This document shows, in pieces, positions 1-47,226 of a stretch of 47,226 bases of DNA; the first letter of the stretch is position 1, and every line of letters starts with the position of its first letter. The notes below the pieces were generated by a model, which was not told the origin of the DNA, did no database searches, and saw nothing but the letters and a program-made list of their open reading frames with translations. Made by a program: the position numbers and the translations under genes. Source of the stretch: Candidatus Omnitrophota bacterium (lineage in GTDB: Bacteria; Omnitrophota; Gorgyraeia; S143-82); contig WGAY01000024.1 in the NCBI GenBank assembly GCA_015494585.1, forward strand, positions 1 through 47,226, given 5' to 3'.

Positions 1-461
1 CCAATCTCTATGTACATCCCCAGAGTTATATAGTGACCGAACGGTCCGGTGATATAGCTAATGACTCCCTTTAAAAGCATTCCTTTAAACAATAGGAAAA
101 ACAAATAAATCAACGAGGCCAGTATTCCATAGATAAACCATCTCAACACTTTGGCCTTCTTCGTCAACCACATTCCCAAGACAAAAAGAAAGAAATAGGC
201 AGGAAACACCTGGAAAAATTCCCTCTGATTCTCATAAAAATTGCCTGCAAGCACCACACCAAACACAAACAACAACCCAAAAAAGGACAAAACCGAGAGC
301 CCTTCCCAAGACTTCAATACATGCCAGAGCGCCTTTCGAACCCCTGTGTTCCTCATCACCTGCCATAGAAGGAAAAATAGGGCAACTACCAACCAGGCCC
401 TGATATAGGTCTTCCCCAACAAGACCTGCAAAGGAAACAAAAAGACCAATAGGTTCCACAT
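1..461 (-). CDS. O-antigen ligase/polymerase-like multi-pass membrane protein, N-terminal part, runs off the window edge
   Basis: Not in the ORF track because it leaves the window. Manual translation from ATG at 461 gives MWNLLVFLFPLQVLLGKTYIRAWLVVALFFLLW...YITGPFGHYITLGMYIEI; hydrophobic segments and a GPFGHYITLGMY stretch resemble the Wzy_C/WaaL family. Confidence 0.5.
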   Translation of the reverse strand, partial: MWNLLVFLFPLQVLLGKTYIRAWLVVALFFLLWQVMRNTGVRKALWHVLKSWEGLSVLSFFGLLFVFGVVLAGNFYENQREFFQVFPAYFFLFVLGMWLTKKAKVLRWFIYGILASLIYLFFLLFKGMLLKGVISYITGPFGHYITLGMYIEI

Positions 462-482
462 ATTTTCAATCCCCTATAGCAG

Positions 483-1154
483 CTATCCCTCTACCAAACG
501 GCCCCCCTCTAAGACAAAGGCCCTTTTAAACATCCCTGCTATGTGTCTGGAATGGGTAACGGTTATGAGGGTTATTGTCATTTCTTTACACAAATCTATC
601 AAAAACTCCATTACTCTGTCTTGCATAGAAAGATCCAAATTCCCCGTAGGCTCATCTGCAAGGATAATCCTGGGCCTGTGTACCACTGCCCTCAAAATTG
701 CCACCCTCTGCATCTCTCCTCCCGAAAGCCCGTAAACAGGATCATAGGCCCTATTCTTCAGGCCAAACCTCCCAAGCAACTCAAGCGCCATATCCTTCGC
801 CTGCTCATTAGGATAATTCAATAACATCAACGGAAGCATAACATTTTCAAGGAGATTCAACTCTGGCAATAAGTGATAGAACTGAAATACTATTCCAAGA
901 TTCTTCCTGCGCCACCTTGCCTGATCTGAAGGAGACATAGAAAAAATCGATATTTGGTCAACAAATATCTCTCCAGCATCTGCCTTATCAAGACCGGCTA
1001 TCAAATGGAGTAATGTGCTTTTTCCAGATCCGGATTCTCCAACTATAGCGACCTGATCCCCCTCTTGCAAGGACAAAGAAAGATCGTCTAATACCACCAA
1101 CCTCTGACCTTGTGTCTGTTGGAAACTTTTTGTAAGGCCCTTTATTTCTACCAC
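483..1154 (-). CDS. lolD: ABC transporter ATP-binding protein, LolD/MacB-like
   Basis: Walker A GESGSGKST, signature LSGGEMQR, Walker B RIILADEPTGNLD; LolD-like FQFYHLLPELNLLENVMLP. Confidence 0.82.
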   Translation of the reverse strand: MVEIKGLTKSFQQTQGQRLVVLDDLSLSLQEGDQVAIVGESGSGKSTLLHLIAGLDKADAGEIFVDQISIFSMSPSDQARWRRKNLGIVFQFYHLLPELNLLENVMLPLMLLNYPNEQAKDMALELLGRFGLKNRAYDPVYGLSGGEMQRVAILRAVVHRPRIILADEPTGNLDLSMQDRVMEFLIDLCKEMTITLITVTHSRHIAGMFKRAFVLEGGRLVEG

Positions 1155-1177
1155 CGCCGCCTCTTTCTAAAATAAAA

Positions 1178-1260
1178 GAGCCTCTTTGGCAGGGGGGTAT
1201 TGTCACGTGCGTGACAGGAGAGGGCACTTTTTTGGGACTTCTCTCGCACCAAAGAGGCTC
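1178..1260 (-). ncRNA. Candidate structured small RNA or leader element, three-way-junction fold closed by a 12-bp stem and followed by a U-rich tract
   Basis: Minus strand GAGCCTCTTTGG (1260-1249) pairs perfectly with CCAAAGAGGCTC (1189-1178), followed by TTTTATTTTA. Internal stems TGTCACG/CGTGACA (1201-1216) and GAGAG/CTCTC (1241-1245 with 1218-1222). Promoter just upstream. Confidence 0.55.
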
Positions 1261-1266
1261 ATACAT

Positions 1267-1294
1267 ATTATATAACAAATCAGGTGTTTTGCAA
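1267..1294 (-). promoter_or_regulatory. Sigma70-type promoter for the candidate small RNA
   Basis: -35 TTGCAA (1294-1289), 16-nt spacer, -10 TATAAT (1272-1267); predicted start about 1260, the first base of the 12-bp stem. Confidence 0.55.
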
Positions 1295-1320
1295 CAAATA
1301 TTTTTAAGGTCAAAACTCTC

Positions 1321-3255
1321 TTAATTCCAGATAGATATATCGCTCTCATCCAGGGAAACCGTCCCTGTTTCTCGGGAGGCCTGCCTGTCAGAAGAAATCT
1401 TTTTCTCCAAGACCTGTGCCACTGCATCGGCGCAGGAAAAGACCCTACGGCCGTTATTCCAACCAACCGATGAACAGTTTATCTCCTTCAGGGCATCTAC
1501 TATCTCAGAAAGGGCTACATCCTTGGTAAGGCATATAGAAAGCAATTTTCCCATAGTCTCTAGATGGGAGGAAACACAGCCTCCTGCCTTCTCCAGTCGC
1601 AATAATATCTCCCTTAAATTACCACCACCATCCTGATTTATAGTCACCAGAAGATTTCCACAGGCAGTTGCAACCTTTATAGTAGAACCAAACAAGACCT
1701 CTGGCCTCTCTTTCAAGGGTAAGGTTAGGAGCCCATCAAACTCAACAGCCTGTTTTTTCTCCTGTCTCTCTTCATTTTCAAAAGAGACCTGCATAGGAAA
1801 GAATCGCACTGCGACGGCGTCGAACAACACTGCCTTTTTTAACCCATCGACATCCAGTGCACTTCCCCTTAGAGAAATATCAACTAGGCCATCCCAGTGC
1901 TCTTGAAAAACAGACTGCATCTTGTACCACCAATCAAGACCTACATCTCCAGCCACAACGAAAATACGTTTCACATCCTCAGGAACATACTCCAGCCCCT
2001 GTACAGAAGTGTTCTTCCGTAAAAAAGCCACGAGTTCCTCAGAATAAAAACCCCTCTGCCTGCTAACCTCATCGAACAAGGCAAAAACCCCCTGGGCCTT
2101 TCCATCCAGAATAGAGTTCTGAGGACATACCCCACCAGCTTCTTCCTCTTCTATCTGCCCAAGCCCAGATAGAATAGAGATATTCCTCCTCTTCAGATGG
2201 CGCTCTTCTAGAAGACTAGATCTATAGGCAGGGAAAACCCCCCTTTCCTTTGCCAACTGCCAAGAGGCCTTATGTGCGGTATCCGAAATAAACTTCGCTA
2301 GCTTCTTACCCAAGACTATTGCTGCATCTGAATCATAAGGAATCCCCAAATAACACAGACATTGCGCCCAGCCCGCAAAACCCAGATGGATCCTGCGCAG
2401 ACGTTTCACATTACTAGAAATCTCCGCAGGATAAAATTCATTCAAATCTATCAGGTCATCCAGCAACCTGACGCTGTGCTCTATCCTATCCGATAATCTC
2501 TCCCAATCGAAGTCCCATCCAACGCTACCCCTTTTTAAAAAACGCAATAGATTTACTCTCCCTGAAGGAACCGCCTCACCAGGATATAGCAAAACCCCTC
2601 CCTCTAGGCCTATCCTCCTGCTCCCCAGGGCAGGGGCATCCTGCAACTGCTTAATCCCTGGGAAAATAAATCTCATTCCTACCCCTGATCTTCTGACTGA
2701 ATCAAAAAGAAGATGAAAATCCCTTATCCTTAGTTTTTTAATCTCTGTTATTTCCTTGCCAGGCACAGAAACCTCATCGTCAGGGCCCAAAGAAAAGAGC
2801 TCTTCTGACACAAGCAAGTTGAGATTCAGATAATTCGCCTTTCTGCCCCTTAAGACCTCCAACAAGGCAAGGCCGTTTTCGGTCAAGGCATTGACAGTTA
2901 TCCATATCCTGCGCCAATCTACTATCGTTGCCTCCAATAGCATCAGGAAAGAAATCCACTCGGACTTCGAAAAACCCACATTGGTAAGGTCTATCCCTAC
3001 ACTCACATTGTATTTCCGATAAGTGGAGAGGAGCTTCATAAGGTCAAATACAGAAGAAAATTCCCTTGGCTGGGGCAAAGAGATATAGCGACAGGAAAAA
3101 TGACCCGCTGTGTCCACGACAAACGGAGGGAGAAAAAGCTCCTCACCCGAAAGCATTTCTTCCCAGATAACCATCTGCCGCCGTATATCTACTATACTGC
3201 GGCCATAACGCTTCTCTACAGAAGATAAAGACTGTAATAAAGGTGATAAATCCAT
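1321..3255 (-). CDS. Class II (adenosylcobalamin) ribonucleotide reductase-like protein lacking catalytic motifs; C-terminal TSCPD-like domain
   Basis: Collinear with NrdJ: PALG...VNLLRFL, IDLNEFYP...RIHLGFAGWAQCLCYLGIPYDSDAA, SRQRGFYSEEL, VQGLEYVPEDVKRIFVVAGDVG.DWWYKMQSVFQEHWD, FGSTIKVATACGNLLVTIN...KAGGCVSSHLETMGKLLS...CSSVGW...SCADAVA. The NPCGE region is replaced by LEGGV. Confidence 0.7.
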   Translation of the reverse strand: MDLSPLLQSLSSVEKRYGRSIVDIRRQMVIWEEMLSGEELFLPPFVVDTAGHFSCRYISLPQPREFSSVFDLMKLLSTYRKYNVSVGIDLTNVGFSKSEWISFLMLLEATIVDWRRIWITVNALTENGLALLEVLRGRKANYLNLNLLVSEELFSLGPDDEVSVPGKEITEIKKLRIRDFHLLFDSVRRSGVGMRFIFPGIKQLQDAPALGSRRIGLEGGVLLYPGEAVPSGRVNLLRFLKRGSVGWDFDWERLSDRIEHSVRLLDDLIDLNEFYPAEISSNVKRLRRIHLGFAGWAQCLCYLGIPYDSDAAIVLGKKLAKFISDTAHKASWQLAKERGVFPAYRSSLLEERHLKRRNISILSGLGQIEEEEAGGVCPQNSILDGKAQGVFALFDEVSRQRGFYSEELVAFLRKNTSVQGLEYVPEDVKRIFVVAGDVGLDWWYKMQSVFQEHWDGLVDISLRGSALDVDGLKKAVLFDAVAVRFFPMQVSFENEERQEKKQAVEFDGLLTLPLKERPEVLFGSTIKVATACGNLLVTINQDGGGNLREILLRLEKAGGCVSSHLETMGKLLSICLTKDVALSEIVDALKEINCSSVGWNNGRRVFSCADAVAQVLEKKISSDRQASRETGTVSLDESDISIWN

Positions 3256-3323
3256 AAAATCCCCCTGCCGATTTATTCTATCACAAGGAGGATAAATTAG
3301 AATAGTAAAAATAAGGGCGCAAA

Positions 3324-5207
3324 TCAGTCAGTATCTCTCTTCTTCTTAATAAACACATATAGCAGATTTATCGTATCAAGACCTATGCCGGGCAGGCGGT
3401 AGGCATCGCCCAGGGTCTCGGGCCTGTTTGCCTTTAGTTTCTCCCTCGCCTCTCGGGAAAGGGATATAACCTTGTCGTAGTCAAAATCCTGCGGTATCTT
3501 TACCCTGTCAAGGCGTTTTACCTTTTCTGCATTGCGCCTTGCCCTTGCGATAAATCCTTCGTATTTTATGTCTTCCTCAACAACTGCGATTGCCTCCTTC
3601 TCAAAATGGCTTAAATCCAGAAGGCCTTCCTTTTCTAAAACACCCCTCACATCATCAAGCCATATCCCCGGCCTCTTTAATAGTTCCTTAATAGTTATGC
3701 CCCCGTTTATCTCCTGTCCCTTTTCTGAGATGATGTCCTTTATCGCCTCTCCAGGAGCCTTTGTTTTATCAAAGGTAATAACCAATTGGTTTATCTGTCT
3801 TTTCTTTTTCTCAAGAAGGGAATACCTTTCATCATCTATCAATCCCAATCTTTTTCCAATGGGCATAAGCCTTATATCTGCATTGTCTTCTCTCAAATAC
3901 AGCCTGTGCTCTACGCGCGAAGAAAGCATTCTATAGGGCTCGTTTGTGCCTTTTCCAACCAAATCATCTATCAATACCCCTATGTATGCCTCATCCCTAT
4001 CCAGAATCAGGGGCGATTTTCCCAAAACCTTGCAAGCGGCGTTTATCCCTGCAACTATTCCCTGGGCCGCTGCCTCTTCGTAGCCGGTCGTGCCGTTTAT
4101 CTGGCCCGCTAAAAAGAGATTTTCTATCAATCGCGTCTCAAGGGTATGTTTCAACTGGCGTGGGTCAACGAAGTCGTGCTCTATGCCATAGCCTGGCTTT
4201 AACACAATTGCCTCCTCAAACCCGGGAATGGAATGTATCATCTTCTCCTGCACGTCCCAGGGCAGACTATTTGAGATACCATTGGGATAGACCTCAACCG
4301 TACTCCAGCCCTCTGGCTCAACGAATATCTGGTGTCTGTTGTGATGGGGAAATTTTACTATCTTATCCTCAACCGAAGGACAATAACGTACACCCGTTCC
4401 TTTGATAATACCCGTATACAGGGGAGACCTTGACAGGCCTTCGCGAATAATTCTGTGCGTCTCTTCTGTGGTATAGGTAATATAACAGGATGCCTGCTGG
4501 AAATCCTTCTTCCGCGAATAAAAAGAAAAATACGGGATAGGCGTATCTCCCTTTTGCTCTATCATCCTTGAAAAATCAAGGCTCCTTGCGTCAAGGCGCG
4601 GGCAGGTGCCTGTCTTAAACCTGCCCATAGAAAACCCAAGCCCTTTTAGATTTTCTGCCAGTTCAATAGATGCTGGATCCGTAAGCCTGCCGCCTGAAAA
4701 ATTATCCATACCGATGTGGATTAATCCGTGCAGGAATGTCCCCGGGCAAAGGATTACTATCTGAGAAAAAAATCTCCTGCCAAAGCCGTCTTCAACACCT
4801 ATGGCCTTGCCATCGTTTACGATAACCCTCCTTACCTCTGCCTGCCACACAAACAGGCGCTCCTGATTAAGGACTACCTTTCGTATATAGTCGCGATATA
4901 GATACCTGTCTGCCTGCGCCCTGCGGCTGCGCACTGCCGGGCCCTTGCTCTTATTCAAGATGCGAAACTGCATACCAGTCTCATCTATTGCCTTAGCCAT
5001 CTCCCCGCCTAATGCGTCTATCTCGCGCACAAGCTGCCCCTTGCCGATCCCTCCAATTGCAGGGTTGCAGGACATCTCGCCGATCTTGTCAATAGAATGG
5101 GTAATAAGGAGCGTATCAACCCCCATGCGCGCGCTGGCAAGCGCTGCCTCTATGCCTGCATGCCCTGCACCGACGACAATGACATCCACATCTTTACCTA
5201 TCTTCAT
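3324..5207 (-). CDS. mnmG: tRNA uridine-5-carboxymethylaminomethyl modification enzyme MnmG (GidA)
   Basis: DVIVVGAGHAGIEAALASARMG, SCNPAIGGIGKGQLVREIDALGG, PSVEDKIVKFPHHNRHQIFVEPEG, INGTTGYEEAAAQGI. Confidence 0.97.
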   Translation of the reverse strand: MKIGKDVDVIVVGAGHAGIEAALASARMGVDTLLITHSIDKIGEMSCNPAIGGIGKGQLVREIDALGGEMAKAIDETGMQFRILNKSKGPAVRSRRAQADRYLYRDYIRKVVLNQERLFVWQAEVRRVIVNDGKAIGVEDGFGRRFFSQIVILCPGTFLHGLIHIGMDNFSGGRLTDPASIELAENLKGLGFSMGRFKTGTCPRLDARSLDFSRMIEQKGDTPIPYFSFYSRKKDFQQASCYITYTTEETHRIIREGLSRSPLYTGIIKGTGVRYCPSVEDKIVKFPHHNRHQIFVEPEGWSTVEVYPNGISNSLPWDVQEKMIHSIPGFEEAIVLKPGYGIEHDFVDPRQLKHTLETRLIENLFLAGQINGTTGYEEAAAQGIVAGINAACKVLGKSPLILDRDEAYIGVLIDDLVGKGTNEPYRMLSSRVEHRLYLREDNADIRLMPIGKRLGLIDDERYSLLEKKKRQINQLVITFDKTKAPGEAIKDIISEKGQEINGGITIKELLKRPGIWLDDVRGVLEKEGLLDLSHFEKEAIAVVEEDIKYEGFIARARRNAEKVKRLDRVKIPQDFDYDKVISLSREAREKLKANRPETLGDAYRLPGIGLDTINLLYVFIKKKRDTD

Positions 5208-6631
5208 CCCTTCTCCACTTCTATACTAGAAATCCATTCAAGCGCCTCATCTCTCGTCCTTATCCTTCCCAAAGCCTGCGCCTCCCGCACCTCTTCAAGC
5301 ACACGCCCAACCATAGGGCTAGGGCCTATCCCCAGTATCTCCATTACATCCTCGCCCGAGATGAGCTTTGGCAGAGATGGTTTTGTCCTTATCTCAATTG
5401 CCTTATTTATCAAATCAATCACCGACTTGCGATGGGAATAGAAATTGCGCCATGGATTTAACCTCCCCCGCGTTGCCCATGCATCTGCCCATGACAGTAG
5501 CAAAACAGAAAGCTCCTCTCCCTCTGCCTGACGGAAAAACCTGTAAACTGCTCTCTCAGTCACAGCCTCCTTCGTCAGGTCCCCCGGCCGCAGGTGCATA
5601 GACACGAGCAGATAACAAAAACGAATTTGCCTGACAGAAAACTTATATTCGCGCATTATCGCCTTCAGCCTTTTTGCGCCAGCCCTGTCGTGCCCATAAA
5701 ACACGCGCTTGCCGTCCCTGTCCTGCATAACCATTGGCTTGCCAAGGTCATGCCACAGGGCAACCCATTTAAGCAAAGCATCCCTCCTCCACGATCCAAT
5801 CGGCTCGTGGACATATTCCATAAGCACCCGCCTCTTTTTTATGCGCGAGTTATGGGCAATAGAGGAGAGCAGCTCATCCATCCTGCGCAGCGTCTCAAAA
5901 CTGTGCTTGAGCACGTCCAGGTGATGATACGGCCCCTGCTCCACAGCCTCCATCATATCTATATCAGGGAACATCAGCGAAAACAGGTCTGCTTCATACA
6001 TTTTCTTTACCCACGGGAAGACCTCCTTAGCAGAAAACAGGCGCCGTAGCTCTTGATTAATTCTCTCTTTGGCAACAAGAAAGATATAATCCTTATCCCG
6101 TCTAACAGCCCCAAGCACACCTTTGTCCAGCTTGAACCCTATTACCGCAGGGATAGAAAATGCCCGCACCAACCTGAGCCCGTCGTTGCGAAATGCCCTT
6201 TCAGACACCAATCTCAATACCCTTTTCTTTATGTCAAGAATGCCGTTCAATGGGTCTATAACCGAAAAATCAGAAAGCCTAACAGCGATCGCATCAACAG
6301 TAAAGTCCCTACCCAGCAGGTCTGCTTCTATCCCCTGACTGTGCAGACGGGCAATATCTATCTGGACGCCTTCCTCCATTACTATGCGGTATATACCACG
6401 CTTTTTATCCAGTTCGATCAATGGCGAGGAAAACTCCTCTGCCAGCCTACGGGCAGCAGAAGCCGCATCCTTGCAAACAATATCCAGATCCAGCTTCTCA
6501 ATATCCCTGCCTATAAAGACATCCCTGACAACTCCACCAACGATAAAGCCATCCTCAACCAGATCCCTGACGCGCCTGATAATCGCCTGCCATTTGTCTC
6601 CAAGACGGTTCAAAGGAAAGGATGTCCGCAT
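5204..6631 (-). CDS. cca: CCA tRNA nucleotidyltransferase / poly(A) polymerase family with HD domain
   Basis: Nucleotidyltransferase motif GGVVRDVFIGRDIEKLDLDIV, RDFTVDAIAVRL, RNDGLRLVRAF; HD motif WHDLGKP. Confidence 0.85.
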   Translation of the reverse strand: MRTSFPLNRLGDKWQAIIRRVRDLVEDGFIVGGVVRDVFIGRDIEKLDLDIVCKDAASAARRLAEEFSSPLIELDKKRGIYRIVMEEGVQIDIARLHSQGIEADLLGRDFTVDAIAVRLSDFSVIDPLNGILDIKKRVLRLVSERAFRNDGLRLVRAFSIPAVIGFKLDKGVLGAVRRDKDYIFLVAKERINQELRRLFSAKEVFPWVKKMYEADLFSLMFPDIDMMEAVEQGPYHHLDVLKHSFETLRRMDELLSSIAHNSRIKKRRVLMEYVHEPIGSWRRDALLKWVALWHDLGKPMVMQDRDGKRVFYGHDRAGAKRLKAIMREYKFSVRQIRFCYLLVSMHLRPGDLTKEAVTERAVYRFFRQAEGEELSVLLLSWADAWATRGRLNPWRNFYSHRKSVIDLINKAIEIRTKPSLPKLISGEDVMEILGIGPSPMVGRVLEEVREAQALGRIRTRDEALEWISSIEVEKG

Positions 6632-6634
6632 AGC

Positions 6635-7117
6635 CTAAGAAAGGTAAACGACATCAACCTCAAGCGAGGTCAAATCTATTATTGCAATGCTCGGCCTGCC
6701 TGTAAGATAGCCACAGAGCTCTCCGGGGTTTACAACCAAAGCCCCCTTCTCTTTTCTTATATCTACCTGATGCGTATGGCCGTAGATTATAATATCGTAA
6801 GAACTAAAAAATGCATCCTTTATATTCTGCGGCTCGTGGACAACTATAATATTCTTTCCAGAAAGATTAATCGACAACGGCTGCTCAACAATGCGATGGT
6901 CTGACTTTGTAGCCAACCCTTTTCTCTCGCCGTCGTTGTTTCCAAAGACACCCCTCCATTCTATGCCAGAGTCCATCAATGCCTTAAGGGAAAACGGGGC
7001 AACAAAATCGCCTGCGTGGATAATAAATTCCGCTCCCACCCTCTTTGCCTGCTCAACAGCAAGGGCTATATTGGAAAGATTATCGTGGGAATCAGAAAAG
7101 ACAGCTATCTTAGACAT
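6635..7117 (-). CDS. Metallophosphoesterase, YfcE/MJ0936 family
   Basis: FSDSHDN, HAGDFV, VFGNNDGE, VVHEP, IYGHTHQ, NPGEL motifs. Confidence 0.85.
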   Translation of the reverse strand: MSKIAVFSDSHDNLSNIALAVEQAKRVGAEFIIHAGDFVAPFSLKALMDSGIEWRGVFGNNDGERKGLATKSDHRIVEQPLSINLSGKNIIVVHEPQNIKDAFFSSYDIIIYGHTHQVDIRKEKGALVVNPGELCGYLTGRPSIAIIDLTSLEVDVVYLS

Positions 7118-7514
7118 CGAACATCTCTGCTGAGTCCAGGACCTCTTCCTCTACATAGATAGGCGCACCAACCCTTAAGGCAAGGGCAATGCTATCAGAT
7201 GGGCGGGCGTCTATCCACGCCTCATCTCCATCTGGCTTCTCCAGCACCACTTTGGCGTGAAAAGTATTAAACTGCAATCTGTCCACCACAACAAACTTCA
7301 CCCGCGCGCCCAATGCCTCTATCACTGATTTGAGCATATCGTGCGTCAATGGACGCGGAGGCTCAAACCCGCTTATCTTCATCTTTATAGAGGTAGCCTC
7401 TGGCAGGCCGATAACAATAGGCAAAAACCGCTCGCCATCCACCTCTTTCAACACGATAACCTGATCGTGCCGCTTCTCATCTATTATGATCTTTGATAAC
7501 TCAACCTGCACCAT
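7110..7514 (-). CDS. Bifunctional nuclease family (DUF151/BFN) protein; start probably the internal ATG at 7514
   Basis: MVQVELSKIIIDEKRHDQVIVLKEVDGERFLPIVIGLPEATSI...RPLTHDM...DARPSDSIALALR. Confidence 0.85.
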   Translation of the reverse strand: MVQVELSKIIIDEKRHDQVIVLKEVDGERFLPIVIGLPEATSIKMKISGFEPPRPLTHDMLKSVIEALGARVKFVVVDRLQFNTFHAKVVLEKPDGDEAWIDARPSDSIALALRVGAPIYVEEEVLDSAEMFDV

Positions 7515-7582
7515 AACAATAATTTTACCAGATATGCGCGGTTCTTTAAACTCAAAACATAGGGCCATAGTGCAAAATTCGT

Positions 7583-8710
7583 TTAATCCATAAAAATATC
7601 TAAGTATCTTTTATATACAAACACCCGTCCGTATTTTTTTGTTTCATCCATATGGTCAAGGATGCCAAGCCCAACAAGCCGGTCAATAACCTTTTGCGCT
7701 CCCTGCCGGGTAAATCCTGTCCATTCCCGAATTTTTGCAACATTAACTATGGGTAATTGAAATAATCTTGGCAATATCTTCATTGTATTTTCAGCGGCAA
7801 CCCTCCCAAGAGACTGAATCTTTCGCATATCCTCTTCTCTTAATATCGTAATCTTTTTTACCGTCTCTATAGCCTCATCGGCGGTTTCTATCACTCCATC
7901 CAGGAAAAAATCCAGCCATTTTTCTATTTCTCCTCTATGATATTTGTCCAATCGCTCATAATAAACATCGCGATGTTTTTTAAAATACCAAGATAAAAAT
8001 AACACCGGCTGCTCCAATAATTTTGTTAAATGCAGATAAATAGTAATCAACATCCGGCCTGTTCTGCCATTGCCGTCTAAAAAAGGATGGATAGTCTCAA
8101 ATTGGGCATGGATAATCCCAGCCTTTACAACCGGCAAAAGGCTATCTTCTTGATGCAAAAATTTCTCAAAATCACTAAGCGCCCTTTCCATCTCATAAGG
8201 GGGAGGTGGGACAAAATATGCATTGGAAGGAGAAGTCCCCCCAATCCAGTTTTGGGACCTGCGAAAATTGCCAGGATCAGAAAAGTGCGTTTTCCGTCCG
8301 TCCTTCATTAATTCCCGGTGTATTTCCTTAATCAACCTGAGGCTAAGAGGCATCTCCTGCAAACGCTTAAGCCCATAATTCAATGCCCTGATATAATGCA
8401 AAATATCATTTACGTCATCCGGCATTTTACTCGAAACCTTTGATTCTGCTTCAATGGCGTTAATCATTGTGGCCTGCGTCCCCTCTATCTGGCTGGATGA
8501 GGCCGCATCTTTGCGGATATACATAAAAAGAAAAAAATCCACATCCGGTAATAATTGTGTGATACCATCCAGCTTACCCAACTTAAGTGTTGCAAGATCA
8601 GCCTTTCTAATTAGCTCAGCAGACAAAGGGAATCCTTCTTCTGGCGGGAAAGGGCCAGGGATAAATGCTTGATAGCCTTGAGGTTGGGTTATATATTCTC
8701 CTAATATCAC
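7583..8710 (-). CDS. Fic family protein (Fic_N + Fic + C-terminal winged helix), N-terminal inhibitory-helix type
   Basis: FIC core HPFLDGNGRTGR; N-terminal inhibitory motif SSQIEG; C-terminal HTH-like FTRQGAQKVIDRLVGLGI. Start revised from TTG 8752 to GTG 8710, which has AGAGG upstream; the operator array then falls outside the CDS. Confidence 0.88.
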   Translation of the reverse strand: MILGEYITQPQGYQAFIPGPFPPEEGFPLSAELIRKADLATLKLGKLDGITQLLPDVDFFLFMYIRKDAASSSQIEGTQATMINAIEAESKVSSKMPDDVNDILHYIRALNYGLKRLQEMPLSLRLIKEIHRELMKDGRKTHFSDPGNFRRSQNWIGGTSPSNAYFVPPPPYEMERALSDFEKFLHQEDSLLPVVKAGIIHAQFETIHPFLDGNGRTGRMLITIYLHLTKLLEQPVLFLSWYFKKHRDVYYERLDKYHRGEIEKWLDFFLDGVIETADEAIETVKKITILREEDMRKIQSLGRVAAENTMKILPRLFQLPIVNVAKIREWTGFTRQGAQKVIDRLVGLGILDHMDETKKYGRVFVYKRYLDIFMD

Positions 8711-8723
8711 AAAACACCTCTTT

Positions 8724-8833
8724 TGTTTACATCTCTCCAAAGATGCAAACAATATAGCACATTCTGTTTACATTCTCAAGGGAATGTCAACGCTTTGCTG
8801 TGTTTTGTTTACATTGTATGGCAGATGTAAACA
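8724..8833. promoter_or_regulatory. Three tandem palindromic operator-like sites upstream of fic
   Basis: 8724-8751 TGTTTACATCTCTCCAAAGATGCAAACA; 8765-8792 TGTTTACATTCTCAAGGGAATGTCAACG; 8806-8833 TGTTTACATTGTATGGCAGATGTAAACA; exact 41-bp period; arms TGTTTACAT/ATGTAAACA. Confidence 0.8.
8751..8779 (-). promoter_or_regulatory. fic promoter
   Basis: -35 TTGAGA (8779-8774), 17-nt spacer, -10 TATATT (8756-8751), interleaved with the first two palindromes. Confidence 0.5.
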
Positions 8834-8897
8834 GCATTGCTTATCCCTTACACTAACCTCACATTGCGGGTCAAAAACAATTGCGCCGCGCATTGTT

Positions 8898-9112
8898 TTA
8901 TCTTTTTCTATTTACCTTATTTTTCTCTAATGTATCAATCTTTCCATCTATATCAAAGAGTGCCTCTGCAATTGCAACCTTTGCCCCTTTGATGCCCGTT
9001 TATTGCCCCTTTTGGAAAGGGTTAGCCTGTGTCTCAGATACGGCAATAGCTTGATTTTTAATGACCTTTTCAGTAATCCGTTCCCCGTCCCTGAGAGTTA
9101 ATAAAAAGTGAG
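8898..9112 (-). pseudogene. Decayed coding remnant of unknown family with an in-frame stop
   Basis: One frame reads SHFLLTLRDGERITEKVIKNQAIAVSETQANPFQKGQ*TGIKGAKVAIAEALFDIDGKIDTLEKNKVNRKR*; protein-like on both sides of the TAA at 9002-9000. Confidence 0.35.
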
Positions 9113-9201
9113 ATTAGATTTTCACATCTCATAGAGGTTGCAGTTTGATAACATAAACGTATCCTAACTTATGATTTCTCTCTTATACCCAATAAAACCT
9201 T

Positions 9202-9918
9202 CTACCCCATCCCCTCTATCGTATCTTTTTGCAATGCGTAGATTTCGTTTATTCCTTTCTCAGCAAGGGAGAGCATCTCGTCTAACTGCTGGCGGGTAAA
9301 GATGCTGTTCTCGCCTGTGCCCTGCACTTCAACGAATCCAGTCTTTTCAAATGCAACCACATTCATATCCACCTCTGCAGACGAGTCCTCGCTGTATTCA
9401 AGATCAAGGAGCATCTCACCGTCAACGATGCCAACGCTAACTGCAGAAACAATTCCCTTGAAAGAAAATTCAACCGGAACGCCTGTTTCCTCCTCCAACC
9501 TCTTCAAACACATATACAGGGCAATAACCGAGCCGTTTATCCCGGCAGTCCTTGTGCCGCCGTCTGCCTGAAGGACATCTACGTCAACGTAAATCGTCCT
9601 CTCGCCTATAACCGAGAGGTCAACACATGCCCGCAGGCTCCGGCCAATGAGCCGCTGTATCTCGTATGTCCTGCCTGACTGTGCGGCTCGTTCTCTGGAA
9701 ATTCTGCCAACAGCAGAGGCAGGCAGCATCCTGTATTCACTGGTAAGCCAGCCCTTGCCAGTATCCTTTAAAAACACTGGCACATCGTCGCGCCATACTG
9801 CCGTGCATAGAACCCTCGTATTGCCCATCTCAAACAGGCAACTGCCAGATGGATTAGAGAGCCATCCGGGATAGGCCTTTATCTTGCGGAGTTCATCTTT
9901 TGTCCTCTCTGTCCTCAT
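9202..9918 (-). CDS. rph: Ribonuclease PH
   Basis: GNTRVLCTA, GWLTSEYRMLPAS, SGRTYEIQRLIGRSLRACVDL, DVDVLQADGGTRTAGI. Confidence 0.95.
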   Translation of the reverse strand: MRTERTKDELRKIKAYPGWLSNPSGSCLFEMGNTRVLCTAVWRDDVPVFLKDTGKGWLTSEYRMLPASAVGRISRERAAQSGRTYEIQRLIGRSLRACVDLSVIGERTIYVDVDVLQADGGTRTAGINGSVIALYMCLKRLEEETGVPVEFSFKGIVSAVSVGIVDGEMLLDLEYSEDSSAEVDMNVVAFEKTGFVEVQGTGENSIFTRQQLDEMLSLAEKGINEIYALQKDTIEGMG

Positions 9919-9928
9919 CTTCCACTCC

Positions 9929-10738
9929 TTATCTCTTAATCAATAATGCAATTACATACATAACAGCCAACACTATTGCAACCACCGGCGCAACCGATAG
10001 GTCAAATGCATAGGCAAGGCAAAACCCAACCATGCCAGAAAAGACTGCAGAAATAATCGTAAACAACCATAATTGCCCAAGGCTACGCGAGATATGGCTT
10101 GCAATGGACGAAGGTATTATCAACATAGATATCATCAATATAATCCCAAACGATTTTAAGAGTACAATCACAGCTAAACCAATCATCACAAGCAATAAGT
10201 AATAGTATAGGCCTACCCTTATGCCCTGGGCAATGGCAAAGTCCTCATCAATACAAACCATTACCAATTTCTTAAAAAAAACCAATACCAGAAAAATCAA
10301 AAACAACGCCACAATGACAGACCAGAACAGGTCTTGTTTTGTCAACAAAAGCACGTTGCCAAACAGGTAGCTCATAACATCCGGGGCATAACCCTTTGCC
10401 TTATTCATCGCCAAGACACCAATGGACATCCCTACTGTCCACACGAGTGCAACTGACAGGTCACCGTATCCCTTCCCAGATGATTTCTCTATATAGCCAA
10501 TAAAGAGAGCCAGGGCTATCGCTCCCGGAATAGCAACCCAATAAGGGCTCGCCCCCAACAAAAACGCAACCCCTAAAACCCCTAATAGGGCATGAGATAT
10601 CCCGCCTACAATAAACCCTATCCTGCGCATAAGGATAAACGGGCCTAACATCCCTGCCACAATGCCGCCTATAACCAAAGACCCTATTGCATAACGAATA
10701 AACGGCAAGGCCAATATATCCTGAATATGAGAAATCAT
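9929..10738 (-). CDS. znuB: Metal (zinc/manganese) ABC transporter permease, ZnuB-like
   Basis: ABC-3 permease: GGIVAGMLGPFILMRRIGFIVGGISHALLGVLGVAFLLG; adjacent to ATPase and binding protein. Confidence 0.82.
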   Translation of the reverse strand: MISHIQDILALPFIRYAIGSLVIGGIVAGMLGPFILMRRIGFIVGGISHALLGVLGVAFLLGASPYWVAIPGAIALALFIGYIEKSSGKGYGDLSVALVWTVGMSIGVLAMNKAKGYAPDVMSYLFGNVLLLTKQDLFWSVIVALFLIFLVLVFFKKLVMVCIDEDFAIAQGIRVGLYYYLLLVMIGLAVIVLLKSFGIILMISMLIIPSSIASHISRSLGQLWLFTIISAVFSGMVGFCLAYAFDLSVAPVVAIVLAVMYVIALLIKR

Positions 10739-11487
10739 TTTTCGTGCTCCTTTAACACCCTATGCGGTATCCCATGCGCAAGCAGGTCAATAGGACATTC
10801 ATATGCCTTCTCTATTCCCTCTGTCAGCTCTTCTCCCGGCCTGCCGTGATATACCAGCGAACGGTTAAGGCAGGCGACCTCATCCACCGATTGAGAGATA
10901 GCCCCTATATCGTGTGAAATCATTACAATAGTAGTTCCCTGTTTCTTTAGCTCGCCTAAAAGAGAAAACAAATCCCTTTCCGTTGGTTCATCCAGACTCG
11001 CGGTTGGTTCGTCTAACAATATAAGCCTTGGCCTCTTTACAAGGGCGCGGGCAATAAGCACCCGCTGCCTTTGCCCCATAGACAGGCCATTATATTTCTC
11101 GTCCTTGATCCCCTTAAGAGAAAACCTATCCATCACCTCATCCCATGCCCTTTTTTGGTCAATATGGATCCCAGAACCAACCAATCCCATAGACACCATC
11201 TCAGCCACACTTATCGGGGCAATCGTTTCCATCTCCAAATACTGCGGGACATAGCCAATCAAATGATAGGCATCCTGCAATGGTTTGCCAAATATTCGCA
11301 CCTCGCCACTTAATCTGGGGATTATTCCTAAAATCGCCTTAAAAAGCGTGGTCTTGCCTGCGCCGTTAGGGCCAATAACCCCCAAAAAAACACCCTCTTT
11401 CACGCAAAAAGAGACACCCTCTATTACTATTCTATCCCTGTATCCCGCGGATAGATTATCTACCAGTAACGCGCAATCCCTATTCAT
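10735..11487 (-). CDS. znuC: Metal ABC transporter ATP-binding protein, ZnuC-like
   Basis: GPNGAGKTTLFKAILG, LSMGQRQRVLIARAL, LILLDEPTASLDEPT. Confidence 0.87.
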   Translation of the reverse strand: MNRDCALLVDNLSAGYRDRIVIEGVSFCVKEGVFLGVIGPNGAGKTTLFKAILGIIPRLSGEVRIFGKPLQDAYHLIGYVPQYLEMETIAPISVAEMVSMGLVGSGIHIDQKRAWDEVMDRFSLKGIKDEKYNGLSMGQRQRVLIARALVKRPRLILLDEPTASLDEPTERDLFSLLGELKKQGTTIVMISHDIGAISQSVDEVACLNRSLVYHGRPGEELTEGIEKAYECPIDLLAHGIPHRVLKEHEK

Positions 11488-12277
11488 CCTCTCTCTCCAT
11501 ATCCTCCAGAATATCAGCTATCCTTTCAAACTCCCCTATTATATCCCTTGACAGGGGATTAACGCGCACCACCTTGAGCTTGCAGGCACCCGCTATAGGC
11601 ATAACCAATTTCTGATTGAACTGCTGTTCAACAAATATAAATTTAATACCCTTTTCCCTGCACTCTGAGATAATCCTTGCCATCTGGCCTGGGCTAACAT
11701 CATGGCCATTTCCCATCACACTTATCATCTCAAGGCCATAATCACGGGCAAAATACCGCCAGGCAGGATGCAGGCACAAGAATGCCTTTGTGTGTGTTTC
11801 AGAAAACAGTCTCTTAAACCTTTCATCTAATTGCTCTATACGTTCAACCTGCCTGCTTACATCCCTAGATAGATGTCTGGCTATAGTAAGCGTTATAATC
11901 TTAAGGTTTCGCAGGGAAAGCCAGATATGCGGATCCCCATCTAATAAAGAGATATCCTCTCCCACGAAAAATATATCAGGATGTTCTTTCCACTCTTCGA
12001 TCGGGGATATAATCTTTGCCTCTATTTCCAAACTGCCATTCAAGGCAAATATTTCTCTCGCATGCAACAACTCCTCCAATCTGGACACAGAGATAGAAAA
12101 GTGGTGCGGATCTATACCTTCAGGAACTATAGATCTGGCTATATCTGCCCCCAATATAGAATTCACCAGACCCGCCAAAGGAGGGATCGTCGTATATATC
12201 ACTTGATCCAGCCCGAAAGAAGCAATAACCAGACCAAACAAGAGCACAAAAAGAAAAAAAATCTTCTTCACCGCCAC
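11480..12277 (-). CDS. znuA: Metal ABC transporter substrate-binding protein, ZnuA-like
   Basis: Signal-like N-terminus; VIYTTIPPLAGLVNSILG, PEGIDPHHFSISVSRLEEL, DPHIWLSLRNLKIIT, KFIFVEQQFNQK. Confidence 0.82.
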   Translation of the reverse strand: MAVKKIFFLFVLLFGLVIASFGLDQVIYTTIPPLAGLVNSILGADIARSIVPEGIDPHHFSISVSRLEELLHAREIFALNGSLEIEAKIISPIEEWKEHPDIFFVGEDISLLDGDPHIWLSLRNLKIITLTIARHLSRDVSRQVERIEQLDERFKRLFSETHTKAFLCLHPAWRYFARDYGLEMISVMGNGHDVSPGQMARIISECREKGIKFIFVEQQFNQKLVMPIAGACKLKVVRVNPLSRDIIGEFERIADILEDMEREDE

Positions 12278-12283
12278 CCCCTT

Positions 12284-13180
12284 TCAGCGTAGAGGGGAGA
12301 TATCCAGCCCAACATCGATTGCCCTGGCCGAATGGGTCAGTCTGCCAATGGAGATGTAATCTATACCCAGCCTTGCAAATTTCGCAACATTCTTTTCCGT
12401 TACGCCTCCGGAAAACTCTATTTTCACTCTGGATTTCCTAGATCGTATATATCTAACGGCCTTTTTTGCCTTCTCAGGTCCCATATTATCGAGGAGAATT
12501 ACATCCGGCTGAAAGGGCAAAATGGCTTCCAGTGTCTCCATATCTTCCACTTCTACAATCAATGGTATCTTCTTACCAGACCTATCAAGGAATTCTCTTG
12601 CCCTTCTCGTTGCCTCAATAGCCGCTTCTTTTCTCGAGATTTTCATCTGTTCCATAAGAATCTCTATATGATTGTCTTTTATCATAATCGCATCATAAAG
12701 CCCCATCCTGTGGTTCTTGCCCCCTCCACAAGAAACCGCATACTTATCAAGAACTCTCCAAGCAGGTATGGTCTTCCGCGTATCCAGTATATGAACCTTC
12801 CCTTTGACTAATGAAACTATATCGCGAGTAATAGTTGCTATCCCTGATAGTCTTGCAATAAAATTTAATACTATCCTTTCTCCTGCAAGAATTGCCCTTG
12901 CCGGCCCGGCTATACTGGCAATAACCCCATTCTCTGCAATTACATCGCCATCTTTTGCAAAAAATTTCATCCTAACCGCTGGACTTAATAGCTGATACGT
13001 CAACTTAACAGCGTCCCTGCCGCAAAATACGGCCTTCTCTCTGAATACAATATTTGCCTTTATCTTTGCTGTCGGCGGAATTACGGAAAGAGAGGTAACA
13101 TCTCCTGAGCCAATATCTTCCTCTATTGCAAGGGAAATCAACCTCAGATAGCTCTGTCTTACTTCATGCCTTGAGGCCAT
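12284..13180 (-). CDS. nadC: Nicotinate-nucleotide pyrophosphorylase (carboxylating)
   Basis: EEDIGSGDVTS, LNFIARLSGIAT, ILDTRKTIPAWRVLDKYAVSCGGGKNHRMGLYDAIMIKDNH, IEFSGGV, DYISIGRLTHS. Confidence 0.95.
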   Translation of the reverse strand: MASRHEVRQSYLRLISLAIEEDIGSGDVTSLSVIPPTAKIKANIVFREKAVFCGRDAVKLTYQLLSPAVRMKFFAKDGDVIAENGVIASIAGPARAILAGERIVLNFIARLSGIATITRDIVSLVKGKVHILDTRKTIPAWRVLDKYAVSCGGGKNHRMGLYDAIMIKDNHIEILMEQMKISRKEAAIEATRRAREFLDRSGKKIPLIVEVEDMETLEAILPFQPDVILLDNMGPEKAKKAVRYIRSRKSRVKIEFSGGVTEKNVAKFARLGIDYISIGRLTHSARAIDVGLDISPLR

Positions 13181-15842
13181 CTATTACTGCCCCCAACCTA
13201 TCATATGCATCCTTCAGCTCTTCCAGTTTACTCGTCTCTGCCTCAACAACGGCCTTAGGCGCCTTAGAGGCGAAGTTCTCATTAGACAAAAGCGCCTCTT
13301 TCTTGTTTATCAGCTTTTCTATTTCTTGCCTCTTCTTCTTTAGTTTTTTTATCTCCTCATCAATATTAACCAACCCTTCTAGTAGCAGATAGGCCTCTAT
13401 ACCCGGAAGCACACCTGCCAAAGACTTCTCTGGCCTCTTATCTATTTTTTGCTCGATTCTTACATCAGAGAGCCTTGCCAAAAACTTGATAACCTCAACC
13501 GATTCTTTCAACACCTGCACATTACCGCTTACGAGCAAGACCTCAGGCCGCTCGCTTGGTTTAAGGCCAATGTCTGCCCGCATGTTGCGGATGAGAGAGA
13601 CAACCGATTTTATCGTTTCCATTGCCTCCTCTGCAGATATATCCTCAATACCTACCTCCTGCGGATAGAGATTAAGCATTATCGTCTCACCCTCAAATCC
13701 AAAACGGTCCTTTAATATCTGGTAGATCTCTTCGCTGATAAACGGCATATACGGATGTATCAAGTGAACAAAATTGTAGAGCACATAGGCCAAAACCTTT
13801 TGTTGGTTTAGAACCACTTCCTTATTTTTACCATCTTTTATCTTGGTTGCCTCTATGTACCAGTCACAGAAGTTGTGCCAGAAAAAGTCATAGAGCCTGT
13901 TCGCCGCTTCGTTAAATCTAAATTGAGATATCGCCCTGTCAACGTCCTTTACAAGCCTATGCAACAAGGAGAGTATCCACCTATCTTCCAACAGAAGAAG
14001 CGGCCCTTCCCAAACTATATCCTCCACTTCTTCGTTAAGACCTGTCAGTATATACCTGCTTGCGTTCCATATCTTATTCGTAAAGTTTCTCCCCAGCTCA
14101 AACTTGCTGCGTGAGAGATACACGTCCTGGCCAACAGCAGTAATAGAGATAAGGCTAAACCTCAAGGCATCTGCACCCATCTCCTCTATTATCTCCAACG
14201 GGTCTATAATGTTGCCCAGTGATTTGGACATCTTTCTTCCAGTGTCGTCGCGCACAGTGCCGTGGAGATAGACATCGGAAAACGGGATCTCGCCCATAAA
14301 CTCAAGGCCTGCCATTATCATCCTTGCAACCCAGAAAAACAATATCTCTGGCGCAGTAACCAATGTATTTGTGGGATAAAAATACTCAAGGTCCTTCTTT
14401 ACCCAATCCTCTTGAGACGGCCAGTAAAAGGTAGCAAACGGCCATAGCCAGGAAGAAAACCATGTATCAAGGACGTCTTCGTCCTGCACCAGATTTTTAT
14501 TGCCGCAATGAGGGCAGGCCTCTGGCGTCTCCATCTCAACGATCGGTGGACAATCCGTGCGCTCACCTTGTTCATTTACGCAATACCATACCGGAATCCT
14601 GTGCCCCCACCATATCTGCCGCGATATACACCAATCCTGTATGTTCTCCATCCAGTTGAGGTATACCTTAGTCCAACGCCTTGGCGTAAAGCGGATCCTC
14701 CCATCTTTTACTGCCTTTATCGCCGGCTCAGCCAGTGGCTTCATCTTCACAAACCACTGCCGCGAAAGGTAGGGCTCAATTACTGTATCGCAACGATAAC
14801 AATGGCCAACGTTATGGAGGTGCTCTTCTATCTTGACTAACAATCCCTGCTTTTTCAGGTCATCCACAATCGCCTTGCGGCACTCAAACCTATCCATCCC
14901 CTTATACGGGCCTGCATCCTCTGTCATTACACCAGTTGAATCCATCACCACTATCTCTTCCAACTCGTGGCGCTTGCCAACTAGAAAGTCATTCGGGTCG
15001 TGGGCAGGGGTAATCTTAACGGCGCCTGTCCCAAATTCAGGGTCAACGTAATCATCGGCGATTATAGGTATGCGCCTGCCAATAATGGGAAGGATTACGG
15101 TCTTGCCTACAAACCCTTTATACCTCTCATCTTTTGGATTCACTGCAACCGCAGTATCGCCAAGTATTGTCTCAGGGCGGGTGGTCGCAACGGTGATGTA
15201 GCTGTCATCCTCGCCTTCTATCGGATATTTTACGTAATACAACCTGCCCTGGGTCTCTTTTTTGGGCGCCTCTTCGTCTGCCAATGCCGTGTGGCAGCGC
15301 GGACACCAGTTTATTATATAGTTGCCCTGATAGATAAGGCCCTTTTTATAGAGGTGGACAAAGACATACCTGACAGCCTTTGAGTATTCTTCATCCATTG
15401 TAAACCTTGTCCTGCGCCAATCACAGGACGCGCCCAATCTTTTCAATTGCCGTATAATAGTTGAGCCGTATTCTTCCTTCCACTTCCAGACCTCTTCCAA
15501 AAACTTTTCCCTGCCAAGGTCCTGCCTGCGCAGGCCCTGTTTTGCTATCTTTCTTTCAACTACATTCTGCGTGGCAATTCCAGCATGGTCTGTGCCAGGC
15601 ATCCAGAGGGCGTTCTTGCCCTTCATACGGTTATAGCGGATAAGTATGTCCTGATAGGTATCATTTAGGGCATGGCCCATATGAAGGATACCAGTAACAT
15701 TTGGCGGGGGAATAACTATGGTATAAGGCTCTTTTTTCTCGTCTCTATCGGCATTGAAAAATCCCTCTTTCTCCCACCACTGATAGAGCCTATCCTCTAC
15801 ATCCCTAGCCCTATATTGAGACGGTATATCTGTGTTGCTCAT
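13164..15842 (-). CDS. valS: Valyl-tRNA synthetase
   Basis: PPPNVTGILHMGHALNDTYQDILIRYNRM, WMPGTDHAGIATQ, GRKMSKSLGNIIDPLE, C-terminal coiled coil. Confidence 0.98.
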   Translation of the reverse strand: MSNTDIPSQYRARDVEDRLYQWWEKEGFFNADRDEKKEPYTIVIPPPNVTGILHMGHALNDTYQDILIRYNRMKGKNALWMPGTDHAGIATQNVVERKIAKQGLRRQDLGREKFLEEVWKWKEEYGSTIIRQLKRLGASCDWRRTRFTMDEEYSKAVRYVFVHLYKKGLIYQGNYIINWCPRCHTALADEEAPKKETQGRLYYVKYPIEGEDDSYITVATTRPETILGDTAVAVNPKDERYKGFVGKTVILPIIGRRIPIIADDYVDPEFGTGAVKITPAHDPNDFLVGKRHELEEIVVMDSTGVMTEDAGPYKGMDRFECRKAIVDDLKKQGLLVKIEEHLHNVGHCYRCDTVIEPYLSRQWFVKMKPLAEPAIKAVKDGRIRFTPRRWTKVYLNWMENIQDWCISRQIWWGHRIPVWYCVNEQGERTDCPPIVEMETPEACPHCGNKNLVQDEDVLDTWFSSWLWPFATFYWPSQEDWVKKDLEYFYPTNTLVTAPEILFFWVARMIMAGLEFMGEIPFSDVYLHGTVRDDTGRKMSKSLGNIIDPLEIIEEMGADALRFSLISITAVGQDVYLSRSKFELGRNFTNKIWNASRYILTGLNEEVEDIVWEGPLLLLEDRWILSLLHRLVKDVDRAISQFRFNEAANRLYDFFWHNFCDWYIEATKIKDGKNKEVVLNQQKVLAYVLYNFVHLIHPYMPFISEEIYQILKDRFGFEGETIMLNLYPQEVGIEDISAEEAMETIKSVVSLIRNMRADIGLKPSERPEVLLVSGNVQVLKESVEVIKFLARLSDVRIEQKIDKRPEKSLAGVLPGIEAYLLLEGLVNIDEEIKKLKKKRQEIEKLINKKEALLSNENFASKAPKAVVEAETSKLEELKDAYDRLGAVIDGLKA

Positions 15843-15859
15843 TCCAGATCTCCACCCCT

Positions 15860-17992
15860 CTATTTCAATTTCCGTAATATCTTCTCTTCCTGAAACGCCT
15901 CTATGTTATCGCCAACCATTATTTGGTTAAAATTAGACAAGCTGATGCCACATTCATACCCCTCGGCAACCTCTCTCACATCGTCCTTAAACCGCTTAAG
16001 AGAGACTATCGTTCCTGACCAGACTTCCTGGCCATTGCGAACAAGCTTTGCCTTTGCCCCCCTTACAATCTTTCCCTTCTTCACATAGCTTCCGGCAACT
16101 ACCCCTGCCTTTGAGAGTTTAAATACCTGCCTGACCTCTGCTGTGCCAATCCAGACCTCTTTTATTATCGGCTCAAGCATCCCCTCTATAGCCGCCTTTA
16201 TCTGGTCTATGAGCTCGTATATTATCTTATAAATGCGCACCTCTAATTTTTTCTCTTCTATATACTTCTTGGCCCGCGAATTTATCCCAACATTAAATCC
16301 AATAATCACTGCCTTGGATGCCTCTGCCAACAGGGCGTCTGAATGCCCTATCTCGCCAACACCGGCATGCATTATTCTGACCTTCACCTCGTTTGTAGAA
16401 AGCCTCTCCAGAGCAGACTTTATTGCCTCCAGGGTTCCCTGCACGTCTGCCTTTAGGATAAGCCTTAATTCCTTTTCTTCTCCTTTTTGTATCTGGTCAA
16501 AGATGGATTCTAAATTAATCGAAGGCGTAGATATCCTCTGTTTTTTCTTTGCCTCTGACATCTCTTCTGAAAACCGCCGTGCCTCTTTTTCTGACCCAAC
16601 CACAAAGAACATATCGCCTGCCAGAGGCACCTCTTCTATTCCCAACACCTCGCCTGCCTCTGAAGGCAACAGCTCCTTTATCCTCTGCCCCCTGTCATTG
16701 GTGATAGACTTTATCTTTCCATAGGTATCTCCAACGATAATTGCATCTCCCACCCTTAACCTGCCCGACTGCACAAGGAGGGTCGCGACAACCCCTTTAA
16801 AAGGATGCAGTTGCGCCTCCAAAACAACCCCATGCGCAGGCTTATCATAGTTCGTCTTGAGCTCCAACATCTCCGCCTCCAAGATAACCATCTCAAGGAG
16901 CTCATCTATGCCCTGCCCGGTCTTTGCTGAGACAGGGACCATTATCGTCTTGCCGCCCCATTCTTCTGGCATGAGGCCGTGTTCCATAAGCTGCCTCTTT
17001 ACCTTATCCACGTCAACCCCGGATTTATCTACCTTGTTTATCGCAACAACAATCGGCACACTAGCTGCCTTAGCGTGGTTCAACGCCTCTATTGTCTGGG
17101 GCATAACACCATCGTCTGCAGCAACTACCAGTATAACGATATCGGTTGCATTCGCTCCCCTTGCACGCATCTCTGTAAATGCCTCGTGACCGGGTGTATC
17201 CAGAAACGTCAACTTTCCGTGCGGCGTCTGGACGACATATGCGCCTATATGCTGGGTAATCCCTCCATATTCCTTATCCGTAACATTGCTCTTGCGGATA
17301 AAATCCAACAGCGAAGTCTTTCCATGGTCAACATGTCCCATCAACGTAACCACTGCATGGCGAGGCTTTGCATTCTCCCTCGCCAGGGCCTCGTGCTCCT
17401 GGCGGATCTTTTCTATCTTAGAAACAGGCCTGGTTATGATCACCCCAAACCACCCGCCTACTTCCTCTGCCAGGGTATCGTCTAACACAGTATTTATATT
17501 CAACATCTTTTTGTTAGCCATTGCCTTGAGTAGGATCTCGTTTGGCTTGACCCCTATCGCCTCAGCAAACTCCCGCAAAGAGCAGGGCAACTCTAATTCT
17601 ATTTCCTTTATCTCTTCTTGTGCCGGCTCTTCTTCTAATACCGCCTTTGACTCTTTCTCCTGCCCCCTCTCAGGCAAAGGTTTTTCCTCTGTCTCCTTAC
17701 CTTTTATTTCCGTTTCCTCTCTTTGTTTTTGTCCTTGCGCCGTTGATCTTTCTTCCCCTTTCTCGGGCAAGGCCTGTTTCTTTTCCGCTTCTACCCTCTT
17801 TTTTTTCTTCTTTTCCTCTTTCTTTTCTTCCTTCTTCTCCTTAGAAGGCAGCTTTTCTTTTATCTGCTCCACCTGCTCATCGGTAAGATTGCTCATATGG
17901 CTCTTTACCTCTATCCCTGCCTTTTCCCTGATAAACGAAAGCAAGGACTTGCTACTTACGCCCAATTGTTTTGCCAGTTCATATACCCTCAT
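15860..17992 (-). CDS. infB: Translation initiation factor IF-2
   Basis: [57 protein letters not shown]; charged N-terminal linker. Confidence 0.98.
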
Positions 17993-19170
17993 TATTCTTC
18001 TTCATCTCCCTTCTCAAGGTACTCTTTTGCCTTGGCGATGATATCCTCCGCTATCTTTTTATCTATTCCCTCTACTTCTATTAGGTCGTCTATCCCTGCC
18101 ATTGCAAGGGAATTGAGGTCGTGAAAACCGGACTCCTTCAGATTCTCCACAACTTCCTCATTCACGTCCTCAACCTCCAGTAATATTTTTTCCAAAGACT
18201 TGCCTGCCTCTAAACTGGTAATGTGAGACCCCTCCGCGGTCCTTATGTCCAGCTCCCAGCCTGTAAGCTTTGAGGCAAGGCGCACATTCTGCCCGCGCCT
18301 GCCGATTGCCAGCGAAAGCTGGGACTCGTCTACCAATACCTCTGCGTGCCTCTTTTCTTCATCAAGAATCTTTATTTCCTCCACCTTTGCCGGCTTTAAG
18401 GCCTCCTTTATAAACTCTATCGGGTCTTCTGACCAGCGAACAACATCTATCCTCTCTCCTTGAAGTTCGTTGACGATATTCTTTATCCTTGAACCTCTCA
18501 TGCCAACACAGGCACCCATTGGGTCTATTTTATCGTTTACAGAGGCAACTGCTATCTTGGTATGCTCGCCTGCTTCCCTAATGATGGACTTTATAACGAC
18601 TATTCCGTCCTTTATCTCCGGCACCTCTAATTCAAACAAGCGTCTGACGAGATCCGGGTGTTTCCTTGAGAGAAGCAACACAGGGCCTTTCGCCTCTCTC
18701 TTCACCTCCAACAAAATCGCCTTTATTCTATCGCCCTGACGGTAGTTATCGCGAAACGATTGTTCCCTACGGGGCAGTATCCCTTCTGTCCTGCCAATAT
18801 CCACTATAATCTGTCTTCTATCTACTTTATAAACGTTTCCGCTGACAATCTTGCCTACCTGTTCTTGAAACTCACGAAAAATAACGTCCTTCTCTGCCTC
18901 GCGTATCTTCTGGATTATCACCTGGCGGGCAGTCTGGGCAGCAATCCTTCCCAGCTCTGGCGCAGGGATCCTCTCTCCGTTTATTGTAACGATTATATCC
19001 TTATTTTCCTCGTCTATCTTTGCCTCTATTCCGTCTGCTGTTTTGAGCTGATATGCCTTTTTAGTGGCGCTAATAAGAGCTGCCTCCAGGGCAGAAAATA
19101 TCGTCTGCTTATCTATCCCTTTGTCCATACATATCTGATTAATAATCATAAACATCTCTGCCTTATTCAT
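17992..19170 (-). CDS. nusA: Transcription termination/antitermination factor NusA
   Basis: S1/KH layout: VGKIVSGNVYKVDRRQIIVDIGRTEGILPRREQ; DPMGACVGMRGSRIKNIVNELQGERIDVVRWSEDP; AIGRRGQNVRLASKLTGWELDI; C-terminal HhH region. Confidence 0.97.
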   Translation of the reverse strand: MNKAEMFMIINQICMDKGIDKQTIFSALEAALISATKKAYQLKTADGIEAKIDEENKDIIVTINGERIPAPELGRIAAQTARQVIIQKIREAEKDVIFREFQEQVGKIVSGNVYKVDRRQIIVDIGRTEGILPRREQSFRDNYRQGDRIKAILLEVKREAKGPVLLLSRKHPDLVRRLFELEVPEIKDGIVVIKSIIREAGEHTKIAVASVNDKIDPMGACVGMRGSRIKNIVNELQGERIDVVRWSEDPIEFIKEALKPAKVEEIKILDEEKRHAEVLVDESQLSLAIGRRGQNVRLASKLTGWELDIRTAEGSHITSLEAGKSLEKILLEVEDVNEEVVENLKESGFHDLNSLAMAGIDDLIEVEGIDKKIAEDIIAKAKEYLEKGDEEE

Positions 19171-20884
19171 TGCCAGTCTCCTTTCCTTGCGACCATTTTA
19201 TAATATTTTCCGCAGTAAATACACCCGGCGATGGTTTGAATATCTGCCGATTCTCAAAAAGGACCAGACCACTAACATTAGCCCCTGTCTTTGCAACCAA
19301 ACTCGCACTCTCAGGCAGGGCATACAGGACCTCTGTCTGATTTGCCCTACAAGAAGTTAGAACCTGTTTATCTAGACCCAATCGTATAACACAGGTATCT
19401 GTGTCCCTATATCCCTCTTCATATCTACACACCAGGTAGTCTAGATACATCTTAGGGGCGTATTTCTTGACACAAAGCTGATCTATGACCTCTTTCATAT
19501 CCCTCGACCCCAATAGGGAACTCCACACACCACCTTTATTCGTCAAGAGGTAATGGAAATATATCTTCCAGCCCTTTAGGCGTGTATCTGCCTTCAACTT
19601 CTTTATTACCCTCACTAACCTGTAGGCATCTTTATCCAGAATTCCCGAGATAAAGACATCGATCCTTTTGTCTTTACGTGGACGCTTGTAGAAAACAGAC
19701 ATACCAGTTACCTGAGGCTTGAGAACATAGCCTATATCTGATGGCAAGACCATATCCTCTATATTCTCAAAAAAGGAAAGAGTGTCGATCTCCTTTGGAA
19801 GGATGTATACTGGCAACATATCTGTCTTTATATGCTCCATATAGGTCCTGGCCTCTGTTTCATCCGCAAAGACCTTCTTCATCTTAAGGCCAGGAAAGAT
19901 CCCACTTAGCCACTTAAAGACCGAATCTTCGTTACAAGAAATACACTCCCTGGGACGTATAACAACCAATTCTCCTGTTTTTATATCCCCCTTATCTCTC
20001 TTTGTCTTCTGGCAAATACCTTTCTCGCAACTACCTGCAGGGCAGTCTTTATCAGAGAAACAGGACGGCAGGCCCTTTAGCCTTTTCTCTTTAAAATTCA
20101 TAAAGGAAACCTTTTCTGCCTTTTTTATCTCCCATCTCTCTCCTGATCGACCTATATCTAGTTCTATCCCTACCAGGCCATCGGCAGGCGGACACAGAAG
20201 ATAGCCCTGCCCTACTTTGGCAATATATTCCCCTGGTTTTGGCATAAAGTCCATAGAAGGAACAACGACAATATCTATCTCCTTATGGAGCTTCAAGAGT
20301 CCCTGTCCCTCAGAAGGGATGGCCTTGTCAGGCAGAATTCCTACAAGCAGATCCACCCCTCCCATATCGGCAAGCAGCTTATCATACCTGGCAACATCAC
20401 CAATAACATCCTTACCAAAAAGCAATATCCCAACTCTGACCCCGTCTTTTTCCAGGACAAAGGCCTTCTTACTCGAAAAACCGAAGGTATAAATAGGAGA
20501 AAACCTTTTTCTGAGTTCCTTTAGCCAAGTCCTATCTATGGAATAACTAAGGATAACTGCATCGTATCCTAAACTTCGCAAAACAGATAGGTAGGAGTAG
20601 GTACGGGCCCTATCCTTTCCTGGTTCGCTCTTCTTCACATCTCCTAGTCCCCCCCCAAGAACATCTCCTATTTCCAAAAGGAATCTTGGTTTCTGTGCCT
20701 GCCAGTCACTTATAAAAGAGGCCCTGCGGCATAAGATACAGTCTTCCCCTCGATTCAAATAGATTCGGGAATGCGTATTACCCGTGATCAAGAGAGAAAA
20801 TCCCTTGGGAGAGCCAAATAACGGAGAGGAAAAGAAAACAGCAAAAGCACACCAGATTACAAACACCCAAAAGGCCTTCTTCAC
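19163..20884 (-). CDS. Exported multidomain protein: degenerate calcineurin-phosphoesterase/5'-nucleotidase-like N-terminus, Cys-rich motif, thioredoxin-like C-terminal regions
   Basis: GTG start at 20884 with AAGGAGGA RBS gives a signal peptide (MKKAFWVFVIWCAFAVFFSSPLFGS). FSLLITGNTHSRI and LLEIGDVLGGG phosphoesterase-like motifs; CFSDKDCPAGSCEKGICQ; CISC; CVKKYAPKMYLDYLVC. Confidence 0.55.
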   Translation of the reverse strand: MKKAFWVFVIWCAFAVFFSSPLFGSPKGFSLLITGNTHSRIYLNRGEDCILCRRASFISDWQAQKPRFLLEIGDVLGGGLGDVKKSEPGKDRARTYSYLSVLRSLGYDAVILSYSIDRTWLKELRKRFSPIYTFGFSSKKAFVLEKDGVRVGILLFGKDVIGDVARYDKLLADMGGVDLLVGILPDKAIPSEGQGLLKLHKEIDIVVVPSMDFMPKPGEYIAKVGQGYLLCPPADGLVGIELDIGRSGERWEIKKAEKVSFMNFKEKRLKGLPSCFSDKDCPAGSCEKGICQKTKRDKGDIKTGELVVIRPRECISCNEDSVFKWLSGIFPGLKMKKVFADETEARTYMEHIKTDMLPVYILPKEIDTLSFFENIEDMVLPSDIGYVLKPQVTGMSVFYKRPRKDKRIDVFISGILDKDAYRLVRVIKKLKADTRLKGWKIYFHYLLTNKGGVWSSLLGSRDMKEVIDQLCVKKYAPKMYLDYLVCRYEEGYRDTDTCVIRLGLDKQVLTSCRANQTEVLYALPESASLVAKTGANVSGLVLFENRQIFKPSPGVFTAENIIKWSQGKETGNE

Positions 20885-20903
20885 GCTGTCCTCCTTTCTC
20901 CTC

Positions 20904-20943
20904 TCAAAAATAAAAATAGAGCGTGCCAAACAGCTGACGCTCT
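20904..20943 (-). terminator. Intrinsic-terminator-like hairpin in the leader of the 19163-20884 gene
   Basis: Minus strand AGAGCGT-CAGCTGTTTGGC-ACGCTCT followed by ATTTTTATTTTTG. Confidence 0.65.
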
Positions 20944-20957
20944 TAACGTGAATGTGT

Positions 20958-20986
20958 ATTATACACAAAAGTTATTGCCAGTTCAA
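20958..20986 (-). promoter_or_regulatory. Sigma70-type promoter upstream of the leader hairpin
   Basis: TTGAAC (20986-20981), 17-nt spacer, TATAAT (20963-20958). Confidence 0.65.
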
Positions 20987-21000
20987 GGCTTTTCTATCTC

Positions 21001-21642
21001 CTAAAATTCCCTCAGAGTGGCCTTTACAACAACAAACCCCCCTTTCCCATAACCCTCCTGTGGCCTCTCCACCTCTCTTATTTCGTCCAGGGGACAAAAC
21101 AAAGTTTGGAGAACCCTTTCCACATTAAATCCTCTGGCCTCCAGAAAGGCAATTAATTCCCTGCTAGAAAAAAAGTGCGCAAATCTATAAAAAGGACTTT
21201 TCTCTTTCTTTTTCAGATACATTTGTCCTAAAAAACTGTCCTTATCTACAATTCCAACGATAAATTCTCCTCTTGGCCTCAATATGCGCGCAACCTCATC
21301 CAGAGCCTTTTCTGGATCAGATAAAAAACAAATAGTTACCACCATCAACACCGCATCAAAGGAATTATCCTCAAAAGGAAGGGAATCCGCAGAGGCAATA
21401 ACGACCTGTATGCCCCTGTTCCGTGCAACCTTTGCCATCTCCTCCGAGAGGTCAACGCCCATCTTTATCCCCAGAGGAGCGGCAAACCTGCCGCTGCCAA
21501 CACCTATCTCTATAGCAGAATCAACCCCTGGCCACAACGCCTTCACCGCCTCCACTTCTGATAAATAGGCAAACCTGTTCTTCTCAAACCACGATTCGTA
21601 ATCATCCACATGCGAATCAAAGACATCTACAACCCCGCCCAT
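21001..21642 (-). CDS. SAM-dependent methyltransferase (class I, Methyltransf_11-like)
   Basis: AIEIGVGSGRFAAPLGIKMGVDLSEEMAKVA; ADSLPFEDNSFDAVLMV; ARILRPRGEFIVGIVDK. Confidence 0.85.
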   Translation of the reverse strand: MGGVVDVFDSHVDDYESWFEKNRFAYLSEVEAVKALWPGVDSAIEIGVGSGRFAAPLGIKMGVDLSEEMAKVARNRGIQVVIASADSLPFEDNSFDAVLMVVTICFLSDPEKALDEVARILRPRGEFIVGIVDKDSFLGQMYLKKKEKSPFYRFAHFFSSRELIAFLEARGFNVERVLQTLFCPLDEIREVERPQEGYGKGGFVVVKATLREF

Positions 21643-21648
21643 AATAAA

Positions 21649-23100
21649 CTACCCCTTTATTACGCCAACCGGACGCATAGAGGCAACCAACTTGCCTATG
21701 CCGGTCCTCACCACAGTATCTACAACCTGGCTGATATCCTTATACGCTGAGGGCGCCTCTTCTACCACAGTCCTGCGGCTATGCGACATAACGTTAACAC
21801 CATGCCCCTGCAAATGAGAGACAACAGAGGCATAATCCAGCTGCCTGAGGGCCTCTCTTCTGGACAATGTCCTGCCTGCCCCATGGCAGCAAGATCCCAG
21901 ACTCACCTCCATTGCCATGCGTGTGCCAGATAGAACGTAAGACCTGCTGCCCATATTCCCTGGCACAAGAACCGGCTGGCCAATTTCAGCATACACCTCT
22001 GGTAAATCCGCTGTGTGCGGGGCAAATGCCCGCGTTGCTCCCTTGCGATGGACACAAAGCGTGCGGTAGCTGCCGCCTACTTTATGCCTCTCTATCTTTG
22101 CGATATTATGGGCGACATCATACACCAACCCAATACCAAGTGAACGCCAGCATTCGTTAAACACCCTTTCAAAGGCCTCCCTGACAAGGTGTGTAAGCAT
22201 CTGGCGGTTTGCCCAGGCGAAGTTTGCTGCACAGCACATAGCCTTCCAGTAGCGCTGCCCCTCTTTTGAATAAAAAGGCGCACATGCAAGCTGTTTATCC
22301 GCCACGGATATGCGATACCTATCCATTGCTGAAAGCATCTCCTTAACAAAATCAGAGCATACCTGATGCCCAAAACCGCGCGAACCCGTATGGATCATCA
22401 CAACCAGCTGACCCTTAAACAGCCCCATTGTGCGCGCGGCCTTTTCGTCAAATACATCCTCTACCTCCTGCAGCTCCAGAAAATGGTTCCCTGCCCCAAG
22501 GGAGCCCACCTGAGACCGCCCCCGTTCTATGGCCCTTTTGGAGATTACATCTGCGTCTGCATCAAACATGCAGCCGCCTTCTTCACAGCAAAGGAGATCT
22601 GCCTTCTCTCCCTTGCCCTGGCCAACCACCCATTGCGCGCCTTGAGCAAGCAAAGAAAAAAAGTCTTTTCTGGATACAGCGACATTTGCCTCTCGCCCCA
22701 AGCCTGTAGGAACAGAAGAAAATATAGAGGCAAGCAAATCTCCTACGTGGCCCTTTACCTCTTCAAAAAGGAGATTTGTCCGTAATAACCTAACACCGCA
22801 GTTAACATCAAAACCAACTCCACCGGGAGAAATTACTCCTCCTTTATCCACATCAAACCCAGCCACCCCGCCAATAGGAAAACCATAACCCCAATGGATA
22901 TCCGGCATCCCAATGACAGGAGAGACAACTCCCGGCAAAGACGAAACATTCACCAGTTGAGAGACAGCCTCTATATCAAAGGATGTCTCCTGCAATTCCC
23001 GGGAAATAAAAATAATGATATCCGCTTCAGAGCTGGCTTTTACCTTTACTATTCCGTCTGAAAGCCGCTCCAAGATAGGCTGATTATGTGTTTCCTTCAT
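21649..23100 (-). CDS. rtcB: RNA-splicing ligase RtcB
   Basis: PVIGMPDIHWGYGFPIGGVAGFDVDKGGVISPGGVGFDVNCGVRLLRTNL; GSLGAGNHFLELQEV; HTGSRGFGHQV; VYDVAHNIAK. Probable start MKETHNQ at 23100. Confidence 0.95.
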   Translation of the reverse strand: MKETHNQPILERLSDGIVKVKASSEADIIIFISRELQETSFDIEAVSQLVNVSSLPGVVSPVIGMPDIHWGYGFPIGGVAGFDVDKGGVISPGGVGFDVNCGVRLLRTNLLFEEVKGHVGDLLASIFSSVPTGLGREANVAVSRKDFFSLLAQGAQWVVGQGKGEKADLLCCEEGGCMFDADADVISKRAIERGRSQVGSLGAGNHFLELQEVEDVFDEKAARTMGLFKGQLVVMIHTGSRGFGHQVCSDFVKEMLSAMDRYRISVADKQLACAPFYSKEGQRYWKAMCCAANFAWANRQMLTHLVREAFERVFNECWRSLGIGLVYDVAHNIAKIERHKVGGSYRTLCVHRKGATRAFAPHTADLPEVYAEIGQPVLVPGNMGSRSYVLSGTRMAMEVSLGSCCHGAGRTLSRREALRQLDYASVVSHLQGHGVNVMSHSRRTVVEEAPSAYKDISQVVDTVVRTGIGKLVASMRPVGVIKG

Positions 23101-25054
23101 GGCCTTTGCTGTCCGTTCTGTCATCCTGTTGTTCATCAAAAACATTGCGTACGACTATCAAGGTAATATCATCGCTCTGTTCTTGCTCTCCATAAAAGTT
23201 ACTCATAAATTCGTCTATAGCACACATTGGCCTATCTATATTTGCTCTTATCCACTGTTTTAATTCTTCCTCAGAGACGAATCCCTTGTCGTTTCTCGCC
23301 TCTAACATACCATCGCTAAATACCATAAACACATCCCCTTCTTCCCACACGATCTCCTTTGCCTTGTACTCAGACCACCTATCAACCCCCAAAGGAGCGC
23401 CTGTGTTCATCTTTATCTCTTCTATATCCCCCTGACTCTTGCGATACACCCACACAGCAAGGTGGCCTGCGTCTGAGATTACCAGCAGATCCTTTTTGAT
23501 CTCAACAATACAACCTGTAGCATAAACCCCCGAGATCTTATACCTCGCAAGGAAGCGATTTATATCCTCTAACAGCTCCTCTACCCCTTTATTCTCATAT
23601 CTTGGCCGCAATACCCTCTCAGCAGTTATTATCTGGGCGACATAAAGGGCAGCACTAACACCCTTTCCAGAGACATCCCCCATCAACAACCTCAGTGACT
23701 CCTTGCCCTTCCATGCATCGTAAAAGTCGCCCGCCACAAAGATCGCTGGGGAAAAATAGGCCTCTATACTAATCCCTTTGCCTTTTGGCAGTTTCTCTGG
23801 CAGCATCTGCCTCTGGATAGAAGAGGCCAACTGCATCTCCTGTTCGACTCTCTGCCTTTCCCTCAGATTGGTTAGGTATTTCTCCCAACTCGTCCAGAAG
23901 GCTAAGATCACACTACCTACGACAGGGGCAACAAAAGGAACCCAGATCCCTGCAGAGACAAACAGACCGATTGCAAAAATTATCCAGACACTCACTGCCA
24001 GGACATACACTAGCCAGAACCTCTCCAGTTGGAACTTCTTATTCAATGCCAATAAACCCAACAAAAGAAAGACAAATATGGTAGGAAAGGGATTCATCCT
24101 GTAGATAAAACGTTGAGATAAAATGGATCCAAAGACTACTCCATACGTCTCAACCATCGGGGCCATATTCTCCAAAGGAGTTGGAGCCAGGTCGTGTGTA
24201 CCAGTAGCTGTCAAACCAATAACACAGATCGCACCTTTTATCTGAGAAACTGCTTTTTTCTGCTCCTCTGTTAAGGGCTTGCCTTTAGAAACCCGCGAGT
24301 AGATTTCCAAAAGGGAGATAAAAGAAATCTTCTTGAAACACTGTTCCCATGTGCCAGGATAATCCAAATAGAGCCTATCCCCTCTGTAAAGCGGCATAAC
24401 TATTTTTAGGATGCCCCTTTTTGTAAGCTTCGAAACAATTATCTTGTCCGCCAAATTCTTCACCGAGGCATAGGGATTCAGATCTAAATAAGCCAAACTA
24501 CTTATAAGGGAAAGGTGGTAAAAATACCTACCCCCTATCCGTCGCCTTACAGGCAAAAAGCGCCTCTTCCCATCTATATCTGGGGCAGAAGTAATATAGC
24601 CAGTATATTTCGCTACCGAGACAAAGGGCTGGGTAATCGAGACCTTTCGCACATTTCCCCTGGCATCCTGGGATATACTATAAGGTAAAAAGACATTTCC
24701 TGCCCGTTGCATGGCCTCAAACAGGGCCATATCATCACTTTGATCGCTGTGCTCCGCAAATATAATATCAAAAACTATCTCCTTGGCGCCAAGTTGCTTC
24801 AATGCATAAACTGCTTGGGCATAATACCTCCTCGGAATAGGGAACTGTTTTATCCCTTTATGGGCAAGGGTTTGGTCGTCGATTGCAATAAAAACCAGCG
24901 GCAATTTCTTTGTATCGTAAGGATTGATTTTGGATCGCAATTTCAAGGCCAGATCATAACCAGATAATTCCCATAATTCAAAGGCCGAAAAGAAGATCCC
25001 GAGAGAAAAGCACAAAGAGAATAGAAGAAATGCCAGGATTCTCTTAAACTTCAT
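23084..25054 (-). CDS. CHASE2-sensor, membrane-anchored PP2C/SpoIIE-type serine phosphatase
   Basis: Extracytoplasmic region with LVFIAIDDQTLAHKGIKQFPIPRRYYAQ and KEIVFDIIFAEHS (CHASE2), TM segments, then VAGDFYDAW, LLMGDVSGKGVSAALYVA, SDGMLEARN, SDDITLIVV. Confidence 0.87.
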   Translation of the reverse strand: MKFKRILAFLLFSLCFSLGIFFSAFELWELSGYDLALKLRSKINPYDTKKLPLVFIAIDDQTLAHKGIKQFPIPRRYYAQAVYALKQLGAKEIVFDIIFAEHSDQSDDMALFEAMQRAGNVFLPYSISQDARGNVRKVSITQPFVSVAKYTGYITSAPDIDGKRRFLPVRRRIGGRYFYHLSLISSLAYLDLNPYASVKNLADKIIVSKLTKRGILKIVMPLYRGDRLYLDYPGTWEQCFKKISFISLLEIYSRVSKGKPLTEEQKKAVSQIKGAICVIGLTATGTHDLAPTPLENMAPMVETYGVVFGSILSQRFIYRMNPFPTIFVFLLLGLLALNKKFQLERFWLVYVLAVSVWIIFAIGLFVSAGIWVPFVAPVVGSVILAFWTSWEKYLTNLRERQRVEQEMQLASSIQRQMLPEKLPKGKGISIEAYFSPAIFVAGDFYDAWKGKESLRLLMGDVSGKGVSAALYVAQIITAERVLRPRYENKGVEELLEDINRFLARYKISGVYATGCIVEIKKDLLVISDAGHLAVWVYRKSQGDIEEIKMNTGAPLGVDRWSEYKAKEIVWEEGDVFMVFSDGMLEARNDKGFVSEEELKQWIRANIDRPMCAIDEFMSNFYGEQEQSDDITLIVVRNVFDEQQDDRTDSKGHEGNT

Positions 25055-25776
25055 CTGAATTGTTTCACTATCCTTATCTGGCTGCCCCCACGCGAGAATT
25101 CGACTTCGTCAGCAATGGACTTTATCAACTTCAGACCCTTGCCTTCGACATTATTGTAATCAAACCCCTCGCCTTCATCCCTTACAGTAAGTTCTATAGA
25201 CGCCGGTGTTGCCCTATACTCTATAAGGACAAAATTTTCTGAGGCAAATTTATTTCCGTGACGAATACCGTTTATCACCATCTCTTCTACCAGCAACCGC
25301 ATATCCATCAAAATAGTCTCTGGCAACTTATATTTCTGGAGGATAGAAATAATTCTCCTGCTTACCTCCTGGACATATTCTAAATCACTTGGTATCTCCA
25401 TCTTTCCTTCCTGAATTTCATCCGATACAGGACCGGAACTCATCAACAGATCATCCATTGCCTCAAATTGCTTAAAGGCCTTATCTAAATGAGTCAGAGA
25501 AAGGAGCTTCTTCGCATACTCACTCAATCCCACCAGGATCAGCTCTCCCCCTCGCTTCTCCATCCTTTCCTTCAAGTTCAACAACATACCTAAACCTGAA
25601 CTATCCAGATATGACACACGTGACATCTCAAGGACCAAAGAAGAGATATCTTTTTCCCTTTCCACAGCTTCTATAATCGCTGATAGCACTGAGACCTTTT
25701 CTTTCGCCACAAGTTCACCATCCAAATAAAAAACCAGCTTATCCTCCATCTTTTCCTCTCTTAACTTCATCCCCAC
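25051..25776 (-). CDS. STAS (anti-anti-sigma-like) domain fused to an RsbW-like HATPase domain
   Basis: STAS phosphosite context VSYLDSSGLGMLLNLKERM; HATPase N-box LLVEEMVINGIRHGN and VRDEGEGFDYNNVEGKGLKLIKSIAD. Confidence 0.82.
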   Translation of the reverse strand: MGMKLREEKMEDKLVFYLDGELVAKEKVSVLSAIIEAVEREKDISSLVLEMSRVSYLDSSGLGMLLNLKERMEKRGGELILVGLSEYAKKLLSLTHLDKAFKQFEAMDDLLMSSGPVSDEIQEGKMEIPSDLEYVQEVSRRIISILQKYKLPETILMDMRLLVEEMVINGIRHGNKFASENFVLIEYRATPASIELTVRDEGEGFDYNNVEGKGLKLIKSIADEVEFSRGGSQIRIVKQFR

Positions 25777-25778
25777 CC

Positions 25779-26687
25779 CTAGACCACCTCCAGCATACGC
25801 TCTATCGACCTGCGAGCCCTATCAATTATATCCGCATCTAGATCTATTTCGTATTGTTCCTGTTTCAAGCTATCGTAGAGTCCCTCTATAGTTATTTTTT
25901 TCATCATTCTACAAAGGGCCTTTTCCGAAACAGGGAAAAATTCCTTTGATGGAATATCCTTCCTTAATCTATATACCATCTCCTTTTCCGTACATATTAT
26001 AAACCTCTTTGCAGAAGATTGTTCTGCAAACCTAATCATACCTGAAGTTGAGGCCACTGCATCGGCCATTGCCAAAACTTCGGGTCGACATTCTGGGTGA
26101 GCAATGACCAAGGCACCTGGATATTTTTCCTTTGCCTCTCTTACCATCTCGGGAGATATCAACTCATGGACATAGCAATAACCCTTTTCCCATAGAATTA
26201 TATTGTCCCGGCCGGTCTTTTCTATTACGTACTTTCCAAGATTCCTATCCGGCAAGAAAACAATGGGTCTCTCTCTAGGGATGCTCTCCACTACTTTCAC
26301 TGCATTTGCAGACGTGCAGCAGATATCCACTTCTGCCTTGACATCCGCGCTGGTGTTCACATAGGCAACAAAGACCGCCTCAGGATACTTCTCTCGCAAT
26401 TTCCTTACATCCTCTCCACTAATTGTATCTGCCAGGAAACAGCCGGCCTCTATAGATGGAATCAAGACCTTACAGGCAGGCGACAAGATCTTGGCTGTCT
26501 CAGCCATAAAAACGACGCCGCAAAAGACAATTATATCGACATCTTGTCCCGCTGATTTGCGACTCAACTCCAGGGAATCTCCGACAAAATCAGCTAAATC
26601 CTGTATCTCGGGAATCTGATAGTTATGCGCCAGGATAAGGGCATTTTTTTCTTTCTTTAGCCTCTGTATCTCCTCTTTTATATCCAC
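25779..26687 (-). CDS. nadA: Quinolinate synthase A
   Basis: NALILAHNYQIPEIQDLADFVGDSLELS, VFCGVVFMAETAKILSP, HPECRPEVLAMADAVASTSGMIRF. Confidence 0.95.
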   Translation of the reverse strand: MDIKEEIQRLKKEKNALILAHNYQIPEIQDLADFVGDSLELSRKSAGQDVDIIVFCGVVFMAETAKILSPACKVLIPSIEAGCFLADTISGEDVRKLREKYPEAVFVAYVNTSADVKAEVDICCTSANAVKVVESIPRERPIVFLPDRNLGKYVIEKTGRDNIILWEKGYCYVHELISPEMVREAKEKYPGALVIAHPECRPEVLAMADAVASTSGMIRFAEQSSAKRFIICTEKEMVYRLRKDIPSKEFFPVSEKALCRMMKKITIEGLYDSLKQEQYEIDLDADIIDRARRSIERMLEVV

Positions 26688-26699
26688 TGGCCTCTCCTC

Positions 26700-27722
26700 T
26701 CAAAAACTGCCCTCTATTTCTCCACCACCGATTATTATATCCCCATCATAAAACACGATATGTTGTCCCCTCGCTACACCTATTACTGGCTGGGAAAAAT
26801 AGACCCGTAGTCTATCTGGTCCTTCCAGCTTTCCCAGCACAGGGATATTAGGTTGATTATACCTGATTTTAGCGGTTAACTCAAATCCATCCTGTCTCTC
26901 TCCCAACCAGAGAATATTTCCGGCAACCAGACCCGTTCTCTTCGCCTCATCTTTCCTGGCAACGACCACATCGCCGTTTTCTGCATAGACCTCTACCACA
27001 TACCATGGGCCCGGTTCTTTTATGCCCAGGCCCTCCCTTTGTCCTGGGGTAAATAAATGTATGCCCTTATGATGTGCAAGGACCCTCCCATCCAGAGAAA
27101 TAATCCTGCCTGGTCTGGGCGTCAGGCGCCCTTTTAACCAATCTTTATACCGCCGGTCAAAGATAAAGCAGAGGTCCTGGCTCTCTTTTGCAAAAAAGCC
27201 CTCTGGAAAAACCTTGCTCATTTGCGCATAAACCTCGGATTTCCTCTTTTTTCCTAAAGGGAAAACCACACGGTTTAGATCATAAGACAACAGCCTATAG
27301 AGGAAATAACTCTGATCCTTTTTCTCATAAAGGGCCCTTGCTATGGTCTTGCCTCTCTTTGTAGAAACAATCCTCGCGTAATGGCCGGTAGAGACCATAT
27401 CAAACCCAAGTTCATCGGCTATAGAAAACAGTAATCGAAACTTTATCTCAGGATTACAGATAATACAGGGATTAGGGGTAATCCCCCTGCTATAACTGGA
27501 AACAAAATAGTCAACGACCTTCTGAGAAAAGATATCTCGAATAACTCTGATTATTAGTGGGACATCCAGACGCTGGCATATATATCGGACCCTGTCCTGA
27601 AGGGAAGAATTAAAGCCAGTGTCCAAAAACAGCGCAGTAACGTCAAACCCTCTCTGTTGCAAAAAGAAAAGGGAGGCCGTTGAATCAACCCCACCACTAA
27701 TCCCTACCAGCACCCTGGACAT
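26700..27722 (-). CDS. mnmA: tRNA-specific 2-thiouridylase MnmA
   Basis: [53 protein letters not shown]. Confidence 0.95.
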
Positions 27723-28383
27723 AAGAATGCAACTGCTTCTCGAGATCCTCTATTTTCCGCTCCAGCCTTGCCTGTTCCCTCATCACTGCCTTGAGGACAT
27801 CGGTTATAGGATCTGGCAATCGTCCATGTTCCAAGTCTATCTCGATCTTTTCCCTTATCCTCTTTATGTCCTGAACCACCCTTCCCGGGACGCCCACCAC
27901 TGTCGCCCCTGGAGGAACATCTTTTATAACCACAGAACCCGAACCAATCTTGGCTCCTCTACCTATAGTAATGTTTCCCAGGACAATAGCTCCCGCACCA
28001 ATTACGACCTTGTCTTCTACGGTGGGATGTCGCTTTATCTTCTCCTTGCTCGTACCTCCGAGGACCACCCCCTGATATATCAGGACATCATCCCCTACCT
28101 CTGCGGTCTCACCTATGACTACGCCCATCCCATGGTCAATGAATACCCGTCTGCCGAGCTTTGCCCCAGGATGGATCTCTATCCCTGTTAAGAATCTGGA
28201 TATATGAGATAACAGCCTAGCACAAAACCTCAAACGATGCGTCCAAAGCCAATGGGCAAGCCTGTGCATCCATATAGCATGCAGGCCAGGATAACAAAAC
28301 AGGACTTCCAATATACTTCGAGCCGCTGGATCGTCTCGAAATACAGTGGTGATATCCTCTCGTATCTTCTGAAACATCGACAT
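27697..28383 (-). CDS. cysE: Serine O-acetyltransferase
   Basis: Hexapeptide repeats: [44 protein letters not shown]...[24 protein letters not shown]. Confidence 0.92.
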
Positions 28384-28390
28384 CCCAACC

Positions 28391-28621
28391 TTATATAGCC
28401 ACCACCTGTTTTACCTCTGGCACCATTCTTTTAAGGGATTCCTCGACCCCCATCTTCAGGGTCATTGTAGAAAACGGACAGGCACCACATGCCCCTAGTA
28501 AGCGGACCTTCACCGTACCATCCTCATCCACCCCCAACAGCTCGATATCTCCACCATCCATCTTTAGGGCCGGCCTAACCTCTTCATCTATTATCTGTCT
28601 CACTTTCTCTTCTAAACCCAT
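28391..28621 (-). CDS. NifU C-terminal domain (Nfu) Fe-S scaffold protein
   Basis: [61 protein letters not shown]; start revised to ATG 28621 with AAAGGAGG RBS. Confidence 0.93.
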
Positions 28622-28657
28622 AACAATCCCTCCTTTCCAAAAACGAGCCAACGGCCC

Positions 28658-28685
28658 ATTATATACCCACTAGCCCCTTTGTCAA
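28658..28685 (-). promoter_or_regulatory. Consensus sigma70-type promoter for the nfu-cysE-mnmA-nadA run
   Basis: TTGACA (28685-28680), 16-nt spacer, TATAAT (28663-28658); overlaps the stop of the upstream reductase gene. Confidence 0.7.
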
Positions 28686-29833
28686 TGGCTTAAACGAGAG
28701 CCGAGACCATACTTTGTATTCAAATAGTGCCGCAATACCTTATCTAAATAGTCTTTTGGTGGAACAAAAGCAAGACCTCTTTCCTTTAAAAAGGCCAAGG
28801 TCTGACGATTTTCAAAGATCTGCTTATTTCCCAGATACTTCATAAAATAAGGCAAGGTCTTCAAGGCCCTTTTTCTCTTTTCATCTGCAGTAAAGACTAA
28901 AAAATAGTATAGTAATTTGAACGCCGGCATAGGTATAACTATTCTGGGAGGAAGTTTTATAGAAAATTCCTCCGCTAATCTCCTGAACTCCTCCGCCAGA
29001 AACATCAATCTAACCGCATCCCGGCCAGAACAGAGATGGAACACCTTGCCAATAGCCTCCTCAGAAAACAAAGACACAATCATGGCCTTTGCTACAAAAT
29101 CAACCGGCACAATATCCAAAGAGGCATCTCCTAACCAGGGGACAAGCCCGCTCGTCTTCTGTCCTGCCAAGAATTCACACAAGTAGTAAAAGATCTTAAA
29201 TCCAATAATCCGGCCATCTCTGGAGTCCCCAACTACCATACTCGGTCTATGAATGGTTATTGGAACCCCCTCTTTAATCTTGCTAAACAGCAAAACCTCT
29301 GCCTCGGCCTTTGCCTGTTCATAGGTATTATGATAACTCCTTTCTTCTACTAGTTCCCTTTCGGGAATAATCCCTGACATTCTACCGGCAACGCCTATAG
29401 TAGTAATAACATCTATCTTCTCAAGATGACCTTGATCTCCTATAGTCTCTGCAATCCTCAATAAATTTTCCAATGCCCCCACAGAAATAAGCCTTGCCTC
29501 CTCTAGAGGCAGATTCATCCTTACATTCCCTGCGCAGTGAAGTATGTGCGTAGTACGAGAAACTACCTCTGTAAAAACATCCTCTTTCATCCCCAATCTG
29601 GGAAGAGAAACGTCTCCTATCACCGGTTCAATAGAAACGCTCCCTCCTGTAAACGTTTCTGCTATTCCCCAGAAATCACATAGAGAGGAAAATCTCTCCA
29701 AGAGATGCTTCTCATCTTTTGCCCGCATTAATAGGAAAAGGTGCAGAGGATCTTTTGTATTCATAGAAATAAGTTCCTTTACAACGGCTGCACCTATTGA
29801 TCCGGTTGCCCCTGTAATCAATATTCCTTTCAT
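28682..29833 (-). CDS. NAD-binding_4 thioester reductase / fatty acyl-CoA reductase-like SDR
   Basis: ILITGATGSIGAAVVKEL, HILHCAGNVRM, YEQAKAEAEVLL (YxxxK), ITIHRPSMVVGDSRDG. Confidence 0.8.
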   Translation of the reverse strand: MKGILITGATGSIGAAVVKELISMNTKDPLHLFLLMRAKDEKHLLERFSSLCDFWGIAETFTGGSVSIEPVIGDVSLPRLGMKEDVFTEVVSRTTHILHCAGNVRMNLPLEEARLISVGALENLLRIAETIGDQGHLEKIDVITTIGVAGRMSGIIPERELVEERSYHNTYEQAKAEAEVLLFSKIKEGVPITIHRPSMVVGDSRDGRIIGFKIFYYLCEFLAGQKTSGLVPWLGDASLDIVPVDFVAKAMIVSLFSEEAIGKVFHLCSGRDAVRLMFLAEEFRRLAEEFSIKLPPRIVIPMPAFKLLYYFLVFTADEKRKRALKTLPYFMKYLGNKQIFENRQTLAFLKERGLAFVPPKDYLDKVLRHYLNTKYGLGSRLSH

Positions 29834-31629
29834 CTATATAGCCTCCCTAAGGTACAGACCACTCCATTTTCTTCGACTTCTTCAACAGAAAATTCCAGAT
29901 CATCCAATCGACTATATAATCTATCTATCGCTCCCTTGTATTTGGTCTCGACAACATATCGTTTCACCTTAAAGGTCTCAGTTAGTTCACCAGTACGTGG
30001 GGAAAACCTACCCGTTAATAAGACGACACCTACAGGCCTTGATTGAGGCGGGAAAGGAGCCAATTGATTCGATATATCCTGGCAAGCCTTCTCCATAAAA
30101 AAGGAGATTATGTCTTGCGCAATGAAATCCTTTTTTAGGTCTATAACCGCCACTGGTATTTTCCTTCCCCTGCCAACGACAACGCAAAAGGCAACATAAG
30201 GCAGCCGCGAGAGCGTGGATTCTATTTCCCCAGCATAAACCCTATGCCCTGTGGATGTCTTAAAGACAGCATCCTTCCTGTCCAACAGAAATAGAAATCC
30301 ATCTTCATCTATCCTGCCAAGATCTCCTGTGCGCAGAAATCCTTCTTCTAGCCTGACCCTGTAGGCGTCTTTTTCCAACAAATCCCTAGAAATACATTGT
30401 CCCTTTACCAGGATTTCCCCTTCCCGGGAAATCTTGACTTCATTGCCCGGCACAGGCCGCCCCACAGAACCCATCCTGTAACTAGTTGGTGTGTTCATCG
30501 CTATAGGCAATATGTTTTCCGAGATACCATAAGCCTCAAAGATTGGCAAGTCTAACCGTCTATACCACTCTAGGACATCTTGCGAGATAGGAGCCGAGCC
30601 ACTGAGCAGAAACTTTACATTCTTCCCTAGTTTCATCCTTACCCGCCTCAGCACAAGTCTGTCCAGCAAGGACAAGGCTAGGGTCTTCCATATACCTAGA
30701 CCTTGTCGACCATCTTCTTCTCTTTCTTGCAATGATTTCAGGGCCAGAGCCTTATCAAGGAGTATCTTCAACAATGGCTGTTTCAAAATCTTTTTCATTG
30801 CTTCTTCTTGAAATTTCTCGAAAAATCTTGGAACACCCACAAGAACATCTGGACTTATCCCTGGTAAAAGAGATAACAGAGCCCTCGGGTCAGAGACATA
30901 ATAAATACTAAAGCCTTTCATCCAGGCCACGAAGTTGACCATCCGTTGAAAAAGATTAGAAAGTGGCAACCAACATACAGTCCTTCCACCTGTTACAGAA
31001 GGCAGTATCTGTGCTGCTACCCTTTCACAGGCCATCATCACCTGAGAATGGGAGAAAGAAAAAATTTTCTCAGGACCAGTTGTACCAGAAGAGCTAACAA
31101 CAATGGCTGGTAAATCCTCCTCTTTATCGGTCTGAAAATATGCCAGCGTCTCGATCTCTTCTTGAGAGGCCTCAACTAAGGGCAGTAGAGATTCAATTCC
31201 ATCTCTTCCCGCCTTCTCTTCTATACAAACCACAAAAACCTCTGCCAAGATGTCGGTAGAGAATCTATCCAACCAGTCTTCTTCTTGCAAAACAACACAC
31301 CTTGGCCTCAGTACCTTCATCAAACGATGAATTCTGTCCTTCGTATCGTATGGGCTTATTCCTCCAACAATGGCCCCACAAAAAAATCCCGCCATCTGTA
31401 CTACATCCCACCACTTGGAGGAATTGGCCATTATGAGCAAGATATCGCCTCTCCTCAACCCCAATTTAGAAAAAAATACAGCCGCCGAAAGGCTGTCTTT
31501 CAAAAAATCTTCCCAGGAATAAGCTGACCAATGGCCACCCTCTGATAGGGAAAAAGAAACCACTGCCTCTGGCATTTCTTTGGCCCTCGAAAGTAGGAGA
31601 CCTGGGATGTCCTTGGCCTTTCTCTGCAT
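29830..31629 (-). CDS. AMP-dependent acyl-CoA synthetase/ligase (long-chain-type ANL enzyme)
   Basis: AIVVSSSGTTGPEKIFSFSHSQ, LLSGSAPISQDVLEWYR, FEAYGISENILPIAMN, LRTGDLGRIDEDGFLFLLDRKDAVFKTSTGHRVYAGEIE. Confidence 0.87.
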   Translation of the reverse strand: MQRKAKDIPGLLLSRAKEMPEAVVSFSLSEGGHWSAYSWEDFLKDSLSAAVFFSKLGLRRGDILLIMANSSKWWDVVQMAGFFCGAIVGGISPYDTKDRIHRLMKVLRPRCVVLQEEDWLDRFSTDILAEVFVVCIEEKAGRDGIESLLPLVEASQEEIETLAYFQTDKEEDLPAIVVSSSGTTGPEKIFSFSHSQVMMACERVAAQILPSVTGGRTVCWLPLSNLFQRMVNFVAWMKGFSIYYVSDPRALLSLLPGISPDVLVGVPRFFEKFQEEAMKKILKQPLLKILLDKALALKSLQEREEDGRQGLGIWKTLALSLLDRLVLRRVRMKLGKNVKFLLSGSAPISQDVLEWYRRLDLPIFEAYGISENILPIAMNTPTSYRMGSVGRPVPGNEVKISREGEILVKGQCISRDLLEKDAYRVRLEEGFLRTGDLGRIDEDGFLFLLDRKDAVFKTSTGHRVYAGEIESTLSRLPYVAFCVVVGRGRKIPVAVIDLKKDFIAQDIISFFMEKACQDISNQLAPFPPQSRPVGVVLLTGRFSPRTGELTETFKVKRYVVETKYKGAIDRLYSRLDDLEFSVEEVEENGVVCTLGRLYR

Positions 31630-31635
31630 AGACCA

Positions 31636-32727
31636 TTAACCTCCTGTGGAGTCTTTCCTCAATGGGGGATCATAGGCGCCTCTTGGTTTCGTTATCTTAA
31701 GGTCTTCTTCCCTTAGCCCTAACCAGCGCAGGGATCTAACCACCTCTCTGGCTAGAAACAACTTTTTACGAATCATAAAGTTCACCAGCGGAGCCATCCA
31801 TTTCCAGTATGTCCTAGAGGCCTTGCCCTCCCTTATGAGGGCAGAAAACTCTGGATGATAGGGATTATAACCAAAGTGCTTCAAATCAGAATACATCAGG
31901 AGCCAATTAATAGGATAGTTGGTAACTATTGGATTGGCTGCCCCTACGCCCTTTACAAGCCCCAACTGGACTACCTTTGCTATGATCTCTTGTTGATTGT
32001 ATTCCCAGGCATGAAATGGAGCCAGGTACCTGGGAAATTCGGTCCCTGATGGATAGCGATGCGGATTAAAGAAGATCTCCAGCTCCTCCTGAGAGAATTC
32101 CCCTGACTCCTTCAGGGCCGGAGGGGTCCAATCTGTATCACAGATAAGGCTTCTGGAAAACTCGTACACCATCCGATCGGGCTCAGGCTGACCTGGAGAA
32201 TATCCTGCCAAAATCAAAGGTATATCCTTTTCCATGGCCAACCTTATGGCATCACCTTCAAATAAAGGAGCGTATACATAAGAGACAGTATAAACAGCGC
32301 CTCTCTCCTCTTGATTCTGCAAGCAGTAGCGAAAGATCTTCCTATAAAGCCGAACAGAGGGGGTATAAAAAACATGATCTATATCCAATTTGTTTACAGC
32401 ACGAAGTATATTATCTCGTGCTATATCCGGTATGTTCACATAAGTAGTGAAGGCCAGTACCCTTAACTTATACTCAACTTTTAATTTATATAAAAGATAG
32501 AGGCTATCCTTGCCCCCACTTACAGGCACGAGACAATCATAACTCCCTTTTCCCCTGCACAAACGAAGGGTCTCCTCTAGATCCTCCTCCCTGCGTTTTC
32601 TTGCCTCCTCTTCTACTGCCTGCCTTCTATGGTCGTATTCCCTGCAAAAACGGCAGATCCCTGTCCTATCTATATCTGCATCGGGAACTGCCTCTGGTAA
32701 AAGACACCGTCTACAATAACGGATGAT
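31636..32727 (-). CDS. PP-loop ATPase, N-acetyl sugar amidotransferase-like, with N-terminal zinc ribbon
   Basis: VPVSGGKDSLYLLYKLK. Upstream of the tracked start the same frame continues as RYCRRCLLPEAVPDADIDRTGICRFCREYD (two CxxC pairs), so the CDS extends to about 32727; no ATG/GTG/TTG lies at the expected start. Confidence 0.75.
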   Translation of the reverse strand: MIRYCRRCLLPEAVPDADIDRTGICRFCREYDHRRQAVEEEARKRREEDLEETLRLCRGKGSYDCLVPVSGGKDSLYLLYKLKVEYKLRVLAFTTYVNIPDIARDNILRAVNKLDIDHVFYTPSVRLYRKIFRYCLQNQEERGAVYTVSYVYAPLFEGDAIRLAMEKDIPLILAGYSPGQPEPDRMVYEFSRSLICDTDWTPPALKESGEFSQEELEIFFNPHRYPSGTEFPRYLAPFHAWEYNQQEIIAKVVQLGLVKGVGAANPIVTNYPINWLLMYSDLKHFGYNPYHPEFSALIREGKASRTYWKWMAPLVNFMIRKKLFLAREVVRSLRWLGLREEDLKITKPRGAYDPPLRKDSTGG

Positions 32728-32740
32728 CTCCCCCCTGTTT

Positions 32741-34108
32741 TTACAAACCTATTACCAATCTGGCTATCTGGAAATAAATCAAGATAGAGACAATATCCAC
32801 TATACTGGCGATAAAGGGTCCTGACATAAGCGCAGGATCCAAGCCGATTCTTTTAAATATCACCGGAAGTACTGCCCCTGCTGTTGTGGCTGCCGTAACA
32901 GTAGCTATCATCGAAAGAAAGACGGTTACACCAAGCCGAAAATCGTGTTGAATGAACCAGGCTCGGACGAAACCAATCGTCCCCAGCACCCCTCCAACCA
33001 AAAGTCCTATCTTGAGTTCCTTAAAGAAAATCTTCCAGAAGTCCTCTATCAATACCTCCCCTGTAGCCAGGCCCCTGACGATCGTCGTTGCTGACTGGGA
33101 ACCGGCATTTCCTCCCATACCAGATAACACGGGCAGGAAAAAGGCCAAGGCAATCATTGCCTGGAGTTGTGCCGAATTCATTTGCAACACCGCTCCGGAT
33201 ATAAACTGCACAAAGACGAGCACTAATAACCAGGTTATCCTTTTCTTTGCTATACCCCAGGTCGTCTCCTGAGTATAGTCGTGGACAACACCAGAGGCAC
33301 CCAAGGCAAACATATCCTCTGTATCTTCTTCCTCTATGACGTCTATAACGTCGTCTACTGTAACGATGCCGACGAGTCTATCTTCGTTATCTACTACAGG
33401 GATGGCAATAAAATCGTAGTTCGAAACCTTTTTTGCCACTTCTTCAGCAGGCTCATTGACATTTACCTTTATCAAGTCCCTATGCATTATGTCTTCTATC
33501 CGAGCCGTTTTTCTTGCTACTATCAATTCCCTTAACGTAACTAGTCCTAAAAGCTTTCTATTTTTATCCGTAACATAAACATAATAAATAGTCTCTCTAT
33601 CCGGAGCAATTTTTCTTAAATAATTTAGGGCCTCTTCAACGGTCATATCCGGCAGTATGTTCGCATACTCAGTTGTCATTAAGGCCCCGGCCGTCCTCTC
33701 TTTATACTGTAAGAGTCGCCTTATATCATTGCGTTCTGCTTGGGCAACCAGTGGAAGGATATCGTCTAAAAGCGACTCTGGTAGCTTCTTTAAGAAGTCA
33801 GCTCTGTCGTCAGGCGCCATATCCTCCAATAGATCCACCATCTTCCTCTTCGAAAAGCAATAAAATATCTCTTTTTTCTCCTCGTCAGGGAAATATTCAA
33901 ATACCTCAATGCCTCTCTTCCCAAGGGCTGAAATTATCTTGGCAATATCTTCATAGGGAAGCCCATCGATCAGTGTAAAGATATCGTATGGATGCAAGTC
34001 ATCAAAGAGCTCTAAAAGGCGGTCCCTATAGTCCGGCAGGGAAAGGACCTGTCTTATCTCTGGTCCAGCTATAGCAACCCTTTCCTGTACTTCCTTTTTA
34101 TTAGCCAT
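32741..34108 (-). CDS. mgtE: Magnesium transporter MgtE
   Basis: N-domain, CBS pair, [64 protein letters not shown]; start revised to MANKKEVQ at 34108. Confidence 0.93.
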
Positions 34109-36527
34109 CCTTTTCCACCTTTGCTGCCGCAACAACCCTATCGCTTTCATCCGTGCGAATCAACCTTACACCTTTGGTGTTTCTGGACGTGCGGCGGATA
34201 CCCTTTACCGGACAACGCACTGTCATCCCCTTCTGCGTTATCACCATAACATCTGTATTCTCATCCACTGCCATAGCAAATACAACACTGGCGTCTCCCC
34301 GGAGTTTTATATTTATTATCCCACTTCCTCCCCTTTTTTGACGTCTATATTCTTCGAAATCAGATCGCTTGGCTATACCATCCGAGGTGATCGTCAAGAG
34401 GTCCTTACCCTTTTCTACTACTGCTGCGCCGACAACGAAATCTCCTGCCTTCAAGGAAATTCCCTTGACTCCTCGAGCCTGTCTTCCCATCTCCCGAACA
34501 TCAGTCTCACCAAAACGGATTGCCAAACCCTTTGTCGTAGCAATAACCAGATCATCGTCACCTTTTGTCAAGAGCACCCGCACCAATTCGTCGCCTTTAT
34601 CCAAACTAACAGCGATTATGCCTCCTTTTCGCACATTACTAAAAGCACTAGCCTCTACCCGTTTGACAACACCGTTCCTTGTTACCATAACCATTCGCTC
34701 TTCCTCTTTGAATTGACGCAGAGCTAGAACTGTGCTTACCTTCTCGCCTTGAGAAAGGGAAAGCAGATTCACGATAGCTCGTCCTCTGCTTTGACGAGAT
34801 GCCTCTGGTATCTCATAGACCTTAAGCCAGTAGGCACGACCCTTATTTGTAAAGAACAGTAAATAATCCAGGGTCTTGGCAACAAATAGGTGCTCTATAA
34901 AGTCATCTTCCTTGGCCGCAGAGGTAGCAACGCCTTTGCCTCCCCTGCCCTGTTTCCTGTAACTACTAATCGACATCCTCTTTATATAGCCTCGATGACT
35001 TATGGTTATCACCATATCCTCTTCCTGGATCAGGTCTTCTATGTCTAACTCCTTTGCTGCTGCGGTTATTTCTGTTCGCCTTTCGTCTGCGTATTTTTCT
35101 TTTATTTCCAGAAGTTCCTCCCGTATTATCGACATAAGTTTATCTTCCGAGGCAAGGACTGACTCCAAAAACTCTATTTTCTTTATCAACTGCAGATATT
35201 CTTCCTCTAATCTCTTTATCTCAAGACCAACCAGTCGCTGCAACTGCATCTCTAATATTGCCTGTGACTGGATTTCGGTTAGCTCAAAGCGTTTCATCAG
35301 TTTCTGCTTGGCATCTTGTGTCGTCTTTGATTTCTTTATAATCTCGATTACCTCATCTATATTATCGACGGCTATCTTCAGGCCTTCCAGTATATGGGCA
35401 CGGCGTTTTGCCTTTTCCAGATCAAATTTTGTCCTCCTGGTCACAACATCACGCCTGTGCTGTATAAAATGCTGCAATATCTCCTTTAACGTTAGGACTC
35501 TTGGCCTACCGTTCACCAATGCTAGCAAGATTATGCCAAACGTCGTCTCAAGCTGTGTGTGCTTGTAGAGTTGATTTAATACAACCTCTGGATGGGCATC
35601 CCTCTTGAGTTCCAGAACAATTCGAAGCCCTTCTTTATCAGACTCATCCCTTATATCCGAGACCCCTTCTATCTTTTTTGCCTGCACATTAGCAGCAATT
35701 GCCGACAGAAGATTCGATTTGTTCACCTGATAGGGAATCTCGGTAATAACCAGGGAGGTTTTCGAATTCTTTGGATGCTTCTCTGTAACTGCCTTGGCCC
35801 TCAGGGTTATCTTTCCACGGCCTGTCTCGTAGGCCTGCTTTATACCATCTCTACCGCATATCAGGGCTCCCGTAGGAAAATCCGGCCCCTTTATAAAACG
35901 CATCAGTTCTTTTGTTTTTAGATCCGGATTGTCTATCAAGGCAACCAGGGCATCTATCACCTCTCCCAGATTGTGTGGTGGGATGTTGGTTGCCATCCCA
36001 ACGGCTATGCCACTTACTCCATTTATCAAAAGGTTCGGGACTGCTGCTGGAAGCACTGTTGGTTCCCTTAAACTCTCATCAAAATTAGGGACAAAATCAA
36101 CGGTATTTTTGTCAAGATCTCGTAACATCTCGGCAGATATCTTCTCAAGGCGGGCCTCTGTATAGCGCATAGCTGCCGCGGCATCACCATCTATAGAGCC
36201 AAAATTTCCCTGACCATCTATAAGTGGATATCTCAGAGAAAATGGCTGTACCATCCTCACTAGGGCATCGTAAACGGCACTATCTCCATGAGGATGGTAC
36301 TTACCAAGGACATCTCCAACTATTCTCGCACTCTTACGGAATGGTTTCCCATATTGAAGGCCTAACTCGTCCATTGCGAATAATATCCTACGCTGAACGG
36401 GTTTTAGCCCATCTCTTACGTCTGGCAGGGCCCTTCCTGCAATGACGCTCATTGCGTAATTCAAATACGAGACCTTCATCTCTTCCTCTATAGGCCTCGG
36501 AATTATCTTCTCGTTTCTCGTATACAT
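34101..36527 (-). CDS. gyrA: DNA gyrase subunit A
   Basis: [68 protein letters not shown], GyrA-box QGRGGKG. Confidence 0.98.
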
Positions 36528-36543
36528 CTAAGTCCTCCTACGA

Positions 36544-38958
<2,415 letters not shown>

Positions 38959-39192
38959 TTAGTTGCTTAAAAAGACCTTAACTTCGTTTATGTCCCCCAT
39001 AGAATCTACTATCTCCGAGTTCATTCTCCTCAATACATACTGCACGGATGGAGAATCAACGTGAATTATTAGTTTATCACCTTTTTTCTCCAGATATCTT
39101 ATATTTTCTTTATAATCTTTTATAACATCCGGTAAGACCAGACTATTTTTATCTCCCAGGATATTTGCAACAATTTCCTTAGCCTTCTTCAT
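38959..39192 (-). CDS. Short DUF721/DciA-like protein (replicative helicase loader family candidate)
   Basis: 77 aa; KGDKLIIHVDSPSVQYVLRRMNSEIVDSMG resembles the DUF721 core; position between dnaN and gyrB fits. Confidence 0.5.
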   Translation of the reverse strand: MKKAKEIVANILGDKNSLVLPDVIKDYKENIRYLEKKGDKLIIHVDSPSVQYVLRRMNSEIVDSMGDINEVKVFLSN

Positions 39193-39193
39193 A

Positions 39194-40303
39194 TCAAATC
39201 CTCATAGGTGAAACTAGGTACATATAAGAAAAGTCTCTCCCATCCACATTAATGCTATCTCTTACAACAATTGGTCTATCAGGAGATATCAGCTCCATCT
39301 TTACTGGGTCCAGAGGAACTGCCTTGAGCATATCTATTAAATATTCTGGATTGACTCCAATGGTTATGTCCTCCCCAGGATACTCTATCTTTATCTCCTC
39401 TCTGGAAGAACCTACATCCTGAGAATCCTTGGTAAGAATTAACTTATTTCTATAAAAATCCAACCTAACCGCATAGGAATCACTACTCACAAATATACTA
39501 GCTCTTTTTAATGCTGATAGAAAAATAGCCCTGTCGACAATAGCCTTTTCTTCCTTTTCCTGTGGAATAACCTGTTGATACGGTGGATAATCTGCTTCTA
39601 TTATTCTAGAAACGACCTCTACATTGCCCCAAGAGAAGCAAACAACATTATCTCCTATTGAAACATTAATAACATCTCCATCTGGCATAAACCTATGTAA
39701 TTCAGAACAGGCCTTTAATGGCAATATAAATGTCTTCGAAATATTGCTATCTATGGACGTTTCTGCCAAAGAAAGCCTCTTACCATCGCTGGCAACACAT
39801 CTCAAACTATCTTTTCTAAACTCAAAAAGAATACCATTAAGTTCATATCGAGTTGTATCTTTTGTTGCAGCAAAAATAGAAAGAGATATCAGATTCGACA
39901 AAACATCTGACGGTATGTCTATAGATGTCTTACTATCAACTGATGGCATGGAAGGGAATTCCTCTTCAGGTAGCCCGTAGAATCTGGCAGATACGTTACC
40001 GGCAGAGAGATGGGCATGATAATTCTTCTTCACCACAAATTCTAGATTATCGCTGTCTATTTCCCGCACAAAATCAAAGAGTTTTTTACTGTTAATAGAA
40101 ATACCACCCGGACTCTCTACGTTTGCTTGAATAGAGACCTTGATTCCTATATCCAGGTCCGTTGCAGATATCTCAAGTCTGCTATCAGTAGATACTTGGA
40201 TCAAAACATTGTTTAGAACAGGCAGATTTGTCCTTGGTGAAATAATACTAGAGGCCATTGTAAGTGCATCTATTAAATCCGACTTTTCCACAGAAAACTT
40301 CAT
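39194..40303 (-). CDS. dnaN: DNA polymerase III subunit beta (sliding clamp)
   Basis: MKFSVEKSDLIDALTMASSIISPRTNLPVLNNVLI, YELNGILFEF, SDGKRLSLAE, C-terminal YLVSPMRI. Confidence 0.97.
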   Translation of the reverse strand: MKFSVEKSDLIDALTMASSIISPRTNLPVLNNVLIQVSTDSRLEISATDLDIGIKVSIQANVESPGGISINSKKLFDFVREIDSDNLEFVVKKNYHAHLSAGNVSARFYGLPEEEFPSMPSVDSKTSIDIPSDVLSNLISLSIFAATKDTTRYELNGILFEFRKDSLRCVASDGKRLSLAETSIDSNISKTFILPLKACSELHRFMPDGDVINVSIGDNVVCFSWGNVEVVSRIIEADYPPYQQVIPQEKEEKAIVDRAIFLSALKRASIFVSSDSYAVRLDFYRNKLILTKDSQDVGSSREEIKIEYPGEDITIGVNPEYLIDMLKAVPLDPVKMELISPDRPIVVRDSINVDGRDFSYMYLVSPMRI

Positions 40304-40377
40304 ATCAGTCCTCCTTTACTATAATTATTCTTATTCTCTATTGACATAGTCTTTTTAGTAATAAAACCAGTGAATAT

Positions 40378-40469
40378 TGTGGAAAACTCTCTAACTATAT
40401 GTGTTTCCCTTAAGATGCCAATCGGTTTTGTTTCTGAATAAGTTGTGCAAAAAGATACATTTTTCCACA
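40378..40469. promoter_or_regulatory. DnaA-box-like sites between dnaA and dnaN (oriC candidate, left part)
   Basis: TTTTCCACA on minus at 40378-40386 and on plus at 40461-40469; AT-rich intergenic region 40304-40469. Confidence 0.5.
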
Positions 40470-41771
40470 CTAACCCTCTAATTTTCTTGTTATAATCTCT
40501 ACAGCCTTTTTTATTTCCCCATCTTCATTCAACATTTTTTTTATTTTATTGTAGGAGTGAAGTATAGTCGTATGGTCCTTTCCCCCAAAGGCCATCCCGA
40601 GCTCGGGAAGGGACATCTCTGTTAATTCCCTGGCAAGGTATATTGATACCTGCCTTGGGATTAAAAATGTTTTGCTTCTCTTTTTTGCCTTTATATCTGA
40701 TATAGGAACGGAGTAGTACTCAGCAACGCATTCCAGTATGTCGCCTAAGGAAATCTTTTTGTTGACTGCCTTTACGAGATCCTTCAATACCTCTTTTGCG
40801 AACCCAAGGGTTATGGGGGTCTTTTCTATTATAGAAAATGCTACGACCCTTACAAGAGCGCCTTCTAATTCCCTTATATTACTCTTTATATTTTCTGCGA
40901 TAAAGTGAATGACTTCTTCTCCTATCTTTACTTGTTCATGTTCTAGTTTCTTTTTTAGTATTGCTATTCTTGTCTCGATATCAGGTGGTTGTATATCTGT
41001 TATAAGGCCCCAACCAAATCTTGATACTAGTCGTTCTTCTAATGTAGATATCTCTTTGGGATGCTTATCTGAGGATATAATTATCTGTTTGTGTGAATCA
41101 TAGAGTGCATTGAACGTATGAAAAAATTCTTCCTGGGTAGATTCCTTGCCAGCTATAAAGTGGATGTCATCAATGAGCAATATGTCTACATTTCTATATT
41201 TTTCCCTAAATTGTCGAGTAGACCTGTGTTGGATTGCCTCTATTAGTTCGTTTGTAAACTGCTCGCTGGATATATAGTGGACCTTTATGCCAGGGCTATT
41301 TTCTATTGCATAATGTGCGATTGCCTGCATTAAGTGAGTCTTACCGAGACCTACACCGCCGTATATGAAGAATGGATTATAGGCGCGGGCAGGATTCTGA
41401 GCGACGGCGGTTGCAGCAGCAAATGCAAATCGGTTTGATGGTCCTATGACAAAGTTTTCGAATCTGTATTTTGGATTTAACTTTATCGTTTGTTTTGGTG
41501 TTTGTGTTTTCTTTGATGATATGGCCTCTTTTTCAGGAAAGAGATCCGGTCTTACTGTGAAGTGGATAGAGATCGATTGGCCACTTTTGGAGATAGCACG
41601 CCTGATTGTATCATTGAAGTTTTCTTCTAGCCAGGATTTAAAGAAGCTATCAGGTACGGCTAGCTCTATTAAGTCCTGGGATTCTTTTATGGGGATGAGC
41701 GGGTGAAACCACGTCTTGTACTGGGGTTCTTCTATCTCTTTACGTATGTTCTCCAATAATGTATCCCACAT
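40470..41771 (-). CDS. dnaA: Chromosomal replication initiator DnaA
   Basis: FFIYGGVGLGKTHLMQAIAHYA, DILLIDDIHFIAGKESTQEEFFHTFN, LGMAFGGKDHTTILHSYNKI; start revised to MWDTLLENIRKE at 41771. Confidence 0.97.
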   Translation of the reverse strand: MWDTLLENIRKEIEEPQYKTWFHPLIPIKESQDLIELAVPDSFFKSWLEENFNDTIRRAISKSGQSISIHFTVRPDLFPEKEAISSKKTQTPKQTIKLNPKYRFENFVIGPSNRFAFAAATAVAQNPARAYNPFFIYGGVGLGKTHLMQAIAHYAIENSPGIKVHYISSEQFTNELIEAIQHRSTRQFREKYRNVDILLIDDIHFIAGKESTQEEFFHTFNALYDSHKQIIISSDKHPKEISTLEERLVSRFGWGLITDIQPPDIETRIAILKKKLEHEQVKIGEEVIHFIAENIKSNIRELEGALVRVVAFSIIEKTPITLGFAKEVLKDLVKAVNKKISLGDILECVAEYYSVPISDIKAKKRSKTFLIPRQVSIYLARELTEMSLPELGMAFGGKDHTTILHSYNKIKKMLNEDGEIKKAVEIITRKLEG

Positions 41772-41802
41772 AAATCTAATGGTTTTACACAAAATCAACA
41801 AG

Positions 41803-41811
41803 TTTTCCACA
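41803..41811 (+). promoter_or_regulatory. DnaA-box-like site in the dnaA 5' region
   Basis: TTTTCCACA, one mismatch to TTATCCACA. Confidence 0.5.
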
Positions 41812-41834
41812 GGTAAATATGAATGACTCGAGTT

Positions 41835-41863
41835 ATTATAACACCTGTTTTACCTTTTATCAA
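41835..41863 (-). promoter_or_regulatory. dnaA promoter
   Basis: TTGATA (41863-41858), 17-nt spacer, TATAAT (41840-41835). Confidence 0.6.
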
Positions 41864-41896
41864 TTCAATCGCAATTTGCATTTGCGTAAAAACAAT

Positions 41897-41926
41897 TTGA
41901 CCTATAAGGGGTTTTAAGGATATAAT
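41897..41926 (+). promoter_or_regulatory. rpmH promoter
   Basis: TTGACC (41897-41902), 18-nt spacer, TATAAT (41921-41926). Confidence 0.6.
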
Positions 41927-41935
41927 GCTATCACT

Positions 41936-42073
41936 ATGAAGAAGAATTTGAAACCAAAAAGCAATCTACGAAGGAAAAGAACCCATGGTTTCCTTGAAAG
42001 GATGTCTACCAAAGGTGGTCAGAAGGTCCTTAAGAGGAGACGGGCAAAGGGGCGTAAGAGGCTGACGGTCTAA
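41936..42073 (+). CDS. rpmH: 50S ribosomal protein L34
   Basis: Below the ORF-track size cutoff; translation [45 protein letters not shown]. Confidence 0.97.
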
Positions 42074-42074
42074 A

Positions 42075-42473
42075 TTGGCCCGTGTGGGTTTTATAAAAAA
42101 GGACAGGATTTTTGCCAGGCTAAAAGAGTCTAGTCTGGCCCAAAGGGGTGGTTTATATCTCTATTATGAGATAGTAGACCCAAATAGTTTTGTCGACTTG
42201 AGAGTTCTATGGGATGAGGATGTTCTCATAGGAATACGAGTCGGTCGATGTCACAAAAAGGCAGTAGAGAGAAATAGACTGCGACGTTGGGTCAAGGAGA
42301 TCTTCCGTGAATATTTCAGGGATTTCGATACCAGGGGGAATCGGTATTTATTTTTGGTAAGCGTAGGGATAAAGGACAGGCCGCTGCGTTTTGGGGACGT
42401 AAAGCAGATCCTAGAGGGGTTAATATCAGATGTTATTAAAGACGTTGTTCCTGAGGGTGATAAAAGGATATAA
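42075..42473 (+). CDS. rnpA: Ribonuclease P protein component
   Basis: [28 protein letters not shown]; position after rpmH; TTG start. Confidence 0.92.
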
Positions 42474-42645
42474 AGTATTTATATCTCCTTTATTCCCAAA
42501 TAGTTGTAGGTTTTACCCTACGTGTTCAACTTATGCCTATAAGGCTATCGAGCGATATGGTGTCTTGAGAGGGGGGTATATGGCCTTGAAGCGAATACTA
42601 CGATGTAATCCCTTTTCCAAGGGAGGGTTTGACCCTGTGAGGTAA
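42430..42645 (+). CDS. yidD: Membrane protein insertion efficiency factor YidD
   Basis: [35 protein letters not shown]...[13 protein letters not shown]. Confidence 0.95.
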
Positions 42646-42649
42646 GTTT

Positions 42650-44095
42650 ATGGAAAAGAGGATTATACTGGCATTTTTTCTATCGATGGTCCTAATTTCT
42701 TTATATAATGCCCTTTTTTTGGCCCCGTTGAAGGGGAAGAAAGGGCTTTCACCTAATGTTGCCAATGTCGAACTACCTCTTGGAGAGAAACAGAAAAAGT
42801 CTTCACCGATAGAGGATATCTCTACCCTATTTCCCGAGGCGCCCTCTGATGAAAGAGCAATTCTTCAGGAATTGGCTGTAAAGGACGGTAGATGGAGCTT
42901 CTCTAGGCGGGGTATATATAAGGTAGAGGGCCAGATTCCACTATCCTCCCTACCAATAGATATAAGTTTTGACCCGCCAGTATTCTATGGTGCAGAGATA
43001 AGGGATATTAAAGAGCGAGGTAATTGGGCTGTTGAAGTCTATTTAGGGATTTCAGGGAAAGGCCAATGGATAGCAGGGCCTTCTCTGGAGCATCCCAAGG
43101 ACCTGCCCAAACGATACCTTAAATATAATGAAGGAGTTATCCTGGTTTACGCCCATGAGAGGAACAACCTGTCTGTCAAGCGACTACCATTGTATAAAGC
43201 AAAGGAAGGGCTAAGATTAAAGACCGGATTGATAGGCGTTGGTTTGTATAGTAAATATTTTCTTTCCTATCTGCATCTGGATGGGGTGCGAGTAAAGGAT
43301 CTGCGTCTATTTTCTCGCCCAGATAGGTTTGGGTTAGTACTATTTGTGGATACGGATGTTCAAAAGGTTCCTAGGGCGGTATTCTATACTGGTCTGGCCA
43401 GAAAAGAGTTTTTGAAAGGGCTTTCAGAGGGGAAATTTTTGGTTAAATCTTCTTGGACAGCAGGGATTACCCAGGTCTTATGGCAGATATTAAAGGTCTG
43501 TTATCTACTCGTTAGGCAATGGGGCTTGGCCATAATTCTCCTGGCACTCGGTTTTTCTGGGATATTTCTACCTTTGACTGTAAGGAGTTACAGGGCCATG
43601 CATAAAATGCAGGCAATGCAACCAGAGATGAAGGCCTTGCAGGAAAAGTATAAAGATGATCCCACAAAATTGAACCAGGAGATAATGCTTCTTTACAGCA
43701 AATACGGTGTAAATCCCCTTTCCGGGTGTCTTCCCTTGTTGTTGCAATTGCCGGTATTTTTTGCCTTATATCCACTGTTATTAAATACCTATGAATTCAA
43801 AGGTTCCTCCTTTCTTTGGATAAAGGATCTTTCAAGGCCAGACGTCTTATTTGCAATAGGGGGTTTTGAGGTGCATCTGTTGCCAATACTGGTGGGGGCT
43901 TTGATGCTCTTGCAACAGAGGGTTTCCCTTGCCAAGACTGGGAATAGCTCCAATACTGCAGCAATGCAGTTTTTACCACTTCTTTTTGTATTTATTTTCT
44001 ATAATATGCCTTCTGGATTGGTCTTGTTTTGGTTTGTGTTGAGCTGTGCAAATTTGATCCAGCAGATATATATATCTAGGGCAATAAAAGGATAA
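42650..44095 (+). CDS. yidC: Membrane protein insertase YidC
   Basis: N-terminal TM and periplasmic domain; MHKMQAMQPEMKALQEKYKDDPTKLNQEIMLLYSKYGVNPLSGCLPLLLQLPVFFALY. Confidence 0.96.
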   Translation: MEKRIILAFFLSMVLISLYNALFLAPLKGKKGLSPNVANVELPLGEKQKKSSPIEDISTLFPEAPSDERAILQELAVKDGRWSFSRRGIYKVEGQIPLSSLPIDISFDPPVFYGAEIRDIKERGNWAVEVYLGISGKGQWIAGPSLEHPKDLPKRYLKYNEGVILVYAHERNNLSVKRLPLYKAKEGLRLKTGLIGVGLYSKYFLSYLHLDGVRVKDLRLFSRPDRFGLVLFVDTDVQKVPRAVFYTGLARKEFLKGLSEGKFLVKSSWTAGITQVLWQILKVCYLLVRQWGLAIILLALGFSGIFLPLTVRSYRAMHKMQAMQPEMKALQEKYKDDPTKLNQEIMLLYSKYGVNPLSGCLPLLLQLPVFFALYPLLLNTYEFKGSSFLWIKDLSRPDVLFAIGGFEVHLLPILVGALMLLQQRVSLAKTGNSSNTAAMQFLPLLFVFIFYNMPSGLVLFWFVLSCANLIQQIYISRAIKG

Positions 44096-44096
44096 A

Positions 44097-44870
44097 ATGG
44101 GAGAGATAGTAGCGGTAACTAACCAAAAGGGTGGAACGGGAAAGACCACCTCGGCCCTAAATATCTCGGCCTATCTTGCCAGTTTTGGGAATCGGATATT
44201 GCTGGTAGATGTGGATCCCCAAGGAAATGCTACGAGTGGATTGGGCCTGGAAAAAGGACCTCCCACACTTTACGAAGGACTGCTCGGCAATCTGCAGTTA
44301 GACGACATTATTGTTTCCTACCCCTCTCTGGAAACGCTTTCAGTAATAAAGGCCAACAATGATCTGATAGGTATTGAGGTAGAACTGATAGGTGTCCCAA
44401 GACGAGAGTACAGATTAGCTCAGCTGCTTTCCCCATTAAAAGATAAGTTCGATGCCATTTTTTTAGATTGTCCTCCTTCCCTCAGCCTGTTGACTGTGAT
44501 GTCTCTAACCTCTGCGGACAAGGTGTTGGTCCCGATACAGGCCGAGTTTTATGCCCTTGAGGGTGTTGCCCAGCTAATGAATACTATACAGCTGGTGAAA
44601 GAGAGATTAAATCCTTCCCTGGACATACTTGGCATCCTCTTGACGATGGTAGATCTACGGACAAATCTGGCAGCCTCGGTTATGGAGGAGGTTAAAAACT
44701 TTTTTAAAGATAAGATGTTTCATACCTATATTCCTAGAAATGTACGGTTAGGAGAAGCCCCCAGCTTTGGTCAACCCATCTTTCTTTACGATCCATCTTC
44801 TGTAGGTGCCAGGACATATTATGAGCTTTCCCTTGAAGTGGCGCATCGCCTGGGCCTTAAGTCTATATAA
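44097..44870 (+). CDS. parA: Chromosome-partitioning ATPase ParA/Soj
   Basis: VTNQKGGTGKTTSALNISAYLA, LLVDVDPQGNATSGLG, DAIFLDCPPSLSLLT. Confidence 0.96.
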   Translation: MGEIVAVTNQKGGTGKTTSALNISAYLASFGNRILLVDVDPQGNATSGLGLEKGPPTLYEGLLGNLQLDDIIVSYPSLETLSVIKANNDLIGIEVELIGVPRREYRLAQLLSPLKDKFDAIFLDCPPSLSLLTVMSLTSADKVLVPIQAEFYALEGVAQLMNTIQLVKERLNPSLDILGILLTMVDLRTNLAASVMEEVKNFFKDKMFHTYIPRNVRLGEAPSFGQPIFLYDPSSVGARTYYELSLEVAHRLGLKSI

Positions 44871-44893
44871 TGTTTTAAAAACAACTTAAGAAG

Positions 44894-45336
44894 TGTTCCA
44901 CGTGGAACATCTATGCACACCAAAATTATTTGAAATACAGCCAATCTTCCAAATCGAACAGACCTGCCTGATTGTTCCACGTGGAACAATTTCTGTGGAG
45001 AGGAAGTGTTTTTAAAAATGTTCCACGTGGAACAATATTATGCGAAGTTTGGTTTTGTGGAGAGGTTTCAATGTTCCACGTGGAACATTGGGGATTGGGT
45101 GAGAATTAATAAAAAGGTTTAAGAATTGTTCCACGTGGAACAATTTTGTCTTTGTCTAAAAGTTCTTGCCGGAGAAAGGCCGAGGGTGTAAAATCTCTGT
45201 ATAAGGGGGTTGTTCCTCGTGGAATAACTGGTGGGATCGAAGAAAGATTTCTAAATGTTCCACGTGGAACATCTTGATAAGCCTGTGCTTGGGGATTTGG
45301 GCTTGTTTTTGATGGGTAAATGTTCCACATGGAACA
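44894..45336. repeat. parS-like array in the parA-parB gap, 8 sites
   Basis: TGTTCCACGTGGAACA at 44894-44909, 44973-44988, 45019-45034, 45072-45087, 45127-45142, 45256-45271; variants TGTTCCTCGTGGAATA 45211-45226 and TGTTCCACATGGAACA 45321-45336. Confidence 0.93.
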
Positions 45337-45355
45337 TTCTAGAAAGGGGGGTATA

Positions 45356-46225
45356 ATGGCGAAACAGGCACTAGGAAGGGGCTTGGCATCACTCCTTGGG
45401 GATTCCGGGACCTTTCAAGGAGAAGGTGTGCCGAATTCATTGGTAAGAAATATCTCGGTAGAAGAGGTCTTCCCGAATCCCTATCAGCCAAGGGAGGCCT
45501 TTTCAGATCAAGAAATTCAAGAGCTAGCGAATTCTATTTCAAGATCCGGGTTGCTACAACCAATCGTGGTTCGCCGCAGAAAGGACGCTTCGGGTTTTGA
45601 GTTAGTGGCTGGTGAGCGCAGGTTGCGAGCGGTTAAGAGTCTTGGCTGGGAGTCTATTCCAGCGGTGGTCAGGGATGTGGATACGCGGGAGATGGCTGTC
45701 TTGGCATTGGTTGAGAATATCCAGAGACAGGATGTCTCTCCTATAGAGGAGGCGCGGGCCTACAGGAGACTGATGGAGGAATTTTCTCTTTCTCAGGAAG
45801 ATGTTGCAAAACTAGTTGGGAAGTCCAGGGCGAAGGTGGCAAATACGCTTAGGTTGTTGTCTCTCCCAGAGGATATACAGAGGGAGATAAGCAGTGGAGA
45901 GGTCTCTTTTAGTCAGGCGCGGGAATTGTTGACGGGCAGGCCCGCCAAAGAGGAGATTGTCAGGAGATATCAGGTTTTGAAAAGTAAAAAGGCAACGGTA
46001 AGGGAGATAAAGGAAGAGGTTAAACAGAAAGACCCCTTTGTCCTCAGGCTAGAAGAGACCCTGCAGCAATTACTGGGGACTAAGGTATCTCTTCAGCATA
46101 ATGAAAGAAAAAAGCAAGGAAAGATAGTGATAGAGTATTATTCTTTAGTGGATCTCGATAGGGTTGTGGATGTTATAAGAAGGGGAAGGAGGGAAATAAA
46201 TGGAGGCAGCACTAGTTCTAATTAA
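45356..46225 (+). CDS. parB: Chromosome-partitioning protein ParB/Spo0J
   Basis: MAKQALGRGLASLLG, VFPNPYQPREAF, ELVAGERRLRAVKSLGWESIPAVV, ALVENIQRQDVSPIEEARAYRRLMEEF. Start revised to ATG 45356 (AGAAAGGGGGG RBS). Confidence 0.96.
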   Translation: MAKQALGRGLASLLGDSGTFQGEGVPNSLVRNISVEEVFPNPYQPREAFSDQEIQELANSISRSGLLQPIVVRRRKDASGFELVAGERRLRAVKSLGWESIPAVVRDVDTREMAVLALVENIQRQDVSPIEEARAYRRLMEEFSLSQEDVAKLVGKSRAKVANTLRLLSLPEDIQREISSGEVSFSQARELLTGRPAKEEIVRRYQVLKSKKATVREIKEEVKQKDPFVLRLEETLQQLLGTKVSLQHNERKKQGKIVIEYYSLVDLDRVVDVIRRGRREINGGSTSSN

Positions 46226-46700
46226 GCCAGATGCCTTGAAGAAATCTCTTACCGGAGATATCTTGAGCAGGATTTCCTCGGCGGGGCTGGAGATAATCGG
46301 TGCCAAGGTAGTAAGGGTTTCAGAAGACCTGGCAAAGATGCACTATGCCCATTTAAAGGATAAACCGTTTTTTCAAGATGTGATAGACTATATATGTGGT
46401 AAACAACATGGTAGAAATAAGGTAATAGCCCTTGTGTATTGGGGAGAGAAGGCGATTTCAAAATTAAGGGCCTTGGCAGGTGCAACAAATCCAGAAGAGG
46501 CAGACCCTACGACGGTAAGGGGTGCCTATGGAAGGATTACAACGAGTGGCGTCTATGAAAACGTGATCCATGTATCCGATTCACCCGAGACAGCCGAAAG
46601 AGAGATAAAGCTCTGGTTTTCTCCCGAAGAGATAATAGAGGATCTTTACCCTACCAAGACAATGGTTGAGGGTGGTCGTGCCGTGGCTATATGGGCGTAA
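46200..46700 (+). CDS. ndk: Nucleoside diphosphate kinase
   Basis: ALVLIKPDALKKSLTGDILSRIS, GATNPEEADPTTVRGAYG, ENVIHVSDSPETAEREI with the catalytic His; overlaps parB by 26 bp. Confidence 0.93.
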   Translation: MEAALVLIKPDALKKSLTGDILSRISSAGLEIIGAKVVRVSEDLAKMHYAHLKDKPFFQDVIDYICGKQHGRNKVIALVYWGEKAISKLRALAGATNPEEADPTTVRGAYGRITTSGVYENVIHVSDSPETAEREIKLWFSPEEIIEDLYPTKTMVEGGRAVAIWA

Positions 46701-47134
46701 TGTTCCACGTGGAACATTTTTATGCGAAGTTGAGACTAGATTCAAGGGCCATCAAGACGGAATGTTCCACGTGGAACAATTGGTTTGGCATGGATTAGTA
46801 TGAGTTAATAAAAAAGTTTAAGAAGTGTTCCATGTGGAACAATTTTGATGAGGTAGGATAAATGGATTTTAACTAAGAACTAAGAACTCAAAACGTAAGA
46901 CCACAACGCAAAATTCAAAACTAGTTTTTGAAGAGTAGGATAAGAAAAGGCTAATTTGGGGAAAAGACAGAGACTGAGGAAGATACGCGAGTTTTTGACG
47001 ATAAGAAATGAGGCAAATAAAAAGGTTTAACCTTGAGTTATGTTTGGGGTAGAGGAAGATCAGTTGATAAGTAAATCTATGAAACATGTTGATATTCTTT
47101 TATATCTTTTGCGAAAAATGTTCCACGTGGAACA
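46701..47134. repeat. parS-like sites downstream of ndk, 4 sites
   Basis: TGTTCCACGTGGAACA at 46701-46716, 46763-46778, 47119-47134; variant TGTTCCATGTGGAACA at 46826-46841. Confidence 0.92.
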
Positions 47135-47146
47135 TTGGGAGGTAGC

Positions 47147-47226
47147 ATGGGTTTATTGGGAATGACGGGGTTTGGTTTTGGGGAGATTTCTTGTCCTGAT
47201 TTTTCGGTAAGGACGGAGATAAGGTC
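47147..47226 (+). CDS. YicC/YloC-family endoribonuclease, N-terminal fragment, runs off the window
   Basis: GGGAGG RBS then MGLLGMTGFGFGEISCPDFSVRTEIR, matching the MTGFGR...VEIRS start of YicC proteins. Confidence 0.75.
   Translation, partial: MGLLGMTGFGFGEISCPDFSVRTEIR

Follow-up and report, generated by a model that had tools for sequence, protein, structure and literature searches.

Does an open reading frame that resembles a class II ribonucleotide reductase (RNR), but appears to lack its active site, encode a displaced enzyme, a decaying pseudogene or a protein retained for another job? The question is raised by a frame of 644 codons that starts with ATG and runs from position 3255 to 1321 on the minus strand of the window (the whole 47,226-nucleotide stretch analysed, which is contig C24 of a genome that is 94% complete). 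The initial annotation placed the gene in the same interval, to which we add the strand, and described it as a full-length NrdJ homolog with a TSCPD-like C terminus. Pfam searches agree on the family, with matches to Ribonuc_red_lgC (E = 1.3e-24), which establishes homology to the RNR barrel domain, and to TSCPD (E = 1.8e-14; 54.3 bits against a cut-off of 22.8). The top NCBIfam model is PRK08665, the B12-dependent RNR, at 263.6 bits, far short of its curated cut-off (961 bits), and the nearest solved structure in a sequence search is that of Thermotoga maritima NrdJ. "Full-length" proved inexact: the protein, hereafter pseudo-NrdJ (Table 1), has 644 amino acids (aa) compared with ~770 in active NrdJ, and lacks ~50 residues at the N terminus, a number of internal loops and the entire C-terminal zinc-finger/redox tail when aligned with eight active NrdJs from the same class.

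Table 1. Coordinates of pseudo-NrdJ, its parts and its neighbours (window positions unless a locus is named)
Feature	Position	Strand	Basis or comment
pseudo-NrdJ, catalytically dead class II RNR homologue, 644 aa	1321..3255	-	Pfam, NCBIfam, solved structures, alignments
N-terminal helix, residues 10-34	3154..3228	-	Orthologue alignment; predicted helix, pLDDT ~93
Erased finger loop and second active-site Cys, residues 214-236	2548..2616	-	Alignment
Best-kept helical part of barrel, residues 241-357	2185..2535	-	19/34 kept; dN/dS ~0.045 (residues 223-362)
TSCPD (IscU-like) domain, residues 516-618	1402..1710	-	Pfam, alignment; IscU-like fold from PMC9669993
Codon of C532	1660-1662	-	TSCPD Cys
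Codon of C560	1576-1578	-	TSCPD Cys
Codon of C594	1474-1476	-	TSCPD Cys
Codon of C608	1432-1434	-	TSCPD Cys
mnmG (gidA)	3324..5207	-	Directly upstream of pseudo-NrdJ, 68 bp gap
ABC transporter ATPase	483..1154	-	Downstream of pseudo-NrdJ; same neighbour in 83%-identical orthologue (G003)
fliQ-adjacent pseudo-NrdJs	L069:7475-9382, L070:7205-9109		

Three orthologues, 83%, 45% and 45% identical to the window copy, were found, all in the same small genus of uncultured Candidatus Omnitrophota, and every sequenced species of this genus, four in all, shares the losses described below. Among 292 genomes sampled from the class, no pseudo-NrdJ was found outside this one genus; its four copies reach more than 1,100 bits, compared with 363 bits for the next best match, an ordinary NrdJ of 789 aa. 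All four genus genomes are drafts (90-96% complete), and three of them are titled metagenome-assembled. In the tree, the four pseudo-NrdJs form a single clade with 100% support, on a stem of 3.8 changes per site that is much longer than the branches within the genus and, because of its length, prevents placement of the exact sister.

The alignment with the eight active NrdJs bears out the losses that had been read from the window copy alone, namely, those of NPCGE, the later cysteine and the loops. NPCGE of the active enzymes becomes GLEGG, and the N-x-C-x-E finger loop that carries the thiyl-radical cysteine is absent from all four orthologues; the residue-by-residue register of this segment moves slightly between aligners, with no conserved N, C or E left in it across the four. 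The segment with the second active-site cysteine reads EAVPSGRVNL; the glycine-rich loop KSGGGTGFSFSRLRPKNS is replaced by a stretch shorter by 10 residues; the loop-2 region QGGTRRGANMGILRVDHPD is largely deleted; parts of the barrel are deleted as well; and the phosphate loop APTGTIS is missing together with ~25 residues that follow it. The two active-site redox columns (pseudo-NrdJ residues 56 and 229) hold cysteine in 8/8 active enzymes and in none of the four orthologues, which also lack all six cysteines of the C-terminal zinc/redox tail, a feature of most, not all, NrdJs. We then counted the residues invariant in active NrdJs that persist in all four orthologues. The C-terminal tail retains 0 of 19, the effector/specificity-site region (residues 111-205) 1 of 52, the phosphate-loop surroundings 2 of 30 and the finger-loop surroundings 5 of 22. 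Retention is higher in the helical core (19 of 34) and in TSCPD (27 of 64). The cysteines follow the same division: among 15 that are invariant in active NrdJs, the 11 catalytic, redox and tail ones are lost and the four in TSCPD are kept in all orthologues. These four, C532, C560, C594 and C608, are the sole invariant cysteines of pseudo-NrdJ.

At the level of sequence, then, four related species have lost every catalytic, redox and allosteric signature of NrdJ. No cysteine outside TSCPD is conserved, and the initial call of catalytic death holds. Because the tested defining features of active NrdJs are missing, pseudo-NrdJ falls outside that family; it is, as judged from comparison of its residues, a class II RNR pseudoenzyme that descends from the family without being a member. 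The same survey bears on the roles that had been suggested initially. Nucleotide sensing is disfavoured because only 1 of 52 invariant residues remains in the specificity-site region. Cobalamin sensing is disfavoured, too, given the deletions in the barrel and the scarcity or absence of B12-binding domains in the genus (1, 0, 0 and 2 per genome, compared with 3-22 in eight relatives); scaffolding is the suggestion that fits best. The predicted fold is compatible with an NrdJ-derived scaffold. The full-length model (pLDDT 80, pTM 0.69) resembles T. maritima NrdJ (1xjj; Foldseek E = 3.5e-27, TM ~0.61 over ~590 columns), the comparison proposed at the outset, with the reservation that the alignment given to the model contained active NrdJs and so favours their fold.

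The frame is open in 4/4 species. For the two closest, we obtained a whole-gene dN/dS of 0.095; the value is 0.045 in residues 223-362, 0.051 in TSCPD and 0.075 in residues 1-36. Ten further gene pairs of these two genomes span 0.019-0.111, and, with dS at ~1, all these values are approximate. In a neutral simulation over the same distance, ~22 stops arose per copy, and none of 300 runs left the frame open. Near the N terminus, L10-Q27 comprises 18 consecutive residues that are identical in 4/4 orthologues and mostly unlike those of active NrdJs, and 14 of the 24 invariant positions among residues 4-36 carry a residue absent from the compared active enzymes. These novel invariant residues are a sign of new constraint, not of residual folding alone, and the predicted N-terminal helix is likely a new interaction surface. 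Thus, the initial argument for selection rather than decay, drawn from an intact frame with the scaffold and TSCPD preserved, gains four orthologues with shared losses, a retained helical core and four retained cysteines; purifying selection evidently maintains the frame together with the helical core, TSCPD with its four cysteines and the new N-terminal helix.

What might the four cysteines do? Across 68 NrdJ C-termini, which share kinship and do not represent 68 independent events, all four are present in 53, all are absent from 13, and only 2 are mixed; they are gained or lost together, as expected of one metal site. In the model, their predicted sites are a strand-strand turn, a helix start, a loop and the beginning of the last helix, the positions where IscU holds its ligands. 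The folded first part of the NrdJ C-terminal region has been described as IscU-like; in one cluster, 253 of 600 members have cysteines at the four positions that hold ligands (PMC9669993). Judging by position, this folded part would correspond to Pfam TSCPD. Comparison of TSCPD with IscU profiles gave no sequence match (hhalign probability below 1%), a search of the domain against the sequences of solved structures returned nothing significant, and the domain modelled alone from a single sequence, with no alignment, folded poorly (pLDDT 42) and was set aside. Given this lack of a profile match and the poor folding in isolation, metal binding by TSCPD is something that we infer. The Cys-rich C-terminal domain of class II RNRs also drives assembly into higher oligomers, with electrons being shuttled by its last six cysteines (PMC5704485).

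No other PF02867 (class I/II reductase) protein was found in the four genus genomes; the separate functional nrdJ for which a search had been suggested is, accordingly, not found elsewhere in the genome. All four encode a class III NrdD with MetE upstream and the activase NrdG downstream, and NrdD and NrdG exceed the curated cut-offs. MetE is the B12-independent methionine synthase, and metE-nrdD-nrdG is a B12-independent set. A riboswitch was not detected at any nrdD locus of the genus. MetH, absent from 19/20 genomes tested, is uninformative for this reason. In a relative that keeps active NrdJ (G045), a cobalamin riboswitch (L083:9755-9966, minus strand) is followed by a btuB-like receptor, nrdD, nrdG and metE, with the downstream genes of this B12-starvation set extending to 2742.

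The class III enzyme itself is split in all four genus genomes and in four genomes of family f36 (L079:2803-5013, which is on the minus strand of G000:C43; L080, L081 and L082; L184-L187). NrdD ends just past the first zinc-site Cys motif. A separate small ORF, of 55 aa in the genome of the window, carries the glycyl-radical motif (RVTGFFRPVQ-WNKGK-EEFKDRK) and is located between nrdD and nrdG with its own start and ribosome-binding site. This ORF may encode a GrcA-like detached radical subunit, of which we found no description in the literature searched. A 1,492-aa NrdD frame in another genome (G012:C26:565-4587) matches NRDD in three pieces, probably due to inteins. As regards iron-sulfur assembly, none of the four genomes (G000-G003) yielded IscU/NifU_N and three contain SufB, mostly the reverse of the pattern in other Omnitrophota.

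The genomic neighbourhood is of limited help. Five relatives have active nrdJ in the vicinity of mnmG, and the position of pseudo-NrdJ next to this gene is accordingly compatible with vertical descent. Two of the four species have pseudo-NrdJ 2-13 bp upstream of fliQ, which is followed by fliR-flhB-flhA-flhF-flhG; in the window species, the flagellar cluster is elsewhere and does not include it. The context varies between species and hence yields no shared partner. An anti-phage role was considered and rejected, with no PADLOC match to pseudo-NrdJ. A SoFic-type Fic-domain protein (window 7583-8752, minus strand; 379 bits in PADLOC) lies amid housekeeping genes.

Beyond being non-catalytic and under selection, the role of pseudo-NrdJ is entirely a matter of what we infer. 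We consider it fairly probable that NrdJ became a pseudoenzyme after dNTP synthesis had moved to NrdD, and that it now serves as a metal-binding, probably oligomeric, non-catalytic scaffold. The presumed order of events would be that B12 dependence ended in this lineage; that the B12-repressed backup, class III NrdD, became the sole dNTP route; and that NrdJ, released from catalysis, diverged rapidly before becoming fixed in a different function. In the protein, the TSCPD/IscU-like domain would bind a metal ion or an Fe-S cluster via C532, C560, C594 and C608, the degenerate barrel would form a structural platform, and the conserved N-terminal helix would bind a putative partner. A narrower version, in which the RNR turned into an Fe-S/metal scaffold after the class III switch, with TSCPD as the working part in a genus where no IscU was found, strikes us as rather unlikely. 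Much the same holds for an Fe-S/metal-delivery scaffold that has the barrel as a mere carrier and could serve NrdG or other proteins, which we rate as unlikely. Such delivery would suit the reported IscU-like character of the TSCPD region, with cluster-ligand cysteines in part of the family (PMC9669993), the four TSCPD cysteines being the sole invariant ones, and IscU/NifU_N, missing in 4/4 genus genomes, being present in 9/12 relatives. However, SufB in 3/4 genus genomes means that an Fe-S assembly route exists, G045, with SufB and without IscU, has an ordinary NrdJ with the same domain, and TSCPD has no sequence-profile match to IscU.

Regulation of NrdD or of dNTP supply by pseudo-NrdJ, as an inactive subunit-like partner or a nucleotide sensor, is doubtful. 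The replacement of NrdJ by NrdD in this very genus and the regulatory roles gained by inactive RNR subunits elsewhere (PMC5469499) speak for it, but the specificity-site region is essentially gone, pseudo-NrdJ is not near nrdD in 4/4 genomes, and a similarly split NrdD occurs in family f36, where no pseudo-NrdJ was found. The initial proposal that a true RNR is regulated survives solely with class III NrdD as the target, and nothing links the two genes. A flagellar biogenesis or export accessory, suggested by the fliQ-adjacent copies in 2/4 species, is decidedly improbable, given that the window species and its close relative have a flagellar locus without pseudo-NrdJ; active nrdJ of relatives is likewise found near mnmG, and the gene may thus have reached the flagellar locus later. 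Decay after the loss of B12 dependence could account for the loss of every catalytic motif and for the very long stem branch, and is nevertheless rejected as highly improbable by dN/dS and the neutral simulation, as well as by open frames in four species and conserved blocks including the 18 identical residues. Least credible of all is an RNR that remains active with a relocated site: the overall NrdJ fold of the model would be in its favour, but, with the glycine-rich and phosphate loops gone and no conserved cysteine outside TSCPD, this reading, too, is rejected.

The NrdJ-derived scaffold that we favour has partial counterparts among known systems. With NrdJ of the PRK08665 type (T. maritima 1xje), pseudo-NrdJ shares the barrel, the helical core, the four-Cys TSCPD, the predicted fold and, with NrdJ of relatives, the location near mnmG, whereas the radical cysteine, both active-site redox cysteines, the six-Cys tail, and the substrate, effector and phosphate loops are gone. 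NrdJb, the C-terminal subunit of the split class II RNR of Pseudomonas aeruginosa (PMC4520616), corresponds to the TSCPD-containing region but keeps the redox/zinc tail and works with active NrdJa; pseudo-NrdJ has lost the tail and has a dead barrel attached. For the IscU/NifU_N scaffold, a structural likeness to the folded NrdJ C-terminal domain, including the positions of Cys ligands, has been published (PMC9669993), although TSCPD of pseudo-NrdJ shows no detectable profile match. Dead RNR large subunits are known from herpesviruses, for example, HCMV UL45 (PMC5469499), and likewise lost catalysis while being kept for another function. Those proteins are class I, viral and act on host signalling, whereas pseudo-NrdJ is class II, bacterial and carries an IscU-like four-Cys domain; beyond the superfamily, they are unrelated.

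Pseudoenzymes are common; we found none derived from a bacterial or class II RNR in the open-access literature, and subscription papers may differ. Here, an enzyme that was essential seems to have been put to non-enzymatic use, and the retained metE-nrdD-nrdG set, the undetected riboswitch and the dead NrdJ trace a clear path by which such an enzyme could evolve into a scaffold. Pseudo-NrdJ is also a natural separation experiment, in which 11 cysteines of nucleotide reduction were removed and the four of the TSCPD/IscU-like domain were kept, so that the function of this widespread domain becomes testable free of a background of catalysis. If the Fe-S/metal scaffold reading is true, the function of TSCPD would be separable from nucleotide reduction.
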